Below are positions 1-64,000 of a stretch of 64,000 nt of DNA, one piece after another. The position numbers and the translations under genes were made by a program. The notes under the pieces were generated by a model. The model was not told where the DNA came from. It saw nothing but the letters and a program-made list of their open reading frames with translations, and did not search any database. Numbering within the stretch: the first letter of the stretch is position 1; the number at the start of each line of letters is the position of its first letter. Source of the DNA: Armatimonadota bacterium (lineage in GTDB: Bacteria; Armatimonadota; Fimbriimonadia; Fimbriimonadales; Fimbriimonadaceae); contig JAEURN010000008.1 in the NCBI GenBank assembly GCA_016789105.1, forward strand, positions 310,001 to 374,000. The letters run 5' to 3'.

Positions 1-1
1 C

Positions 2-3000
2 AACTGCCTCGAAGTCCTGGCTGCGCCGGGCACCGGGTTAGATATCGCTTACACGGGGCGGGGCGGAACAATCCACATCAGCGCCGAATCCTATTCCATC
101 GATCCGGTCTCGCAAACCTTGGGCGCTACCGGGGTCACCGTCCGCAACCAGCAAGGCGAAGTGGTGGCCCAGGCAAAGAAGATTTTTGTGGCCCGCAAGG
201 CGGAAACCTTTGACGCACGGGTGTATTCGGTCACGGGGACCATCGTCCGGCGCAAGGACGGAACCTTCAACACCCTCGACATCTTGCCCCCCCACAACCC
301 GGATGCCAAGCCCAAGCCGATCCATTTGATGGTGGATCGCGCCCAACTCACGGTCAGCGACCAATCGGGGCAAAGGCCGGTTGCAGAATCCTTGATTGTC
401 AGGGGGCTCGAGTTCTCCTCCGACGGCAAGCAGAACGTTGTTTCTGGCGATTTTGATTGGGGGGGCGCGGCAAAGGCCAGGATCAACGCCGCGTTTGACC
501 GGGAAAACCGGTTCAAGGCGCAGGTCACGGGGTTGGCCGCCAACCTCAACCGGATGCGGCCCCTTGCCAATGCCTTTCTCGACCTCAAAACCCGGCGGAT
601 CGCCGACCGCTGGCAGGCCGACGACCTGTCCCTGGCCGGCGACGCGACGGTTGCCGGCGACGAAAAACACATTTCCTCAATCCACGGCGAGTTGGCCCTG
701 ACGGGGAAAGGGATCAGGGATCCCGATTACTTCCGCGGGGCGGCCCTTGCCGCCCGGGTCTCTTTGTACTCCCAGTCCGCCCAAATCACCGCCCGGGTCG
801 AGGAGCCCGGGCGCATGCTCAGTTGGGATGGGCCCGTGAGTTGGTCCGGCGGATTTTCCGGCTCGGGGAAGGTGGTGGCGGTCCTGGCCGATTCCCGCCG
901 CGCTTGGCCGGCCATCTCCCGCGCAATCCCCAAAGGCGTGGCGCTTGCCGGAGGGCGGTTTGAAGGGGTGGCTTCCATCGACCGGGGGAAGGTTTCGGTG
1001 AGTGGCAATGTTTCTGCAGACCGGATCGACGCATCCGGGGAAAGGGTCGGCCAGATCGCCGGCAACGTGGTTGCAGACGGCGAGCGGGTGAGTGTTGTGA
1101 TCGATCGGGCGATTTGGCAGTCGGCCGCCCTTAAAGGGTGGGTCACCGCCGATTACCGCGGCAATTTTGTCGCTGGGGAAGTCGAAACGGTGGGAGACAA
1201 GATCGTGCCGCTCGAATTCCCACTGGACAACGGGGTATTCGTTTTGGCCGCCCGGGCCAAGGCCCTTTTGACCGGAACCCCCGCTGACCCGCAGATTTTG
1301 GCCGATGTCGCCGGCTATGCCCAGTTGAGCCTGGGAGACAAGGACTACCTTCTTGGCGAAGTCGATGCCCGGATTGGATGGCGCAAAGGGTTGGCGACGA
1401 TCGAGCGGGCCGTTGCGAGTGGCCCGAACGGCGTTTTGAGCGCAAGCGGGTCTGTGAACACCGACAAGCAGGCCCTGAACCTAGAGGTCGAAGCGGGCGG
1501 GGTTGACCTCTCGGCCTACACAAACCAACTCACAGGTGTCGCCTATGGCTCGGGGACGCTCACGGGGACTTTCCAGTCGCCGAGGGCCGTTTTGGAAGCC
1601 ACCGTGCTCAACCTTCGCGCAGGGGACACGGTTTTGCCCAGGACGGAAGCGACGTTGGCCTTTGATGGCAAGCAGGTTTCGGCCAGTCGGATCGTTTCCC
1701 AATTCGGCTTGGGACGGGTGACTGGCCAAGCGACTTATGACATCGAATCGGGCGGAATCCTGGCCAACCTTGCCGCCAAAGACATCTTCCTGGCCGACCT
1801 GCTGCCAGATGCGCCGTTCGTTGGCCGGGTCGATTCCGATGCCATCACGGTCTCCGGGACATTGGATGAGCCCGAGTTCCAGGCCACCGCCCATTCAAGC
1901 GACCTCATCGTCGCCGGTGTGCCGGTCGATTCCGTGGCCTTGCAAGCCTCAGGTTTGGGTACCCGGATCCGGGTGGACAGCCTACAGGGCCGGATCGGGA
2001 ACGGCGCGTTTGACGGCTCTGGCTCATTCGACCTTGCCGACAAGCGGGCCAAGTTTGAATTCAAGGCTGACGGAATCCCGCTGGGGAGGCTGCCCGTGGA
2101 CGCCGAACTCCTGGATGTCACCGGGACGGCAGGGGTGGCGGGCGCCGCGCAATCCGATGAAAACGGCAAATGGTCTGGGCAAGCCACCCTCAGCATCGAA
2201 GGGATGGAAGTCAACCAGTTCGAGGCCGGCTCCGGCCAATTCCAAATCGATCTTGCAAACGGGGTCTTGGCCGTCTCGGGCGGTGTCAGTTCGATTTCGG
2301 GTTTGGTGGAAGTCCCCGAAGCCGCTTACCGTCTGGACGACGGGAGTGTGGCTGGCACACTTATCGCCACCAATGTCGAGATCGGCGGGATCATCCGCGC
2401 CGCTTCCCGGCAGATCAGCATCCCGGATATCCAAGCGGAACGCGTTGTTCGCGACCTTGAAGGGTTGGTCTCCGCCGAAATCGGCTTCACGCAAACCGGG
2501 GAACAGTGGTCGATCGACGTGAAAAGCCTTGTGGCCAGTCGGCTTGAATCCCTTGGCCGGTCGCTGGGGGCGGTGGATTTGGCCGGTTCCGGCACCGCCA
2601 CCGAAGCCAACCTCAAAAAGTTCTCCTGGCGGGCACCCGCCGGCGGGGAAGAAGGGGAAGCCGAGTCGATTGCTGAGCTGATTGGGACTTGGAAGAAAGG
2701 TGAAGGATCTGACCACATCACGGCAGAAGGGCGGCTGGTTGGCTTCGACCCCCATACGCTCAACTTGTTCATCGACAATGCGCCAGAGTTCCACGCCCGG
2801 ATTAATGCCGATTTTGTCGCCGAAGGACAGACCGACAACCTGACCGGCCAAGCCAGCCTGACCGCTTCAGATTTCCAAACGAAAGGAGCGGACGGGAAAC
2901 TCTCGCCTATCGACCTCAGCGCCAACGTGGACACTATCGAGTTCAGCAATCAAACACTGACCGCGTCTGGCAAACTTCGGTTCCGGGGGATCGAAGGGGA

Positions 3001-4486
3001 CATCGAGGCCACGGCCCCCTTGGACGCTTTTGAAGAGCACCCCAACGGTCAGGCTGAAGCCAGCCTGACCTTGACAAAGAGGCCGATATCGACCTTGGCC
3101 GAATACTTCCCCGGAATTGACTTCAGCCGGACGCACGGGTCGATTTTCGGGCAGATCCGGGCAAGCGGGAACCGCGACGGCTACACACTTGGTGGGGAAG
3201 CACGGTTCGGTGCCGATGGCAGCGGGCCGGCACAATTTGCCCTGCAATCGACCAACCTCCTGCTGCAAGGGGTTGAGTTCGCCTTGCTCACGTCTGGCGA
3301 AAAGGCCACCATCACCGGCCAGGCTCAAGGGGCCGAAGGCGGAACGGTCGCCGTTCAGGGGGATATCAACCTGAGGCGGTTCCTGCAAGGTGAATTGGAT
3401 TTCGATGCCCTCTTGGCAGCAACCATCGAAGGGGGGATCATCCAGATCGACAACCTCCGGGCAAGCGAGAAAATCCAATTGGCCAATCCCGGGGCCGGAC
3501 CGGGCGAACCAGAGGTTTTGGCGGCCGACAAGCCAACCCAGGCCGTTGTGAATGGGATGGTCAAGATTGGGGGGACGCTTGGCGCGCCAACGGTTTCGGG
3601 CAACTTGGAAGCAGAAAATTTGAACATCACCCTTCCGCCGGCTTTCCCCGCCACCCAGCGCGGGGGATCCCTTCCGGTCGATCCGCAGTTCCAAGATTTC
3701 CGACTCGTCGCCCGGCCAGGCGCAACCCTTAACATCCCAACTGGAAACATCAAGCTTTCGGGAGCGGCCGTGCTGAATGGACATTTGAGCGAAGTCGATA
3801 TCCGGGCCCCGTTCACAGTTAAATCCGGGGAGATGAATCTGCCGTCCAGCCGAATCAACCTCGAAGAAGGCACGGTTGTGGTGACAGTTGGCGCGGGTAG
3901 CGATCCGCGCGCGGACCTCAACATCGAGGGTTGGACCGTGGTCACGGTTCGGCGCACAAGCGATCAGTACCAGACGTATCGCCTAAACTTGCAAATCCAA
4001 GGGAACCTGCTGGATCCCGAAAACGTCCGGATCAACGGCTCCAGCGACCCGCCAGACCTTTCCGTGGAGGAGATTCGCGCAATCATCGGGCAGCGCGACT
4101 TCATCCAATCGATCGCCGATTCCGCGTTTGGGAACCCCAGCCAAAGGAGCGGAATCACCCAGAGCCTCTTTTCGTTGGCCGTTCCCTCTCTGACCCAGCG
4201 GTTCACCGGGAGCCTTGCCACGGCCCTCGACCTGGATTACCTGGCCCTGGATTACAACCCGTTCGACGGGGCCGTGATCCGCGGGGGCCGCGAGTTGGCA
4301 AAGGGGCTGATGATTGAAGGGAGTCGCCAGGTAGCCAGGCAAGGGGTGGAGCAACTGAAGTTCGAACTGCGTCTCAGCTACCGGCCGCCGACCAAAGACA
4401 TCCTCTTTTCGCGTTTCCGGGTGTTTGCCGGGGTGAACGAGCAGGTGCCCTGGAAAGTCGGGATCTCCTACTCCACGAGATTCTGA
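2..4486 (+). CDS. tamB: TamB/DUF490 family translocation and assembly module protein (5' end outside window)
   Basis: The reading frame is open from the first bases of the window, so the gene is cut by the left edge; about 1,494 residues are visible. Most of the protein is a long repetitive beta-rich stretch (alternating hydrophobic residues, many SGS/LSG/VSG turns) typical of the AsmA/TamB periplasmic bridge. The last 350 residues carry the conserved DUF490 tail, with a GNIKLSGAA segment and an amphipathic C-terminus ending in VGISYSTRF. TamB-type proteins span the periplasm and help insert outer-membrane proteins or move phospholipids. The gene is followed after 90-100 nt by bamA, a partner commonly found next to tamB, which strongly supports the call. 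The N-terminal membrane anchor cannot be seen. Confidence 0.88.
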   Translation, partial: NCLEVLAAPGTGLDIAYTGRGGTIHISAESYSIDPVSQTLGATGVTVRNQQGEVVAQAKKIFVARKAETFDARVYSVTGTIVRRKDGTFNTLDILPPHNPDAKPKPIHLMVDRAQLTVSDQSGQRPVAESLIVRGLEFSSDGKQNVVSGDFDWGGAAKARINAAFDRENRFKAQVTGLAANLNRMRPLANAFLDLKTRRIADRWQADDLSLAGDATVAGDEKHISSIHGELALTGKGIRDPDYFRGAALAARVSLYSQSAQITARVEEPGRMLSWDGPVSWSGGFSGSGKVVAVLADSRRAWPAISRAIPKGVALAGGRFEGVASIDRGKVSVSGNVSADRIDASGERVGQIAGNVVADGERVSVVIDRAIWQSAALKGWVTADYRGNFVAGEVETVGDKIVPLEFPLDNGVFVLAARAKALLTGTPADPQILADVAGYAQLSLGDKDYLLGEVDARIGWRKGLATIERAVASGPNGVLSASGSVNTDKQALNLEVEAGGVDLSAYTNQLTGVAYGSGTLTGTFQSPRAVLEATVLNLRAGDTVLPRTEATLAFDGKQVSASRIVSQFGLGRVTGQATYDIESGGILANLAAKDIFLADLLPDAPFVGRVDSDAITVSGTLDEPEFQATAHSSDLIVAGVPVDSVALQASGLGTRIRVDSLQGRIGNGAFDGSGSFDLADKRAKFEFKADGIPLGRLPVDAELLDVTGTAGVAGAAQSDENGKWSGQATLSIEGMEVNQFEAGSGQFQIDLANGVLAVSGGVSSISGLVEVPEAAYRLDDGSVAGTLIATNVEIGGIIRAASRQISIPDIQAERVVRDLEGLVSAEIGFTQTGEQWSIDVKSLVASRLESLGRSLGAVDLAGSGTATEANLKKFSWRAPAGGEEGEAESIAELIGTWKKGEGSDHITAEGRLVGFDPHTLNLFIDNAPEFHARINADFVAEGQTDNLTGQASLTASDFQTKGADGKLSPIDLSANVDTIEFSNQTLTASGKLRFRGIEGDIEATAPLDAFEEHPNGQAEASLTLTKRPISTLAEYFPGIDFSRTHGSIFGQIRASGNRDGYTLGGEARFGADGSGPAQFALQSTNLLLQGVEFALLTSGEKATITGQAQGAEGGTVAVQGDINLRRFLQGELDFDALLAATIEGGIIQIDNLRASEKIQLANPGAGPGEPEVLAADKPTQAVVNGMVKIGGTLGAPTVSGNLEAENLNITLPPAFPATQRGGSLPVDPQFQDFRLVARPGATLNIPTGNIKLSGAAVLNGHLSEVDIRAPFTVKSGEMNLPSSRINLEEGTVVVTVGAGSDPRADLNIEGWTVVTVRRTSDQYQTYRLNLQIQGNLLDPENVRINGSSDPPDLSVEEIRAIIGQRDFIQSIADSAFGNPSQRSGITQSLFSLAVPSLTQRFTGSLATALDLDYLALDYNPFDGAVIRGGRELAKGLMIEGSRQVARQGVEQLKFELRLSYRPPTKDILFSRFRVFAGVNEQVPWKVGISYSTRF

Positions 4487-4549
4487 TGGCAAACGGCCTC
4501 AATTTCCCCGGTCCCACAGTTTTTATAACCACCATTGGGGCCATGCGTC

Positions 4550-4555
4550 TAAACT
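4550..4555 (+). promoter_or_regulatory. Candidate -10 box for the bamA operon
   Basis: TAAACT lies about 27 nt before the bamA start, in the only gap of this run. The same hexamer precedes rlmN (16364-16369) and the gene at 16413-16748. No convincing -35 box is visible. Confidence 0.35.
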
Positions 4556-4582
4556 AGCAATCACAACAGGGCGAGGGTGGAT

Positions 4583-6391
4583 TTGACGAAACGGATTTGG
4601 GTTTTGCTTGCAGCAGTGGCATTGGCAGGAGGGGCATGGGCGCAAACCCGCACCGTGCGCAACGTCTCAGTAGAGGGGTTGAAGAACATCAACGAGGTCG
4701 CGATCAAAGCCGTCATGCGGCTCAAGCCGGGGCAGCCGGTCGACCAAGCCTCCATCGTGCGCGACGAAGAGGATATCCGGGCCCTCGGATTCTTCAGCAA
4801 AGTTGAGATCTTGCGCCGCGACATCACCGAAACCGACACCGACCTCACCGTCCTCGTCAAAGAATTCCCTGTCATCAAAGAAATCCGGATTGAAGGCAAC
4901 ACCGTGGTGCCCGACAGCCAGATCTTGCCCCTCTTCGATACCGAAGAGGTCATCGGCAACATTTGGAACAACAACAAAGCCCAGGGCCTAACCAACGCCA
5001 TCAAGAAGATCTACACCGACAAGGGCTACCTCATCAACTTCGAACAGTTCGGCCCCATCGAGGAATCCGAGGGCACCCTCACCGTTAAAATTTTGGAAAC
5101 CGTACTCGGCAACGTGAAGCTGGAAGGACTCACTCGGACGCGACCCGAAACCATCCAACGGATGATGAAATCCAAACCCGGGGCGCCGTTGAATATGAAA
5201 ACGATTCAGAATGATATCGAAAACCTGTACTTTACGTACTGGTTTGACGATATCAAAGGTGGACAAAGCGTTGGCGATCGGCCAGAAGTCGTCGATATCA
5301 CCCTGAATTTCAAAGAAGCTCGTACTGCGCAAATCAACGCTGGCGTTGCCTTGGATCCGCAAAGCCGGCTTGTTGGCACCGCCAGCTACACCGAATCGAA
5401 TTTCCGCGGCATGGGGCAAACCGTGGGCGCAGAATTTGAAATGGCAACCGTCGGCGGGGGGCTCAGCGCCCAGTTCGTCTTTGGCAACCGGTTTTACGAC
5501 CGCAAAGACACGGCGATGCAGTTTAAGATTTTCTCGACGGTGCAATACAACTTCACCGGGAACGGGTTTGTCGGTTCGGGCAGTTCGGCCGACAGCCAAT
5601 TCGATGAACGCCAAACCGGATTTTCGCTCAACTTCAACCGACCCTATGGGGAGCGGTACCGGGCCAACGTTGGCTTGACGGCCCGCAACAATCGCACGAT
5701 CAACTTGACTTCAACAACGACGGGCGACATCGTCCAGCAAGATGGCGACCTCGTCACCTTGCAAATCGGCGGAACTTACAGCACGGCCCAACCCTATGCC
5801 GAGCCTGTTCAAGGCGACACTATCCAACTGCTCTTGGAACCTGGCTATAGCAACATCACCAAGATCGGTGGGAACGTCGCCAAGTTCTCGGACACATTGG
5901 GCAAGTCGACGTTCCTCCGCTCCACCCTCACGGTTAAAAAGTATTGGTCCAAGTCGCCCACCTTGGCCCCGGATGAAACGCCGGAAATTGGATTGGCCAA
6001 GCCCCGTCCCGTTTTGGCTTTCAAATTCGAACTCGGGCACCTCAGCGGCACCGTACCGTTCTTCGAGCAGCTGTTTGTCGGCGGGGCGAGCTCCCTGCGC
6101 GGCTATCCCAACCAGCGGTTCTGGGGGAGCACATCCATGCTGACCACCTTGGAGTACCGGTATCCGATCCAGAAATCCTTCAACATCATCGGGTTCACCG
6201 ATTGGGGTGGGGCATGGGGCGGTTACGGCGTCATCAACAACTTCGAACAATCGGACTCTCCGCGGCTGCACTTTGGCTACGGCGTTGGGCTCGGGTTCCG
6301 CGTCCCCGGACTCGGCTCGATCCGCGTAGACCTCGCGTTCGACGAAAAAGGGAGCAACCGGACCCACTTCACCGTGGGATCCAGCTTCTAA
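4583..6391 (+). CDS. bamA: BamA outer-membrane protein assembly factor, compact three-POTRA form
   Basis: BamA is the outer-membrane barrel that folds and inserts other beta-barrel proteins. The protein has a signal peptide ending near AWAQ, three POTRA domains (about residues 22-94, 95-171 and 172-246, each beginning with a VSVEG/IRIEG/VKLEG-type strand) and a C-terminal 16-strand-type barrel. The barrel contains the loop-6 signature LRGY, equivalent to VRGF/Y. At about 602 residues it is well below the roughly 800 of five-POTRA proteobacterial BamA. Start choice: GAGGG at 4573-4577 is correctly spaced for TTG at 4583, whereas the in-frame GTG at 4577 overlaps it, so TTG is preferred. It sits between tamB and skp. 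Confidence 0.93.
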   Translation: MTKRIWVLLAAVALAGGAWAQTRTVRNVSVEGLKNINEVAIKAVMRLKPGQPVDQASIVRDEEDIRALGFFSKVEILRRDITETDTDLTVLVKEFPVIKEIRIEGNTVVPDSQILPLFDTEEVIGNIWNNNKAQGLTNAIKKIYTDKGYLINFEQFGPIEESEGTLTVKILETVLGNVKLEGLTRTRPETIQRMMKSKPGAPLNMKTIQNDIENLYFTYWFDDIKGGQSVGDRPEVVDITLNFKEARTAQINAGVALDPQSRLVGTASYTESNFRGMGQTVGAEFEMATVGGGLSAQFVFGNRFYDRKDTAMQFKIFSTVQYNFTGNGFVGSGSSADSQFDERQTGFSLNFNRPYGERYRANVGLTARNNRTINLTSTTTGDIVQQDGDLVTLQIGGTYSTAQPYAEPVQGDTIQLLLEPGYSNITKIGGNVAKFSDTLGKSTFLRSTLTVKKYWSKSPTLAPDETPEIGLAKPRPVLAFKFELGHLSGTVPFFEQLFVGGASSLRGYPNQRFWGSTSMLTTLEYRYPIQKSFNIIGFTDWGGAWGGYGVINNFEQSDSPRLHFGYGVGLGFRVPGLGSIRVDLAFDEKGSNRTHFTVGSSF

Positions 6392-6412
6392 CAAACGGAT
6401 AAAGACAAGAAA

Positions 6413-7048
6413 ATGAACAAGAACTTATCAGGATTGGGCTGGCTAGTGGCGGGGGTCATGGCCATGACCATGTTCGCTTCCGGCTTCCAAGCGGGACAGA
6501 ACAAAATGGCCGTCGTCGATATGCAGCGCATCCTGTCCGAATCCAAAGCCGGCAAAAAAGTGCGCGACGACATGACGGTCCAAGTCAACTTGCGCCAAGG
6601 ACTGCTTGAGTTCGTGAACCTCAACAAGGTCATCACGCCCGAGCAAGCCACCAAGCTGGAATCGCTGACCCTCAAAGATTCCCCTACCCAAGCGGACAAA
6701 GATGAGCTCGAAAAGCTCAAGACAGAAATCCGGAACGAGAGTAAGAAATTTGAGAGCCTGATGCAAAAACCCTCTCTCTCCGACGCGGAAAGGGCCGAAT
6801 TTAACAAGCTCGCCGACCTCCGCCGCGGTTCCGATGCCTTGTTGAACGACTGGAACCAAAAATTTTCCCAACAGCTGACCAACATGCAAGACGACATGCT
6901 TGCAAACGTGCTCAAAAAGGCCCGCGACGCGGCGCAAGGGGTCGGCAAAAAGGACGGATATACCGTGATCTTCCCGACCACGGTTGCAGTTTATGCTTCC
7001 AACGATATCACCGATGCGGCCATCAAAGCCGTGGATGAATCCAACTAA
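6413..7048 (+). CDS. skp: OmpH/Skp family periplasmic chaperone
   Basis: This 211-residue protein has an N-terminal signal segment (about residues 1-26), then the short AVVDMQRILSES motif that opens OmpH/Skp proteins, then a long charged helical region (about residues 45-175) predicted to form the coiled-coil tentacles. Skp holds unfolded outer-membrane proteins in the periplasm before BamA inserts them. It lies 21 nt after bamA, the same order as bamA-skp-lpxD in proteobacteria. The helical arm carries an insertion of about 30 residues rich in Leu/Glu/Lys (around LKDSPTQADKDELEKL) that makes it longer than the E. coli protein. Confidence 0.88.
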   Translation: MNKNLSGLGWLVAGVMAMTMFASGFQAGQNKMAVVDMQRILSESKAGKKVRDDMTVQVNLRQGLLEFVNLNKVITPEQATKLESLTLKDSPTQADKDELEKLKTEIRNESKKFESLMQKPSLSDAERAEFNKLADLRRGSDALLNDWNQKFSQQLTNMQDDMLANVLKKARDAAQGVGKKDGYTVIFPTTVAVYASNDITDAAIKAVDESN

Positions 7049-8030
7049 AGGGTTTGGACTTGTCTTGATCCTGATCGCGTTTGGGGGCTGTGCGCCAGCC
7101 CCCAAACAAGTTTGGATCGACCTGGCGCAATTCAAGCCAGACGCCCAAGAACGATCTGCCCGTGTGGATGGCCCCCAGATTCCGACCAAGCAAGGCGGAT
7201 TGGCGGCGTCTATGCAATCTAGACCCGTGCGGCACCTCCAAGAATCGGAAGGGGCCGCCCTTTGGGCAGAGGCATTAGAAACCCTCCGCGCCAACCGGGA
7301 AAGGAGCCGGGAGAGGTTGCAGCGCGACCTGGAGCGCAAATATCTTGGTGAAGAACGGGCAAAGGTGATCGAAGCCGAAAAGCAAGCCGAGCTGGAAGAC
7401 GACGCCAACTGGCAGGCAACCCTGGCCAAGGCCCGGTCGTTGGTGGAGGACTACGCGGCACGACGTGCTGATTTCGCCGTCGACCTTGCCGCCCGGATCG
7501 GATTCCCCGACAATGGGCAGGCGCCGCCGCCAGCCCGGAGCGAAGCCATCTACCGGGAATGGCGCGAGCAAAAGATCGCCACCATCCGAGGGGAGATCCA
7601 AACCCTCGACGACGAATTCCAGGCCAAGCTCGGCGAGGTGTTGGGTGCCTATGAATCGGGTGTGCGCGACCGGAGGGCTCGACTCAAAGAGCTCGATTAC
7701 GCTGCCGACCAAGCGGGGGTCGCCCGGGCAGCCGAAGACGCCGACAAGGCGATCCGGGAGGTCATGGGGCAAGTCGACGCCGCAGTTCCGGAACTGAGCC
7801 GGGAGCTTGCGGCACTCCCCGCAAAAAACCTGACCGGGAAGGGGCCCGCGGCTCTTCAACCAGGTTTCGCGACAGCGGTCTGGCAAAAGGGGCTCACCCA
7901 GAAGGAAATCGAGAAATATGCCAAGGTGTTCCTAGATTCGAAGGGATACCGCATGGTGAAAGACCGCCGGGCCCACGATGCAACCGAGGAGTTCCGGGAA
8001 TGGCTGAATCGCAACGCCGTTACACGTTGA
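7035..8030 (+). CDS. Lipoprotein of unknown function with long charged helices
   Basis: The ATG at 7035 overlaps the end of skp by 14 nt and gives a clean lipoprotein signal: MNPTKGF, a hydrophobic stretch, then the lipobox AFGGC. A longer in-frame reading from 6984 would hide this signal and is not preferred. After the lipid anchor the 331-residue protein is dominated by Arg/Glu/Ala-rich helices (about residues 75-160 and 180-260) that look like coiled coil, somewhat like a second Skp-type chaperone. The C-terminal 70 residues are more globular ([17 protein letters not shown]). I do not recognise the family. Its position between skp and lpxD, with overlaps on both sides, argues for an outer-membrane biogenesis role (inference). 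Confidence 0.8.
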
Positions 8031-9043
8031 GTCAACTTGCCGAGATGGTCGGCGGGGAGATGGTTGGCCCGGCCGACCTCGTGATCCACCGGCCGGTTCC
8101 GGCGGATTCTGATGACGACACCGGAATCTCGTTTGCAGAGAACGAAAAATTCCTGCGCACCGCCTTGGATTCTGGGATTGCGGCCCTCTTGGTTCCGGCT
8201 GAGACCCCATCGATTTCCAAACCATGCATCCGGGTCGCCCACCCCCGCATGGCATTTGGAATCGTGTTGGCCGCTTACGAACGCCAACGGGAACTCCTGG
8301 GAATCGACCCCACAGCGAGGATCCACGAGTCGGCCCAGATCGACCCCACGGCCGCGATCGGTCCCTATGCCGTCGTAGAGGCCGACGCCCAAGTCGGTCC
8401 GCAATGCCGGGTCATGTCCCACGCCGTCATCGGCCCCGGATGCCGGCTAGGCGAAGCCTGTGATGTGTTTCCGCATGCCGTGCTGGTGCAAGATGTCACC
8501 CTGGGCCGCCGCTGCCGAATCCATCCTGGCGCGGTAATCGGGTCGGACGGATTCGGATATTTTTGGAACGGCAAAGCTCAACAAAAAGTCCCGCAGGCGG
8601 GTGGCGTCATCCTGGGAGACGATGTGGAAGTCGGGGCCAATTCCTGTATCGACCGGGCGACTTGCGGGGATACGGTTATCGCCAACGGAGTCAAAATCGA
8701 CAACTTGGTCCAGATCGGTCACAACTGCCGCATTGGCGCCCACACCGTCATGGCCAGCCAAGTTGGGATCAGCGGAAGCACAGTCATCGGCGAGCGCAAT
8801 GTTTTTGGCGGCCAAGCCGCCACCAGCGACCACGTCACCGTTGGCAACGACATGGTTTTTGGGGGAAGATCCGGCGTGATGGGGGACATGGACACCCCCG
8901 GACAATATTTTGGGACTCCACCCGTGCCCCTTTCCACGGCCATGCGCGTCTTGGCCCTGCAGGGCAGGCTGCCCGACCTTTATAAGCGGATGAGGGAGCT
9001 GGAAAAGCAGATTGAGGAGCTGAAGGGTGCTGCGGGCCTATAA
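8000..9043 (+). CDS. lpxD: UDP-3-O-(3-hydroxyacyl)glucosamine N-acyltransferase LpxD
   Basis: LpxD adds the second hydroxyacyl chain in lipid A synthesis. The 347-residue protein has the N-terminal uridine-binding domain (about residues 5-95), a left-handed beta helix of hexapeptide repeats (about residues 100-300, for example [19 protein letters not shown]), and a C-terminal helix ([15 protein letters not shown]) like that which contacts acyl carrier protein. The catalytic His is present in QIGHN (His241), and the PGQYFGTPP segment is typical. The gene overlaps the preceding lipoprotein gene by 31 nt and lpxC by 17 nt. Its presence shows that the organism makes lipid A-type LPS. Confidence 0.95.
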
Positions 9044-9845
9044 CCGGCAAACCGTATCCGGCACAGTCAGGATCGAAGGGCCGGGTCTGCATTCGGGAGC
9101 GTCAGCTGCCGCCAGCATCGGGCCGGGCGATGCAGGGATCCGATTCCGTGAACCGGACGGCGATTGGGTCGCGGCCGCACCAGAGAACGTCACCGACACA
9201 TCCCGCTGCACGCGGCTCGGCGCGATTTCAACCATCGAGCACCTCATGGCTGCGTTTGCCGGGCTGGAGGTCACTGACGCCGATGTCGTCGTCGAGGGAG
9301 GGGAACTCCCTGCCGCCGCGGGCTGCGCAACTCCTTATGTCGAGGCAATCCGATCCGCTGGGTTGACGGGTTGCGGGATATTGGAAATCGAAGGGCCGTT
9401 TGCCCGGATCTTTTTGCAGGAACTCCCCACCAAGTTCGCCGTCGGGCTTGGCGAAGGGTGGTGGCGGAGCATCTACGTGAGGGATGGTGAGTTCATCGGC
9501 CGCCAAGAGTTTGAAGTCGAGCTCAATCCGGAGTCTTTTGCCAACGAAGTGGCCCCGGCGCGGACTTTTGTGCTCGAATCAGAAATTGAAGTCGCCAAAC
9601 AATATGGTCTTGGCCAAGGGCTCGACGGAGAAAGTTGCCTCGCCATTGGACCGCTCGGCTACTTGAACTCCGCCCGGTTCCCAGACGAGCCGGCGCGGCA
9701 CAAGCTGCTCGATTGCATCGGCGACATGTACCTTGCTGGAGTTCCGGTTGCCCATTTGGACGTTGTGGCCGAATACACCGGCCACAAATGGAATGTCGAA
9801 GCCGCTCGAAAGCTTGCCGCCGCCGTCCGGATCAATCGGACGTAA
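9027..9845 (+). CDS. lpxC: UDP-3-O-acyl-N-acetylglucosamine deacetylase LpxC
   Basis: LpxC is the zinc deacetylase that commits UDP-GlcNAc to lipid A synthesis. Metal and catalytic residues are all visible: Glu71-His72 in IEHLM, the ARTF threonine, His225 and Asp229 in [10 protein letters not shown], and His253 in TGHKWN. At 272 residues it is about 30 shorter than the E. coli enzyme and is not fused to FabZ. The usual DGSA turn reads AAGCATPY here, a departure from the family norm near but outside the metal site. Start is GTG at 9027, preceded by a purine-rich GAGGAGCTGAAGG and inside the end of lpxD, so the two are translationally coupled. The gene ends 14 nt inside the opposing yqgF-like gene. 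Confidence 0.94.
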
Positions 9846-10251
9846 GCACCCGTTCGGCCAAGACGAGGGCAGCGTAGTCGTCAATGGCTTCCGGTGGCAC
9901 CTGCAGAGTGGCCGGGAGCAGTTTTCTCCAGCCCCGACGGGGGTTATGCTCCCAATAGCGCTCGCGGGCGATCATCGTGGTGTCCCTTTCATCCACAACC
10001 AAAATGCCGATGCTCGGCATTTTTTCACGCAGGGCATCAACAACGGCACGCGACCGCGTACCGTTGCCCACCACGATCAATCCGAATGGGTGGCTGCCTT
10101 GCAATTCGGCGGCCCGGGCTGGCAGTTCGACGGTCGGGACGATCGCATGCCAATCCAAATGCAGATGATCCATCCCATCGCGGCGGACAAGGGCCATCCC
10201 GCATTTGCTGCTTCCAGGATCTATCGCTAAAATTGTTTTCTCGCCGGTCAT
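9832..10251 (-). CDS. RuvX/YqgF-like RNase H-fold nuclease (predicted pre-16S rRNA processing)
   Basis: The protein is 139 residues, the usual size for the YqgF/RuvX family of RNase H-fold nucleases. It opens with ILAIDPGSSKCGMALV, the first strand with the catalytic Asp, has VVDERDTT in the middle, and ends with [13 protein letters not shown], which supplies the last acidic residues. YqgF matures the 16S rRNA 5' end in E. coli; some family members resemble Holliday-junction resolvases instead. It is the last gene of the rlmN-lpt run, 46 nt after the DUF3084 gene. Its 3' end overlaps lpxC tail to tail by 14 nt. Family is fairly sure, exact substrate less so. Confidence 0.75.
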   Translation of the reverse strand: MTGEKTILAIDPGSSKCGMALVRRDGMDHLHLDWHAIVPTVELPARAAELQGSHPFGLIVVGNGTRSRAVVDALREKMPSIGILVVDERDTTMIARERYWEHNPRRGWRKLLPATLQVPPEAIDDYAALVLAERVLTSD

Positions 10252-10297
10252 TGCCGCCGGGATCGATTGTGGCTGATCGGGCTTTTGGCCGCCTGGG

Positions 10298-11830
10298 TCA
10301 GGGCCGCAACCGGTAGGTGAATTGGATCCGGTCGGCCCGGTAGGTTTCCTTGGCCGCCATCAATTGCAGCCGCAAAGGGATCCCGGCTTCCTTGATCTCC
10401 AAAGCAATGGCAATGATGCGATCCGTGTCGAGCGACCCATATGGCTGGTCGGACCCGACAACGGGGATCATTTTCTTTTGGGAGAGGGTTTTTGGCAGCT
10501 CTTTGCCGATTTGGGCTGCGATCTGGGCGACGATATCTGGGACGGATTTCCGCCCGTCGATTTGCAGAGAGACGACCAAATCACCCTGATCGTAAACCTT
10601 GAGATTTTCGAACACGTGGATTTCGATCGGGACAAAATCGCCTTCAAACGAATTGAGCTTGGCCGTGGCGACAACCAGAGATTCGACGGGATGCCCGGCA
10701 ATGCCATCGGCTAAGGCCTCCCATTGGTCTTGGGGGGAAATTGGTTTCGGGTGCGTATAGTCGGGCAATAGGTCGGCGATCCGGCCATCGATGTCTTCTT
10801 TTGCGCCCGCCTCGCGCGCGGCCTCCCGGAGCTGGCGCTTGAATCCTTCAACGGCCCGCAACGAATCGCCAAGGCTCATATTTGCCGGCAATACCGCCCG
10901 GTAAACCTCGGCTCCGATCGGGAAAATCAGCGCATTGTTGAGCGTGTATTTCAACTTGAGGTTCGCCCCGGTCTCCCCTTGAGCCGCCGCTTCCATGGCA
11001 TTCCGGCTGCGTTGCAAGTCGGCCAAAGTCTTGGACAATTCCGTTTCGGCCTTCTTGAGTTCTTGGCGATAGGTTTCCAACTGGCTGTTGAATTTGGCGT
11101 CGGCCTCATTGCTGGCCTTGATGAGGGCGTTGTATTCCTCGTTGATTTGGCTGATCTGCTTTTGCAGAGCCTCGGCCTTTTTTTCCAAGTCAAGTGCTTC
11201 TTTGGTCAGTTCCAGGTTCCGTTCTTGAATCGCCTGGTTGTTGTTGGTGAGCACGCCCTGTTGAGTGAGCGACTTTTTGATTTCCTCCTCAACTTTCACC
11301 TTCTCCGACTGCGTGGTCTTCAGTTCGGAGTTGACGGACTTCAATTCACCGGTGAGCCGCGAGAATTTTTTCAACAGGTCTTTCCCCTTGCGGTCGAGGT
11401 CTTTGTTCTTCGAGTTCAAGGTCATTTGCTCGATCTGGGCATCCTTGAGCTCTTGGTTCTTCTTTTGAATGTCGGTTGTGAGCGCTTGGCGTTCGCCTTC
11501 CACCGATTTCAACCGGTTGCGGGTTTCCTGGACGCTGAGTTGGGCATTGCTCAGGTCGGCTTTGGTTGTGGCCAGTTTTTCTTCGGTGAGTTTGCGCTCA
11601 GTGATCCAACTGCGCACGGGTTGGGAAAGCAAAAACAGCGCGCCAATCGTCAGGGCCGTACCCAATGCCCCAGCCAGAAAGGTGACCAGCGAGGCCACTT
11701 GCCGGGGACGAAGCTTCCAGGCTTTGAGCTTCTTTTTGCCGATGGCCATCCCGATCTTGTCGCCGTAATACGCGACAAGCCCGCCCACCAAAACCATTGC
11801 CAGCAAGAAGAGGATTGGGACGGCATCCAT
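10298..11830 (-). CDS. DUF3084 domain protein with two N-terminal membrane helices and a long coiled coil
   Basis: This 510-residue protein has two membrane segments (about residues 4-22 and 44-68). A coiled coil of about 220 residues (about 75-290) follows, rich in Lys/Glu/Gln heptads. The C-terminal domain (about 300-510) matches what I know of DUF3084, a family of uncharacterised proteins in cyanobacteria and Deinococcus. It starts 2 nt after the lptF/lptG-like gene and is almost certainly co-transcribed with it. The shape, membrane-anchored with a long rod, suggests an envelope or cell-division scaffold, but this is inference only. Confidence 0.8.
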   Translation of the reverse strand: MDAVPILFLLAMVLVGGLVAYYGDKIGMAIGKKKLKAWKLRPRQVASLVTFLAGALGTALTIGALFLLSQPVRSWITERKLTEEKLATTKADLSNAQLSVQETRNRLKSVEGERQALTTDIQKKNQELKDAQIEQMTLNSKNKDLDRKGKDLLKKFSRLTGELKSVNSELKTTQSEKVKVEEEIKKSLTQQGVLTNNNQAIQERNLELTKEALDLEKKAEALQKQISQINEEYNALIKASNEADAKFNSQLETYRQELKKAETELSKTLADLQRSRNAMEAAAQGETGANLKLKYTLNNALIFPIGAEVYRAVLPANMSLGDSLRAVEGFKRQLREAAREAGAKEDIDGRIADLLPDYTHPKPISPQDQWEALADGIAGHPVESLVVATAKLNSFEGDFVPIEIHVFENLKVYDQGDLVVSLQIDGRKSVPDIVAQIAAQIGKELPKTLSQKKMIPVVGSDQPYGSLDTDRIIAIALEIKEAGIPLRLQLMAAKETYRADRIQFTYRLRP

Positions 11831-11832
11831 CG

Positions 11833-12942
11833 TTACTGCTGGTTCTTCCTCCTGATCAGCTCAATCGCCACAATACCCCCCACCAAGACTGGACCAAAAC
11901 TGGCCAGCCACGCGGGGATCGCCCCGCCCTGAGCCATGATGCTCAGCGCATTCGTAACCAGCATGTAGCCGAAAATGATGATCACGCTCAACCAGAAACC
12001 GGTCGCCGTGCCTGCACGGTGATTGCGAATACCGAGCGGGGCCCCGACCAAGCCAAAAATCAACGCGGCCAAAGGCAGGGAAAACTTGTTCCAATAACCG
12101 AACTCCCAGTTGATGCGAGTTGCCTTATCCATATCCGAGGTGGTTTCAAGGATATGACGGATTTCGTGGGACGAGCGAGTGTCAAGGTCTTGTTCGGTCC
12201 CAGCGCTCATGTCTTTGGGGCTCTCTGTCGGGCGGACCGTGCCTTCTGGCCAAATGCCATCGGCCACGTCAACGGTGATGCGGTTGCCGGCATTCAAAAA
12301 ATGCAGGCGGGAGCGGCCATAAATTTGCCATTTGTCCAATGTGTCAAACATCAGTTTGGGAACTTCCAATACCGATTCAACTTGACCATCCGGGCTCAGC
12401 TTGAGGATCTTGGCGTTTGTCAGGGTGCCGTCAGCAAGGCTGTAATCTTCCGCCACCACGTAGCCGGCCAATTTCCCTTTTTCCGAAATCGGGCGGCTTG
12501 TGGGGCGCTTTTGGGAGGTGTCGATGCTCTTTTCAACCGTCTGTCGCATGGCCGAGGCTTGGTAGCTGGCCCCCGGCACCACGTAATCGGTGAAGGCATA
12601 GGTCAGCAGCGAGACCATAAGCCCAAAGGCGGCAACGGGTGCCATGATGCGCACCACACTCACCCCGCCAGCCCGCAAGGCGACGATTTCGCTATCTCCG
12701 CTCAGGCGTCCAAAGGCCAGCAAGGTGCCGAGCAACATGGCCATGCTGAACGTTTTGGCCAAGATCCCAGGCAAAAGCAGCGCAGTGAGTTTGATCACCA
12801 GGAACAGGGGGATACCCAAGCTCAAAAACCGCGTGAACGTGAAGAGGAACGAACCGGCCATGATGAGCACGGTGAAGATGGCAACCCCGAAAACCCAAGG
12901 GCCGAAAATTTCGCCGATGATCAGGCGGTCAATCTTTTTCAT
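11833..12942 (-). CDS. LptF/LptG family LPS export permease
   Basis: LptF/LptG permeases extract LPS from the inner membrane and pass it to the periplasmic Lpt bridge. The 369-residue protein has the family layout: three N-terminal membrane helices (about residues 12-120, with the conserved stretch LRAGGVSVVRI between helices), a periplasmic jellyroll domain (about 130-270), and three C-terminal helices (about 280-365) ending in ELIRRKNQQ. It overlaps lptB by 14 nt. Only one such permease is in the window, so either it forms a homodimer or the second copy is elsewhere. I cannot tell LptF from LptG. Confidence 0.9.
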   Translation of the reverse strand: MKKIDRLIIGEIFGPWVFGVAIFTVLIMAGSFLFTFTRFLSLGIPLFLVIKLTALLLPGILAKTFSMAMLLGTLLAFGRLSGDSEIVALRAGGVSVVRIMAPVAAFGLMVSLLTYAFTDYVVPGASYQASAMRQTVEKSIDTSQKRPTSRPISEKGKLAGYVVAEDYSLADGTLTNAKILKLSPDGQVESVLEVPKLMFDTLDKWQIYGRSRLHFLNAGNRITVDVADGIWPEGTVRPTESPKDMSAGTEQDLDTRSSHEIRHILETTSDMDKATRINWEFGYWNKFSLPLAALIFGLVGAPLGIRNHRAGTATGFWLSVIIIFGYMLVTNALSIMAQGGAIPAWLASFGPVLVGGIVAIELIRRKNQQ

Positions 12943-13717
12943 GCTCTTCCGGGGCGTCTTGGTGGGAGCGAACTGGCCGGGGCCCCCGGTCTTTGGCGAT
13001 CTGGTCGTAGCCTTGGCCTAAGTAATGTTTGCGGACCAGCTCGTTGGCGCGGATGGCGGATTGATCGCCAGTCGCGATGATCTTGCCGTCCACCAAAATG
13101 TAGTTCCGGTCCGTGATGTTGAGCGTGGCTTCCACGTTGTGGTCGGTGATCAGGATGCCAATGCCCTTTGCGGCCAAGCGGGCGATGATGTGCTGCAGTT
13201 CTTCGATGGTCACCGGGTCAATCCCTGTGAACGGTTCGTCGAGCAGGATGAAATGGGGCTCGGTCGCCATGGCCCGGGCGATCTCGACCCGGCGGCGTTC
13301 GCCGCCCGAAAGGACACCGCCAAAGCTCGACATGATTTTGGTGATGTGCAGCTCTTCGCTGAGTTGTCCGATCCGCTCATCCTGGATTTTGCGGCTGAGG
13401 CCACGGGCTTCCAGCACCAGGCGAATGTTGTCTTCCACCGTCAACCGCCGGAAAACGCTGGATTCTTGGGCCAGGTATCCGATTCCGGCGCGCGCCCGTT
13501 GGTGCATCGGCCATCGAGTGATCGGTTTGCCATCGAGTTTGACCACCCCCTGGTTGGGACGGATCAACCCCGTGATCATATAGAAGGTGGTCGTTTTTCC
13601 GGCCCCGTTGGGGCCCAAAAGGCCGACAATCTCGCCAGATGTGAATTCCACGCTGACCCCGTCCACCACACGGCGGCGCTTATAGACTTTGACCAAATCG
13701 TGGGCGGAAACTTGCAT
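12929..13717 (-). CDS. lptB: LPS export ABC transporter ATP-binding protein LptB
   Basis: LptB powers LPS extraction. All ABC ATPase signatures are present: Walker A GPNGAGKTTTFYMITG (about residues 35-50), a Q-loop in YLAQESSVFR typical of LptB, signature LSGGERRRVEIARA, Walker B ILLDEPFTGIDP, and H-loop ITDHNV. The protein has 262 residues, with a charged C-terminal tail (RSHQDAPEEHEKD) longer than usual. The ATG at 13717 shares its A with the TGA of the lptA-like gene (TGATG), so this start is preferred to the TTG one codon upstream. It overlaps the permease gene by 14 nt. Confidence 0.95.
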   Translation of the reverse strand: MQVSAHDLVKVYKRRRVVDGVSVEFTSGEIVGLLGPNGAGKTTTFYMITGLIRPNQGVVKLDGKPITRWPMHQRARAGIGYLAQESSVFRRLTVEDNIRLVLEARGLSRKIQDERIGQLSEELHITKIMSSFGGVLSGGERRRVEIARAMATEPHFILLDEPFTGIDPVTIEELQHIIARLAAKGIGILITDHNVEATLNITDRNYILVDGKIIATGDQSAIRANELVRKHYLGQGYDQIAKDRGPRPVRSHQDAPEEHEKD

Positions 13718-14760
13718 CAACGGCCACCCCCATTTGGCTTGACATCGATTTTCGCCGGGTCTCCGGCCGCGCCATACCGGGTAGGTTTCATGTTCTCATC
13801 CAACAAGATGTACACGGTTTGGCCCGAACCTTGGCTCTGATAATCCAGCCCCCCGCCTTCAATGGAAACATTGCCGGTCAACAACAACTTTCCGGCGGGA
13901 TCCAGCGTCATGCGGTCGCCACGGGCGACAAGGTGAAGGTCGTCGCCATCTTTGGATTTCCCATCGAACGTGACGGTCACCGGGCCCCGGATGCTGGCCT
14001 GAGTGACTGGCCTGCCCTTGCCGGCCTTAGTGATATCCGGGGTCGTCACATTCCCGCTGGCACCTTTGAATTCGACCCGGACCGGCCGGCCGTTCCCATC
14101 CTTGGCTGTGCGGATGATGGTGAACGGGCTCGCCATTTGGAAAACCGTGCTCGAAGACCGTTGGTTCAGCAACAAGCCGTTGGTGGTGAGGGTCGTGGTG
14201 CCCTGAGAATTTGCGGTGACCGACACGGCACCCCGGAGGGTGGCTTGGTCCAGAGAGCGGTTTTGCCCGGCTGGGCCGCTCAAGGTCACCGTGCCAGAAC
14301 CGGCGGTGATCTTGGCATCCGGGTCTTTGGCAGACACGGTCAAGTTGCCGGAAAACGTAGCGGTCATCGCCAGGCGGTTCGGAGTTTCCTTGAGCGTGAC
14401 CGCCGGGCTGGAGAGGACGACTTCGTCCGGTTTGCCCGGGTTTTGGCGGAGGATAACCCCGCCAGAAAGCGTGGCAGATAAGAGGTACATCGTGCCCCCG
14501 CTGCCCGACCGAATCTGGCCCTTGGCCGCCAACGATTCAAATGCCGCCGACTGGGAATCGGAACGCCCTCGCAAAGGCTTGCCCGAAAATTCGAAGTCGA
14601 TCGCTTTGGCAGCGGCATCCGATTCAAACATCTGTTCAGAAATGTTCGCAATGCTGAAGTCGCCCGACTTGCTCTTAAATTCGACGCCGGTCAGGTTCTG
14701 CGCCAAGACAACCACGGCGGCGGCAATGAAGAGGGTGGTTGCAGTGAGGGGGCGGTTCAT
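13717..14760 (-). CDS. LptA/OstA-like periplasmic LPS transport protein
   Basis: The 347-residue protein starts at ATG 14760, inside an ATGA overlap with the lptC-like gene; a longer in-frame opening upstream is only the shadow of neighbouring genes. It has a signal peptide (about residues 1-24, ending VVLAQN), then repeated beta-strand units such as GNLTVSAKDPDAKITAGSG and GNVSIEGGGLDYQSQG, as in the OstA/LptA jellyroll. LptA links the inner and outer membrane parts of the LPS bridge. This one is about twice the length of E. coli LptA (185 residues), which suggests several jellyroll units in one chain. The assignment rests on position next to lptB plus the OstA-like pattern. Confidence 0.72.
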   Translation of the reverse strand: MNRPLTATTLFIAAAVVVLAQNLTGVEFKSKSGDFSIANISEQMFESDAAAKAIDFEFSGKPLRGRSDSQSAAFESLAAKGQIRSGSGGTMYLLSATLSGGVILRQNPGKPDEVVLSSPAVTLKETPNRLAMTATFSGNLTVSAKDPDAKITAGSGTVTLSGPAGQNRSLDQATLRGAVSVTANSQGTTTLTTNGLLLNQRSSSTVFQMASPFTIIRTAKDGNGRPVRVEFKGASGNVTTPDITKAGKGRPVTQASIRGPVTVTFDGKSKDGDDLHLVARGDRMTLDPAGKLLLTGNVSIEGGGLDYQSQGSGQTVYILLDENMKPTRYGAAGDPAKIDVKPNGGGR

Positions 14761-15296
14761 TTGAATTTCGAGGGGTTTCCGATCCGGCGGAGATCCGGGG
14801 TGGCCCAAACCTCGTCCATTTTCCCCAATGCAAAGTCGGGGCTTTCGATTTGGACGTTCCCAGAAGCGGCAAACAAACGCCGGTCTTCCATCCAGCGGAC
14901 TTTGTCCGCATGCAGAACGATGTCTTGCTCGGTCGAAGTCACCGAGACTTGGCCGCTCAACACGAGCTTCTTGGAAGCCGTTTCGGCCTTTGCTTCTTCT
15001 GCGGCAAGCGTGCTGACCACTTTCTTGCCATCGTACACGTCGCCGGTCACATTGCTGAGGAAGAATTCGGAAGGCGCCCCTTCTTGTAGCCCGGCTCGGG
15101 CCGATTCGCCGTGCACTTTCCAAGCGGTTGTGCCGTCATCGTTCGCGCTCTCCAGCATGACGCTGCCCGTTTGGACGACCTTGCGTGGGGCGTTTTCCTT
15201 GGCTTTGGCGGCAGAACCAGCAACGGCCGCGCTCGGCTTTGGAGGCCGACCTCTGGCACCGCATCCGACCAATGCGGACAGGGCCAACGTGCTCAC
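14757..15296 (-). CDS. LptC-like lipoprotein of the LPS export complex
   Basis: The start is GTG at 15296, in a GTGA overlap with the end of rlmN. This yields a very short signal with lipobox SALVGC, so the mature protein would be lipid-anchored at Cys12. The 179-residue chain contains an OstA/LptC-like region (about residues 60-170) with motifs such as VTGDVYDGKKVVSTLAAEEAKAE and VHADKVRWMEDRRLF split over strands. Classical LptC is held by a membrane helix, not a lipid, so this is a variant. It also lacks the usual positive residues before the hydrophobic stretch, so the start could lie a few codons away. Downstream the lptA-like gene overlaps by 4 nt. Confidence 0.68.
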   Translation of the reverse strand: MSTLALSALVGCGARGRPPKPSAAVAGSAAKAKENAPRKVVQTGSVMLESANDDGTTAWKVHGESARAGLQEGAPSEFFLSNVTGDVYDGKKVVSTLAAEEAKAETASKKLVLSGQVSVTSTEQDIVLHADKVRWMEDRRLFAASGNVQIESPDFALGKMDEVWATPDLRRIGNPSKFK

Positions 15297-16357
15297 GATG
15301 TAACGGGCAAGGGGTGCGATGCCGACCTCCGTGCAAACCGGCCCTTGTGCTGACCGGCGAGTTGGCCGCACGCAGCGGCGATGTCGTGTCCCCTTTCCAC
15401 CCGCTGAGTCACGTTCACCCCGGCCGATTCCAAAGCCATCCGGAACGACCGGACGCGGTCTTTCCCTGGCCGCGAAAAACCGTTCCCCGTATCCACCCAA
15501 TTGAACGGGATCAAATTGACAACGCTGGGGGTGCCTTGCACCAGCTTGGCCAGAGCCGAAGCCTGGTCGGGGGTGTCGTTGACCCCGTCGATCAAAAGGT
15601 ATTCGACCGTCACCTTCCGGCCCGTTGCTGCGTGATATTCCTTCATGGCGGCCCAAGTCTCCGCAACATCCCACTTGTTATTGACGGGCATCAGCCTTGA
15701 GCGCACCGCATCGATGGGGCTATGGAGCGACAAGGCCAAGTGGATCGGCAACTTGAGCTTAGCCAGTTCCCGGATTTGCGGCACCAAACCCACCGTGCTG
15801 ACCGTGAGGTGGCGGTAGCTCAACCCGACTTCGGAATGGAACAACTCGAGCGACCGCACGACGTTGTCAAAGTTCAACAACGGCTCGCCCATGCCCATAT
15901 ACACCACATGGCTGATCCGGCGCTCGGTGAGCGATTGCAGCCACAGGTATTGGGCCACGATCTCGTTATGGGTCAGGTTGCGGTCGAACCCGCCCATCCC
16001 GGTGGCGCAAAACGTGCAACCCATTGGGCAGCCGACTTGGCTGCTCAGGCAACAGCTGACGCGTTTGGCGTAAGGCAGCAAAACACATTCATAGACTTGG
16101 CCGTCTCCGTTGTGAACCAGCAGTTTGTCCACCCCGTCCAGGCTGTGTTTGTGGGCGGCTAGTTCGAGAGGGGTAACCGTGTACGATTCCGCCAAAGCGG
16201 TGCGGAGCGCCTTGGGCAAATCGTTCATTTCCGCCAGGCTGCGGGCGGCTTTGTGATAGATCCACCCCGAAAGTTGGCGACCCCGGAACGCCTTTTCGCC
16301 GCATGCTAGGGCGAGCTGTTCCAGTTCGGCGGTTGTCTTGCCGATGAGGGGTTCCAC
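15293..16357 (-). CDS. rlmN: Dual-specificity 23S rRNA/tRNA adenine C2-methyltransferase RlmN
   Basis: RlmN is a radical-SAM enzyme that methylates A2503 of 23S rRNA and A37 of some tRNAs. The 354-residue protein has the CX3CX2C cluster motif at Cys110, Cys114 and Cys117 (GCPMGCTFCATG), the GMGEPLLN motif, and the NLIPFNWVDTG stretch near the C-terminus. The start is GTG, placed 6 nt after a TAAACT box, which suggests a leaderless transcript. It is the first gene of the lpt run: its TGA overlaps the GTG of the lptC-like gene. An RNA methylase at the head of an LPS export operon is unusual. Confidence 0.95.
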   Translation of the reverse strand: MEPLIGKTTAELEQLALACGEKAFRGRQLSGWIYHKAARSLAEMNDLPKALRTALAESYTVTPLELAAHKHSLDGVDKLLVHNGDGQVYECVLLPYAKRVSCCLSSQVGCPMGCTFCATGMGGFDRNLTHNEIVAQYLWLQSLTERRISHVVYMGMGEPLLNFDNVVRSLELFHSEVGLSYRHLTVSTVGLVPQIRELAKLKLPIHLALSLHSPIDAVRSRLMPVNNKWDVAETWAAMKEYHAATGRKVTVEYLLIDGVNDTPDQASALAKLVQGTPSVVNLIPFNWVDTGNGFSRPGKDRVRSFRMALESAGVNVTQRVERGHDIAAACGQLAGQHKGRFARRSASHPLPVTS

Positions 16358-16363
16358 TAGGGG

Positions 16364-16369
16364 AGTTTA
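16364..16369 (-). promoter_or_regulatory. -10 box of the rlmN-lpt operon, leaderless type
   Basis: TAAACT on the minus strand ends 6 nt before the GTG start of rlmN. With normal spacing, transcription would begin at or next to the start codon. No Shine-Dalgarno sequence fits in the gap. Confidence 0.55.
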
Positions 16370-16412
16370 CCGGGGATGGGGATCTCCTCCCCCGCCTGGG
16401 CTTGCCCCGGGG

Positions 16413-16748
16413 CTAACGCTGGTCTTCCGGATCGGGAAAATCCCGATAGAGCGCGGCATGGTAATTGACGACCCGTCGGTACACCTCCGCATGCAGCGCT
16501 TCTGATTCGCCGACACGGGCTGCCGCCAACGAGAAGGCCTGGTCGAGTTGCGCCAAGTCTTTGAACTCGATCGTCACATGGAATTCCCCGAGAGGGGCGA
16601 AACCGAACCCGAATTTCCGCCGGCTGATGCGGTACCCCTCGGCCGTTCCGTGGGCGACATGGTGGTCGAGCCATGTTCGCATGGCCGCAACCAGCTCCCG
16701 GTCGCTCTCGCCAGGGGCGACATCGACCCAAATCTCGTAGAGGTTCAC
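16413..16748 (-). CDS. Small DUF6614-type protein
   Basis: A 111-residue protein beginning MNLYEIWVDVAPGESD, with the conserved RISRRKFGFG and LGEFHVTIEF segments and the C-terminal ALYRDFPDP that I associate with the DUF6614 family. The pattern of a dimeric alpha/beta barrel-like small protein is plausible, but no function is known. The start is GTG, again 6 nt after a TAAACT box (16755-16760). It is a single gene, 55 nt upstream of rlmN on the same strand and divergent from alaS. Confidence 0.7.
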   Translation of the reverse strand: MNLYEIWVDVAPGESDRELVAAMRTWLDHHVAHGTAEGYRISRRKFGFGFAPLGEFHVTIEFKDLAQLDQAFSLAAARVGESEALHAEVYRRVVNYHAALYRDFPDPEDQR

Positions 16749-16754
16749 AGGCCG

Positions 16755-16760
16755 AGTTTA
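16755..16760 (-). promoter_or_regulatory. -10 box of the DUF6614 gene, leaderless type
   Basis: TAAACT ends 6 nt before the GTG at 16748, the same hexamer and the same spacing as at rlmN. Confidence 0.55.
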
Positions 16761-16878
16761 GTCCCTCTCCATTTGGCGTGGGCGGGTGGCGGGGATTTCG
16801 GCATCCCGAGATTCTGGGGAGGCGATCCCCCAGTGATGCCGGGAACCGAGCGGCCATCCCACCCCCGAACCTGGCAGG

Positions 16879-16884
16879 TACCAT
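16879..16884 (+). promoter_or_regulatory. Candidate -10 box for alaS
   Basis: TACCAT ends 11 nt before the alaS ATG. The implied 5' leader is only a few nucleotides, and no Shine-Dalgarno sequence is visible. Confidence 0.3.
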
Positions 16885-16895
16885 CAATCCCGCCG

Positions 16896-19685
16896 ATGAG
16901 CCCGCACGACCTGCGACGCAAATACCTGGATTTCTTCATCTCCAAGGGCCACAGCGAATTCCCCAGTGGGTCGCTGATCCCTTACGATGTGACGGGCCGG
17001 CTCGATGAATCCCTCCTTTTCAACGGGGCGGGCATGGTGCAGTTCAAGCCCTACTTCCGGGGGGTTGCCGAACCCTCCAACAAGCGATTGGCCACGGCCC
17101 AGAAGTGCTTCCGGACCGGCGATATCGAAGAGGTCGGCGATGACAGCCACCTCACGTTTTTCGAGATGCTGGGCAACTTCAGTTTCGGCGACTATTTCAA
17201 AACCCAGGCGATCGACTATTCCTGGGAGTTCTTGACCAGTCCGGAATGGCTCGGGCTCGACCCGGCCAAACTCAGTTTCACAGTCTTTGAAACGGACGAC
17301 GAAGCCTTTGACCGGTGGGCCGGGCACGTCGCCTCGGCGGGGCTCGACCCAGCCAGCCGGATTTTCCGGTTGGGTGAAGAAACCAACTATTGGCCCGCGG
17401 GAGCCTTTAGCAAGGGCCCTCCCGGGCCCTGCGGTCCCAACAGCGAGATGTTCTACTGGACCAGCGACGACCCTGTGCCCGGCCCCGGCTACACCCGCGA
17501 AGATTGGCTGGCCGACGACGCGGCCAAGAATTGGGTCGAAATCTGGAACGACGTCTTCATCCAATACGAATGGCAGGGCGTTTTGCGCGAACCATCTCGG
17601 CCGGAAAAGGGGTACGAAAAAACCGGCATGCCCGACCTGCCGTTCCAGAGCATCGACACTGGCATGGGGCTCGAACGCACGGCGATGGTGCTGAGCGGAC
17701 TTAAATCGGTCTATGACACCGGGGCCTTCAAACCGATTTTGGAGCGGCTCGCCGAACTCAGCGGATTGGGGTACGAATCCACGCCCGAAGTTAAGCGCGC
17801 GATGCGCATTGTCGCCGACCACTTGCGCGGGGCGTGTTTCTGCATCGCGGATGGGGTGTTGCCGTCCAACACCGGGCGGGGTTACGTGCTGCGCCGCCTG
17901 ATCCGCCGGGCCGTGTTGAAGGGTGCGCGGACTCTGGGCTTTGGCGATCTGTTCTTTTACAAGCTGGCCGAGGTTTTGATTGCGGACATGGGCGGCCACT
18001 ACCGGGAATTGGCCGACCGGCGCGACACAATTTTAGAGACCTTGCGGAATGAGGAGGCCCTGTTCCGGCGGACCTTGGAGCAGGGGACGGACATCCTGAC
18101 CGTGCATCTTGCCGCTTGGAACAATGGATCTCGATCCGCTTCGACCCCCCTTCCGGGCGACTTCGCCTTCCAACTCTACGATACGTACGGATTCCCGCTC
18201 GAGGTCACCCAAGAAATCTGCGCCGAAGCCGGCGTCACTGTCGACACCGAAGGCTACCGGGAAGCCATGGCGGAAGCCCAGGAACGGTCTCGGGCCAGTG
18301 CCGGCATGGACACCGTCTATGGCAGCGTTGGTGTGCTCATCTTTGCCGCCGAAACCAAGCCCGAACCCACAGAATTCTTGGGCTACCACGCTGCTGAAGC
18401 CGAGACCGAGATCACTGGCGCCCACCCAGTCATGGAACCGGAAGGGGCCAGCGACGAGTTCGTCCTCGCCCTCCGGTCTACTCCGTTTTATGCCGAAAGC
18501 GGGGGGCAGGTCGCCGATACCGGGGTGATCGTCGGCGACGGGTTCCGCCTGAGGGTGCTGGATGTGACCAAACAAGACGGCATCTTCGTCCACATCGTCA
18601 AGCCGGAACAAAGCCCCAACGCCTTCGGCATGGGCCAAGACGAAGCCCTCATGCACCTGAATAAGCTCTATTTCGGCAAGCCGGTGCAGGCCCTGGTCGA
18701 TGCCGACCGGCGCAAAGCGGTCACCCGCAACCACACAGCTACCCACTTGATGCACGCCGCCCTGCGGCAAACGCTGGGGACCCATGTCACCCAAGCCGGA
18801 TCCTTGGTCAACGACGAAATCCTGCGGTTTGACTTCACCCACGGAGCCGCCATGACCCCGGAACAGGTCAGCGAAGTCGAATCCGCGGTTTACCGGCACA
18901 TCATCGCGAACCTCCCGGTTGTCACTTACCAAGATGTGCCGATCGACGAGGCGCGGGCGATGGGGGCCATGGCGCTCTTTGGCGAAAAATACGCCGACCA
19001 CGTTCGGGTTGTCCAAATCGGGGGCATGCCCCCCGGCGACCCCAGCTTTAGTCGCGAACTCTGTGGCGGCATCCACGTGGCGGCGACGGGGGAGATCGGG
19101 CTATTCAAAATCCTCCACGAATCGTCGGCCGCTTCGGGTGTCCGGCGGATCACTGCCGTCACAGGGGTCGGGGCGTACGATTGGCTCCACGGCCAGCAGG
19201 CGCTCATCGCCGAGGCGGCCCACAAGCTCAAAGCGCAACCCCGCGACCTAGCCACTGCTGTTGAAAAAATGCTCGAATCCCTCCGCGAAGAGCGGAAGAA
19301 GAGGGAGAAGCTTGTCCAACAAGGGGCAGGTTCCGCCGCTGCCACGGAAAAAGCCATCGGGCCGGTGGTGCTGCGGATCCAAAAACTCGAAGATTGCGAC
19401 CCCGCCGAGGCCAAACTTGCCGCCGACCGCCTCGTGGATGGTCGGCCGGAGGCGGTGGTGTTGGTTTCCGCTGTCGCAGACGGAAAAATCATGTTCGTCT
19501 GCAAAGTGGGTGCTGCCGCCCTCACCGCCGGGGCAAAAGCCGGAGACATCGTGCGGGAAGCCGCCAAGGTCGCCGGTGGTGGGGGCGGCGGGCGACCGGA
19601 TTTTGCCACCGCCGGTGGCAAAGACCCCGCCAAAGTGGACGAGGCCCTTGCCGCTGCAGAAGCCGTTCTGTCTCAGCTCGCCTGA
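16896..19685 (+). CDS. alaS: Alanyl-tRNA synthetase
   Basis: AlaRS charges tRNA-Ala and edits mischarged Ser/Gly. The 929-residue protein starts with MSPHDLRRKYLDFFISKGH, the standard N-terminus; an in-frame opening upstream from 16548 is not coding. Motifs in order: the class II catalytic core with FFEMLGNFSFGDYF, the tRNA-recognition domain, the editing domain with metal ligands His613 and His617 (HTATH), Cys723 and His727 (CGGIH), and a C-terminal DHHA1-type domain with the glycine-rich GGGGGGRPDFATAGG. A short insertion at about residues 400-420 (LAAWNNGSRSAST) precedes the FAFQLYDTYGFP motif. The gene stands alone, divergent from the DUF6614 gene. Confidence 0.97.
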   Translation: MSPHDLRRKYLDFFISKGHSEFPSGSLIPYDVTGRLDESLLFNGAGMVQFKPYFRGVAEPSNKRLATAQKCFRTGDIEEVGDDSHLTFFEMLGNFSFGDYFKTQAIDYSWEFLTSPEWLGLDPAKLSFTVFETDDEAFDRWAGHVASAGLDPASRIFRLGEETNYWPAGAFSKGPPGPCGPNSEMFYWTSDDPVPGPGYTREDWLADDAAKNWVEIWNDVFIQYEWQGVLREPSRPEKGYEKTGMPDLPFQSIDTGMGLERTAMVLSGLKSVYDTGAFKPILERLAELSGLGYESTPEVKRAMRIVADHLRGACFCIADGVLPSNTGRGYVLRRLIRRAVLKGARTLGFGDLFFYKLAEVLIADMGGHYRELADRRDTILETLRNEEALFRRTLEQGTDILTVHLAAWNNGSRSASTPLPGDFAFQLYDTYGFPLEVTQEICAEAGVTVDTEGYREAMAEAQERSRASAGMDTVYGSVGVLIFAAETKPEPTEFLGYHAAEAETEITGAHPVMEPEGASDEFVLALRSTPFYAESGGQVADTGVIVGDGFRLRVLDVTKQDGIFVHIVKPEQSPNAFGMGQDEALMHLNKLYFGKPVQALVDADRRKAVTRNHTATHLMHAALRQTLGTHVTQAGSLVNDEILRFDFTHGAAMTPEQVSEVESAVYRHIIANLPVVTYQDVPIDEARAMGAMALFGEKYADHVRVVQIGGMPPGDPSFSRELCGGIHVAATGEIGLFKILHESSAASGVRRITAVTGVGAYDWLHGQQALIAEAAHKLKAQPRDLATAVEKMLESLREERKKREKLVQQGAGSAAATEKAIGPVVLRIQKLEDCDPAEAKLAADRLVDGRPEAVVLVSAVADGKIMFVCKVGAAALTAGAKAGDIVREAAKVAGGGGGGRPDFATAGGKDPAKVDEALAAAEAVLSQLA

Positions 19686-19711
19686 AACTCGGCATCACCG
19701 GGGGATGACGG

Positions 19712-21124
19712 TCACTGGCCGCGCTTTTGGGCCAGGAAGGCCGCCACGGCATCCCTTGCCTCATCGCTAGCGGTGTAGGGGGAGTCTGGCAACGGGCAAC
19801 CCGCCTCCAAAAGCAGGCGAACGCATTCCACTTGCCGACCCCCAGGGTTGGCTTCGCTTCCATAGCAGGCATAGGTGAACGGCGTGCCGCGGTAATGCGG
19901 GTCGTAATGGGCGAGGTCAGCCCCATGCGCGATCAACGTCCGGACGATTTCGACATGGCCCGCAAAAGCCGCGCACTCCAACGGAGTCGCGGTCCGGCTG
20001 CCCGAGGCGTTGGCGTTGTCCGGCTCGTCGACCGGCCAACCCATGGCAAGCAACCGGTCGACCAACTCCGCATCCCCAAAATAGGCGGCGTGCGCCAACA
20101 GGGCCTTGGTCGAACGAGACATTCCGGGGTGGAAACGGACGTCGACAGGCTGGCCGCCGCGGATCCGGGCAACCATTTCGGCTTCACCGGTCACCGGGAG
20201 CCCAGAAATCGCCCGCATCCACTCAAAGGTCTCCCAGTTGCAGCGGGTGGCCGCATGCTCGGCCACGTTCATGCCCTCCTTGCTGAGGGCATTGAGGTCG
20301 GCCCCGGCTTCCACCACGAGTTGCAAAACCGCTTTGGTTCGGCCACGGCGCAGACCGTGGTGGAGGCGGGTTTCGCCAGTTGTGCGGTCATTGGGATCGG
20401 CGCCGTTTTCAAGCAGGATTTGGACTTGCCGAATGCGCTCAAAGTCCAGGGCTCTCGCCAACCCGTTGGTGCCGACTTCGGTGGCGCCGTGGGCGAAGAG
20501 GAGTTCGAGGAACGCGGGGTCGGACAATTCGGCGGCGTGGTAGACGCATTCGTTGTCGTTGGGGTCGGCCCCGCGCTCCAAAAGAATCCGGAGCCCTTCC
20601 AGATCGCGGTGGTATTGGATGGTTCCCCAGGCCGGGCTGAGCGAACTCCCCTTGTAGGCATGGTGCTCGAACCGGACATTGGGATCCGCCCCCGCCTCCA
20701 ACAAGGCCCGGAGAACGCCTAGGAAGTCAGATGTTTGCACGTTCAGGCAACAAAGGTAATGCAAAGGATAACGGTTGAGTGGCCCACCCGGCGTATCGGC
20801 CAATATGGGGGAAGCCTGCAACAACGGGATGACGGCCGGGTCACCGTTTGCCAGCATAAGCCAAAAATCGTGGCTTGGATTGGGGTGGCGCGGCTTGGGA
20901 TGGGGCGAATCGGCCGACTTCAACCAAGTTTCGGGATCCAATCGCGCCGCGTTGACCGCTTCGACATGCGATTTGAGCTCGGCCCAGCCGCTAAAGCCAT
21001 AGCCTTTGGCAAGCTGGTGCTGGGCCTGGGCCAAAGTGGCCAAGGATCCGTCTGATCGGAGGAGGGATTTGGCCTCGCGCTTCAAAACGTCGAGGTCCGG
21101 TCGGGTCGGGAGTGTTTTTGACAT
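19712..21124 (-). CDS. Ankyrin-repeat protein
   Basis: The 470-residue protein has no signal peptide and should be cytoplasmic. After an N-terminal segment (about residues 1-65, ending YGFSGWAELKSHVEAV) comes a series of ankyrin repeats: for example LRALLEAGADPN, LRILLERGADPND, VQILLENGADPNDR, LQLVVEAGADLNAL, and near the C-terminus VRTLIAHGADLAHYD. The N-terminal SGWAELKSHV segment recurs in other bacterial ankyrin proteins. Ankyrin repeats bind proteins; the partner is unknown. A Shine-Dalgarno sequence AGGAAAG sits just before the ATG, unlike the leaderless genes nearby. The 3' end faces alaS with 26 nt between. Confidence 0.85.
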   Translation of the reverse strand: MSKTLPTRPDLDVLKREAKSLLRSDGSLATLAQAQHQLAKGYGFSGWAELKSHVEAVNAARLDPETWLKSADSPHPKPRHPNPSHDFWLMLANGDPAVIPLLQASPILADTPGGPLNRYPLHYLCCLNVQTSDFLGVLRALLEAGADPNVRFEHHAYKGSSLSPAWGTIQYHRDLEGLRILLERGADPNDNECVYHAAELSDPAFLELLFAHGATEVGTNGLARALDFERIRQVQILLENGADPNDRTTGETRLHHGLRRGRTKAVLQLVVEAGADLNALSKEGMNVAEHAATRCNWETFEWMRAISGLPVTGEAEMVARIRGGQPVDVRFHPGMSRSTKALLAHAAYFGDAELVDRLLAMGWPVDEPDNANASGSRTATPLECAAFAGHVEIVRTLIAHGADLAHYDPHYRGTPFTYACYGSEANPGGRQVECVRLLLEAGCPLPDSPYTASDEARDAVAAFLAQKRGQ

Positions 21125-21250
21125 GGTCTTTCCTGTGATTCCGTCGTCCGCCGCCGGAAAAGCCGAAAGGCCATGTGGTTGTATTTGTTTCTCTCCGGTG
21201 GGCTGGGCTCCTTTCCGCGGACGGGGGGGCGACCGGAACGCCTTCCCCCG

Positions 21251-21280
21251 ATTCTACTGCATGTCGGCCGCAGTGACCAA
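21251..21280 (-). promoter_or_regulatory. Candidate promoter for the ankyrin gene
   Basis: On the minus strand TTGGTC (21275-21280) and TAGAAT (21251-21256) are separated by 18 nt. The promoter lies about 125 nt before the ankyrin-gene start and would give a conventional leader carrying the AGGAAAG ribosome site. Confidence 0.35.
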
Positions 21281-21292
21281 CCCAGCAGCCCG

Positions 21293-22900
21293 CTACCGGA
21301 GCTTGACTGGCAAGATGCGAATGCGCCGTTCGGGCTCTTGGCCGACCGCTTCGCTGGCTAAGCGCTGAGTCTCCACATATTGGTGTTGATGCTTGCGCAG
21401 GCGGGCGTCGCGTGGGGCGAGTTCAACCGGCTTGTTGGATTGCAAAACCGATTTGACGGCTTCGGCTGCTTCTTCCAGCGCCGAATCCAACCCCATATCC
21501 TGACCGGTGACCCCCCGCATCGCCTCATCCAGCGCTCCCGAAATCTGGCCGAACGTGTTGGACTTGACCGCGATCACCTGGACGTTCTTGTTGAGCGTCT
21601 TCAACTTGCCGGGCTGGTTTTGCTGGACGCTGCGGATGGCGATCACCACGTCGGCCTGGTGGATGTCGTTGGTGATGAGGGCGGGGACTTTGCGCTCGCG
21701 GATCGCCCTCTCCAAACGGGTCCGGGCGATGCCATAGGGGTAGATCCGCACAGTTTTGGCGGCGGCGGCAGCCTTGTCGCGTTGGTTTTGGCCCCCTTGT
21801 GGCGGCTTGGCGGCGGTTTTCGGCTCCTCTGGATCTTTGGGCTTTTTGCTCAGGCTCGGGAACCGCTCGTTGAAGCCGGGCTCGTCGATCTCGGGCGAAA
21901 ACTCCTTCTGGAGCACTTCAACCGAACCGGATTCGGTGCGAACGCGCAGCTCGGGCCGGGGCGCAACTCCACGGAGCATCAAGTCCACGGTCTTTTGCAC
22001 GTTGTGGTGGACGGCCAATCGGTCGAAATCCAGTAGTTCCAGAACCACATCGAAAGTTGGCGGGGCTTTGCGCTCCAAAACCGTCTTCTGAGAACCGCGC
22101 CGCCGGGCTTCGTCGTCGCTGAGCGTGACGGCCTGGATCCCGCCAATCAGGTCGCAAAGCGCGGGGTTCAGCATCAAGTTCTCCAGGCTTTGGCCATGGG
22201 CGGTGGCAATAAGCTGGACGCCCCGTTCGGCAATTGTCCGGGCGGCCTGTGCTTCCGACTCGTTGCCGATCTCGTCGATCACGATGACTTCCGGCATGTG
22301 GTTCTCCACCGCCTCGATCATCACGTTGTGCTGGTCCACCGGATTCGGTACCTGCATCCGGCGCGAACTCCCGATCGCCGGGTGGGGGACGTCGCCGTCG
22401 CCGCCGATCTCGTTGGAGGTGTCCACGATGACGACCCGTTTGTTCACTTCGTCGGCAAGAACCCGGGCCACCTCGCGGAGCTTGGTTGTTTTGCCGACTC
22501 CGGGCCGCCCGAGGATCAAAATGGATTGACCGCTCCGCACGATGTCGTCGATGATGTCGATCGTGCCCTCCAGGGCCCGGCCGACCCGGCAAGTCAGGCC
22601 GATCACCCGGTTGTGCCGGTTCCGGATCGCCGAAATGCGGTGCAGTGTCCGCTCGATCCCGGCGCGGTTGTCCCCCCCGAATTCACCGATGGCTTTGACA
22701 GTGAATTCGATGTCGTGCTCAGAAATCACTGTCCCCGGCCACCGTTCGACCGTGCGCAAAAACCGGGCTTCTGCCGGGCGGCCGTAGTCCATAACGACTT
22801 CAACCAAGCTGTGCAGGTCGGGGTGGTAATCCAGCTTTTCGCGGATGACAGGGGGGAGGATTTCTAAGAATTGCAGGAGACCGTCGGGGATCTTGGCCAT
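21293..22900 (-). CDS. R3H domain AAA ATPase (Ycf45/SpoIIIAA-like)
   Basis: The 535-residue protein combines a RecA/AAA-type ATPase core with a nucleic-acid-binding tail. Walker A is GRPGVGKTTKLREVA (about residues 129-143), Walker B VIVIDEIGNESEAQAART (about 206-223), and a sensor-like region LIATAHGQSLENL follows. The middle is a low-complexity linker (KKPKDPEEPKTAAKPPQGG, about 350-375). The C-terminus has an R3H signature, LRKHQHQYVETQRLA. Homologues occur in cyanobacteria and plastids (Ycf45) and share the ATPase of SpoIIIAA. Single-stranded nucleic-acid handling is likely; the process is unknown. Confidence 0.85.
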   Translation of the reverse strand: MAKIPDGLLQFLEILPPVIREKLDYHPDLHSLVEVVMDYGRPAEARFLRTVERWPGTVISEHDIEFTVKAIGEFGGDNRAGIERTLHRISAIRNRHNRVIGLTCRVGRALEGTIDIIDDIVRSGQSILILGRPGVGKTTKLREVARVLADEVNKRVVIVDTSNEIGGDGDVPHPAIGSSRRMQVPNPVDQHNVMIEAVENHMPEVIVIDEIGNESEAQAARTIAERGVQLIATAHGQSLENLMLNPALCDLIGGIQAVTLSDDEARRRGSQKTVLERKAPPTFDVVLELLDFDRLAVHHNVQKTVDLMLRGVAPRPELRVRTESGSVEVLQKEFSPEIDEPGFNERFPSLSKKPKDPEEPKTAAKPPQGGQNQRDKAAAAAKTVRIYPYGIARTRLERAIRERKVPALITNDIHQADVVIAIRSVQQNQPGKLKTLNKNVQVIAVKSNTFGQISGALDEAMRGVTGQDMGLDSALEEAAEAVKSVLQSNKPVELAPRDARLRKHQHQYVETQRLASEAVGQEPERRIRILPVKLR

Positions 22901-23030
22901 GCGTCAATCATTCTGACGAAGTGCGGAACGGATTCTCACCAACACTCTAGGCATGGTTAACACATTCCAACCCGACGATATTAACAAGCCTGGTAAAAAT
23001 ACAGGGCAAGAAGGACAAAAATTCCTGTAA

Positions 23031-23048
23031 TTTCAATAAATATTGAAA
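23031..23048. promoter_or_regulatory. Perfect 8-bp inverted repeat overlapping the menG -35 box
   Basis: TTTCAATA-AA-TATTGAAA is a perfect palindrome in the 183-bp gap between the R3H gene and menG. Its right arm contains the -35 hexamer TTGAAA of the menG promoter, so a bound regulator would compete with RNA polymerase. Confidence 0.45.
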
Positions 23049-23071
23049 ATTCAGAGCCGAACCGGTAGTAT
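23043..23071 (+). promoter_or_regulatory. menG promoter
   Basis: TTGAAA (23043-23048) and TAGTAT (23066-23071) are separated by exactly 17 nt. The -10 box ends 12 nt before the menG ATG, so the leader should be about 5 nt. Confidence 0.6.
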
Positions 23072-23083
23072 CTCGACACGGAT

Positions 23084-23806
23084 ATGGCTCAATCCACCCA
23101 AACACCCCCATGGGAAGCCGAGGGGGCCGAAAAACGGGAAGCCGTGCGGGGTCTCTTTGCCGACATCGCCCCCACTTACGATTTGGCCAATTCCATCATG
23201 TCGGCCCGCGGGCATTACCGGTGGCGGGCAGAAGCCTGCCGCCTCATCGGCCTCACAGACGGCGAATCGGTTCTCGACCTCTGCTGCGGAACCGGAGATT
23301 TCTTGGTGGCAGCAAAGGCGGCCGTCGGCCAAAAAGGCTCCGTGGCGGGACTCGATTTTTGTGCGCCGATGCTGGCAATCGCCGCACAAAAGCTCGCAGG
23401 TTCTGCCGACCTGATGTTGGCGGATGCCACCGAACTCCCCATCGCCAGTTCGCAATTCGACGCGGTCACGGTCGGATGGGGGTTGAGGAACGTCCCCGAC
23501 ATCGGCAAGACCTTGCGCGAGGCCGCACGAGTTCTCAAGCCAGGGGGACGGTTTGTGAGCGTGGATATGTCTGAGCCAAAAGGATTCTTCGGGCCGGTCA
23601 GCCGGTGGGCGTACCACGTCTCGGTGCCGTTGTTGGGGCGGATCCTCCGCAAACCCGAGGCCTACGCTTACCTCCCCAAAAGCACCGAACGGTTCATGGA
23701 CAGGCAACAACTCACTAAGGAGATCGAGGCTGCGGGATTCACCCGAGTCCACTCCACAAGCCGATTCTTCGGCAACATCGCCATCCATTGGGGGGTGAAG
23801 GCATGA
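23084..23806 (+). CDS. menG: Demethylmenaquinone methyltransferase MenG/UbiE
   Basis: The enzyme uses S-adenosylmethionine for the last methylation in menaquinone (or ubiquinone) synthesis. The 240-residue protein begins with a charged segment, then YDLANSIMS, typical of the UbiE/MenG family. It has SAM motif I VLDLCCGTGDFL (about residues 64-75), the acidic loop end AGLDFCAPML, the family motif FDAVTVGWGLRNVPD, and the C-terminal signature RFFGNIAIHWGVKA. It overlaps the next gene, a polyprenyl diphosphate synthase, by ATGA; side chain and ring methylation are thus encoded together, which favours a menaquinone role. Confidence 0.92.
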   Translation: MAQSTQTPPWEAEGAEKREAVRGLFADIAPTYDLANSIMSARGHYRWRAEACRLIGLTDGESVLDLCCGTGDFLVAAKAAVGQKGSVAGLDFCAPMLAIAAQKLAGSADLMLADATELPIASSQFDAVTVGWGLRNVPDIGKTLREAARVLKPGGRFVSVDMSEPKGFFGPVSRWAYHVSVPLLGRILRKPEAYAYLPKSTERFMDRQQLTKEIEAAGFTRVHSTSRFFGNIAIHWGVKA

Positions 23807-24831
23807 CCGTCGGCGGATTTCTGAGCTCTCTTGGCGAAGCATTCGAATCGCTCCGGATCGATCCCAAGACGATTGCCGACACGCAAGACTATATTGCCGA
23901 AGTCGAAGCGGAACTGCAACGCCAAATGGGTTCGGCCGTCCCGTTGGCGGAAGCCGTTGGAAGAACAACCCTGGAAGGTGGCGGCAAACGGTTGCGTCCG
24001 GCACTGGTCTTTCTCAGCGCCCGTGCAGCCAACGGCGGTTTCGACCAAGGCCGGGCGGTGCGGCTAGGGGCGGCGATGGAGATGGTGCATATGGCCACCC
24101 TCATCCACGACGACGTCATTGACGATGCCGACACCCGCCGGGGCAGGCCGACTGCATTTTCCGCCCACGGAATCACTCCCAGCATCCTCGGAGGTGACGT
24201 CCTGTTGGCCAAAGCGATGAAAATCCTTGCCGAAGACGGCGATTTGGCGATCATCCGGCTTGTGAGCCAGGCCGTGGTGGAATTGGCGGAAGGAGAGATC
24301 CTCGAAATCGGGGTCAGGGGCGATATCGAATTGGGGAGGGACGAACACCTCCGCGTGCTCCGCATGAAAACGGCGGGATTCATCGAAGCCTGCTGCCGCA
24401 TCGGCGGGCTGATCGCCGGCGCCGGGGCCGTGGAGACAACGGCCCTTGGAACCTATGGCCACCATTTGGGGATGGCGTTCCAAATAGCTGACGACATCTT
24501 GGATTTCCGGGGGGATGCCGCCAAAACCGGTAAACCGGTCGCCGGGGATTTCCGCGAGGGCCAAGCCACGCTGCCACTGATCTACCTTCTCACCGAACTC
24601 TCAACCGAAGAGCGGGCATTCGTCGCCAAAAAATTTGGAAACGGGGCAAGCGAAGAAGACCTGCAACTGATCCTCGGTTGGATGAACGACCGGAACGCAT
24701 TGGCCAGGGCCGACCAAGACGCCCGGGAACAGGCTTCGAGCGCCCGGGAAAGCCTTTCCGCCCTTGCCGATTCTTCCGAGCGGCGGCTTTTGGCTGGGGT
24801 GACCTACGGCGTCGTCCGGCGTCAAAGCTGA
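23803..24831 (+). CDS. Trans-polyprenyl diphosphate synthase (menaquinone side chain)
   Basis: This 342-residue all-helical prenyltransferase joins isopentenyl units into the long chain of the quinone. The first Asp-rich motif is in LIHDDVIDDADTRRG (about residues 96-110), with the typical GGKRLRP before it. The second is IADDILDFRGD (about 229-239), followed by GQATLPLIY. The start ATG at 23803 overlaps the menG stop (ATGA); a longer in-frame start 15 nt upstream is less likely. Small residues before the first motif (MVHMATL) fit a long-chain product, but the chain length cannot be read from sequence alone. It is followed after 4 nt by a HAD phosphatase. Confidence 0.9.
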   Translation: MTVGGFLSSLGEAFESLRIDPKTIADTQDYIAEVEAELQRQMGSAVPLAEAVGRTTLEGGGKRLRPALVFLSARAANGGFDQGRAVRLGAAMEMVHMATLIHDDVIDDADTRRGRPTAFSAHGITPSILGGDVLLAKAMKILAEDGDLAIIRLVSQAVVELAEGEILEIGVRGDIELGRDEHLRVLRMKTAGFIEACCRIGGLIAGAGAVETTALGTYGHHLGMAFQIADDILDFRGDAAKTGKPVAGDFREGQATLPLIYLLTELSTEERAFVAKKFGNGASEEDLQLILGWMNDRNALARADQDAREQASSARESLSALADSSERRLLAGVTYGVVRRQS

Positions 24832-24835
24832 ACCC

Positions 24836-25597
24836 ATGGCCCGGGCCGTTTTCCTTGACCTCGATGGAACGGTCTACCGGGGGAGCGAACCTTGCCCCGG
24901 CGCCCAAGAAGCCATCGACCGGATCGTCCGGATGGGCCTGCCAGTCCGGTACTTGACGAACAATTCGGCGGCGCGGCCAATCCAGGTCACGGAAAAACTC
25001 CGGGGTCTTGGCATCCCTTGCGAACCAGGGTGGGTCGTCACATCTGGGCAAGTGGCCGCCCAAACCCTTGTTGAGAGGAATATCCGCTCCGTCGGGGTTG
25101 TGGGCAATCCGGGACTCTTTGAAACACTCGCCGAAGCGGGGCTGAGCGCCGTGCCGTTCGGCATTTCGGAAGCGGTGGTCGTCGGCATTTGCCACACCTT
25201 CGATTACGCCATGCTGCAGGCGGCGGCGGATGCCATCCGTGAGGGGGCGGCGTTTTTGGCCACCAATGCGGACAAAACGTATCCGTTCGAAGGCAACCGG
25301 TTCGCCCCCGGGGCGGGGGCGATCGTCGCCGCGGTCGAGGCGGCCAGTGGCATCCCGCCTGAGATCGTGGGCAAACCGTCGCCCGCCATGGCCGCGTGGG
25401 CGGCGCACAGCCTAGGTGTCGAACCCTCTGAAGCGGTTTTTGCTGGCGACCGTCCTGACACGGACATCCAATCGGCATTGAACGCCGGGTGCCTGCCTTG
25501 GTTGGTTCTAACCGGGGTCACCTCAAGTCCTGTTCAAGGGTTCATGGGCAGTCCGACTTTGGCCGGGCTTGCCGACTATTTGGAACGGAATTCGTAG
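24836..25597 (+). CDS. NagD-type HAD phosphatase
   Basis: The 253-residue protein is a haloacid dehalogenase-fold phosphatase of the NagD/PGP type. Motif I is FLDLDGTVYRG (Asp8 and Asp10), motif II YLTNNSAA, motif III Lys in VGKPSPAM, and motif IV FAGDRPDTDIQSALNAG. The C2-type cap lies between motifs II and III and contains FLATNADKTYP. Substrates of the family include nucleotides, glycerol phosphate and 4-nitrophenyl phosphate. It starts 4 nt after the prenyl synthase gene and is probably in the menG operon. Its 3' end overlaps the opposing gene by 22 nt. Confidence 0.87.
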   Translation: MARAVFLDLDGTVYRGSEPCPGAQEAIDRIVRMGLPVRYLTNNSAARPIQVTEKLRGLGIPCEPGWVVTSGQVAAQTLVERNIRSVGVVGNPGLFETLAEAGLSAVPFGISEAVVVGICHTFDYAMLQAAADAIREGAAFLATNADKTYPFEGNRFAPGAGAIVAAVEAASGIPPEIVGKPSPAMAAWAAHSLGVEPSEAVFAGDRPDTDIQSALNAGCLPWLVLTGVTSSPVQGFMGSPTLAGLADYLERNS

Positions 25598-26808
25598 GCC
25601 AGGTTTTGCTGAGCGAGCGGGGAATCCGCCGCCAGCACCGGTGCCGGTTTGGCGGAAAGCCTAAATCCATCTGGAGTTCTTTGGTAGGTGAACGGCACCT
25701 GGCCCAAGACGCTGACCCGTTTGCAATCAAACCGGTCGGGGAGGTCTTCCGATTGCACGAGGATATCCAGGGCTTGTTGCATCAGCGCAAGCTGCTCGTT
25801 GGCGATCAGCCATTCCAGCGACCCTGCGCCCCCCTTGGCCGAGGGAAGCCCCCACAATTTTTGCAAGGCCACGGCCCCGGGGTCTGTGCGCTCTCGCAGC
25901 TTGCGCACCTTTTCCCCCAATTCGATGTATTGCGTTAGGGCCGGTTTGCCCTCGGCGTCGGCCAGGGCTTCGTTCCAAAACTTGAGGATTTCGGCTGTTT
26001 GGGCATCCACCACCACGCCCTGCTCGCGCATGGCCGCACCAAAAGTCTCTTTCTGCTCCTTGGTGAGTTCCCCGTAGCGGGTCCATGTCTCGTACTGCAA
26101 AAAGGCTGTTGTCCGCCAAACCGGGATCGGATCAATGGGTTTGGCCTGGTCCAGCACTTCATGCATCGATTTGGTCCAGGACCGGTCGCCCTCCGGCAGA
26201 CCTTCCGCGATCTCTTTCAGCGTCACAATCCGGATGAGGCTCGCCGTGCGCAGCGAACCGGGGTCGTGGGATGACAACACGTGCCCGGATGCGGCAAAGC
26301 CGGTCCGGGCCTCACCGGGGCCGAATGCCGGCAACCGTTCTGCCCACACAGTGGCCGCGTCCCCGATTGCTGACCAAACCGGGTAATCAGAAAATGCCGC
26401 CGACCGGTAGTCGATCGACCATTGGGCTGCCGGCTTGGAAGCGGCCCGGGCAAAAAGGTCGGCAAGCGCCCCGCATTCGGAAAGGAGTTGGGCCTTGTCT
26501 TCATCCAAAATCCGACCGTTGGAGAGGGATTGCCAACGCTTGTCGTCGATCTTTGGCCGGACTCGTTGCCATTCGTCGAAAACGCCCTTATAGGCCAATG
26601 CCGCATTCCGTGACGGTTCGACGGACACCGGCTCTGGTACCTCGTCGGCGGTTAGAGGAATCCCATGCGACCGTGCCTTGGAAAACTCGGCTTCCAGCGA
26701 ATTGGAAGCTGAATTCAGGCTCCGATAAAGGGCCAATCCGCCTCCGCCGCAAAGGGCCAGGAACAAAATGGCCAACCCGATGGCGATCCACAAAACCCGG
26801 CGTTTCAA
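25576..26808 (-). CDS. Membrane-anchored protein of unknown function
   Basis: The start is TTG at 26808, preceded at good spacing by GCGAGG; this gives MKRRVLWIAIGLAIL, a positively charged end and one membrane helix (about residues 5-27). The remaining 380 residues should lie outside the cytoplasm and are largely helical, with Trp-rich motifs such as VFDEWQRVRPKIDDKRW and FLQYETWTRYGELTKEQK. I recognise no family. An in-frame opening continues upstream to 27501 but overlaps two better-supported plus-strand genes and is rejected. A TACAAT box (26825-26830) could serve as promoter, back to back with that of the VOC gene. Confidence 0.7.
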   Translation of the reverse strand: MKRRVLWIAIGLAILFLALCGGGGLALYRSLNSASNSLEAEFSKARSHGIPLTADEVPEPVSVEPSRNAALAYKGVFDEWQRVRPKIDDKRWQSLSNGRILDEDKAQLLSECGALADLFARAASKPAAQWSIDYRSAAFSDYPVWSAIGDAATVWAERLPAFGPGEARTGFAASGHVLSSHDPGSLRTASLIRIVTLKEIAEGLPEGDRSWTKSMHEVLDQAKPIDPIPVWRTTAFLQYETWTRYGELTKEQKETFGAAMREQGVVVDAQTAEILKFWNEALADAEGKPALTQYIELGEKVRKLRERTDPGAVALQKLWGLPSAKGGAGSLEWLIANEQLALMQQALDILVQSEDLPDRFDCKRVSVLGQVPFTYQRTPDGFRLSAKPAPVLAADSPLAQQNLAYEFRSK

Positions 26809-26824
26809 AAATGAACCTCGCAAT

Positions 26825-26830
26825 ATTGTA
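26825..26830 (-). promoter_or_regulatory. Candidate -10 box for the membrane-anchored protein gene
   Basis: TACAAT on the minus strand lies 16 nt before the TTG start, leaving room for the GCGAGG ribosome site, so this gene has a normal leader. Confidence 0.4.
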
Positions 26831-26862
26831 AAAATAGTAGACGCACGTCGGTTAATCGGGGG

Positions 26863-26868
26863 TAAGAT
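26863..26868 (+). promoter_or_regulatory. -10 box of the VOC gene, leaderless type
   Basis: TAAGAT ends 6 nt before the ATG at 26875. No ribosome-binding sequence fits in between. Confidence 0.55.
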
Positions 26869-26874
26869 CGATTC

Positions 26875-27264
26875 ATGGAAATTCGGCTTGACGCCATCGG
26901 CATTGTGAGCGCCGATATTGCGGCCTCGTTGCGATTTTACGCCCTCTTGGGGGTGCCGGTACCGGACTTCGACGCGACCGAGGATCACTTGGAAGCAACC
27001 CTCCCCAATGGCATCCGGTTGATGTGGGATTCGCTCGACCTGATCAAGCAATTGGACAAGAATTGGCAGTCCCCGGTCGGCCAGCGCACGGGAATGGCTT
27101 TCCACTGTGGAAATGCGGCCGGCGTCGATTCGGTTTTCTCTTCGGTGTTGGCGGCTGGGTTCAAAGGCTCGATGGAACCGTTCGATGCTTTTTGGGGACA
27201 GCGTTACGCCCAAGTCGTCGATCCCGACGGTAATAAGGTCGATCTTTTCGCCCCGTTGGGTTGA
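26875..27264 (+). CDS. VOC (glyoxalase/bleomycin resistance) family protein
   Basis: The 129-residue protein shows the paired beta-alpha-beta3 modules of the vicinal oxygen chelate fold: IRLDAIGIVSADIAASLRFY at the N-terminus, AFHCGNAAGVDSVFSSVL in the middle and QVVDPDGNKVDLFAPL at the end. The first-strand metal ligand position carries no His or Glu in the usual place (DAIGIV), so metal binding is uncertain, and a binding or resistance role rather than a true glyoxalase is possible. Single gene; the FAD oxidoreductase starts 40 nt later with its own box. Confidence 0.82.
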   Translation: MEIRLDAIGIVSADIAASLRFYALLGVPVPDFDATEDHLEATLPNGIRLMWDSLDLIKQLDKNWQSPVGQRTGMAFHCGNAAGVDSVFSSVLAAGFKGSMEPFDAFWGQRYAQVVDPDGNKVDLFAPLG

Positions 27265-27292
27265 GGGTCGGCCAGGGCTGGTTTCCGGTGGG

Positions 27293-27298
27293 TACGAT
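27293..27298 (+). promoter_or_regulatory. -10 box of the FAD oxidoreductase gene, leaderless type
   Basis: TACGAT ends 6 nt before the GTG at 27305, the same geometry as the VOC gene just upstream. Confidence 0.5.
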
Positions 27299-27304
27299 GG
27301 TTGT

Positions 27305-28846
27305 GTGAGCGACCGGTTCCACTTGGAATGCGATGTTTGCATCGTTGGTGGCGGGACCGGGGGCACGGCCGCCGCCCTGGCCCTGGCCGGAACAGATGTC
27401 CGGGTCTTGTGGATCACGGGGCCCGGCCCGATCGGAGGGCAGTTGACCTCCCAAGCCGTGCCGCCAGACGAGCACCCTTGGATCGAGACCACAGGATGCA
27501 CGGCTACCTATCGGGAGTTCCGGAACCGGGTCAGAGCCCACTACCGGTTGCATGGCGGCATAACGCCCGCCGCCCAGGCCGATCCGTTCCTGAACCCAGG
27601 TGGAGGCTGGGTGAGCCGGCTTTGCTTTTCCCCGGTAGTCGGGGTCGAAGTCCTGCACGCCATGCTCGGGGCTCCGGCCGACATTTCCATGCAGGACAAC
27701 TGGGTACCCCTCGCGGCCGACGTTGCCGGTGACCGGATCAGATCGGTGCGTTTCAGCCGTCCGGGGGCGGACGATATCACGGTTGAGGCGGCATTCTTCC
27801 TTGATGCCACTGAGCTCGGCGACCTCATCCGAGCAACTGGAACCGAATACCGCCTGGGAGCAGAGTCCCAAGCTCAAACCGGGGAGCCGAATGCCTTGCC
27901 GGGCGAACCGGAACCTGGAAACGTCCAGTCGTTCACCTGGTGCGCGGCCCTCACTTATGAAGAAGGTGCGGATCACACCATCGAAGAGCCTGCGAACTAC
28001 CCTTTTTGGCGAGATCACCAGCCTCCCCATTGGCCGGACAAACTTCTGAGCTTCAGCATGCTCAATGTCCAGACTGGGGAGCCCCGGCACTTCCCCCTGT
28101 TCGGCAACGGCGGATTCAACTTGTTTTCGTACCGCCAAATCGCAAATCCCGAAATCCACAAAGATGGGGTGCCGGCCGCCACGATCATGAACTGGCCCAT
28201 GAACGATTACGCCTTGGGGTCGGTGGTCGATGTCGATCCCCGCGAGGCCGAGAGCCACTTTGAATCAGCCAAAGACCTCACCCGGTCGATGCTCTATTGG
28301 CTCCAGAAAGAACATGGGTACCGGGGCTTGCGGTTCGCCCCAGAGCACACGGGCACCGACGACGGGCTCGCCGCCGAACCCTACATCCGTGAAAGCCGGC
28401 GAATCGAAGCCCTTCACACCGTGTGTGAACAGGATATTGCGGCTTACACCAACCCAGGACTATCCGTGGCGCCCGAAATGCCGATGAGCGTCGGGGTTGG
28501 GGCCTACCGGATCGACCTCCACCCCAGCGCCAATGGGCACCCGACCATCGACACCAGCACCTTGCCCTTCCAAATCCCGCTGGGGAGCTTGATCCCGGTG
28601 CGGGTACGGAACTTGATCGTAGCTGGCAAGAACTTGGGCGTCACCCACATCACCAACGGGTGTTACCGGCTGCACCCCATCGAGTGGAACATCGGCGAAG
28701 CCGCCGCCCACCTTGCCGCATCGTGCCTGCAACAAGGAACGGAGCCGGCGGGGATCCATGGCTCCGAACAGAGATTCAACGAATTCCGGAACCGGCTTTG
28801 GCGAGCAGGGGTCCAGACGGACTGGCCACGGCTCAGACCCCTCTAA
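27305..28846 (+). CDS. FAD-dependent oxidoreductase (FAD_oxidored family)
   Basis: The start is GTG at 27305 (MSDRFHLECDVCIVGGG); the opening extends upstream through the VOC gene but that part is not coding. The 513-residue protein has the dinucleotide-binding motif VCIVGGGTGGTAAALA (about residues 11-26), the GGQLTSQAVPPDEHPWIE stretch typical of this family, FFLDATELGDL in the middle, and the C-terminal FAD-binding segment NLIVAGKNLGVTHITNG. Members are uncharacterised oxidoreductases, often with a bound FAD and linked to carbohydrate breakdown in planctomycetes and relatives. No signal peptide, so cytoplasmic. Confidence 0.85.
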   Translation: MSDRFHLECDVCIVGGGTGGTAAALALAGTDVRVLWITGPGPIGGQLTSQAVPPDEHPWIETTGCTATYREFRNRVRAHYRLHGGITPAAQADPFLNPGGGWVSRLCFSPVVGVEVLHAMLGAPADISMQDNWVPLAADVAGDRIRSVRFSRPGADDITVEAAFFLDATELGDLIRATGTEYRLGAESQAQTGEPNALPGEPEPGNVQSFTWCAALTYEEGADHTIEEPANYPFWRDHQPPHWPDKLLSFSMLNVQTGEPRHFPLFGNGGFNLFSYRQIANPEIHKDGVPAATIMNWPMNDYALGSVVDVDPREAESHFESAKDLTRSMLYWLQKEHGYRGLRFAPEHTGTDDGLAAEPYIRESRRIEALHTVCEQDIAAYTNPGLSVAPEMPMSVGVGAYRIDLHPSANGHPTIDTSTLPFQIPLGSLIPVRVRNLIVAGKNLGVTHITNGCYRLHPIEWNIGEAAAHLAASCLQQGTEPAGIHGSEQRFNEFRNRLWRAGVQTDWPRLRPL

Positions 28847-28849
28847 TGG

Positions 28850-29875
28850 CTATTCACCCGCAAAGGCGTCCCGCGCCGATTTGAGAAGCTTTTCCTTTTG
28901 ATCCGGGGCATATCCGGCCCATCCGCTGATGACGGCCCCGTCGCGTCCCACATAGAAGATGTAGGGGGTGACGGGGATGTCGAGCTCACCTTCGATCGCC
29001 CCCGAGGGGTCCGCCACCGCCGTCCACTTGCGTTTGGGGGCGGGCCCATCCAAATGCACTTCGACCAAGGCAACCCCCAAGCCTTTCAGGGTCGCGGCCA
29101 GCGCTGGGGCATCCTTGACGATCAAATTGTCTGGATTGCCGCCCTCGGCGGTGACCAGAATCGCGAGGCCACCCTTGTTCAAACCGGCAAAGTCTGCCCC
29201 TTTCCAAGATTTCAAGTTGAGCTTGGCGCCGGTTGTGGGTGGGTAGTGGACTTTGGGGGCATTGCCAAGCACGTATCCGACCGGCGGTTGGTACACCCAT
29301 GCCGAAATGTCGAAATAAGGCCATGTGTACTCGGTGAATTCAAAGGTCATCAATGGGTTTTGCGGCTGTTGGATTTCGGCGCGCATCAACATGCCGTCGG
29401 GGCCGATGGCAAAGCGGGCCGAACTCGGCCCTTCCATCGATTGCTCGGTCATCTTGATCCAATCGCATTCGACCCCTTGGATTGTTGACTTGCCATCTGG
29501 CTTGGCCTTCTTCAGGTTCTCAATTTTGCGGAACGACCACAGGAATCCCGGATAGAGGTCGCTGGCAAAAGAGGCTTCCGGCGGGGGAGGCGACATCTTC
29601 GCGCCGGTTTCATATTCGTAATACGCTTTGGAGGCATGGTTTGCCAAAAGGACGCGGTGGCCCTGTTGATAAAAATCCACCTTTCCCTCCGGCATGGAAA
29701 AGGCGGCCATCTGCTGATCTGGCCAAGCGTAGCTGAGCTTGGCGGTCAGGCGGTATGCCCCGGCAGTGGCTGAAAAGGTGATTCCCCGGCGGTCAGCCGC
29801 ATTCAAAAACTGGACGAGGCGCTCGACCGGGCCCGATTGGGCAATTGCCGATACCGCCATGACCGCAGCAATCAT
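28850..29875 (-). CDS. Secreted protein with LolA-like N-terminal and thioredoxin-like C-terminal domain
   Basis: The 341-residue protein begins with a short hydrophobic signal (MIAAVMAVSAIAQ) without a positive end; a stop codon just upstream of the alternative GTG (29878) rules out a longer start. Residues 15-190 resemble outer-membrane lipoprotein-sorting or DUF2092-type proteins (KVDFYQQGHRVLLANH, then FRKIENLKKAKPDGKSTIQG, then MLMRAEIQQPQNPLMTFEF). The C-terminal 120 residues resemble a TlpA/AhpC-type thioredoxin fold (IPVTPYIFYVGRDGAVISGW), but without a CXXC pair, so no redox activity is expected. Divergent from cheW, and ends 3 nt from the FAD oxidoreductase. Confidence 0.65.
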   Translation of the reverse strand: MIAAVMAVSAIAQSGPVERLVQFLNAADRRGITFSATAGAYRLTAKLSYAWPDQQMAAFSMPEGKVDFYQQGHRVLLANHASKAYYEYETGAKMSPPPPEASFASDLYPGFLWSFRKIENLKKAKPDGKSTIQGVECDWIKMTEQSMEGPSSARFAIGPDGMLMRAEIQQPQNPLMTFEFTEYTWPYFDISAWVYQPPVGYVLGNAPKVHYPPTTGAKLNLKSWKGADFAGLNKGGLAILVTAEGGNPDNLIVKDAPALAATLKGLGVALVEVHLDGPAPKRKWTAVADPSGAIEGELDIPVTPYIFYVGRDGAVISGWAGYAPDQKEKLLKSARDAFAGE

Positions 29876-29963
29876 CACTGGATCCCATCATGGCAGATAC
29901 TCCGGCGGATTTAACAGGAATATCGGTCGGGTTTAACGGAACAGAGTACTGGAGGACCTGTCT

Positions 29964-30422
29964 ATGGCAGAAATGAAATACGTCATCTTCACGCTTGAAG
30001 GAGAGCGGTACGGCATCCCGATCGATCGGGTCGAAAGGATTTTGGACAACCAGTCTCCGACCCACATCCCACGCGCACCCAAAATGGTGATGGGCGTCTT
30101 TGAACTGCGGGGTGAGACCCTCGCTGCTGTCGACCTGCGCACGAGGATGGATTTCCCCACCCGCGATGGCCGCGCCAACTACATCGTCGTCTCCGGGGCT
30201 TTCGGACGGACGGCCTTGCGTGTGGATGGCGTCCAAGGCATCGAGGCCTTTGAAGACGGGGAGATCGATGAGAGCCCGGCGATGCTGAAAAACGCCGATG
30301 ATGCCTTTTTTGAGGCGATCGGCCGCAAAGGCGACAATTTGACAGTCCTTTTAGACACCGACCACCTGCTTCCCGTGGCGGTGGCCAAGGCGGTTGGTAA
30401 GGCCCACAAGGCGGCTGCCTAA
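29964..30422 (+). CDS. CheW-like chemotaxis scaffold protein
   Basis: The 152-residue protein is a single CheW domain: YVIFTLEGERYGIPIDRVERIL, then PRAPKMVMGVFELRGETLAAVDLRTRM split over two strands, and YIVVSGAFGRTALRVDGVQGI. CheW couples chemoreceptors to the kinase CheA. No cheA, receptor or response regulator is nearby, so this copy is solitary. It has a strong Shine-Dalgarno GGAGG 9 nt before the ATG, unlike many neighbours. Its stop overlaps the stop of the opposing LON-domain gene by 4 nt. The C-terminal tail is rich in Ala/Lys (VAKAVGKAHKAAA). Confidence 0.88.
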   Translation: MAEMKYVIFTLEGERYGIPIDRVERILDNQSPTHIPRAPKMVMGVFELRGETLAAVDLRTRMDFPTRDGRANYIVVSGAFGRTALRVDGVQGIEAFEDGEIDESPAMLKNADDAFFEAIGRKGDNLTVLLDTDHLLPVAVAKAVGKAHKAAA

Positions 30423-31093
30423 TTCAGGTTGATCCACTCGGCCAAGTCTTGAGGGGTCAGCCGGGAATAAAGCGGCTGCTCTTGTTCGGCAAGGTGGTCT
30501 TCGATCACGGGGACTAATTCGGCGAGCCTTTCAACGGTATCGGTGACTTCGATCAACCGCTGTTGCCGAATGGGCTCCAGGCCAAGGAATTCGGCGACAA
30601 CAAACGACAAAGCCACCGGATCTTCAGGCAGTTTCACCGATGCGACTTGCATGTTGGCGTGCTGAAGGGCTTGCTCGATCAGGGTGGACATCAGCTCACG
30701 GACCCGGATCGCAAGGGCTTCTTGGCGGTTAGGCTCAGCCGATTCTTCCTCCGTCACCGGTTCGACATGCCCGACAAGGTAAGGGAATTTGTCTTCTTCG
30801 ATCCGGCGGATCCGGAACCGCCGCCGCCCCTCAACAACGATGTCCATCGTCTTGTCCGAATGGGTTTGGACGGAGAGGATCCGGCAGGCCGTGCCCACCA
30901 AATGGGGGTCGTCGAGCCCGCCCGAACCACCCGCCGACTTGTTGAGACAGATCCCGAATCCGGTTTCGTTGCGGAGGCAATTGCGCACCAGTTCCAGGTA
31001 ACGCGGCTCAAAAATATGGATCGGCATGCGCGCGTGGGGCAACAGCACCGCATTGAGAGGAAACAACGGGAGTTCCTCAAGCTGATCCAGCAT
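30419..31093 (-). CDS. LON substrate-binding-domain protein
   Basis: The 224-residue protein matches the N-terminal substrate-binding domain of Lon protease without the ATPase or peptidase parts: LPLFPLNAVLLPHARMPIHIF, FEPRYLELVRNCL, VGTACRILSV, and the helical end RLAELVPVIEDHLAEQEQ. Such stand-alone proteins are widespread and poorly understood; they may recruit or shield substrates. The ATG at 31093 lies 7 nt after a TATACT box, so it is chosen over an earlier in-frame start (31123) that would sit upstream of the expected transcript. Confidence 0.88.
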   Translation of the reverse strand: MLDQLEELPLFPLNAVLLPHARMPIHIFEPRYLELVRNCLRNETGFGICLNKSAGGSGGLDDPHLVGTACRILSVQTHSDKTMDIVVEGRRRFRIRRIEEDKFPYLVGHVEPVTEEESAEPNRQEALAIRVRELMSTLIEQALQHANMQVASVKLPEDPVALSFVVAEFLGLEPIRQQRLIEVTDTVERLAELVPVIEDHLAEQEQPLYSRLTPQDLAEWINLN

Positions 31094-31100
31094 AGGAGCG

Positions 31101-31106
31101 AGTATA
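31101..31106 (-). promoter_or_regulatory. -10 box of the LON-domain gene, leaderless type
   Basis: TATACT on the minus strand is one base from the TATAAT consensus and ends 7 nt before the ATG at 31093. Confidence 0.6.
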
Positions 31107-31287
31107 GCCACCGGGCCGGGCAAAAAACCTGCTTGCCGCCCCTGGGCAATTCGGTCCGATCACAGTCTTTGGAGGGCACAAAGTCCGGGAGTTGGCTGTC
31201 CAACCCCTGCGCCAAGTCGCGGCCCTGGCAAAGCTGGGTAACCTCAACCAAGCGGATTTTTGGCGTCAAACGGGGCGGGGCCGCAGC

Positions 31288-33039
31288 ATGAGCATCACCG
31301 ATATGGGAACTTTCGAATCCGACGACTTGCAGCGCAAGCTACAAGACCTCACCGCCGAACTCGAACGGCTCAGACAGGAGAATAATTCGCTCAAGTCTGG
31401 CGGTGGCCAAGAAGAGGGCCAGGCCTCAGATAGCGCCGTCCGCGCCACGCCGGTCGAATCCAGTGGAGAAGTCGCCAACATTCAAGAAGGCGACGTCACC
31501 CTGAGAAGGCTTGTGCAACGGATCGCCATGATCCTCCAGGCCGAGAAGATCGTCATCATGTTCTTCGAGTCCGAGGCCGGCGAACTCGTCGCTATCCCCC
31601 CGGCCTATGGCCTCGACGACGAAAAGCTCAGCCATTTCCGCGTGCGCGCCACCCAAGGGGTTTCTGGCGAAGTCTTCCGAGAAGGCATCCCGGCGGTCTT
31701 CCACAACGCCGCCACCGATGACCGCACCAGCAAAGACCTGGTCACCCTGCTCCACGTCACCAATGGGGTCACGGTGCCCTTGGTTATTGAAAAGCGAGAC
31801 GAAGAAAACCGGATCACCGACCGCAAAACCATCGGGGTCCTCCACGCGTTCAACAAACGCCACGGCGAAGAATTCAATGACGAAGACGTGCGGCTCTTGG
31901 AGCGGATGGCCAAAAACGTCGGCTCGATCATCGCGAACCTGCAGCTTTACAAAGCCGTCATGCGGGAAAACGAAGAGCTCCTGCAGACCTTCGAATCCCT
32001 CACCAGCGGACTTGTGCTCGTTTCGCCAGAAGGCAAAATCAGCCAGATGAACGCCACTGCCCGCGCTATCTTCCGCATGGAGGGCGAGGTCATCGGACGC
32101 CACTATGAAGAAGTCACCGATTCCGATATCCTGCGCGCCTTCATGGCTTCGGGGTTGAACGGGGAAGAGCCCGCGGCCATCGACGTTGAAATCGACCTCA
32201 GCCATTCGATGCGCGACTACCAGGTTCAAGGTGCTCAAGTCCGCAACGAAGAAGGAAAGCAACTCGGATATGTGATGATCATCAACGACATCACCGAGCA
32301 GAAAAACCTCGACAAGATGAAGAGTTCGTTCGTGGCCATGGCCTCGCACGAACTGCGGACCCCGCTCACCGCCATCAAAGGATTTTCCAGCACCCTCCTG
32401 GACGGAGTTGACCACGAACTCTACAGCAAAGAAGACCAAAAGGAGTTCCTTGGGATCATCGTCGGCGAATGCGACCGGCTCCGCCGCCTCATCGACGACC
32501 TCCTCAACACCGCCCGGATCGAATCGGGAGAAAGCCTCAAACCCAACTACACCGAGTTCGAGTTTGTCCCGCTGCTTGAAAAAGTTGTCCGCGTGCAAAA
32601 CCAGGCCTCCAACCGGCACGAGGTCAAGTTGCAAATCCATGGCGATGCGCCGGCCACCATCATCGGCGACGAAGACAAGTTCGACCAAATCCTTACCAAC
32701 CTCCTTAACAACGCCATCAAATACTCCCCCGAAGGCGGCGACGTGGTCGTGCATGCTTGGACAGAGGGTGACCAGATCAAAGTCGGCGTCGAAGACCACG
32801 GGATCGGGATTCCCAAAGAGCACCTGGCCCGCGTTTTTGAACGGTTCCACCGGGTCAACAACGAAGACAACCGCAAGATCTACGGAACCGGGCTCGGGCT
32901 CTTCTTGGTCAAGCACCTTGTTGAACAAGTGCACATGGGGCAAATCTGGGTTGAATCGGAAATCGGCAAGGGCTCGACGTTCCTTTTCACCATGCCCAAA
33001 CGCATCAACATCGAAGAGGCCAAGGAACTCAACAACTAG
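31288..33039 (+). CDS. Soluble sensor histidine kinase (GAF-PAS-HisKA-HATPase)
   Basis: The 583-residue protein has no membrane helix. Domains in order: a short coiled coil (about residues 10-35, LQDLTAELERLRQENN), a GAF domain (about 60-220, including FHNAATDDRTSKDLV and NVGSIIANLQLY), a PAS domain (about 228-345), HisKA with the phospho-acceptor in MASHELRTPLTAIKGF (about 351-366), and the ATPase with N box NLLNNAIKYSPEGGD, G1 VEDHGIGIP and G2 GTGLGLFLVKHLVEQ. No response regulator is adjacent. The start ATG at 31288 is one choice; a second ATG five codons on also fits. Its TAG shares one base with the GTG of the next HAD gene. Confidence 0.9.
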   Translation: MSITDMGTFESDDLQRKLQDLTAELERLRQENNSLKSGGGQEEGQASDSAVRATPVESSGEVANIQEGDVTLRRLVQRIAMILQAEKIVIMFFESEAGELVAIPPAYGLDDEKLSHFRVRATQGVSGEVFREGIPAVFHNAATDDRTSKDLVTLLHVTNGVTVPLVIEKRDEENRITDRKTIGVLHAFNKRHGEEFNDEDVRLLERMAKNVGSIIANLQLYKAVMRENEELLQTFESLTSGLVLVSPEGKISQMNATARAIFRMEGEVIGRHYEEVTDSDILRAFMASGLNGEEPAAIDVEIDLSHSMRDYQVQGAQVRNEEGKQLGYVMIINDITEQKNLDKMKSSFVAMASHELRTPLTAIKGFSSTLLDGVDHELYSKEDQKEFLGIIVGECDRLRRLIDDLLNTARIESGESLKPNYTEFEFVPLLEKVVRVQNQASNRHEVKLQIHGDAPATIIGDEDKFDQILTNLLNNAIKYSPEGGDVVVHAWTEGDQIKVGVEDHGIGIPKEHLARVFERFHRVNNEDNRKIYGTGLGLFLVKHLVEQVHMGQIWVESEIGKGSTFLFTMPKRINIEEAKELNN

Positions 33040-33692
33040 TGGCTGTCCGGGGGGTCGTCTTCGATTTTGACGGCCTCATCCTCGATACCGAAACCCCTGA
33101 GTTCGAAAGCTGGGCGTGCGTGTTTGCCTCTCACGGTGCCACCCTGGAGCCTAACGAGTGGGCCAATTGTGTCGGAGGGGGCGAAGTGCCCTGGAAAGTA
33201 GAAGACCACCTGGCTGAACTGGTTCCAGGGATCGACGTTCGGGCCGCAGAAGCCGAAGTGAGGCGTATCCGCGATGCTCGGCTACTCGAAATCTCACCTA
33301 GGCCAGGAGTTTTCGAGATCCTTTCCCTGCTAGACGACATGCAGATCCCCTTTGCCATCGCTTCCAGCTCCCGGCATTTGTGGGTCGACGGCCATCTGCA
33401 AAACCATGGTCTGCGAGACCGGTTCCCGATCATTTGGACCGCAGACCGGGTGGGGGCAAAAAAGCCAGATCCCAAGGTCTACTTGGCGGCGGTCGCCGAA
33501 CTCGGGACAAATCCAGCCGAAACCTTGGCCTTTGAAGATTCGACCAACGGCCTCCTCGCCGCAAAGAGGGCCGGGATGGCGGCTGTGGCCATCCCCAACC
33601 CTGTCACAGCCTCGTTCGATCTCAGCCTGGCTGACCGCCGTTTGGAATCGCTCCTGCAGGCAGACCGCCGGTTTTTAGAACAGTTTGCCTAA
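33039..33692 (+). CDS. HAD subfamily IA hydrolase (beta-phosphoglucomutase-like)
   Basis: The 217-residue protein has HAD motif I VVFDFDGLILDTE (Asp9, Asp11), a helical C1 cap (about residues 16-85), motif II Ser in AIASSSRHLWVDGHL, motif III Lys in GAKKPDPKVYLAA and motif IV FEDSTNGLLAAKRAG. This arrangement fits beta-phosphoglucomutase and small phosphatases of sugar phosphates. The GTG start overlaps the TAG of the histidine kinase by one base, so translation is coupled; why a sensor kinase and a HAD enzyme would share a transcript is not clear. Its end overlaps the opposing gene by 4 nt. Confidence 0.86.
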   Translation: MAVRGVVFDFDGLILDTETPEFESWACVFASHGATLEPNEWANCVGGGEVPWKVEDHLAELVPGIDVRAAEAEVRRIRDARLLEISPRPGVFEILSLLDDMQIPFAIASSSRHLWVDGHLQNHGLRDRFPIIWTADRVGAKKPDPKVYLAAVAELGTNPAETLAFEDSTNGLLAAKRAGMAAVAIPNPVTASFDLSLADRRLESLLQADRRFLEQFA

Positions 33693-34357
33693 CCGGCCTT
33701 CTCAATCAAAATCGTGCCCCGGTCGGTTTTTGACCATTTGAGTTTTGCCGCATCGCAAATCACGTCAAGGGCATATTTGAGGCTCGTGTCGATCAAAAAG
33801 GCGTCCAGCTTGTAATCGGGCACCGATTCGCCGACTTCGATCTTGACCCCGGTCTGCCGGGAGAACTCTTCAAAGACTTTGCGGATCGGCGTCACGCTGT
33901 ACCGGGTTGTGAGGTGCTTCTGAAGCGCTTCGTCGGAGACGCGTCCTTTGGCCGGAGTTTCTGGTTGGCCGGTGTTTTCCGGGCGGGTCGGTGTGGGGTT
34001 CGGCTTGGCTGAGGTCGGCTTGGCCTGAGGTTTGGGACGGTTCTTCCCAATGTAATAGACGCCTCCTTTCACCTCATATCCGATTTCGGCATTCTGGACG
34101 ACGATATCTAATGCCTCTTGGAACGTGACCTCTTCCAGGTGGAGGTACAGCACCCAGCGGACCCCGGCATCCAGCACGAAATTGTGTCCGGATTGCCGGA
34201 ACAGTTCGTAAAGGACGCTGCGGACATCATCCCCTTTGGCCGAGATCGACACTTGCGGGCCATCCACGGCAACCGGGTTTGGCTTTACCTCTTCCTGGGC
34301 GGTGGCCAGGCATGTCATGGAAGCCAGGATGAGGGCGATCGGTGCGGCTAGTTTCAT
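33689..34357 (-). CDS. Secreted protein with two STN/secretin N0-like domains
   Basis: The 222-residue protein has a signal peptide (about residues 1-20, ending CLATAQ). Two related modules follow: the first (about 36-103) contains VRSVLYELFRQSGHNFVLD and the second (about 146-220) IRKVFEEFSRQTGVKIEV and DVICDAAKLKW. Both resemble the STN/N0 domain found in secretins and TonB receptors. They are joined by a Pro/Thr/Lys-rich linker (about 110-142). There is no secretin barrel, so it is not a channel; a periplasmic adaptor is more likely. It is the third gene of a set with the zinc-finger protein 21 nt upstream and the DnaJ-WD40 protein. Confidence 0.68.
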   Translation of the reverse strand: MKLAAPIALILASMTCLATAQEEVKPNPVAVDGPQVSISAKGDDVRSVLYELFRQSGHNFVLDAGVRWVLYLHLEEVTFQEALDIVVQNAEIGYEVKGGVYYIGKNRPKPQAKPTSAKPNPTPTRPENTGQPETPAKGRVSDEALQKHLTTRYSVTPIRKVFEEFSRQTGVKIEVGESVPDYKLDAFLIDTSLKYALDVICDAAKLKWSKTDRGTILIEKAG

Positions 34358-34378
34358 CGTTTTCTCTCTGTTTGGTCG

Positions 34379-35326
34379 TTAATGCACAGGTTTTCCGTGT
34401 TCATCATAAACTTTGATTCCGGATTTGGACTTTGGTTGGGTTGCCGCCGGTTTGGGTTTGGGGGATGGTTTCCGGGTTGTGGCCGGTTTGCGCGAAGTCG
34501 AAGTCCTTTGTGTTGGGGCCGGGGATTTCTTCGTTGTCACCGGTTTGGCGTTTGCCCCATTGCCCGCGGGCTTTTGTGCCGGTTCTTGAGGCTTCTTTTG
34601 ATTGTTGCCTCCGGCGACGATGATTCCGGAGTTCTGCAAAGTGGGTTCGCCCGGCACGCGGGGATCGGGCACGAGCTTTTCGGGGCCCTTCTGTTTCGGG
34701 ATCTCAGTCGTGGAGTGGTTGGGTTCGCCTTCCGGCTGCTTGTGATCTTCGACGGCTTCGGCTTCCGACTCCTTGGTTGGGGCAGGGTGCTTGGTGGTGT
34801 CGGCCTTCGGTTCGGTGTCATGGCCGGATTCCTCGGTTCCACCCCCGGCCGGATGCTCGTCTTTGGGCTCGGTGTAGGTTGCAGCGGCGGTATTGGAGGC
34901 GCGGGGGCCAAGGAGCGAAGTCGGGTTGCGCAAAAGGGTGCTCATCGCGATCAGCACCACAGCCAACGCGATGCTGAGGAACAAAACCTTGGGGTTTTTG
35001 AGGGCGGCAATCCCGGGAGCCGGGGCGGCGATGGCGAACGAAGCGGACCCAGAATGCATAAACGCCTGGGCTGGGCCGGCCATCGCGAGACCGGCTGGCT
35101 GGGCGCCCAGTCGAGACATCCACCCGGCCACGCCTTTAGCTTCCATTGGTCCGTCGAGCACTTCCTCAATCGATTTGTGCTCGTTGTTCAAAATCGCTTG
35201 ACAGCTGGGACATGCCCGCAAATGGCGCTCCAAATCATCAAGCAGCCCTTGGGGGAGGTTGTCCCCGTCCAAAAACCGCTTCATCAGAACGGTCGCGATC
35301 TGACACTCGATGTTTTTGACAGCCAT
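34379..35326 (-). CDS. Zinc-finger membrane protein with long basic Pro/Thr-rich tail (anti-sigma-like)
   Basis: The preferred start is ATG 35326 (MAVKNIECQIATVLMKRFLDG); an ATG 33 nt upstream is in frame too. An HX3CX2C element (ERHLRACPSC, about residues 36-45) fits the zf-HC2 zinc finger of anti-sigma factors. A single membrane helix follows (about 118-138, VLFLSIALAVVLIAMSTLL). The outer part (about 140-315) is low complexity, rich in Pro, Thr, Lys and Glu, and ends with GIKVYDEHGKPVH. No sigma-factor gene is adjacent, so an anti-sigma role is unproven. The 315-residue protein lies between the DnaJ-WD40 gene (95-nt gap) and the STN gene (21-nt gap). Confidence 0.68.
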   Translation of the reverse strand: MAVKNIECQIATVLMKRFLDGDNLPQGLLDDLERHLRACPSCQAILNNEHKSIEEVLDGPMEAKGVAGWMSRLGAQPAGLAMAGPAQAFMHSGSASFAIAAPAPGIAALKNPKVLFLSIALAVVLIAMSTLLRNPTSLLGPRASNTAAATYTEPKDEHPAGGGTEESGHDTEPKADTTKHPAPTKESEAEAVEDHKQPEGEPNHSTTEIPKQKGPEKLVPDPRVPGEPTLQNSGIIVAGGNNQKKPQEPAQKPAGNGANAKPVTTKKSPAPTQRTSTSRKPATTRKPSPKPKPAATQPKSKSGIKVYDEHGKPVH

Positions 35327-35421
35327 TCTTGATCCCGTTTGTGAGCTTTGAACCTGCATCCGCAGGCTTGCCCAATTGGATCATCGGCAAGGATCCACGA
35401 TCCTTTAGGCCTTCGCCAGCC

Positions 35422-36573
35422 TCAGGCTGCGCCGAGTTTCCACACCCGCAGCATCTTGTCCAAACCCCCTGCGGCCAAAAAGTGCCCATTCGGCGAAAAG
35501 GCCAGGCAGCTGATCGGTTGGTGGCTCGCCTCGATCTGCCCATGGCCGATGCCACGTTTGACGTCCCATAGCCCCACCGAGCCGTCACGGCTGGCGGTTG
35601 CCAAAAGCCAGGAGCGGGGGTGGAACGCCATGGCCTCGATCGGCCTGGAGTGGCCGTGGAACGTCTTGACCAAGCTCATGTCGCTGAGCTTGACGATCCG
35701 GATGCTGAGATCCACGGCGGCAACTGCCAGCCAGCGGCCGTCGGGACTGAACGAGATCGCCGTCACGGTGCTGATGATCCGGTTCACGGTGTGGATCTCC
35801 CTCCCCGAGCGCGGGTCCCACAACCGCACGGTGGCATCCGCGCTGCCGGTGGCCAAAACCCGGGAATCGGCCCGCCAAGCCAGCGCGGTCACCGACTCTT
35901 CATGGTTGAACACCGAAACTTCTGTAAAACCGTCCGCCGCCCTCGCAACATGGGCGCTCCGGTTGACCGTCCCATAAGCCAACAGTTTGCCGTCGGGCGA
36001 AGGGGCCACGCAGCAAACCCAGCTCTTTGGCGATTGCCGCCAGCTGGTCGCCTCGCCCCCCGGGCCCAAGGTCCAACAGCTCAGCAGCTGCTCGGTGCTT
36101 CCGGCGGCCACGACTCGGCCGTCGGCGGGAACGCCGATCGCGTTAACGACCCCCCCTTCGAACCGGTGGGTGTGTGCGCGGTGTTCCATTTTCGAGTCCC
36201 ACCAAATCACCTCGTTGTCAAACGACGAGCTCACCATCCGTCCCCCTGGTTCAAAAGCGATCCCGTAAACCGGGGTGCGGTGGTGGCGCAAACGTCGGAA
36301 AATTTCTGCCCGGACGGCTGTCGGGCGGCCCTGGTCGCCTTGGCGGGTTTCCCGTTCGGTTGCCTGGAACCCAATGCTGGAATCGTATTGCGACCGCCGC
36401 AACGGGTCGCTGAGAACCTCGAAAGCCACGTTGATTTCGGCCATGCGCTCATGCGCATCCAAAGCCGTGTTGACATCCGGGTGGAACTCGCGGGCCAACT
36501 TGTGGTACGCCTCGCGCACCTGCTTGGCATTGGATCGGTGGGATATCCCGAGGACGTCGTAAAGGGTCGCCAA
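35422..36573 (-). CDS. DnaJ-WD40 fusion protein
   Basis: Residues 1-65 form a J domain with the essential HPD motif at 31-33 (LAREFHPDVNT), so it should stimulate a DnaK partner. After a short linker, about residues 95-383 form a WD40 propeller of about seven blades. Typical units are VTALAWRADSRVLATGSADA, IEAMAFHPRSWLLATASRDG and ISCLAFSPNGHFLAAGGLDK, each followed by an LWD/VWK-type end. The usual DnaJ zinc-finger and C-terminal domains are missing. J domain plus propeller would target DnaK to propeller-bound clients. The start is TTG, 11 nt after a CATAAT box (36585-36590). First gene of the three-gene set. Confidence 0.87.
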   Translation of the reverse strand: MATLYDVLGISHRSNAKQVREAYHKLAREFHPDVNTALDAHERMAEINVAFEVLSDPLRRSQYDSSIGFQATERETRQGDQGRPTAVRAEIFRRLRHHRTPVYGIAFEPGGRMVSSSFDNEVIWWDSKMEHRAHTHRFEGGVVNAIGVPADGRVVAAGSTEQLLSCWTLGPGGEATSWRQSPKSWVCCVAPSPDGKLLAYGTVNRSAHVARAADGFTEVSVFNHEESVTALAWRADSRVLATGSADATVRLWDPRSGREIHTVNRIISTVTAISFSPDGRWLAVAAVDLSIRIVKLSDMSLVKTFHGHSRPIEAMAFHPRSWLLATASRDGSVGLWDVKRGIGHGQIEASHQPISCLAFSPNGHFLAAGGLDKMLRVWKLGAA

Positions 36574-36584
36574 AAGGTTATGGG

Positions 36585-36590
36585 ATTATG
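36585..36590 (-). promoter_or_regulatory. Candidate -10 box of the DnaJ-WD40 gene set
   Basis: CATAAT ends 11 nt before the TTG start, so the leader is only a few nucleotides. The same hexamer precedes the CPBP protease gene (39184-39189) and the lipoprotein-lacI operon (51775-51780). Confidence 0.4.
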
Positions 36591-36655
36591 CTCGCAGACC
36601 TCGGCGGCATCAGGGAAAAGGCCCCGCCCATGCACCCTGGCTGGGAGGGTGCACA

Positions 36656-37234
36656 ATGGACTTGGCGATGCCCATTCAACTGGTTGTGCCCGGAAGCCCG
36701 GCAAAGGGTGAATATCGAGGCCCCGGCTGGCCCGAATGGCTTCTGGGATTCGGTTGCACCATCTTGGCCGGAACCCAGTTGCGGAGCATCACCACGGTTC
36801 CCGACCCCCAAACCGCCCTGAGCTACTATTTTCAGGAGCCTTTTGTCCGCGCCTTCCACGCCAGCTCCTTGGGCATTGATTTTTTGGTTGTGCTGACGGT
36901 GGCCGCCTGGATCTTCCTGTGGCAGAAGTCTGAAGCCTGGGGCGCCCTGACTCTTGCCCTGTGCTTGGGCGGGGCTGCCCTCGGCTGGGCCGAATTGATC
37001 CGCGCGACGGTGCCCACCCCAGGCCGGGTTTACCTTTTGCAAGGCTTGCCCTTTAGCCCGGTGAACAACGGAGGGATTGCCGGAACAACATTGTTTGCCG
37101 GATACGCCACCACAAAAATCCCTCTTGGCACGCTCACCTTGCCCGCAAAAATCTTGCTGAGAATTGCCGCCTGCCTTGGCCTGTTCGTTGCCCAATGGAT
37201 CGTTTTTGAACAGATTGCCGCCCTCACACCATGA
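36656..37234 (+). CDS. Multi-pass membrane protein of unknown function
   Basis: The 192-residue protein has a strong Shine-Dalgarno GGGAGG (36642-36647) before its ATG. At least three hydrophobic segments are visible: about residues 75-90 (FLVVLTVAAWIFLW), 95-112 (ALTLALCLGGAALGWAEL) and 168-187 (IAACLGLFVAQWIVFEQIA). The segment between the second and third holds a Gly/Asn-rich turn (SPVNNGGIAG). I recognise no family. The last bases overlap the next start (ATGA), making a translationally coupled chain with the next two genes. Confidence 0.7.
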   Translation: MDLAMPIQLVVPGSPAKGEYRGPGWPEWLLGFGCTILAGTQLRSITTVPDPQTALSYYFQEPFVRAFHASSLGIDFLVVLTVAAWIFLWQKSEAWGALTLALCLGGAALGWAELIRATVPTPGRVYLLQGLPFSPVNNGGIAGTTLFAGYATTKIPLGTLTLPAKILLRIAACLGLFVAQWIVFEQIAALTP

Positions 37235-37737
37235 CCGAAGACACCGTCACCCGCATCCCCGACACCGATTCCAAGCCTGTCAAGGCTTTGTTCCTGGCAT
37301 TCTTCTTGTTGACCCCGCTCCTCGGGCTGGTCTACTTTTGGACCGACGGCCACGCCAAGATTCAACGCGAAGCAAAGGCGTTCGTTGAACGGGAGGTCAT
37401 CCCCGCAATGGTCAAGGGCGACAACCTGATCGACTATTCGGATCCCGGGCTCTGCGACAAAATCCGCGCCGGGGATTTCCAGTGGATTGCCACGGAGCTT
37501 GGCCCCTTGAAGTCCACGGAGCGCATCAGCGCCGACGAATCCCGGGCCGCCGAAGAAGACGACCGCGGGGTCATCTATGCCGAAGTGGACTTCACAGGAA
37601 AGTACGAGAAAGGGAACGCCCGCGTGAGCTTGGTCATCAAGAGGCAAAGCACCCCGGATGAACGCAATATGACACCCAAGGAAAGAGAACAGGAAGAGTG
37701 GGAGATTGTGGGGATGACGGTGACAAAGAGCGAATGA
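37231..37737 (+). CDS. Single-helix membrane protein of unknown function
   Basis: The 168-residue protein has a short cytoplasmic end, one membrane helix (about residues 20-38, LFLAFFLLTPLLGLVYF) and an outer domain of about 125 residues with mixed strands (GVIYAEVDFTGKYEKGNARV, WEIVGMTVTKSE). The domain looks like a small NTF2-like or DUF4864-like fold, but I cannot assign it. ATGA overlaps at both ends couple it to the membrane protein before and the DppA-type gene after it. Confidence 0.68.
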   Translation: MTEDTVTRIPDTDSKPVKALFLAFFLLTPLLGLVYFWTDGHAKIQREAKAFVEREVIPAMVKGDNLIDYSDPGLCDKIRAGDFQWIATELGPLKSTERISADESRAAEEDDRGVIYAEVDFTGKYEKGNARVSLVIKRQSTPDERNMTPKEREQEEWEIVGMTVTKSE

Positions 37738-38552
37738 AAGTCTACATTTCGGCGGATATCGAAGGGGTGACGGGTGTCGTCAATTGGAAGCAATGTGGGG
37801 CCCCGGATGGGAGTTGCTTTGACTGGGCGTTTGCCCGACGGATGATGACCCACGACGTGAACGCGGCAATCCGCGGGGCCAAGGCCGGAGGCGCAACGCA
37901 CATCGTCGTCAAAGATTCGCACAATGTCGGCCTCAACCTCCTCATCGATGAACTTGAGCCCGGGGTGGAGCTCATTTCTGGGTCACGGCCCGGCCCCGGC
38001 GGCATGATGGAAGGGATCGACCGGACATTCAACCGGGCATTTTTGGTCGGCTACCACGGAATGGCCGGCTCGACGGAAGGCGTTATGGAACACACGATCA
38101 GCGGCCGCGTCCACCGGTTGTGGATCGACGGGCGGGAGAGGGGCGAAATGGGCCTCTCAGTTTATGAAGCCGGCAGCCACGGCGTCCCGGTTGCCTTGGC
38201 CACATCCGATGATAAAGGTGTCGCGGAAGCAAAGTCCTTGGTTGCCAACATCGCAACGGCCACCACCAAGTTCGGAATGGGGCGTTACATGGCGCGGCTG
38301 CTCCACCCATCGGTGACCGGCCCGGCGATCGAATCGGCCGCCCGGGCGGCGATGGCGGCCTCCGTCGCGCCTGTGCAAACCAATCCGGGCCCCGTCGCCG
38401 AGCTGGAGTTTAACCGGAGCGAGGAAACCGACTCCGCTTCCCAACTCCCAGGTTGGACGCGGGTGGACGCCTACCGCATCCGGCAAGAATTTGCCAGCTG
38501 GCGGGACGCCCACATCGCCATCCGCAGGGCTATCAGTTTTGCCGGGTTGTGA
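37734..38552 (+). CDS. M55 family D-aminopeptidase (DppA-like)
   Basis: The 272-residue protein shows the zinc ligands of Bacillus DppA: Asp8 and Glu10 in ISADIEGVTG, His63 in KDSHNVG, His108 in VGYHGMAG and Glu138 in ERGEMGLS. The GSRPGPGGMMEGID stretch is also typical. DppA enzymes cut D-amino-acid dipeptides such as D-Ala-D-Ala released from peptidoglycan. The ATG overlaps the preceding stop (ATGA), and a 12-codon in-frame extension upstream is rejected. No signal peptide, so cytoplasmic. The 3' end overlaps the CPBP gene by 20 nt. Confidence 0.9.
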   Translation: MKVYISADIEGVTGVVNWKQCGAPDGSCFDWAFARRMMTHDVNAAIRGAKAGGATHIVVKDSHNVGLNLLIDELEPGVELISGSRPGPGGMMEGIDRTFNRAFLVGYHGMAGSTEGVMEHTISGRVHRLWIDGRERGEMGLSVYEAGSHGVPVALATSDDKGVAEAKSLVANIATATTKFGMGRYMARLLHPSVTGPAIESAARAAMAASVAPVQTNPGPVAELEFNRSEETDSASQLPGWTRVDAYRIRQEFASWRDAHIAIRRAISFAGL

Positions 38553-39171
38553 GCTGGCCCAAAAACGGCAGCCCATAGAGAAAGGTGAACGCCACCACCA
38601 GGATGATGTAGTTGTACGTGGCGTGCCAAGCCGTGGAAAGCCGGGTTCCCCCTTTGGTGTAAACCCAACTGAACACTAGCCCGGGCAGGATCAGGGCCAC
38701 ACAAAACCCAAGAGGCACGCCGACCACCGCATGCACGAAGCCGAATTTCACGCTCTTCAGCATGGCCTGCGGCACTGACCGGATCCGGTGGCGGAAAACC
38801 TCCTCCTCTCGCTTGGCCAGCCGGGGGATGTTGAGGGCGAGCAGCGGGAAAAAGGCCAAGGCGAACCAAGGGATCTTGATGCCGGCCGTCATCAGGTTCC
38901 CCGCTTGTGGCTCGGGATGGGCGGGGCTCTGCAACAGAAGCAGCCAACTCCAGCGGGCCAACGGCCCGGCCAGCGAATAAAGGGTGATGCCAATGGCAAA
39001 CGTGGCCGCCGCGAGAAAAAGGCAGGCGGCCACGGCCCCAACCCAACGCCACCGTTTTAGGGTGCGGAACGCCCAGAAATCAGTCCGCAATTCGCCCGAA
39101 CGCAGATACTTGGCCATATCCACCGTGATATAGGCAGTGAAGAGCACAGTCACGATCTCGGTGAGCGACAT
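38533..39171 (-). CDS. CPBP family intramembrane glutamic endopeptidase
   Basis: The three CPBP motifs are readable: EEEVFR (EEXXXR), FGFVH (FXXXH) and HATYN (HXXXN), each near or within a membrane helix. At least five hydrophobic segments are visible in the 212-residue chain, for example AACLFLAAATFAIGITLYSL and PLGFCVALILPGLVFSW. Family members cut prenylated or bacteriocin-like peptides in the membrane; the substrate here is unknown. The ATG at 39171 is chosen because a CATAAT box (39184-39189) lies 12 nt upstream; a longer frame would begin before it. Confidence 0.8.
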   Translation of the reverse strand: MSLTEIVTVLFTAYITVDMAKYLRSGELRTDFWAFRTLKRWRWVGAVAACLFLAAATFAIGITLYSLAGPLARWSWLLLLQSPAHPEPQAGNLMTAGIKIPWFALAFFPLLALNIPRLAKREEEVFRHRIRSVPQAMLKSVKFGFVHAVVGVPLGFCVALILPGLVFSWVYTKGGTRLSTAWHATYNYIILVVAFTFLYGLPFLGQLTTRQN

Positions 39172-39307
39172 GGCGATGAATGGATTATGGGTTCTGTGAG
39201 GTATTCGTGAGAGGCCGCCATTCTTTTGCCGCAATTGGGAAAATCCGCAAGAATTGCACTGGCAATTTTCGTGGCTTATCCGATATCACTGGAAGCAGGA
39301 TCCGCCG

Positions 39308-40060
39308 ATGATTCCCAAAAAACTTGGACTCACTTCACTCACCGCCTTGCTGGTCACGGCTGCCGCCTTTGCCCAGACGCCGCCACCTAGCCGGGAATTG
39401 GGCGTGTACCACTTACTGGATGACGGCCCATCGAACCATTCGGCCATGATCGGGACATTTTCGACCCCTTCGGCCCCCGGGCAACGGATCTTGATGCCTT
39501 ATCCTGAATACCACGAAAGCTCGGCGACGCCCTGGGTTTCGCAGCAATACGCGACCCAATCCCAATACGGCATATATGGGCTGATCAACCTCCGGCAGGG
39601 TCGTTTTGTCAACGGGTCGTTCGAGCAAATCGGATTGCCCCAAACCACAAAGGCCGTCCGGGTCAATATCAAAATCAAAGCCGTTGTGGAATCCGACCTT
39701 CAGGGGTACCCAGCCTATGCGCAATGCGACATTTCGATGGCCCGCCCAAGCCAGCTGGGCAAAGTCTTGCAATCCTCAACATTCGCGGATTACGCCCAAA
39801 ACCACCTTGCCATCTGCGAAACCGACCTCTGGGTCGACCCTTGGACTTACCAACGTGAAATCCGCCACGTCGAAGCGACGATCCCCGTGGATTACGACCG
39901 CAACGGCGACCCGGTGATTGCCTACCTGTTCAACTACGGCATCTACAATTTCATCGGCCAAACCGGCGGGGGCAGCGGTTTTGTTTCGACCAGCCTCCTG
40001 GATGCGCCATCACGGGGTTCGGTCGAGTTGGCGATCACACTCGTGGGCTGGTACGACTGA
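39308..40060 (+). CDS. Secreted protein of unknown function
   Basis: Starting at ATG 39308 (MIPKKLGLTSLTALLVTAAA), the protein has a clean signal peptide cut near AFAQT and a mature chain of about 227 residues. It is rich in Tyr, Gln and aromatic residues and beta-type segments (QYATQSQYGIYGLINLRQG, VAYLFNYGIYNFIGQ-like). An in-frame extension upstream of 39308 is not favoured because the purine-rich AAGCAGGA just before it is a plausible ribosome site. No family recognised. It ends one base before the opposing ferredoxin-like gene. Confidence 0.65.
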   Translation: MIPKKLGLTSLTALLVTAAAFAQTPPPSRELGVYHLLDDGPSNHSAMIGTFSTPSAPGQRILMPYPEYHESSATPWVSQQYATQSQYGIYGLINLRQGRFVNGSFEQIGLPQTTKAVRVNIKIKAVVESDLQGYPAYAQCDISMARPSQLGKVLQSSTFADYAQNHLAICETDLWVDPWTYQREIRHVEATIPVDYDRNGDPVIAYLFNYGIYNFIGQTGGGSGFVSTSLLDAPSRGSVELAITLVGWYD

Positions 40061-40288
40061 TCAATCGCCGGGGTGAACCGGCACCCAGCTCAAAGCCCCC
40101 GACGGGCATTGATCCACCTGGGCTTTGATTTGCTCGGTAGTGGCTTGGTCAATTTTGATCCACGGTTTTTCGCGCGGTTGGAAGACTTGAGGCAGGCCCA
40201 AGGCGCATTTGGCCGAATGGATGCACACCTTGGGCCGCCAGATGACCGTGACCTCGCCATTGGAATAGCTGTGGGTTTCTTTGGGCAT
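40061..40288 (-). CDS. Small divergent mono-cluster 4Fe-4S protein
   Basis: The start at ATG 40288 gives a 75-residue protein, the usual size of the Fer4_19 (mono-cluster) family. Cysteines occur in KVCIHSAKCALGLP and QCPSGALSW, the family pattern. Such proteins probably carry one iron-sulfur cluster for electron transfer. The ATG is 7 nt after a TAAAAT box (40296-40301). A longer in-frame reading to 40372 would start upstream of that box. A PDZ-hydrolase gene on the same strand ends 80 nt upstream. Confidence 0.8.
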   Translation of the reverse strand: MPKETHSYSNGEVTVIWRPKVCIHSAKCALGLPQVFQPREKPWIKIDQATTEQIKAQVDQCPSGALSWVPVHPGD

Positions 40289-40295
40289 TTCTTGG

Positions 40296-40301
40296 ATTTT
40301 A
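40296..40301 (-). promoter_or_regulatory. -10 box of the mono-cluster ferredoxin gene, leaderless type
   Basis: TAAAAT on the minus strand ends 7 nt before the ATG at 40288. Confidence 0.55.
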
Positions 40302-40368
40302 GGCCAAATCGGGGAAAGTCGTCGCAATTTAACTCCACCACCAATCCACCGACGGGTTAGCCAGGCCA

Positions 40369-41775
40369 TCAATCTGAAGCCATGACCCGCGTGATCCAGT
40401 CCTTCATCATCTTGGTAAAGGCGGGATTGAATTTGCCGCGCTGGAAGTTCTTCATGCTCTCCTGCTCTGATGGGAAGTTGTGGAACAAGTGGTCGGAATT
40501 CGGCGCGATGGCAAATTCCCCCCAGCCCGGGTGAGCGCGGTTGACGATGTCAGCCATGAGCCGGTGATCGGCATCGTAGGTAACGAAATCGCTCTGACCC
40601 CTAACGGCAAGGACGCGGGCATTGCACTTGGCCCAGTAAGAAGCAAAGTTGATTTGGCCCAACTGACGCCAAAACGAGAGCGACTTGCCGTTGAACATCC
40701 CGCCAGGAAAGAACGAATCCACCAACGGGGCCAGATCGGGGTGGGATGCCTTAACCTCTTCGGGAGATTTGTCTTCCAGCATCACCAAGGCCATCATCCG
40801 CGCGCCTTGCCGCGTCACCTCATCGGCTGATTCATAGCTGTCGCCGCCCACCAGCCCTTGGTACCGGATTGTGTCCAAGAGGTACTCGAACCACGTCCGG
40901 GCCGCCGCCCCGTAGATGGCGAGCCCCTTGACAGGGATTTCGGCTGCAATCATCGGCCCGAACGATCCCCCCATGCTATGCCCAAAAATAAACACGTTCT
41001 CGGTATCCACATTAGGCAAAGACTTGAGCTGCAAGAGCGTTTGCCGATAGATATCGAGCTCGGTGATGTAATCCAGTTCGGCAAAGGGGCCCCCCTCGCT
41101 ATCGCCCACGCCAGGCTTTTCAACCCGGATCGTGACAAAGTCCGAGTTCGCGAACTCAAACAGGATTGGACCGTCGAGAGTTTGGACATCCCCAGTCGCC
41201 TTTTCTAACACATAGTCGTAAGAAATCGGAGAGAAGCCTTGGATGAACATGAAGCCAGGGTGCTTGCCCGCACTTTTGGGCACCGTGATGATCGTCCTCA
41301 TCTTTTGCCCGTGGCTCACAACATGGCTGTAGATGACCTGGAAATTACCATTGCCCGGGTCGCGGGGTTTTTCTAGCAGCTTGCCCCTGAGGTCTGATTG
41401 CTTGCCGTTGCGAACGATGCGAAAAGTGAGTTCCGAACCAGCCGGGATCTCCCGAATGACCCGCCCGATTGACTGGGCGGATACCGGATCGCCGTTCAAC
41501 CGGAGGATGATGTCGCCCGCCTTGACGCCCATCTTGTCTGCCGTGAGGTCGGGGGCAGGCTGTTGGGACACCAGACCTTGGCCTTCGGACAGGCCGAAAC
41601 CCGCCGCCTTTTCCGGAGGCATGGGAGTGAACGACAAACCGAGCGCCCCGCGGCGCGGCAACCCGTCTTGCTGGAGTTCTTGGCCAACCACGGCGGCTGG
41701 CGGCGTCTCTACAGAAGGTGCATTCTGATGGACAATCGAAATTTGGGTGAGGGCAAGGAGCGGGAGGAAAGTCAT
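40369..41775 (-). CDS. Secreted PDZ-alpha/beta hydrolase fusion
   Basis: The 468-residue protein has a short N-terminal hydrophobic signal (MTFLPLLALTQISIV), then a PDZ domain (about residues 45-135: GVKAGDIILRLNGDPVSA and SELTFRIVRNG), then an alpha/beta hydrolase (about 145-468). The nucleophile elbow is FGHSMGGSFGP; the acid and base are likely Asp in RGQSDFVTYDADH and His in NSDHLFHNF. The context is like S9/S15 peptidases and esterases. A PDZ module before such a hydrolase domain is uncommon. It is divergent from a PadR regulator, and a perfect palindrome lies 11 nt before the ATG, so it is probably under that regulator. Confidence 0.82.
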   Translation of the reverse strand: MTFLPLLALTQISIVHQNAPSVETPPAAVVGQELQQDGLPRRGALGLSFTPMPPEKAAGFGLSEGQGLVSQQPAPDLTADKMGVKAGDIILRLNGDPVSAQSIGRVIREIPAGSELTFRIVRNGKQSDLRGKLLEKPRDPGNGNFQVIYSHVVSHGQKMRTIITVPKSAGKHPGFMFIQGFSPISYDYVLEKATGDVQTLDGPILFEFANSDFVTIRVEKPGVGDSEGGPFAELDYITELDIYRQTLLQLKSLPNVDTENVFIFGHSMGGSFGPMIAAEIPVKGLAIYGAAARTWFEYLLDTIRYQGLVGGDSYESADEVTRQGARMMALVMLEDKSPEEVKASHPDLAPLVDSFFPGGMFNGKSLSFWRQLGQINFASYWAKCNARVLAVRGQSDFVTYDADHRLMADIVNRAHPGWGEFAIAPNSDHLFHNFPSEQESMKNFQRGKFNPAFTKMMKDWITRVMASD

Positions 41776-41785
41776 TTGCGTCTCT

Positions 41786-41802
41786 TATTACAAATTGTAA
41801 TA
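41786..41802. promoter_or_regulatory. Perfect palindrome, likely operator between the PDZ-hydrolase and PadR genes
   Basis: TATTACAA-A-TTGTAATA is a perfect 8-bp inverted repeat with one spacer base. It covers the region where the hydrolase -10 box should lie (TAATAA on the minus strand), and is 72 nt upstream of the PadR gene. The obvious candidate ligand is that PadR protein. Confidence 0.55.
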
Positions 41803-41873
41803 CACTCGATCAAAGGGCCTTGGTTCCGTCCAATCGGTTTTTTCGCTTGAAGATGCTAATTTAGACCTCGGAC

Positions 41874-42443
41874 ATGTCTTGTCGACCGCTTTCCAATTTG
41901 GAACTGACCTTTTTGGGCCTCGCTTGGCTGCGGGGCCCCTGCACGGTCTACTCCGTCATGAAGGAACTGTCTCTTTCGGCTTCTTCGTTCCACAAGGGCC
42001 GGGCGGGGGCTGCCTATTCGGTTTCAAAGCGGCTGATCGGGTTCGGATATTTGGAAAAGGTGCAGGAAGATCACATTTCTGTGACGCCTGAAGGCGTCGC
42101 GCAATTGAAGCGTTGGATCACGGCTGCCGTTCCCATGGGGGACATCGCCCACTCGGCCGATCTGCTCCGGTTGAGGTTTTTCTTCCTGGGAGTTGTCGAG
42201 CCGGGAGAGCGCCTCGACTTCATCGACCGGTCGATCGCCGGACTCCAACAATTTTTGGAGACTTGTTATGCGCTGTTGCCGCAAAACGAGGAAATTGGGG
42301 ACTACTTTGGGGTGTTGGCCACCCTCTCGACCATTTACGAGACCAAAGCCCGGATCGAGTGGCTCAAGACTGTCCGCCGATGGGTGGAAAGCCCGCCGGA
42401 ATCTGGCAAATCGTGGACGGAAGCCGTGCAAAAAGACATCTGA
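41874..42443 (+). CDS. PadR family transcriptional regulator
   Basis: The 189-residue protein has an N-terminal winged helix (about residues 6-80): LSNLELTFLGLAWLRGPCTV, then KELSLSASSFHKGRAGAAYSV and the wing FGYLEKVQEDHISVTPEG. The C-terminal half is the helical dimerisation domain (LQQFLETCYALLPQNEE, KARIEWLKTVRRWV). PadR proteins repress detoxification or stress genes and often act on the divergent neighbour, here the PDZ-hydrolase. The inducer is unknown. Confidence 0.85.
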   Translation: MSCRPLSNLELTFLGLAWLRGPCTVYSVMKELSLSASSFHKGRAGAAYSVSKRLIGFGYLEKVQEDHISVTPEGVAQLKRWITAAVPMGDIAHSADLLRLRFFFLGVVEPGERLDFIDRSIAGLQQFLETCYALLPQNEEIGDYFGVLATLSTIYETKARIEWLKTVRRWVESPPESGKSWTEAVQKDI

Positions 42444-42567
42444 CAACCAACCTGGCGGCTCAAGGGCCCCAGCATTGACGTGGCCGTCGTCTTCCAGTAG
42501 CCACGGCGATGCCGACCGCACATGCACCTGGCGGGATTCTTGAAAGCCCGGTCGTTGGCACCGACGC

Positions 42568-44487
42568 CTAGTCGCCAGGGGTCGCCGTTTCTTTCTTTTT
42601 GGGCAACACATCGTCGCCGAGGATGAACCGAGCGACCGAGTTCTGGTTGATCTTGTATTTGCGCGGGCGGGGCGAAAGGGCGCGGCAATCGACCTTTTCG
42701 TTGAAATCGAATGTCGGGCCGCTGGGAGTCCACGACGCCTTGGTGGTAACCAACCATTTGTTGTCGTCCCGCTCCGGCGTGTCGAGCTTGAAGTGCGCGC
42801 CGCGAGATTCGTCCCGCAACAGGGCCCCGCCAACAATCGCCTCGCTCATTTCGATCATATGCTTGAGCGTGCGAGTGAAGGGAACGGCCTGATTGGACCA
42901 GTTGCCCGCATCGAGCAAATTGCATTGGTCGGCCCGTTGCTTGAGTTCGGCAAGCTTGGATTTTGCCCCTTCCAATTCGCTTTGCAGCCGCCAGATGCCG
43001 CAATAGTTCCACATAGTTTCGGCCAGTTCGGCCGAAAGCTGATAGGGGTTTTCAGTACCCTTGGCAGCCTTGAGCCCTTCATATTCGGCCTGCCGGAATC
43101 GCTTGGCCTCTTCGGCCAGCGAGCTGGGCAGGTCGTCATGCGAGACATCCAGGTTACGGAGGTAAGCAAGCACGCCGAGGGCGGTGAGTTCGCCACCGGT
43201 GAGGCAGGTGAGCAAGGCGTTGGCCCCAAGCCGGTTGGCCCCGTGGTATTGGTATTCGCATTCCCCGGCGGCATAAAGCCCGGGGATGCTGGTCATTTGG
43301 TTGCGGGCAGAATCCACATCCAATGCCGTTTCGTTGCCCGTGGTTTCATAGTCCACCCACAATCCGCCCATGGTGTAATGCACGGCGGGATAGATGCGCA
43401 TTGGGGTGTCAATGGGATCCTCGCGCATGAACTTTTCGTAGATTTCCAAGACGCCGCCCAACTTGTCTTGGATCAGTTCTCGCGACATCCCTTTTTTGTG
43501 GTGCAAGTGGGTGATGTCCAAAAACACCTGTTGGCGACCTTTGTAACCCATGCCCTTGCGACAGACGCAATAGATGATGAAACTCACCAGGTCGCGGCTG
43601 AGCAAGTTCCCGTAGACCGGATCCAGCTCCTCGCAGAAATACCATCTGTCGGCTTCTGGGATGTCGAACGGTTTGCGGCTATCGTCCACATTGCGCGGCA
43701 CCCACAAGCGCCCACCTTCTCCGCGAACCGATTCGCTCATCAACCGGCATTTGTCTTCGCCGGGAACGGCGGTCGGGTGGATTTGAACCATCTCTGGGTT
43801 CCCATAAACCGCGCCCTGCTGGTAGCAGATGCTCACCGGCGAGCCCGTGTTGATGATGGAATTGGTGGAGCGGCCAAAAATCACCCCGTTGCCCCCGGTG
43901 GCCATCACCGTGGCATCGGCAGTGAATGCCTCGATGGCCATGTTCCTGAGGTTTTGCGCCACAACCCCCCGGCAAACACCTTTTTCGTCTTTGATGAGGC
44001 CGACAAACTCCCAGCCCTCGTATTTTTCGACTTGCCCGCTGGCTTCATAGCGGCGGACCTGTTCATCCAACGCATAAAGCAACTGCTGTCCAGTCGTCGC
44101 CCCGGCATAGGCGGTGCGGTGTTTCAACGTCCCCCCAAATCGCCGGAAGCTCAGCAACCCTTCGTTTGTGCGGTTGAACGGCACCCCCATGCGGTCCAGC
44201 AGGTAGATGATCGCCGGAGCCCGTTCGGCCATCCGCATCACCGGCGGCTGGTGGTTCAAGAAGTCGCCACCGGTGATGGTGTCTTCAAAGTGGAGATAGG
44301 GGCTGTCGCCCTCGCCGCGCAAGTTCACGGCCCCGTTGATCCCCCCTTGGGCACACACGCTGTGGCTGCGTTTGACCGGGACAACCGAGAACAGCTTGAC
44401 TTTGTGCCCCGCCTCCGCGAGCTTCATGGTCGTCATGAGGCCGGCAAGGCCCCCTCCAACTACGATGACGGTCCGTTCTGCAGCCAT
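42568..44487 (-). CDS. sdhA: Succinate dehydrogenase/fumarate reductase flavoprotein subunit
   Basis: The 639-residue protein begins with VIVVGGGLAGLMTTMKLAEAG (FAD-binding). His in RSHSVCAQGGINGA is the residue that binds FAD covalently. Active-site segments include MVQIHPTAVPGEDKCRLMSES, FCEELDPVYGNLL, and NRLGANALLTCLTGGE. Length and pattern match the Bacillus/Bacteroidetes-type flavoprotein rather than the E. coli one. The enzyme oxidises succinate or reduces fumarate and needs an iron-sulfur subunit and a membrane cytochrome, but neither sdhB nor sdhC is adjacent here. Confidence 0.93.
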   Translation of the reverse strand: MAAERTVIVVGGGLAGLMTTMKLAEAGHKVKLFSVVPVKRSHSVCAQGGINGAVNLRGEGDSPYLHFEDTITGGDFLNHQPPVMRMAERAPAIIYLLDRMGVPFNRTNEGLLSFRRFGGTLKHRTAYAGATTGQQLLYALDEQVRRYEASGQVEKYEGWEFVGLIKDEKGVCRGVVAQNLRNMAIEAFTADATVMATGGNGVIFGRSTNSIINTGSPVSICYQQGAVYGNPEMVQIHPTAVPGEDKCRLMSESVRGEGGRLWVPRNVDDSRKPFDIPEADRWYFCEELDPVYGNLLSRDLVSFIIYCVCRKGMGYKGRQQVFLDITHLHHKKGMSRELIQDKLGGVLEIYEKFMREDPIDTPMRIYPAVHYTMGGLWVDYETTGNETALDVDSARNQMTSIPGLYAAGECEYQYHGANRLGANALLTCLTGGELTALGVLAYLRNLDVSHDDLPSSLAEEAKRFRQAEYEGLKAAKGTENPYQLSAELAETMWNYCGIWRLQSELEGAKSKLAELKQRADQCNLLDAGNWSNQAVPFTRTLKHMIEMSEAIVGGALLRDESRGAHFKLDTPERDDNKWLVTTKASWTPSGPTFDFNEKVDCRALSPRPRKYKINQNSVARFILGDDVLPKKKETATPGD

Positions 44488-44800
44488 TGACTTCTATCCG
44501 GTAAGGGGGGCGACGTTTGCGCCCGATCCACCCATTGGAACGAGTGTACCTATCACTTCCAACATGGGCCTTTCGACTGAATCCGATGGGCTCCCCATTT
44601 GCCCCCGTTGCAGATCTATGAACGAAAAATGTTTTGATATAAGCATGTTTTGCACCCCAACTTTCTTTTTTATAGGGAGTCGGCAAGCGGGTTCGAATTC
44701 CCGGCAACTCTCGGCAAGACGCCAGGGTCCGGATGGCCGTATAGTAGGGATTGCCGCACCGAGTCGGTTTTGCTCTCCCCTTACCGGCCACGGGCGGCCT
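44488..44800. other. 313-bp intergenic region between folE2 and sdhA
   Basis: No protein-coding gene is supported. AT-rich stretches around 44625-44680 (TTTTGATATAAGC; CTTTTTTATAGGG) could hold promoters on either strand. At 44688-44703 CGGG-TTCGAATT-CCCG looks like a tRNA T arm, but with an eight-base loop and no acceptor partner, so no tRNA is called. The sdhA promoter is probably in the half nearer 44487, but no hexamer pair is convincing. Confidence 0.5.
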
Positions 44801-45592
44801 TTACTTTTCCCGTTCCAAAAAGGCATAGGCGTTGTGGGCATGGATCGACTCCTCGTTTTCCACTTCTATGCTGTACCGGGTGATCCGCGGATCAGAGTCG
44901 AACTTGAGGGCGACTTCCCGAACCATATCCTCCACAAACCGGGGGTTTTCGTAGGCGGTTTCGGTCACAAACTTTTCATCGGGGCGCTTGAGCACCGGGT
45001 ACAGGGCGCATGATGCCGATGACTCGATCATCTCGATGACTTCTTCAAGCCAAACATGGCCGTTAGAATTGAGCCGGACAGAAACCCACCCCCGCTGGTT
45101 GTGCGCCCCATATTGGCTGATTTCTTTGCTGCAGGGGCAAAGGGTGGCCACCGGAACCTTCAAAAACATCTCGACTTGGTAGGTGCCGTTGATTTGCGCG
45201 TTGAACCCGCAGTCGAACTGCATCATTCCCGTCTTGCCGGTCACCGGCGCCGCCTTTTCCATAAAGAACGGGAATTCCACGACGACATGAGCTTTTTGTG
45301 CCTTCAGGCGGTCTCGCATCTTCTCGAGCAACCGGGGCAGGGCTTCCACGCTGACCTCTTTGCCGTGCTCGTTCAAGACTTCCAAAAACCGGCTCATGTG
45401 GGTGCCTTTGAACTCGCTTGGCAGATCCACGGTCAGGGTGAACTCGCCGATTGTGTGCTGCCACTCATTTGCGCGATCCAGCACCGCAATCGGAAACTTG
45501 ACTTTGCGCACCCCGACCCGGTCGATTGCGATGTTTCGTTTGTCCGGAGTTTTTTGGATGTCGGGGAGGTCTTGCGATTGAATGTGATCCAT
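44801..45592 (-). CDS. folE2: GTP cyclohydrolase IB, FolE2 type
   Basis: FolE2 makes 7,8-dihydroneopterin triphosphate, the first step to folate and queuosine, and does not depend on zinc. Typical segments are NIAIDRVGVRKVKFPIAV at the N-terminus, MKTG-like VTGKTGMMQFDCGFNAQING, the catalytic Cys in ATLCPCSKEISQYGAHNQRG, and ENPRFVEDMVREVA at the C-terminus. Two starts are possible: 45613 and 45592. A TACAAT box at 45612-45617 overlaps the first ATG, so transcription should begin after it and the second is preferred (263 residues). Confidence 0.92.
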   Translation of the reverse strand: MDHIQSQDLPDIQKTPDKRNIAIDRVGVRKVKFPIAVLDRANEWQHTIGEFTLTVDLPSEFKGTHMSRFLEVLNEHGKEVSVEALPRLLEKMRDRLKAQKAHVVVEFPFFMEKAAPVTGKTGMMQFDCGFNAQINGTYQVEMFLKVPVATLCPCSKEISQYGAHNQRGWVSVRLNSNGHVWLEEVIEMIESSASCALYPVLKRPDEKFVTETAYENPRFVEDMVREVALKFDSDPRITRYSIEVENEESIHAHNAYAFLEREK

Positions 45593-45611
45593 CGGATTTG
45601 TCGTGCCACCC

Positions 45612-45617
45612 ATTGTA
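45612..45617 (-). promoter_or_regulatory. Candidate -10 box of folE2
   Basis: TACAAT on the minus strand overlaps the upstream of two possible ATG codons and so argues for the downstream start (45592), 19 nt away. Confidence 0.4.
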
Positions 45618-45747
45618 ATGCCCCAAAGGCCGGTGACCCGCAGTCTTGCCTACGCCGGCAATGCACCAGGGGTTAGCCTGCCATGTGACCAAAGCCTGGG
45701 CGCCCGCAAAAGATTCCCGGCGGGAGGGCGGATTGCCCGGCCACACC

Positions 45748-46953
45748 CTAGACTGTCAGCCCGCTAAAGGAAGATTCGAGAACCGAGAGCGTGTGGGCAA
45801 CCCGGATCGCCGAACCGTTCTCCCGGGCGGCCTGGGCTATCCACGACTGGCAACCCGGGTTGCCCATGGCCACAATCTGGGCTCCTGTCGCGGCGATGTT
45901 GGCCCATTTCCGGTCCAGAAGCCGCCGGGCGTATTGAGGGTGGAAGACATTGTATGTCCCGGCCGAGCCACAACACAGGTCGGCTTCGGCCAAGGGTGCC
46001 AACTCGACCCCCGGGATGGAAGCCAACAGGGTTTTCGGTTCTGCGCTTACCTTTTGGCCGTGGACGAGGTGGCAGGCCTCGTGGTAGGCGATGCGCATGC
46101 CGGGGAGTCCGGGGCTTTCGGCTAAGATGGGGGCCAGCCCGTTGGCCAGTAGGAATTCCGTGGCATCCCAAGTGCGGGCGGCCAACCCTTCAAGCCCTTT
46201 ACCGACCACCGTCCCGTATCCTTTGATGGTGCTTCCGCAGCCGGCGGAATCGACAAGCAGCGGCAGTTCGTCGGGGAAAGCCTCCCCAAGTGCTTGGGCG
46301 CGGGATTCGGCTTCATCCAAAAACCCTGAATGGGCGTGCAAGGCCCCGCAGCACCCTTGCCGCACCTCGCGGACAGTGAACCCGATGCGCCGGAGGAGCC
46401 GCCGCAACGCTTGATGCACATCCGGGTAGAGGACGCGCATCACACATCCTTCCAACAGGTAAACCTCCCCAACCACCGGTGGCAGAGAACCAGAGGGCAA
46501 GAGGGGGAACTCGGCCGGATCCGGCAATCGGGGAATCTCGGCTTCCGGCAATGATCCCGTGAGCATCCGGGAAACCACACCCGGGAGGCGTCCCCCTGGG
46601 ATCAGTCCGCCCAGGGCGAACTGGGCCCGGGCGGCCGCAGGGTTCGTCAAAGAGGCCAAAAAGGGTTCTTCCAACCACCGTTGCCTGGGCATCGCCGCCC
46701 GAGCGAGTTCGATGATCTCGCCATATTGGACTCCGGAAGGACAAGCCGTTTCGCATCCCCGGCAACCAAGGCAGGTGTCCAACGCCGAACGCGTCGTGTC
46801 ATCCCAAACCCCGGATTCTTCCGCTTGACGGGCCAGCGAGATGCGGCCACGTGGGGATTGGCTCTCGTCGCCCGTCAGCTGGAAAGTCGGGCAAGACTCG
46901 ATGCAGAAGCCGCACCGGATGCACCGTGCCGCGAGTTCCGTCAGCTTGGACAT
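45748..46953 (-). CDS. glcF: Glycolate oxidase iron-sulfur subunit (GlcF-like)
   Basis: The 401-residue protein has two 4Fe-4S motifs at the N-terminus (CIRCGFCIESCP, Cys11-14-17-21, and CLGCRGCETACP, about residues 61-72) and two CCG domains (GCCGALHAHSGF, CCGSAGTYNVFH). This layout is that of GlcF, which carries electrons from glycolate oxidase to the quinone pool. The FAD subunits GlcD and GlcE are not in the window, so another partner such as a lactate dehydrogenase is possible. The start ATG is 7 nt after a TAGACT box. Confidence 0.85.
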   Translation of the reverse strand: MSKLTELAARCIRCGFCIESCPTFQLTGDESQSPRGRISLARQAEESGVWDDTTRSALDTCLGCRGCETACPSGVQYGEIIELARAAMPRQRWLEEPFLASLTNPAAARAQFALGGLIPGGRLPGVVSRMLTGSLPEAEIPRLPDPAEFPLLPSGSLPPVVGEVYLLEGCVMRVLYPDVHQALRRLLRRIGFTVREVRQGCCGALHAHSGFLDEAESRAQALGEAFPDELPLLVDSAGCGSTIKGYGTVVGKGLEGLAARTWDATEFLLANGLAPILAESPGLPGMRIAYHEACHLVHGQKVSAEPKTLLASIPGVELAPLAEADLCCGSAGTYNVFHPQYARRLLDRKWANIAATGAQIVAMGNPGCQSWIAQAARENGSAIRVAHTLSVLESSFSGLTV

Positions 46954-46960
46954 TGCCAGC

Positions 46961-46966
46961 AGTCTA
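46961..46966 (-). promoter_or_regulatory. -10 box of glcF, leaderless type
   Basis: TAGACT ends 7 nt before the ATG at 46953. It lies in the 10-nt gap after the ankyrin-like gene, so glcF has its own start point. A second TAGACT with a 6-nt gap precedes that upstream gene. Confidence 0.55.
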
Positions 46967-47458
46967 CAGCTTTGCCGACCGGATCAAAGACTTGATGAAA
47001 TCCAAAAGCTCTTTGGCGGGCTCCCCGCCCGCCTCGGCATGCCGGGCCAACGAGATCCCGTGGGGGCCTTTGCACTCCACCATCTGCGGGTAGCGGGTGA
47101 GCATAGGGCGCACCACATCTGTGTGGCCGAGCATCGTGTGAACAAAAAGGTCTGTCCGGGCGCCTTTTTCAATTAAGAATTGCGCGATGTCCCGATGCCC
47201 CATGTGCCCCGCGCCACCAATCGCCGATTCAAAATCTCCCGCCCGCCAATCAATGGTTGCGTTCAAGAGGGCCGGGGTTTCTTCCAACAGCGGCTTGACG
47301 GCATCCAGCGACTTGTGGGCGGCAATGACAAAGTCCCGCACCAAATCCGGGTTGAGGGGCGGCGGCACCGGTTTATCTTGCGCGATGGACAGAACCGGGA
47401 GGGAAGTCAGTGATGTCGCGGCGGCGGTAGCCAGCAATTCGCGGCGGGATATCGGCAT
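46964..47458 (-). CDS. Exported ankyrin-like protein with Tat-type signal
   Basis: The 164-residue protein starts MPISRRELLATAAATSLTS, a twin-arginine-type signal (SRREL) ended by SIAQ. The mature part has two or three ankyrin-like helix pairs: SLDAVKPLLEETPALLNATI, HRDIAQFLIEKGARTDLFVH and HTDVVRPMLTRYPQMVECKG. It probably acts in the periplasm by protein binding. The ATG is 6 nt after TAGACT (47465-47470), so the message is probably leaderless. Confidence 0.75.
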   Translation of the reverse strand: MPISRRELLATAAATSLTSLPVLSIAQDKPVPPPLNPDLVRDFVIAAHKSLDAVKPLLEETPALLNATIDWRAGDFESAIGGAGHMGHRDIAQFLIEKGARTDLFVHTMLGHTDVVRPMLTRYPQMVECKGPHGISLARHAEAGGEPAKELLDFIKSLIRSAKL

Positions 47459-47464
47459 ATATCT

Positions 47465-47470
47465 AGTCTA
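47465..47470 (-). promoter_or_regulatory. -10 box of the exported ankyrin-like gene, leaderless type
   Basis: TAGACT ends 6 nt before the ATG at 47458; the same hexamer is used at glcF. Confidence 0.55.
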
Positions 47471-47559
47471 TGGGTTTCTGGTGCCGGATGTTCCAGATAT
47501 TGGAAAAGGCCGGCGGAATCCGCCGACCCTTTGATGTGGAGGCAAGAACGCCCGACTGG

Positions 47560-47994
47560 TTAGTGGTTTCCAGACGTTTTAGGGGCTGTCGCCTTGGGCT
47601 TAGCCGTAGACTTCGGTTTAGCCGTGGATGTGGGCTTAGCCGATGTCTTGGGTTTGGTTGTGGACGCGGGCTTGGCGGTACCCGGCTTCTTTGTAGAGAC
47701 GAACCTTCCGGTTTTCGGATCCCGCGCCGGGGTCCGACGGGTCGACTTTTTGGAAGTTGATTTGGATGTTGATTTGCCCTTGGAGGTCGCAGCAGGTTTT
47801 TTGGCCGAAGCCGGTTTGTTTGTTGCCGCGGGTTTGCCCTTGCCCGCTTGGGATGGGCTGGCGGCCGGCTTTTTGGTTGTGGAACTGGCCGTGCCCTTGG
47901 AGGGGGATGTCGTGCCCTTCGGCTGGGTTTGGGCCGCAGCGAAAGACATCAGCGCCAAACCGGCGGCCAGGGTTGCCCAAAAGTGTTTGTTCAT
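47560..47994 (-). CDS. Secreted Lys/Ala/Pro/Thr-rich basic protein
   Basis: The 144-residue protein begins with a signal peptide (MNKHFWATLAAGLALMSFAA, cut near AQTQ) and has AGGAAG as ribosome site. The mature chain is almost entirely Lys, Ala, Pro, Thr and Ser in short repeats (TTKPKTSAKPTSTAKPKSTA), interrupted by one ordered-looking motif RDPKTGRFVST. Its make-up recalls histone H1-like or cell-wall-binding tails. A strongly positive exported protein may bind LPS or peptidoglycan (inference). Start chosen at ATG 47994; upstream in-frame codons are not supported. Confidence 0.65.
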   Translation of the reverse strand: MNKHFWATLAAGLALMSFAAAQTQPKGTTSPSKGTASSTTKKPAASPSQAGKGKPAATNKPASAKKPAATSKGKSTSKSTSKKSTRRTPARDPKTGRFVSTKKPGTAKPASTTKPKTSAKPTSTAKPKSTAKPKATAPKTSGNH

Positions 47995-48162
47995 GAGTTT
48001 CTTCCTAGAGATGCGGCCTCTTGCCTGCCGGCAATTTCCGCAATGCTCAAAACGGCACAACATAATGCAATATTATCGCAGTTCCAAGTTATTGCAAATT
48101 TATATAAAAAAGATCGCCATGGCGGAGATCCCGGCTTGTCGGGCCGGCAGGAAACCCCTTGG

Positions 48163-48168
48163 TACACT
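48163..48168 (+). promoter_or_regulatory. Candidate -10 box of the tRNA-Arg gene
   Basis: TACACT lies 18 nt before the tRNA; no good -35 box is visible at standard distance. Confidence 0.4.
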
Positions 48169-48186
48169 CGGGAGGTTGACAAGCAT

Positions 48187-48262
48187 GGCCCCGTAGCTCA
48201 GTGGATAGAGCAACGGCCTTCTAAGCCGTTGGCCGCGCGTTCGAATCGCGCCGGGGTCGCCA
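48187..48262 (+). tRNA. tRNA-Arg (anticodon TCT), CCA encoded
   Basis: The full cloverleaf can be drawn: acceptor GGCCCCG paired with CGGGGTC (one G-T pair), D arm GCTC/GAGC, anticodon arm ACGGC-CTTCTAA-GCCGT, short variable loop, T arm GCGCG-TTCGAAT-CGCGC. The anticodon TCT reads AGA arginine codons. The discriminator is G and CCA is encoded (48260-48262). A lipoprotein gene on the other strand ends 3 nt beyond. Confidence 0.96.
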
Positions 48263-48265
48263 ATT

Positions 48266-48532
48266 TCACCTCCCAAGTGGAGTTTGCGCATCCTTGACCG
48301 CTTTGGTGCGCTCAATGGCTTCCCGGGCAAGTTGTTCGCTGCCATAGATTTCGGCCAATTTCTGCTGGTGGGCCGGGCTCACTTTGTCCCAGATGCCACC
48401 TGATTCCTCCATCGCATCCGTTAGTGTGTCGGCGCCGACTTCGGCAGCAGATCCCTTATCCAGCCCCGGTTCGGGCTGGCAACCGGCCAGCCCGAGGGCA
48501 AACAGAATCATGAGGGCAAGGCGGGCAGCCAT
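48266..48532 (-). CDS. Small lipoprotein of unknown function
   Basis: Starting at ATG 48532, the 88-residue protein has a lipoprotein signal MAARLALMILFALGLAGC, followed by an acidic linker and a short helical domain (GIWDKVSPAHQQKLAEIYGS and AREAIERTKAVKDAQ). It starts 4 nt after the stop of the pseudopilin gene and is probably co-transcribed with it. A similar pattern, a small lipoprotein beside the pseudopilin-type genes, recurs at 51510-51767. No family recognised. Confidence 0.72.
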   Translation of the reverse strand: MAARLALMILFALGLAGCQPEPGLDKGSAAEVGADTLTDAMEESGGIWDKVSPAHQQKLAEIYGSEQLAREAIERTKAVKDAQTPLGR

Positions 48533-48536
48533 CGCC

Positions 48537-49385
48537 TCAGTTGGGTTGGACGACAAAGTACTTGGGATCCAGAAATGCGCCTTTGAAGAGCGCGGCTGGC
48601 CGGAAAAATTTGGCGCTCGAATCAGCCCGGCCAAAATTGTTCCCGTTGGCAAACTGCTGCCAGGCCCGTTTTGCGCTGGCGTTGGCCGTGCCGTAATAGT
48701 TCCCTTGAGCCCATGAAAGGGCATCGAGGCCATTCCAGAACTCAAAGTAGTTGTTCCAATAGATCTCCGTGTTGGGGGCGGCTGCCCCATAAGCCGATTC
48801 GATGTCCTCGGCTCCGTTCAAGACGACGAACAAGTCTGAAACTTGGTCGATGGCCGTTTGGGACGAAGAGATGTTTTCAACGCTCCCCACATTGTTGGTG
48901 AATCCAAACGGGCCCTGGACTTCCTTGCCGGATGGCCAGGTGGGGCCGAACATCAACTGCCCGTTAGGGGTGGCACTCGTTCGAAAGAGGCTGTTGACAA
49001 AGTAGCTGCGGCTGGGGGCCGATGTTTCCCCATTGGGCAGGGCACCGGCGGAAATGGCCACAGTCGATTGTGATCGGGAAGGGCTGGACAAGATCTGCCG
49101 GTTTTTGATGTACGGCCCGGTCACGGCCCGGTTGCTCCACATCCAATAGGAGCCGGTTTGGGAGTTCCACCAGCACACTTGAGGGTAAGTGTCGTCGTAA
49201 TCGGCCAGATAGATCATCACGCCCGTGCCGATCTGCTTGATGTTGCTGAGGTCGGCGGTCTTCTTTGCCGCGACTTTTGCCTGCGCAAAAACCGGGAACA
49301 GGATGGCGGCGAGGATGGCGATGATGGCGATGACTACCAGGAGCTCGATGAGGGTGAAGGCGCGGACGCGGTTTGGATAGGCCAT
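48537..49385 (-). CDS. Pseudopilin-like protein with type IV prepilin signal
   Basis: After MAYPNRVRA comes the class III prepilin signal [20 protein letters not shown] with Glu at +5 of the cleaved form. The following [14 protein letters not shown] is a stretch I associate with Armatimonadota pseudopilins. The outer domain (about residues 45-282) is Asn/Ser/aromatic-rich, with a DYDDTYPQV motif after the helix, typical of the group. Such proteins are cleaved by a prepilin peptidase; function unknown, with secretion or surface carbohydrate binding suggested. Paralogue of the gene at 49538-50437, with an identical helix. Confidence 0.82.
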
Positions 49386-49474
49386 GCCCTTGTTCTATCT
49401 TGAATGGCCTTGGGTTCCGCCAATTTTCGTTGGTAGAAGGTCACCATTGATGGTCTCAGATCAGCAAGAGCCAC

Positions 49475-49496
49475 AAAAAAACGGCGGCCCCCCGCC
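49475..49496 (-). terminator. Rho-independent terminator after the lacI-pseudopilin operon
   Basis: On the minus strand GGCGG-GGGG-CCGCC forms a hairpin, followed by G and seven T. It lies 40 nt after the stop of the pseudopilin gene at 49538, ending the transcript that begins at 51767. Confidence 0.8.
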
Positions 49497-49537
49497 TGGT
49501 GCAAAGGGGCCAACCGTGTCCAAGGGTGGAAGGGAAC

Positions 49538-50437
49538 CTAGTAGGGGACGGCTCCGTCCAAGTACCAGTAGGTCCAGGAACCGGCCGCATCGCCGCGCCG
49601 CACAAAGAGGTTTTGGTACCACTTGATGGCCCCTTTCTTGATCGCCTTCGCGTGGCCGTCCATGAACGTCATGGGGGCGGTTTGCGCAAACCGGTAGCGG
49701 GCGTGGGCGGCGCATTCCCAGTTGCCGTTGGTTGTCGCATTGCAATCCGTATCGAACCGAGGATCGTAAACCGTAGTTCCCGGAGTGTAAACATCCACCC
49801 CGTCGCGGGTGATCGTCGCTTCGTTACCCGGGGTCGTCGCGATGGAACCAATCCACATTTGTTGCCACGGGTGGAACCAAGGATAGGCCCAAGTGACGTT
49901 GGCGCCCTTTTCCATCATCATGACTTTGTCAGCCGGGTTGTCCAGCTGGGTTTGGCTCAATGAAGGCTTCACCTGGGCGGCGGGGTACCAGCTCTGGTCC
50001 GAGTTGTAGTTGGAGGCGAAGATCGACAGGTGGAGGCCGTAGCTCATCCCGCCGACTTGCGCCTGCTCCCAATCGGCCGGGTTCGCAGAAGCGTTTTGCG
50101 GAAAAGACGGCGACCGCCAAATCCCATCAACCCCCGCGCTTTGAACAACACCAGAGACGGGGTTCAGGTAAGTGCGGCCGTTTTTGATGTACGGGTTGCA
50201 GGTGGCGTACCACAAAATCTGGGTGTCGCCATGACCATATTCGCTCATCGCGTTCAGGTCGTCGTAGTCGGTGGCATAGATCATGACTCCCGTCGCGATC
50301 TGCTTGACGTTGGAGAGGGACTGGGTTTTCTTGGCCGCGACCTTTGCTTGCGCAAAAACCGGGAACAAGATGGCAGCCAAGATGGCGATGATGGCGATAA
50401 CCACCAGCAGTTCGATGAGTGTGAAGGCTCGTTTCAT
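49538..50437 (-). CDS. Pseudopilin-like protein with type IV prepilin signal (paralogue)
   Basis: The 299-residue protein starts [17 protein letters not shown] and shares the entire helix and the [14 protein letters not shown] segment with the paralogue at 48537-49385; the outer parts differ. After the helix, ATDYDDLNAMSEYGHGD, a Trp/Tyr-rich domain, and near the C-terminus an MTFMDGHAKAIKKGAIKW segment of the H-X9-DG type. It lies 29 nt after lacI on the same strand and before the terminator at 49475-49496, so it is probably in the same LacI-controlled transcript. Confidence 0.83.
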   Translation of the reverse strand: MKRAFTLIELLVVIAIIAILAAILFPVFAQAKVAAKKTQSLSNVKQIATGVMIYATDYDDLNAMSEYGHGDTQILWYATCNPYIKNGRTYLNPVSGVVQSAGVDGIWRSPSFPQNASANPADWEQAQVGGMSYGLHLSIFASNYNSDQSWYPAAQVKPSLSQTQLDNPADKVMMMEKGANVTWAYPWFHPWQQMWIGSIATTPGNEATITRDGVDVYTPGTTVYDPRFDTDCNATTNGNWECAAHARYRFAQTAPMTFMDGHAKAIKKGAIKWYQNLFVRRGDAAGSWTYWYLDGAVPY

Positions 50438-50466
50438 AGCAGTTCTCTACTTCGAGGATTGATTTT

Positions 50467-51513
50467 TCAGGCAGTGAAAATGGATGGCCGTACTGGGCCG
50501 GTCGAGGCGCGGACATCGAGCTCCATCGGGAACTCGACATCTTTGACGGGGTTGTCGTGGTTGAGCCGATCCAGTAGGAGCTGGACGGCAGTACCGGCCA
50601 TCTGGCGGATAGGCTGGTGGATGCAAGTCAAAGGCGGGACGGTCATCTCGGCGAACGGGGTGGAGTCGAACCCCATGACGCTGTAGCGGTCCGGCACCGG
50701 GACGCCGCAGTCGCGGCAACGGGAGAGGATGGCCGCTGCCGAGCGCTCGTTCCAGGCGATGATCGCAGTGTGCGGGGGCCTTTCGGCGTGCCATTGATCA
50801 AAATCAGCCATGTCGCGGCCCCAAACCTGGATGTCTTCGGCAGAAACCGCAAGTCCCTGCTCCTTGCAGCCGGCCAGGAACCCTTCCAACCGCGCCTCAG
50901 CGTCAGGAACGTCTTCTTCGAATTGTTCGAGGACGAACAAGATTTTCTCGTGCCCAAACGAAGCCAGGTGCTCCACGGCCAGTTTTGCCCCCCCGACGTT
51001 GTCGGAAGAGACATAGGCCGCTGCTTCATGCCCCTTCGAAGGCCGCGCATGGAGGGCGATGAAAGGAATATTTGAATGCTTCAAGATCTTGAGGACATCG
51101 GGCGATTGGGGCAATTTGCACCAAATGACGCCATCCAAGGTTCCGTTGCCCAAGGAATTGAGCGGGGCTTCGCGGTCAACCTCCGGCAAGATCGTCAGGC
51201 GGTATTTGTTCTTGAAGAGTTCTTGGGCGACCCCATCCAGCAATTCGACATAAAACATGCCGTCGGTGATGGCGCCAAAGTTTTCAAAGACCAACCCAAT
51301 ATTCTGGGTTCGGTTGGTGCGCAACGAACTGGCGAGCCCGTTTGGCACGTAATGGAGATCCTCGGCTACCTTTTGGATCAAAAGCGCCTTATCGGCAGAA
51401 ATCCTAATGTTGGGGTTCTTGCGGTTGAGCACGCTCGAAGCAGCCGTGACCGAGACGCCGGCTTTCGCGGCGACTTGCTTTAGGGTCACGGTTTCGGGCA
51501 GGCGGTTTTTCAA
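50467..51513 (-). CDS. LacI family transcriptional regulator
   Basis: The 348-residue protein has the LacI helix-turn-helix (TLKQVAAKAGVSVTAASSVL, about residues 10-29), a hinge and a periplasmic-binding-type sensor domain (IGLVFENFGAI to TCIHQPIRQMAGTAVQLLLD). The start is TTG at 51513, sharing bases with the TGA of the small lipoprotein gene (TTGA) after a GGAGGG, so translation is coupled. A 20-bp palindrome before the lipoprotein gene and another before the glucanase gene are its likely operators, which implies autoregulation and control of glucan breakdown. Confidence 0.9.
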   Translation of the reverse strand: MKNRLPETVTLKQVAAKAGVSVTAASSVLNRKNPNIRISADKALLIQKVAEDLHYVPNGLASSLRTNRTQNIGLVFENFGAITDGMFYVELLDGVAQELFKNKYRLTILPEVDREAPLNSLGNGTLDGVIWCKLPQSPDVLKILKHSNIPFIALHARPSKGHEAAAYVSSDNVGGAKLAVEHLASFGHEKILFVLEQFEEDVPDAEARLEGFLAGCKEQGLAVSAEDIQVWGRDMADFDQWHAERPPHTAIIAWNERSAAAILSRCRDCGVPVPDRYSVMGFDSTPFAEMTVPPLTCIHQPIRQMAGTAVQLLLDRLNHDNPVKDVEFPMELDVRASTGPVRPSIFTA

Positions 51514-51767
51514 CGTCCCTCCGGGCCCCCCGGCTGGCCAGTGTTGGCCGGAGCCGCACTGTTGCCGCCCAAGTGGGCCTTCATCTGGTCTTTCTGGGCT
51601 TGGGGGATGTTCAACTTATCGATCTCAGCGGCCCGGCGAGTGTTGGATTCTTGAATCTCAGCTGGCTTCACCGTGCGGCTGACCTCCGAGTTGTCGCATC
51701 CGCCCAATAGCGCGAAGATGGAAACGGCAACCAAACAGCCGAATGCGATTTGAACTGGACTCTTCAT
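51510..51767 (-). CDS. Small lipoprotein coupled to lacI
   Basis: From ATG 51767 the 85-residue protein has a signal MKSPVQIAFGCLVAVSIFAL with lipobox LLGGC. The rest is polar: EVSRTVKPAEIQESNTRRA, a helix KLNIPQAQKDQMKAHL and a Gly/Pro-rich end. A CATAAT box (51775-51780) is 7 nt before the ATG and sits inside the LacI operator. The TTGA overlap with lacI shows they are one transcript. Function unknown; a sugar-responsive surface lipoprotein is a guess. Confidence 0.75.
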   Translation of the reverse strand: MKSPVQIAFGCLVAVSIFALLGGCDNSEVSRTVKPAEIQESNTRRAAEIDKLNIPQAQKDQMKAHLGGNSAAPANTGQPGGPEGR

Positions 51768-51777
51768 CTCTTTGATT

Positions 51778-51797
51778 ATGATACAACGTTTTATCAT
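51778..51797. promoter_or_regulatory. LacI-family operator at the lipoprotein-lacI promoter
   Basis: ATGATACAACGTTTTATCAT is a near-perfect 20-bp palindrome with a central CG, the hallmark of LacI-family operators. It differs at one position from the site at 53642-53661 and overlaps the CATAAT box. Confidence 0.75.
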
Positions 51798-51808
51798 CAT
51801 TGTGTGCG

Positions 51809-53635
51809 TCATTTTTGAATATTCACGCCCCGATACTCGGCCCGGGCGAGCCACCCCGGACGGTGGGAAAGGGAGACCACTCCCGCCATCACTTCTTCCG
51901 GCCATCCGGGTACCGCGACCTTTTTCACCGTGCGCCAAGAGCGTCCATCAGTGGAAATCTGGCCAATCACGAAATTGGCTTTCCGGGTAAGGCGCAGCCA
52001 CGCCTTTCCAAACTCCAATTTCCCCACATCCCCAAATCCTTCGGTGCTATCACCGGCGGCTTGACGCACGGCCATTTGGACTTCACCGCTCGGGAACAGG
52101 GAGAGGAGCACATGGGGGCTCCCAGGGGCAGTCGTAGACCGGATCATGAGCCCGGCTTTGCTGTACGCTTCAATCCGTTCCAAGCCGGTGACTTCAACCT
52201 GGATAGAAAAATCACCGACCACCCGCTGATTCAGAAATACAAAGGCATCTTGCTGTCCCCAAATGTCGGCCCCAGCGCCGTAGACGGCAAACCGATCCTG
52301 GCCCAATTCTTCCACCCCGCCTGGTATATCCGTCCCGATTTCATCTAAATTCCAACCGGGAATAACCCCCTTGGGGGCGACGGTTCTGCGCTTTGGCGGT
52401 TTGGGCAGCGAAACCGCAGGCGGCGATTTTGCCGTCATGGCCCGACGCAAGGGCTCGTTGACCCTCAGCTCCATCTCACCGAGGGATTTGAAGAACGTCT
52501 CGATCGCCGACTTTGAACTGGATTTGATCGAGATCCGGGGCGTTGGGTTTTGGTTAACGACCATCCCCCAAGAGTCTTCCTCCGGCTTGGCATCCGGCTT
52601 GTTCAGGCGGTACGCCCACATTGTTGTATGCCATCCATAGCCGGCATGGAGATCAAAATATCTCCGCATCAACGGCCCGCCGCCGGCAGATTTGAAGACA
52701 ACGTTCATCTCGCCGACCAAAAACGGGCCCTGGAACCGTTTGGCCTCTTCAGCCACGCTTGCGAGGCCTGCGATGTGGTCTGCATGGGTTTCCGGCGACG
52801 GGTCGCCACCACCAAACAGCCCGGGATAATAGTGCATTTGGTACCCCACGTTGTGCCACCCGTTTTCAGTGGGAGTGCCATAGAACGAAAAGCCGTCATA
52901 CGACCCCATGGCAAAAATCAACTTGTCGGGGTCGAATTGACGGATGGCCAAATAGCACGGCGCAAATGCCGCCTTGATTTGGGTGTGCGACCCACCATAG
53001 GGCTCATTAAAGACGTCATAGGCGACCACGGCCGGGTTGGACCGGTACCTCTTTGCCAATTCACCCCAGAGCCACGCCAGCCTTTTGGGGTTTTCCGGGT
53101 TGTCCCACAGGTGGTTCTGACCCGCATGGCCCGTGTGGTCATACGGCGATTGACCGCCCTGGACGCCATGCATGTCCAAAATCGTGTAAAGGCCCTGCGC
53201 AGCGGCCATGTCCACCGCCCGGTCGATCCATTTGAAGGCGTCTTTTCTTAGGTGGTATGGGTTGGAATCGTCCTCGAACAAGCGGTAGTTCATCGGGAGG
53301 CGAACCACATTCATCCCAAATGATTTGATAACTTTGAAGTCGCGCGGCCGGATCCAGTTCGACCGGTAGAGATCCATTAGTCGGTTCTTCTCAGATTCAC
53401 CGAATCGCTTGGCCAAAGTCGCTTCGATCTCGTACTGGTCGCCGATTTGCGATTCCCCTTCCGTCCAGCCTAGCATCCAGGGTTCGATCACGAACCAGTT
53501 GCCGAGGTTTGTCCCTTTAAGGAGCACTACATTGCCCGCAGGATTCACCAATTGGCTACCTTGAACTTGCAAAGCCGGCAATTTGGGGAGAGGTGATGCC
53601 AAGGCGACCGCCAAACTCAAGGAAGCTAACGCCAT
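51809..53635 (-). CDS. Secreted GH5-type glucanase with C-terminal beta-sandwich
   Basis: From ATG 53635 the 608-residue protein has a signal (MALASLSLAVALASPL), then a glycoside hydrolase family 5 barrel (about residues 20-400) of the exo-1,3-glucanase-like type: GTNLGNWFVIEPWMLGW, MNVVRLPMNYRLFEDD, acid/base Glu in YDVFNEPYGG and nucleophile Glu in FLVGEMNVVF. After a Pro/Lys linker (about 400-425) is a DUF1349/LamG-like sandwich (AYSKAGLMIRSTTAPGSPHV) that may bind glucan. The promoter is overlapped by a LacI operator, and the ATG is 6 nt after the -10 box. Confidence 0.87.
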   Translation of the reverse strand: MALASLSLAVALASPLPKLPALQVQGSQLVNPAGNVVLLKGTNLGNWFVIEPWMLGWTEGESQIGDQYEIEATLAKRFGESEKNRLMDLYRSNWIRPRDFKVIKSFGMNVVRLPMNYRLFEDDSNPYHLRKDAFKWIDRAVDMAAAQGLYTILDMHGVQGGQSPYDHTGHAGQNHLWDNPENPKRLAWLWGELAKRYRSNPAVVAYDVFNEPYGGSHTQIKAAFAPCYLAIRQFDPDKLIFAMGSYDGFSFYGTPTENGWHNVGYQMHYYPGLFGGGDPSPETHADHIAGLASVAEEAKRFQGPFLVGEMNVVFKSAGGGPLMRRYFDLHAGYGWHTTMWAYRLNKPDAKPEEDSWGMVVNQNPTPRISIKSSSKSAIETFFKSLGEMELRVNEPLRRAMTAKSPPAVSLPKPPKRRTVAPKGVIPGWNLDEIGTDIPGGVEELGQDRFAVYGAGADIWGQQDAFVFLNQRVVGDFSIQVEVTGLERIEAYSKAGLMIRSTTAPGSPHVLLSLFPSGEVQMAVRQAAGDSTEGFGDVGKLEFGKAWLRLTRKANFVIGQISTDGRSWRTVKKVAVPGWPEEVMAGVVSLSHRPGWLARAEYRGVNIQK

Positions 53636-53641
53636 TCGGCT

Positions 53642-53661
53642 ATGATACAACGATTTATCAT
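53642..53661. promoter_or_regulatory. LacI-family operator overlapping the glucanase promoter
   Basis: ATGATACAACGATTTATCAT matches the site at 51778-51797 in 19 of 20 positions. It covers the -10 box and the spacer of the glucanase promoter, a position suited to repression. Confidence 0.75.
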
Positions 53662-53670
53662 TGGCGTCAA
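53642..53670 (-). promoter_or_regulatory. Glucanase promoter, leaderless type
   Basis: On the minus strand TTGACG (53665-53670), 17 nt, and TATCAT (53642-53647). The ATG is 6 nt further on. This is the clearest complete promoter in the window with leaderless geometry. Confidence 0.72.
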
Positions 53671-53673
53671 CCG

Positions 53674-54189
53674 CTAAATGGACAGGATTTTGGTCAGCGA
53701 CTCAAGATGCGGCATGGCTGCCGATGAACCGTCCACGACAAGGTCGGCGTGCTGGCGCGAGGGCCAGATGTATTTCTCAAATCCAGGAACGGCGCACGCC
53801 CGGTAATAAGCCAATACCTGCGCCTCCGTCCCCTTTGACGGGCAATCCCGCGCCAAACGCCTCGCCTCGCGGATTTCTGCTGGGCAATCCACAAAAACCG
53901 ATTGGGTGGCCAGCTCACGCAGTTCAGGGTAGGTCAAGGCGAAGTGCCCTTCTATGATCCGGGGTTCCGGCGTTTTGCGGATGGCTTCCAAAGCCGATTT
54001 CAGGTCGATAGTGTCCGGATGGTTGCAGTCGAAAACGGATTCCCCATCGATCTCGATCATGGGGGCGCCAAGTTGGCCCCGCCGGAAAAACGCGTCCAAA
54101 TGGATCACCGGCCACCCGGTTTCCGCCGATATCGCACGGGCCAACGTGGATTTGCCGGAACACGATCCCCCTCCAATGAGCAGGGTCAC
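53674..54189 (-). CDS. Uridine-kinase-like P-loop kinase
   Basis: The GTG at 54189 overlaps the TGA of the permease gene (GTGA), giving a 171-residue protein that begins at once with the P-loop MTLLIGGGSCSGKSTLARAI. Other features fit small nucleoside or sugar kinases of the uridine kinase type: HLDAFFRRGQ (acceptor site), PRIIEGHFALTYPEL, and FVDCPAEIREARRLARD. A long in-frame opening upstream is not coding. As the fourth gene of the sugar importer operon it may phosphorylate the imported sugar (inference). Its end is 24 nt from the glucanase promoter. Confidence 0.78.
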   Translation of the reverse strand: MTLLIGGGSCSGKSTLARAISAETGWPVIHLDAFFRRGQLGAPMIEIDGESVFDCNHPDTIDLKSALEAIRKTPEPRIIEGHFALTYPELRELATQSVFVDCPAEIREARRLARDCPSKGTEAQVLAYYRACAVPGFEKYIWPSRQHADLVVDGSSAAMPHLESLTKILSI

Positions 54190-55058
54190 CCTTTTAGCCC
54201 GCTGGTCGCGATCCCTTGGATGAACTGCTTTTGGGCAAAGAAGAACAGGATGATGATGGGCGCGACCACCATGGTGGAAGCCGCCATTTGGAGATGGATG
54301 GGGGCCGAACCGGCCTGGGAACGGAACGCCTGCAAGCCGATGGCCAAGGTCCAGGTGTCTTGGTTTTGCAAATAGAGCAACGGGGCCAAAAAGTCGTTCC
54401 ACACGAACATGAAACTAAAGAGGGCAACGACGGCAAGGGCCGGTTTGGCCAATGGGGCAACGACTTTGTAGAAAATCCCCCATTCGCTGCAGCCGTCGAT
54501 TTTGGCCGCTTCTGAGAGTTCAAATGGGATCGTGCGGAAAAATTGGCGGAGCAAAAAGATGTTGAACGCGCCACCAAACCACGCTGGGATCCACAGCGGG
54601 CGGAAGGTGCCGACCCACCCGAATTCTTTGAACATGCCGAACAGGGGCACCATCAAAACCGGGAACGGAACCATCATCGTGGCCAGGGTCACGGCAAAGG
54701 CAAGGTCGCGGCCGGGCCACTTGAGCCGGGCGAACGAATAGGCCACGATCGCGTTGGAGACCACTGTGCCGCTCACGGCGAGAATCGCGATAAGCAAGGA
54801 GTTGCGGGCATAAATCAGCATCGGCGCTTGGCCGTGCATCTGTTCTTGGTTGTAGGTCCAGGCGGTGTTGTAGTTCTCCAACACTATCGGCGAGGGGATC
54901 CAGACCGGCGGGAAGGCCGAGGCTTGACGCTCGGTTTTGAGAGAAGTCGAAATCATCCAGATCAACGGGATCAGGAAGATTGCCGAAAGGACGATGAGGA
55001 CAAGGTGGACGACCGCAACGCTGGTCAGGTTCTGGTGTTTGAGTGATTTCTTGGCCAT
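54186..55058 (-). CDS. ABC sugar transporter permease (MalG type)
   Basis: The 290-residue protein has six membrane segments, the first after KKSLKHQNLTSVAVVHLVL. The conserved EAA loop reads ELSEAAKIDGCSEWGIFYKV (about residues 193-212), followed by LAKPALAVVALFSF. This is the MalG/carbohydrate CUT1 class. It lies 4 nt after the partner permease gene and overlaps the kinase gene by 4 nt. No ATPase is encoded here; a shared MsmK-type ATPase elsewhere is usual for such importers. Confidence 0.93.
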   Translation of the reverse strand: MAKKSLKHQNLTSVAVVHLVLIVLSAIFLIPLIWMISTSLKTERQASAFPPVWIPSPIVLENYNTAWTYNQEQMHGQAPMLIYARNSLLIAILAVSGTVVSNAIVAYSFARLKWPGRDLAFAVTLATMMVPFPVLMVPLFGMFKEFGWVGTFRPLWIPAWFGGAFNIFLLRQFFRTIPFELSEAAKIDGCSEWGIFYKVVAPLAKPALAVVALFSFMFVWNDFLAPLLYLQNQDTWTLAIGLQAFRSQAGSAPIHLQMAASTMVVAPIIILFFFAQKQFIQGIATSGLKG

Positions 55059-55062
55059 GGCG

Positions 55063-56001
55063 TTATGCGGTCTCGTAATGCACCCGGCGGTCCATGAATT
55101 TGATGGCGAAATAGGTCAGGGCCATGATGATGAGGAACATCACCCAGCCCATGGCACTGGCATAACCCATCTTGTTGTCGCGGAAAGCGGTGTCATAGAT
55201 GTACACACTGAAGAAGTAGGTGGTGCGCTCTGGCGCTCCGCCCGGGAACATGATGTAAGGCTGGGCAAAAACCTGCATCGACCCGATGATGCCCATGACG
55301 ATGTTGAACATCATCACCGGGCTCAACATCGGCAAAGTGATCTTCCACGTTTTTCGCCATGGCGTGGCCCCATCGATATCGGCCGCTTCATAAAGCGATA
55401 CTGGCACCTGCTGCAATCCGGCCAAGTAGATGACCATCGCGTTGCCGACGCCCCAAATGGCCATCACCACCAACACATACCGGGCCAAGTGGACGTCGCC
55501 CAACCAGTTGGGCATCGGGATCGGGGGGATCGAAAGGCCGAATGATTTGTTCAATGTGGCGATCGGGCCAAAGTTGATCTGCCGCGCAAACGAGTTGATG
55601 ATCCCGTTTTCTCCATTGAAGATCCAAAGCCACAGGATCGACATCGGGACGGCCGGAACCAAGCTGGGAAGGAAGAAGAACGTCCGGTAAAACGCTTGGC
55701 CCTTCACCTTTTGGTTCAACAGCAACGCCATGCCGATGGCCGCAACGGTTCCCACCGGAATCGCAACAATGGCATATTGAAACGTATTGATCAAGCTTTT
55801 CCAAAAAAGCTCATCTTTCAAAAGGTTTGCATAGTTTTCGACCCCGATCCAGACCGGTGGGGTCAAAATCGTGTACTCAGTGAAGCTGTTGTAAAGCGAT
55901 GCCAACAGCGGGAAGAGCAGGAAGACGGTAAATCCGATCAGCCAGGGCGAGGCGAACAGAAGCCCGGCCAGCGTTTGGTTGCCCAACTTGCCGCGTTTCA
56001 T
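55063..56001 (-). CDS. ABC sugar transporter permease (MalF type)
   Basis: The 312-residue protein begins MKRGKLGNQTLAGLLFASPW and has six membrane helices. The EAA loop reads VSLYEAADIDGATPWRKTWK (about residues 216-235) with TLPMLSPVMMF after it. This is the MalF/UgpA-type partner of the MalG-type permease downstream. The ATG overlaps the stop of the binding protein gene by 4 nt, so the importer genes are coupled. Confidence 0.93.
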   Translation of the reverse strand: MKRGKLGNQTLAGLLFASPWLIGFTVFLLFPLLASLYNSFTEYTILTPPVWIGVENYANLLKDELFWKSLINTFQYAIVAIPVGTVAAIGMALLLNQKVKGQAFYRTFFFLPSLVPAVPMSILWLWIFNGENGIINSFARQINFGPIATLNKSFGLSIPPIPMPNWLGDVHLARYVLVVMAIWGVGNAMVIYLAGLQQVPVSLYEAADIDGATPWRKTWKITLPMLSPVMMFNIVMGIIGSMQVFAQPYIMFPGGAPERTTYFFSVYIYDTAFRDNKMGYASAMGWVMFLIIMALTYFAIKFMDRRVHYETA

Positions 56002-57350
56002 TCGCCGTTGTCCTCGGAGCGGGGTTGGATGCCGAGCGCCCGTTCATGGCGCAGGCAATTGTCGAGAATCGGTTGCATTTTCGTTTGAACGTCGCGCAGG
56101 GCTTGTTCGGGGGTTTTGGATCCACTATTGATGCTCTGCACCATCGTATTGATCTCGTCGCTCCATTGCGGCCAGATCGGGGTTTTTGGCGGGGCCAAAG
56201 TCGTCCCGGATTTGGAGAGATTCTGGAAGAGTTCGATGTTGGGGTTCGGGTGGTTTTCAAAGAACCCAGGGCTGACTTGCGCCAGGGGTGAATGCTTTTT
56301 TTGCCCAAGGCAGAGGAGCTCCATGTTCTCTTGTTGCTGCACGAACTTGATGAATTCGAACGCCTCTTTGGGATGCTTGGCCCCAACCGGGATCACCAAA
56401 ATGTCCAGGTCCAGCAGGCTGGAATTGGCAAGATCCGGCCGCTTCTCCGGGTAAGGGAACGGCGCCGCACCCCAATCCAAGTCCGGATTGTGCTTTTCAA
56501 TGAAGTTGGCCATCCACACGCCTTGCAAAACGCAGGCGACTTTGTTATCCATAAAAGCGTTTTGGGCCGAGTTGAACCCCCCGAACCCTTGTTGGAAGGA
56601 CTGCACCGTCCCCGAACCGTAACGCTTGGCAAAGCTCCCCATCCAGGTGTAGCCCTCGATGTTGTTGGGATCCGTCATCGTGATCCTGTCGGTGCCGTTC
56701 CAAAACTTCCCGCCGAAAATCGGGCCCCAAGCCCAGTTCCACCAGCCGGGCTCACTCGGCAAGAAGCCCATGCGCACAATGACCCCGTTTTCCTTTTTGA
56801 AGGCCATCTCGTCCAATTTTGTCAGCTCTTCCAGGGTCTTAGGGGGGGAATTAGGATCCCAGCCGGAATCGGCCAAAAGCTTGCGGTTGTAATGGAGCGC
56901 GGTTGATGCGGGGGTGGTTGGCAGCGCCCACAGGTGGCCGCGGTATGTGCAGAAATCGTAATACTGGTGGATGTAGTTGTCGCGTTTGATCCCCGCTTCG
57001 GCCGCCATTTCGTCCAATGGGATCACCGCATTGTTGTAGGCGTACTGGGCGACGTTGGGCCCGAACAAGCCGGCAATGTCGGGCGGGATCCCTCCGCTGG
57101 TGGCCAAAAGGGTTTTGCCGGCCACGTTGGAAACGCTGGAAAACTCGACGAAAATCTTGTCTTGCGACTTGTTGAACTTGTCGACGACTTTGCGCATCGC
57201 CTCGGCTTCAAAATCGCTCCACTTTTCCCAATAGGTCACCACAACCCGGCCATCTTTGCGGGGCTCGGGCTTGACCAGGGACTCGCTCAAAACCACAGAA
57301 CCGACCAGAAGGGCGGCAGCGGCGGCGGTCGCAACGTGGTTCAACAACAT
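55998..57350 (-). CDS. ABC sugar transporter extracellular solute-binding protein
   Basis: The 450-residue protein has a signal (MLLNHVATAAAAALLVGSVV) without a clear lipobox, then the family 1 solute-binding fold: VVTYWEKWSDFEAEAMRKVV, SGGIPPDIAGLFGPNVAQY, TPASTALHYNRKLLADSGW (typical sugar-binding segment), and GVWMANFIEKHNPDLDWG. It delivers an oligosaccharide, plausibly the glucan fragment made by the GH5-type enzyme. The start is 10 nt after a TAATCT box (57361-57366). No LacI operator is seen here, so the importer may be controlled separately. Confidence 0.91.
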   Translation of the reverse strand: MLLNHVATAAAAALLVGSVVLSESLVKPEPRKDGRVVVTYWEKWSDFEAEAMRKVVDKFNKSQDKIFVEFSSVSNVAGKTLLATSGGIPPDIAGLFGPNVAQYAYNNAVIPLDEMAAEAGIKRDNYIHQYYDFCTYRGHLWALPTTPASTALHYNRKLLADSGWDPNSPPKTLEELTKLDEMAFKKENGVIVRMGFLPSEPGWWNWAWGPIFGGKFWNGTDRITMTDPNNIEGYTWMGSFAKRYGSGTVQSFQQGFGGFNSAQNAFMDNKVACVLQGVWMANFIEKHNPDLDWGAAPFPYPEKRPDLANSSLLDLDILVIPVGAKHPKEAFEFIKFVQQQENMELLCLGQKKHSPLAQVSPGFFENHPNPNIELFQNLSKSGTTLAPPKTPIWPQWSDEINTMVQSINSGSKTPEQALRDVQTKMQPILDNCLRHERALGIQPRSEDNGE

Positions 57351-57360
57351 CGTCCTGGCT

Positions 57361-57366
57361 AGATTA
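57361..57366 (-). promoter_or_regulatory. Candidate -10 box of the sugar importer operon
   Basis: TAATCT ends 10 nt before the binding-protein ATG, with CCAGGA in the short leader as a weak ribosome site. A GTGACA lies 19 nt upstream. Confidence 0.4.
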
Positions 57367-57430
57367 GCATGGAGGGGGAGGCAGATGTCACGGCCTGCGG
57401 CACGGGGATTGGCTACACTGCCCCCGGATT

Positions 57431-58195
57431 TTGGGAAATTTGCTCCCCTACGTGCTCGCCGCGCTCGCCGGATTTGCGGCCTCCGCCGTCAATGCGGTCG
57501 CCGGGGGCGGAACTCTCATCTCGTTTCCGACCCTCATGGCTCTGGGTTTGCCGACCAAAACCGCCAATGCCACAAACGCCGTGGCCCTCTGGCCGGGCTC
57601 AGCCAGCGGAGCCCTGGGATTCCATAAATACTTCGACGAAACCAAGTCCCAACTCAAAACCTTGCTACCGCCGACGATTGCCGGAGCGCTCCTCGGTTCG
57701 GCTTTTTTGGTGGCCACCAACGAAAAAACCTTCAAAGTGGTCGTGCCGTTCTTGATCCTGGCGGCAACCCTGCTCCTGGCTTTCCAGGGCCGCATTAAAT
57801 GGGCCGCAGATCAAAGCGGGTTCAAACTCAAGGCCTGGCAGGTTGCAGGTCTGCAATTCCTGGTTTCCCTTTACGGCGGCTATTTTGGCGCTGGGATGGG
57901 CATCATGATGCTCGCCGTTATGTCCCTTTACGAAGGTTTGGATCTGCATCGGCTCAACGTCCTCAAAAACTGGCTGGCCGTGGTCATCAATTTTGGGGCT
58001 AGCATCATCCTCCTCAGCCAAAAGCTGGTTGACCTCCCTTTTGCCGCCGCCATGATGGTCGGGGCCTTGTTCGGAGGCTACGCTTCGGCGTTTCTTGCCC
58101 AAAAAATCGCCGCCGATAAGCTGCGGTTTGCCGTCGTGCTCTATGGCTTCGTGATGGTCGCGTATCTGTTCTGGGGGCTTTTCCGTGGGGCGTGA
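57431..58195 (+). CDS. TauE/SafE family membrane permease
   Basis: The 254-residue protein has eight hydrophobic segments and the family motifs GFAASAVNAVAGGGTLISFP (repeat 1) and QFLVSLYGGYFGAGMGIMML (repeat 2). TauE/SafE proteins export sulfite, sulfoacetate or similar anions. The TTG at 57431 is used as start; a TACACT box (57414-57419) is 11 nt before it. The last bases overlap the start of the nucleotidyltransferase gene by 11 nt. Confidence 0.88.
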   Translation: MGNLLPYVLAALAGFAASAVNAVAGGGTLISFPTLMALGLPTKTANATNAVALWPGSASGALGFHKYFDETKSQLKTLLPPTIAGALLGSAFLVATNEKTFKVVVPFLILAATLLLAFQGRIKWAADQSGFKLKAWQVAGLQFLVSLYGGYFGAGMGIMMLAVMSLYEGLDLHRLNVLKNWLAVVINFGASIILLSQKLVDLPFAAAMMVGALFGGYASAFLAQKIAADKLRFAVVLYGFVMVAYLFWGLFRGA

Positions 58196-58961
58196 TTGGG
58201 GCGTCGTCATCCCCGCCGGCGGGCTGGTCAAGGATCCTCTGGCGTCGGCCTTGGGAACCCCGCGCAAGGCACTGGCCATGATCGGGGGCGAAGCCTGTCT
58301 CTCCCGCACGTTGGATGCAGTCAAACAAGCTGGGTTCAACCGCATCGCCGTGGTGAGCGGAGAAGATGTGAGGCCATATGCCGACGGTGCGGTTTTCGTC
58401 CCCGAAGGGTCGGGGCAGATGGAAAACGCCTTGGCCGGGGTGGAAGCCTTGCCAGGGTGCGATTCGATCCTGTTCTTGCCTGCCGACACGCCATTTTTGC
58501 ATGCTGAAGCCATCCGCCACTTCGTGGACGGCGTGGAACGCCAACTCGCAGGGGGCCAAGGAAAGTGGTTCTCGGCCGGGCTCTGCCCCTACCAAGAGTT
58601 CCTCAAGGTTCTCCCAGGGTTCGAGCACCCGCATATCCGCCTTGCCGACGGCGACTACATGAGCGGGGCATTTTTTGCAACGAGCCGGGAAGGGTTTTTG
58701 GATGCGGTTGAGCAATTCAAAGGGTTTTCCAAGAGCCGCAAAAGCCAGGTCGGCATGCTCTTGAGGATCGGACTGTGGCCCATGGCCAAATACCTCCTAC
58801 ACCGCATGACTCTGGAAGAGGGGATCCGAGTCCTTTCCAAAGTTTTCAGCGGCACCGGAATTGTCGTCCCAGATTGCGATCCGTGGGCCATGGCCGACAT
58901 CGACACGGTGGACGAATATCGCCGGCTTGCTACGGAATCTGGCCCAGGCAGCTCAGCGTAG
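58185..58961 (+). CDS. MobA-like nucleotidyltransferase family protein
   Basis: The 258-residue protein starts at GTG 58185 and opens with GVVIPAGGLVKDPLASALGT, the nucleotide-binding strand of the MobA/IspD-type fold, followed by PRKALAMIGGEACLSRTLDA. The acidic metal site is likely FLPADTPFLHAEA. A C-terminal addition (about residues 165-258, with YMSGAFFATSREGFLDA and DPWAMADIDTVDEYRRL) resembles the family NTP_transf_3-type proteins of unknown substrate. It is coupled to the TauE/SafE gene by overlap. Confidence 0.8.
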   Translation: MGRDWGVVIPAGGLVKDPLASALGTPRKALAMIGGEACLSRTLDAVKQAGFNRIAVVSGEDVRPYADGAVFVPEGSGQMENALAGVEALPGCDSILFLPADTPFLHAEAIRHFVDGVERQLAGGQGKWFSAGLCPYQEFLKVLPGFEHPHIRLADGDYMSGAFFATSREGFLDAVEQFKGFSKSRKSQVGMLLRIGLWPMAKYLLHRMTLEEGIRVLSKVFSGTGIVVPDCDPWAMADIDTVDEYRRLATESGPGSSA

Positions 58962-59382
58962 CTACCAACGCGGCGGCGGCTTCCCGGCCTTTGTTGCCCA
59001 GTTTGAGCCCGGCCCTCTCCAGGGCTTGCTCTTGAGTTTCGGGGGTCAGGATCCCCCAAGAAACCGGCTTGCCGGTCTCCATCTGCAAGCCCATCAATGC
59101 CGAACCGACATCACCAGCCAAAAGCTGGGCATGGGTAGTCGCTCCTTGCAGGATGCACCCAAGGGCCACCACACCGTCGCAATCCCGCAATAGCTTTTTG
59201 GCGACCACCGGGATCTCCCAAGTCCCCGGCACTTGAACGACGACGACTTCTGGCCCCCCTGAAGAGGCGAGGGTGGAAAGGCACCCATCGAGCAGGGCAT
59301 TGGTGACCAACTCATTCCATTGGCTCACCACCACGCCGATCTTTTTGCCCTGGGCGTCTGCTTTGCCGTGGATCCGATCCAT
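58930..59382 (-). CDS. ribH: 6,7-dimethyl-8-ribityllumazine synthase
   Basis: RibH makes the last intermediate of riboflavin. The 150-residue protein has IGVVVSQWNELVTNALLDGC, the substrate loop VPGTWEIPVVAKKLL, GCILQGATTHAQLLAGDVG with the catalytic His, and PVSWGILTPETQEQALERAG. The ATG at 59382 is 7 nt after CATACT (59390-59395). The in-frame region upstream, to 60426, is a shadow of prfA. Its tail overlaps the nucleotidyltransferase gene by 32 nt. Other rib genes are not in the window. Confidence 0.93.
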   Translation of the reverse strand: MDRIHGKADAQGKKIGVVVSQWNELVTNALLDGCLSTLASSGGPEVVVVQVPGTWEIPVVAKKLLRDCDGVVALGCILQGATTHAQLLAGDVGSALMGLQMETGKPVSWGILTPETQEQALERAGLKLGNKGREAAAALVATLSCLGQIP

Positions 59383-59389
59383 CACGGTA

Positions 59390-59395
59390 AGTATG
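59390..59395 (-). promoter_or_regulatory. -10 box of ribH, leaderless type
   Basis: CATACT on the minus strand ends 7 nt before the ribH ATG. It is back to back with the prfA promoter region (TACAAT at 59437-59442). Confidence 0.5.
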
Positions 59396-59460
59396 GGCGA
59401 TCTGGTCCGGCACAGGAGGGGGCAAAGGGCGGGAAGTACAATCTGCCCCTGGCAAGCCCG

Positions 59461-60531
59461 ATGCTCGAAAAACTCACCGAGATCGAAAAGAAATACGAAG
59501 CGGTCCAAGAGCGGCTCATGGATCCCGCCATCGTCGCCGACCCCAAGGAAATGCGGTCGCTGGGCAAAACGCGCGCCGAACTCGAACCCGTCGTCGCCGC
59601 CATCCGTGAATACAAATCGGTACTGCTCCAAATCCAAGAAGCTGAAGAACTCCTCAGTGACCCGGAAATGAAAGAGTATGCCCTTGAAGAATTGGCCATC
59701 CTCAAGCCGCAGATCCCCGGGCTGGAAGAACGGCTCAAATTCCTTCTCCTGCCCAAAGATCCCAACGACGACAAGGCCGTCATCATCGAAATCCGCCCCG
59801 CTGCCGGAGGGGACGAGGCTGGGCTGTTTGCCGCCGAACTGTTCCGCATGTACACCCGGTATGCCGAACGCAACAACTGGAAATACGACGTGATCGAATT
59901 CGAGGAAACCGGGATCGGCGGGGCCAGCCGGGTGGTCTTCAGCATCGACAAAGACGGGGCCTACAGTCAACTCAAGCACGAATCCGGCGTCCACCGCGTC
60001 CAGCGGGTCCCCGCCACCGAATCTGGCGGGCGCATCCACACCAGCACCGTCACGGTGGCCGTGATGCCCGAAGCCGAAGAAGCAGAAATCGAAGTCGACG
60101 AAAAGGATCTGGAAATCTCGACGTTCCGGAGCTCGAGCGCCGGCGGGCAGCACGTCCAAAAAAACGAGACCGCCATCCGCATCATCCACAAGCCGACCGG
60201 AGTGGTCGTCACCTGCCAAGACGAAAGGAGCCAACAGCAGAACAAACTCCGGGCCCTTAGTGTGCTCCGGGCAAAACTCTACGAAGCCGAGCAAGATAGG
60301 ATCGCCAAAGAACGAGGCGAACTCCGCAAAGGGCAAATCGGTTCGGGAGACCGCAGCGAGAAAATCCGGACTTACAACTTTCCCCAAGACCGCCTCACCG
60401 ACCACCGGATCGGTTTGACTGTCCACTCCCTGCCCTTAGTCATGGATGGGGATATCCAAAAGGTCATCGACGCTTTGGTCCAAGAACACCAAGCCAGATT
60501 GCTTGCCGAAACACAAGATTCAGCCCTATGA
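59461..60531 (+). CDS. prfA: Peptide chain release factor 1
   Basis: RF1 ends translation at UAA and UAG. The 356-residue protein starts MLEKLTEIEKKYEAVQERLM. It has the RF1-type RVPATESGGRIHTSTVTVAV segment and the peptidyl-transferase motif GGQ at about residues 228-230 (SSAGGQHVQKNETAIRI). The segment TYNFPQDRLTDHRIGLT is also typical. RF1 rather than RF2 is indicated by the PATESGGRIHTS segment and the lack of RF2's SPF motif. A TACAAT box (59437-59442) lies 18 nt before the ATG. Confidence 0.95.
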   Translation: MLEKLTEIEKKYEAVQERLMDPAIVADPKEMRSLGKTRAELEPVVAAIREYKSVLLQIQEAEELLSDPEMKEYALEELAILKPQIPGLEERLKFLLLPKDPNDDKAVIIEIRPAAGGDEAGLFAAELFRMYTRYAERNNWKYDVIEFEETGIGGASRVVFSIDKDGAYSQLKHESGVHRVQRVPATESGGRIHTSTVTVAVMPEAEEAEIEVDEKDLEISTFRSSSAGGQHVQKNETAIRIIHKPTGVVVTCQDERSQQQNKLRALSVLRAKLYEAEQDRIAKERGELRKGQIGSGDRSEKIRTYNFPQDRLTDHRIGLTVHSLPLVMDGDIQKVIDALVQEHQARLLAETQDSAL

Positions 60532-60593
60532 CCAGGTAATTCACACGTGGCTCAACGGCCATTCCGGCGGAACAAACCCGCTTGGTGAAAGGG

Positions 60594-61208
60594 ATGGCAA
60601 AGGGCATCATCGCGTTTTTGACACTTGGCGGCTTGGCCGCTTGCAGTTTTGGCCAGGTGACAGGCCTCGTCACGATTCCGACGGCCGATACGATCGGCCC
60701 GCGGGAAATCGAATTCGGCCACTCGGTTTCGGGCACCGAGCATGCGGTTTCTAAACAGTACTCCCACAGCGCTTATGTGTTGGCGGGGTTGCACGACCGT
60801 TTTGAAATCGCCGGGGCAACCGACTACCTGGGGGGCCAGGCATGGGGATTTAAGTTCGTCCCCATCCGCAGTGCGGACGACAAGTACGCCATCGGAATCG
60901 GGGCTCAGAACATCAACGGAGGCCAAAGCGACCTATTCGCCATGGTCCGGGCCAACTTTGGCCCCGCCAACCTGCACGCGGGATGGACACGGGATAGCGA
61001 CCACCGCGGACTTGTCGGGGTGGATTATTCCGTCGACCGGTGGACTTTGGGACTCGACCATTCTGGCAACGCGGACGGGGCAACCAACTTTGGCGTGTGG
61101 TACGACCTGGGCCAAGGATTCACCCTGTTCGGGTCGTTCAGCCGGCCCAATATGTCCAGCGAGCCCGAGGGCCACAGCTTTATGCTGATCTATGGCACCC
61201 GGTTCTAG
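60594..61208 (+). CDS. Small outer-membrane barrel-like protein
   Basis: From ATG 60594 the 204-residue protein has a signal (MAKGIIAFLTLGGLAACSFG) and a mature part made of alternating-residue beta strands: YVLAGLHDRFEIAGATDYLG, FAMVRANFGPANLHAGWTR, GLVGVDYSVDRWTLGLDHSG and the C-terminal FMLIYGTRF, which ends in Phe as many outer-membrane barrels do. A GTG four codons upstream is an alternative start. No family recognised. About 60 nt after prfA; co-transcription is possible. Confidence 0.68.
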   Translation: MAKGIIAFLTLGGLAACSFGQVTGLVTIPTADTIGPREIEFGHSVSGTEHAVSKQYSHSAYVLAGLHDRFEIAGATDYLGGQAWGFKFVPIRSADDKYAIGIGAQNINGGQSDLFAMVRANFGPANLHAGWTRDSDHRGLVGVDYSVDRWTLGLDHSGNADGATNFGVWYDLGQGFTLFGSFSRPNMSSEPEGHSFMLIYGTRF

Positions 61209-61216
61209 CCGGGCGT

Positions 61217-61516
61217 TCAATCGCGGACGGCGCTAATGGGGAGGCGGGCAACCCCGCCTTCTTCCAAGGCTTTGCGCTGGCCGGAATCGACCGATAGGTG
61301 GACTTGGTCGCCAGCCGAGTGGAACCGAGGGGTTCCGGCCATCCGCGTATGGTAGGCGTCGAACGAAACGGTCGCCGTCTTGCCGGCAACCCGGACAGTC
61401 CATGTTTCGCGGATGCGCTCACCTCGGCGACCCAGCGTTACCGAATGCCGGTCAACGGAGCTGATTTCGACCTCGACAGGGGTGGAGGCAAGGGCGGCGG
61501 CAAGGAGGAGAACCAT
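61217..61516 (-). CDS. Small exported protein of unknown function
   Basis: A 99-residue reading frame starting MVLLLAAALASTPVEVEISS: a short signal followed by a beta-rich domain (TWTVRVAGKTATVSFDAYHT) and a basic tail. It fills the gap between the barrel-like gene and namZ. Supported only by the signal peptide, a TAAGCT box about 10 nt before the start and the lack of any better frame in the gap. No family recognised. Confidence 0.5.
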   Translation of the reverse strand: MVLLLAAALASTPVEVEISSVDRHSVTLGRRGERIRETWTVRVAGKTATVSFDAYHTRMAGTPRFHSAGDQVHLSVDSGQRKALEEGGVARLPISAVRD

Positions 61517-61594
61517 ATATCCGAAAAGCTTATCAGACCTCGTTCCAAACCGGGGGTTATCAGGGAATACCCGCTGAATTGCCGGGCCGTTCCG

Positions 61595-62812
61595 TCACGG
61601 TTTGTACAACAGGTAGGGCTCCCGCAGCTGCTTGAACTGTTCAACCTCGAATTGCCAAGAAGCAATGATGTGTTCCGGCGACTTTCCGACCGACAGGTCG
61701 GCTTCAAGTCGGGAAGTCCCGGCAAGCTTAGCCATCCAACTGGAGTTGAAAAACCGGACACGATCCAACCCTTTTGTTTGCCGGAAAAACTCGGCTACTA
61801 AGTGGATGCCCAGCTCGACGGGTCGGACTGCCGCAGGATCGGTGACCGAGATTTGGATCCCGTGGAGCGGACGGTCTTGGAACCGGGGGCTTTCGGACAT
61901 GCCTTTGATTGAGCGGGGGGTGAACGGCATCGCCGAAACAACCACTCCGGGCAGATGGGCCCCGTTGAGGCGCTTGGCGGCTTCGGCTGAATCCAAGTAC
62001 GGGGCGCCCAGGGTCAAAAATGGTTTGTCCGTCCCGCGCCCCTCGCTGGCATACACCGACTCAAAAAGGCAGCTGCCGGGATAAACAAGTGCTGTTTCGA
62101 AGTCCGGGATATTGGGTGAAGGTGCTACCCAACTGAGGCCCGTTCGCGAAAACAACTCGCCCCGGCGCCACCCGCTGGCCTTTTCAACCCGCAAATCCAA
62201 CGCCTCCACACCGGGAACCCACTTTTCGCCTTGGATCATCTGAGCCAGTTCGCCGGCGGTCAAGCCGTATTGGATCGGTACGGGGTATTGCCCGACAAAC
62301 GATTCGTACTTGTCCTCGCGGACATACCCGCTGACCTGTTGGCCTCCCAGGGGGTTGGGCCGGTCGAGGATCAGAAATGGGATGTGCGCTTTTGCCGCCG
62401 ATTGCATGCAAAGCCCCAAAGTGGAGATATAGGTGTAAAACCGAGCCCCGATGTCTTGGATGTCGTAAACCAAAATGTCGCAGCCCTCCAACTGTTTTGG
62501 CGTTGGTTGGCGGTTGCTCCCATAGAGGCTATACACCGGGACACCGGTGCGCGCATCGGTCGAATCGCCGACTTTCGCACCCGCATCCGCTTCGCCCCGC
62601 AGTCCGTGTTCCGGGCCGAAAAGGGCCACCAGCTTGATTTTCGGGTTGTCGAAGAGCGCGTCGATGAGGTGCTGGTTGCCAACAACGGCGGTGTGGTTGG
62701 TCACCAATCCAACCCGGTGGCCTTCCAGCGATGCAAAGCCGTTGCGCTCCATCACTTCGGCTCCGGTTTGGACACGGGCGACGGCGGCAAGGCAGCAAAG
62801 AGGGGCCAACAT
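61595..62812 (-). CDS. namZ: Secreted exo-beta-N-acetylmuramidase NamZ (DUF1343)
   Basis: The 405-residue protein has a signal (MLAPLCCLAAVARVQT) and the DUF1343 hallmarks: VGLVTNHTAVVGNQHLIDAL, ALFGPEHGLRGEADAGAKVG, PVYSLYGSNRQPTPKQLEG, LVYDIQDIGARFYTYISTL, ILDRPNPLGGQQVSG, GLTAGELAQMI, and WVAPSPNIPDFETALVYPG. Bacterial NamZ removes terminal N-acetylmuramic acid from peptidoglycan fragments. An inverted repeat abuts the ATG (62813-62829), and a TetR-type regulator gene is divergent, so expression is probably controlled by it. Confidence 0.92.
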   Translation of the reverse strand: MLAPLCCLAAVARVQTGAEVMERNGFASLEGHRVGLVTNHTAVVGNQHLIDALFDNPKIKLVALFGPEHGLRGEADAGAKVGDSTDARTGVPVYSLYGSNRQPTPKQLEGCDILVYDIQDIGARFYTYISTLGLCMQSAAKAHIPFLILDRPNPLGGQQVSGYVREDKYESFVGQYPVPIQYGLTAGELAQMIQGEKWVPGVEALDLRVEKASGWRRGELFSRTGLSWVAPSPNIPDFETALVYPGSCLFESVYASEGRGTDKPFLTLGAPYLDSAEAAKRLNGAHLPGVVVSAMPFTPRSIKGMSESPRFQDRPLHGIQISVTDPAAVRPVELGIHLVAEFFRQTKGLDRVRFFNSSWMAKLAGTSRLEADLSVGKSPEHIIASWQFEVEQFKQLREPYLLYKP

Positions 62813-62829
62813 ACGGACAAACCGTCCGT
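62813..62829. promoter_or_regulatory. Inverted repeat, likely TetR operator between namZ and the TetR gene
   Basis: ACGGAC-AAACC-GTCCGT is a perfect 6-bp inverted repeat touching the namZ start codon. With TAAACT (62831-62836, minus strand) as -10 box, the repeat covers the transcription start of namZ. Confidence 0.6.
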
Positions 62830-62830
62830 G

Positions 62831-62836
62831 AGTTTA
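62831..62836 (-). promoter_or_regulatory. Candidate -10 box of namZ
   Basis: TAAACT on the minus strand lies 18 nt before the namZ ATG, just upstream of the inverted repeat. The repeat would thus block elongation or start-site opening. Confidence 0.4.
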
Positions 62837-62898
62837 CGGGTTTTTGGGACAAAGCGACAGGCAAGGGTTCCGAACCGTCATAGTAACTACCGGAAAGA

Positions 62899-63516
62899 GT
62901 GACCAAAACCGACGTTTGCGAAGTCGAAGCCGCAGCCTGTGACAAGCGACCTGGGCGGCCGAGATGCCAAGAAGCCCACAAGAAGATCCTCGAAGCGGCG
63001 CTGGCCGAAGTGGCAGAGCATGGCTACGAGGCGCTCAGCATGGAAGCGATCTCACAACGGGCCCACGTCAGCAAGGCCACGGTGTACCGCCGGTGGAACA
63101 GCAAAGCCGACCTGATGCTCGATGCGATGGAATTGGCCGGATGTGGCAAGTTCTGCACGGCAGGAACCGGGACATTGCGTGGGGATTTGGAAAAGCAGGT
63201 TTCGGCGCTCGTCGAATTCCTCAACGGGCCAGAAGCCAAAACGATCCGGGCCGTCATTGCCGCTGTCCAAAGCGATGCCGAACTCGCCGAGCGGTTCCGC
63301 CAAGGGTGGACAGACAAGCGCCACCGTGTTTTTGAGCACGCATTTTCCGAGGCCGTCGAACGCGGTGAATTGTCGCCGGAAACCGATTTCGAACTCTTGA
63401 TCGACCTCATCTGGGGGCCAGTCTATTATCGGTTCGTCAGCAGTTTCGACCCCATCGAAGGGTGCTTGTCCAGCCGGATCTTGGACAAGGTGTTACCCGC
63501 TTTCACCCAAAGGTGA
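62899..63516 (+). CDS. TetR family transcriptional regulator
   Basis: The 205-residue protein starts at GTG 62899 with GGAAAG just before it. The helix-turn-helix is in the AHKKILEAALAEVAEHGYEA / AISQRAHVSKATVYRRWNSK region (about residues 26-70). The C-terminal domain has the TetR_C type ligand-binding pattern (AVIAAVQSDAELAERFRQGW, LLIDLIWGPVYYRFV). Its N-terminus has an extra acidic/basic tail (VCEVEAAACDKRPGRPRCQE). It faces namZ across an inverted repeat and probably represses it; the ligand is unknown. Confidence 0.9.
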   Translation: MTKTDVCEVEAAACDKRPGRPRCQEAHKKILEAALAEVAEHGYEALSMEAISQRAHVSKATVYRRWNSKADLMLDAMELAGCGKFCTAGTGTLRGDLEKQVSALVEFLNGPEAKTIRAVIAAVQSDAELAERFRQGWTDKRHRVFEHAFSEAVERGELSPETDFELLIDLIWGPVYYRFVSSFDPIEGCLSSRILDKVLPAFTQR

Positions 63517-63537
63517 GCGTTTCGCCGACAAAGACGG

Positions 63538-63543
63538 TAGCCT
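63538..63543 (+). promoter_or_regulatory. -10 box of the GH127-like gene, leaderless type
   Basis: TAGCCT ends 6 nt before the ATG at 63550. Confidence 0.5.
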
Positions 63544-63549
63544 TTGCCG

Positions 63550-64000
63550 ATGCTCCCGCTTGTGGCGGCAACCCTCATGGCAAGCACGATAGAATCCGCC
63601 GGCTATTCGTTTGGCCCCGTCCCATCCCGGGAGAACGGGAACTACCTGGCCAACCGGGCACCGCTCACCGCGACCCCGTTCTTGGAACTTCCGGCCGGGG
63701 TGGTTAAGCCCCGGGGGTGGGTGGCCGAGGTTCTCAACCGGCAACGGCATGGGTTGAACGGGAACCTCGGAGAAATCAGCGCTTGGCTCCAAAAATCCGA
63801 CAACGCCTGGCTCAGCCCGGAGGGTAAAGGCGCCTGGGGTTGGGAAGAGGTTCCCTATTGGCTCAAGGGTTACGCCGAAATGGGATACATCTTGGGCGAC
63901 AAAACCGTCATTGCCGAAGCCCAAACTTGGATCGAAGCGGTTTTGGCCAGCCAAAAGCCAGATGGCAACTTCGGCCCCGTCACAACCGACGAGAACGGGG
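63550..64000 (+). CDS. GH127-like (DUF1680) glycoside hydrolase, 3' end outside window
   Basis: The frame starts at ATG 63550 and runs off the right edge after about 150 codons. It begins MLPLVAATLMASTIESAGYS, a possible short signal. PFLELPAGVVKPRGWVAEVL and the stretch GWEEVPYWLKGYAEMGYILG follow, which I associate with beta-L-arabinofuranosidase-like GH127 proteins. With NamZ and the GH5-type enzyme it suggests a polysaccharide-degrading life. The catalytic Cys/Glu region of the family lies beyond the window, so the assignment rests on the N-terminal part only. Confidence 0.7.
   Translation, partial: MLPLVAATLMASTIESAGYSFGPVPSRENGNYLANRAPLTATPFLELPAGVVKPRGWVAEVLNRQRHGLNGNLGEISAWLQKSDNAWLSPEGKGAWGWEEVPYWLKGYAEMGYILGDKTVIAEAQTWIEAVLASQKPDGNFGPVTTDENG

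Follow-up and report, generated by a model that had tools for sequence, protein, structure and literature searches.

The Locus and Its Three Genes

Three genes lie one after another in the genome of a Fimbriimonadaceae bacterium (Armatimonadota; genome size 2.75 Mb), encoding a J domain fused to a WD40 propeller, a zinc-finger protein with a single membrane helix, and an exported protein with two STN domains. Do the three constitute one apparatus for sensing or assembly across the envelope, as the original prediction had it, or does only part of the set belong together? The genes fall within a stretch of 64,000 nt that I will call the window. The proteins and their parts are as follows, in window coordinates:

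33689..34357, minus strand: STN2, exported protein of 222 aa with two STN domains (Pfam STN/FecR_C; AlphaFold2; signal peptide by hydropathy)
34040..34255, minus strand: STN domain 1, residues 35-106, nearest to secretin N0 and TonB-transducer signalling domains
33692..33916, minus strand: STN domain 2, residues 148-222, most like the C-terminal domain of anti-sigma factors of the FecR/PupR type
34379..35359, minus strand: zinc anti-sigma-like membrane protein of 326 aa (zf-HC2; Cx25-26Hx3Cx2C; anti-sigma structures)
35153..35311, minus strand: its zinc anti-sigma domain, residues 17-69, with ligands C19, H46, C50 and C53
34928..34993, minus strand: its single membrane helix, residues about 123-144
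34424..34927, minus strand: its tail, Pro/Lys/Arg-rich by composition and disordered (pLDDT of about 50), presumed periplasmic
34382..34423, minus strand: its conserved C-terminal motif around IKVYDEHGKPVH, a predicted small beta hairpin
35422..36573, minus strand: DnaJ-WD40 protein of 383 aa with a TTG start, a neighbor outside the conserved module

What had been said of the individual proteins stands. The three ORFs occupy the coordinates listed, all in the minus orientation, and have the composition of coding sequence; their domains were recovered by Pfam and AlphaFold2. The DnaJ-WD40 fusion has a J domain with the HPD motif (Pfam 2e-18) and six WD40 stretches (8e-48). The zinc-finger protein has its zf-HC2 match, one helix and a long tail of the composition claimed, and STN2 is modelled as two domains in one protein. 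Because relatives point to it, the true start of the zinc-finger gene is probably an internal ATG at 35326, giving a gene of about 34379-35326. A scan for promoters and terminators found nothing beyond chance level.

I will use f1, f2 and so on for the families of the genome search, f1 being the family of the window. The DnaJ-WD40 protein was surveyed in 37 genomes of family f1, and the spacing between the zinc-finger and STN2 genes was measured at 49 loci spread over the order; zinc ligands were checked in 50 relatives and the C-terminal motif in 49. When named genomes were scanned with the single STN2 protein, six close relatives matched, and the nearest named relatives are the Fimbriimonadaceae/Armatimonadetes genomes Uphvl-Ar1, BC.035, ACE_ARM7 and ACE_ARM8.

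Position of the DnaJ-WD40 Gene

A full-length relative of the DnaJ-WD40 protein is present in 37 of 37 genomes of family f1. Only in G000 and G003-G007, all from the genus of the window, does its gene lie next to the zinc-finger gene, which in G007 is cut by a contig end. In two other members of that genus (G001 and G002), as in the further genera examined, it is located away from the pair formed by the zinc-finger and STN2 genes. The DnaJ-WD40 genes of G001, G011 and G032 lie beside homologues of the genes that border the window's set (a LON-type gene, a GAF-PAS kinase and a HAD gene), with no pair between. Since these flanking homologues adjoin DnaJ-WD40 without the pair, the pair arrived at its present site by rearrangement. 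Judged by gene order, that rearrangement was recent and took place inside the genus, and DnaJ-WD40 is not a member of the module.

These observations bear on the idea of a three-gene trans-envelope system with the DnaJ-WD40 protein as its cytoplasmic arm. It is favored by the close spacing of the genes on a common strand, seen in six genomes from a single genus, and a shared transcript is possible, but the separate position of DnaJ-WD40 in G001, G002 and the further genera examined and the rearrangement indicated by its neighbors argue against it, as does the availability to the J domain of a DnaK encoded elsewhere in the genome (C3:1260-3044). I regard such a system as most improbable, and as a conserved set the three-gene reading is, by comparison of genomes, already refuted.

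Conservation of the Zinc-Finger/STN2 Pair

The gene order does persist beyond close relatives if one considers the pair rather than the set of three, which is confined to six genomes of one genus. Across the order, STN2 comes next after the zinc-finger gene, in the same orientation, in 48 of the 49 loci measured. The two genes overlap by as much as 44 nt or stand up to 30 nt apart; most spacings lie between a 4-nt overlap and a 30-nt gap, and 20 loci have the 4-nt overlap. The flanking genes vary by genus (THUMP-like methyltransferase, DAHP synthase, M3 peptidase, carbohydrate kinases, and others). An adjacency of this kind is far beyond chance. The pair looks like an ancient, conserved membrane-sensing module with the appearance of a split anti-sigma factor, and I consider it highly probable that the two genes do make up a module. 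No named family of NCBIfam lies above cut-off for either protein.

Partners that might have been expected alongside were sought. No sigma gene was recognized beside the pair in the window or in the order's loci examined, adjacency to one being usual, not universal, for zf-HC2 proteins. Nor was a secretin recognized beside it in the order's loci examined, or a pilus gene among the neighbors scanned.

In family f2, where the genes overlap by 4 nt (ATGA), fusion of the two products by frameshifting was considered and rejected: an AGGAG-like start signal is present at most of the overlaps, and no obvious common slippery site was visible by eye.

The Zinc-Finger Protein

The zf-HC2 match of the window's protein (0.00038) falls just under the Pfam cut-off. 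The ligand pattern Cx25-26Hx3Cx2C, with a spacing of 25 or 26, is found in 49 of the 50 relatives, the lone exception being truncated by the start of its contig. When a profile of the alignment was compared to PDB, the best five matches were all anti-sigma structures: RsiW (2.4e-4), 3hug, DdvA, and ChrR twice. The AlphaFold2 model has helices at residues 17-30, 37-49 and 51-69, predicted with high confidence, and a structure search with the model gave RsiW as its sole match, with a modest Z of 6.2 (56 residues, 1.8 Å). By these comparisons the protein is a zinc anti-sigma domain carried on one membrane helix, with putative sigma binding; that it still binds a sigma factor is somewhat more likely than not.

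The remainder of the model consists of a disordered tail and, at the extreme C-terminus, two short strands. The tail (15% Pro, 15% Lys+Arg) is otherwise poorly conserved, while its end motif is kept: in 44 of 49 relatives the final 45 residues contain [VI]x[VI][YF], as compared to 0.29 expected from shuffled tails. The pLDDT is 73-80 in the motif and about 50 in the tail.

The STN2 Protein

STN2 is modelled by AlphaFold2 as two STN domains, at residues 35-104 and 148-220, with pLDDT >95, and its 222 residues comprise STN domains only, with no secretin channel domain. Domain 1 is nearest by sequence to the N0 domain of PilQ (8.6e-8) and by structure to XcpQ (Z 10.4) and FpvA (Z 9.5). Domain 2 matches 4m0n (Z 11.9; 1.4 Å over 73 residues) and PupR (6ovk, Z 10.7), and thus has an STN fold like that of the PupR C-terminus (Z 10.7-11.9). 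The STN2 proteins of f2, f3, f4, f5, f12 and f19 bear a C-terminal zinc ribbon that is missing in f1. In 12 of 12 genomes of family f2, STN2 is without a signal peptide, which does not suit a purely periplasmic protein. Related STN proteins occur in pilus-like operons of that same family.

The pair might therefore be thought to have left sigma control and to serve envelope assembly, with, for example, its STN domains attaching to a secretin or a pilus machine and its zinc finger bound to a different partner in the cytoplasm. The nearness of domain 1 to PilQ N0, the f2 operons just mentioned, and the lack of an adjacent sigma gene would all fit. Against this stand the fact that 49 of 50 relatives keep the ligands of a zinc anti-sigma domain, the resemblance of domain 2 to the C-termini of anti-sigma factors above all else, and the failure to recognize a pilus gene beside the pair in the loci examined, and I take this alternative to be rather unlikely.

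Sigma Genes Related to the Pair

The original prediction noted that no sigma factor is encoded with these genes. This is true of the locus, and it ceases to be true in distant relatives: in families f19 (seven loci) and f12 (L225 and L224), an ECF sigma gene (Sigma70_r2, r4_2) lies directly 5' of the zinc-finger gene and STN2. Because the pair is found throughout the order and the order sigma-zinc finger-STN occurs in two deeper families, trans-envelope sensing is supported for two of the three genes; for DnaJ-WD40, which adjoins them in part of one genus, it is not.

In a phylogenetic tree, one Fimbriimonadales sigma per genome, including that at G000:C4:455302-455826, is sister to the sigmas of the f19 and f12 operons (support 97/99). 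This Fimbriimonadales sigma is followed by a gene that I will call c2 in 12 of the 20 loci where genes were called automatically, and also in the window's own genome, where the frame was read directly. Its product combines an N-terminal domain that has no zinc ligands with a membrane helix, a linker rich in Pro, and a single STN domain. Its C-terminus aligns better to STN2 domain 2 (hhalign 98.1%, 1.3e-13) than to domain 1 (5.3e-6), and its N-terminus bears a weak similarity to the zinc-finger domain (77%, 2e-5). In genomes that do not bear the sigma, the matches to a c2 profile are STN-type stretches, including STN2 domain 2. From these similarities, c2 would amount to the pair in fused form.

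Perhaps, then, the pair still controls the sigma at G000:C4:455302-455826 together with c2, one sigma being subject to a fused and a split anti-sigma device. That sigma is, after all, sister to the one in the sigma-zinc finger-STN2 operon of the deeper families, and c2 has the architecture of the pair joined into one protein. But the two do not track one another. The sigma and c2 persist without the pair in several genomes of the Fimbriimonas group. The related sigma is present without a strong STN2 match in nine f1 genomes (G128, G129, G130, G137, G139, G141, G142, G144 and G160), and the pair persists without that sigma in two families (f2 and f4) and in genus g30. Joint control of this kind is distinctly unlikely, and as a partner of the pair the orthologous sigma was rejected, since it fails to co-occur with the pair and comes with a c2 of its own.

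A Proposed Split Anti-Sigma Module

The sigma order in f19 and f12 and the Fimbriimonadales sigma with its fused c2 lead to the preferred reading, in which the pair is best read, on sequence and modelled structure, as a split anti-sigma module of the cell-surface-signalling sort, parted from its sigma gene. The zinc-finger protein would hold its zinc anti-sigma domain in the cytoplasm and cross the inner membrane once, its long disordered tail reaching into the periplasm and ending in the small beta-hairpin motif. STN2 would be the separate periplasmic part, combining transducer-like and anti-sigma-type STN domains on one exported chain. The tail motif would most likely dock by adding a strand to one of the sheets of STN2; for docking itself the chances seem evenly balanced. 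On sensing a signal in the envelope, STN2 may expose the membrane protein to proteolysis or shield it, and a sigma factor would be freed or held as a result, by analogy with cell-surface signalling. In the known systems, the C-terminal STN domain of the anti-sigma factor binds the partner STN domain via a shared sheet, and the signal is passed by this contact and by protection of the anti-sigma factor from proteolysis or its exposure to it (PMC11637429).

The chances of the device as a whole, its sigma binding putative, I judge to be slightly better than even. The lack of an adjacent sigma in the order's loci examined, the failure of the related sigma and the pair to track each other, the f2 STN2 proteins without signal peptide, and the modest RsiW Z were all counted against it. 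A more ambitious claim is tentative and somewhat less probable: that a two-gene anti-sigma module as deep as the phylum, with a docking-hairpin tail and a tandem-STN partner, has outlived its own sigma gene order-wide and now works in trans on a different sigma, or has no sigma target at all.

Several known systems resemble parts of the pair. RsiW, RslA, ChrR and RsrA have the Cx25-26Hx3Cx2C domain and its helical fold, and RsiW has one membrane helix as well, like the pair's zinc-finger protein. Unlike them, that protein has a very long Pro/Lys/Arg tail that finishes in a motif, its gene has STN2 as a constant neighbor, and no sigma gene was recognized beside it in the order's loci examined. 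PilQ, GspD and DotD share the fold and sequence of STN domain 1, whereas the pair is without a secretin channel domain and has no pilus genes recognized alongside. FecR, PupR and FoxR combine an anti-sigma domain, one membrane helix and a periplasmic STN fold, and their C-termini are nearest to STN domain 2. Their STN part is fused in the one protein, while that of the pair is a separate gene with two STN domains, and the pair's anti-sigma domain is of the zinc type, with no sigma gene alongside. FoxR works as two cleaved parts (PMC11637429), and in this it is like the pair. The Fimbriimonadales sigma and c2 locus offers a membrane anti-sigma-like protein with an STN domain resembling STN2 domain 2, but fused, without zinc ligands, and beside its own sigma gene.

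Where the original prediction saw an undescribed system, the pair is a variant of sigma/anti-sigma signalling, not something altogether new in kind. A literature search encountered no description of such a pair, which is weak evidence, since subscription papers lay outside it. The component families are known; as far as the searched literature shows, the split two-gene form, the joining of transducer-type and anti-sigma-type STN domains in one chain, and the order-wide separation from sigma are apparently undescribed. Envelope signalling in the Armatimonadota has been little studied, and a pair without sigma throughout an order, with a fused counterpart by the old sigma, provides a natural experiment on how a signal passes from STN to anti-sigma domain, and another on regulators that outlive a sigma gene once adjacent.

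Candidate Sigma Partners in Trans

Each of the three genes was said to lack its usual partner. Locally this is so, but the genome as a whole supplies DnaK and about 20 ECF sigma genes elsewhere. An ECF sigma acting in trans is the target I would expect for the pair, and several of the host's ECF sigmas, having no evident neighboring anti-sigma, are candidates (L162, L163, L169, L175, L176 and L179). The field is narrowed by elimination in G036 and G164, reduced genomes of 1.5 Mb: one of their ECF sigmas has its own anti-sigma-like gene, leaving one divergent orphan ECF. It matches an orphan sigma of the host (L163) weakly, and for that reason the elimination gives a lead only. The genome paper of Fimbriimonas ginsengisoli counts about 30 sigma genes of the rpoE type (PMC4072686).

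Variation in STN2 and its surroundings

The C-terminal end of STN2, the two-STN-domain protein of the pair, is a four-cysteine zinc ribbon in families f2 to f5, f12 and f19 (loci L087, L097, L100, L217 and L225, among others), and the ribbon is absent from STN2 of the window's own family, f1. In those families whose STN2 has a signal peptide, the ribbon would be exported. In family f2, STN2 lacks a signal peptide in each of 12 genomes (L096, L099, L100, L101, L103, L105, L107-L111 and L114), and yet its partner is a membrane protein; this form also bears the C-terminal ribbon.

Two further kinds of gene were seen in f2 genomes. Six have a B-box zinc-finger-like protein of about 150 amino acids downstream of the pair:

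L100:483-941, (-) strand, B-box zinc-finger-like protein (also at five other f2 loci)

There is also a related exported STN protein, whose gene has membrane genes of pilus type on one side and on the other a secretin-like gene of about 545 amino acids (L102, L104, L106, L113 and L115).

Genus g30 (G036 and G164; L337-L340) retains the pair in reduced genomes of 1.5 Mb. No more than two ECF sigmas can be recognised there, and one of these is an orphan, so this genus is a favourable setting for seeking the pair's partner.

Neighbourhood of DnaJ-WD40

Three genes lie divergent from DnaJ-WD40:

36656-38552 of the window, membrane protein, 168-aa protein and D-aminopeptidase-like protein

Several genera keep these genes close to DnaJ-WD40, and they may represent its true genomic context.

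In genome G006, which matches the close relative Uphvl-Ar1, the zinc-finger gene (L118:8158-9198) has an apparent frame-shift close to its 3' end and the DnaJ-WD40 gene an in-frame TAG, both likely sequencing errors.
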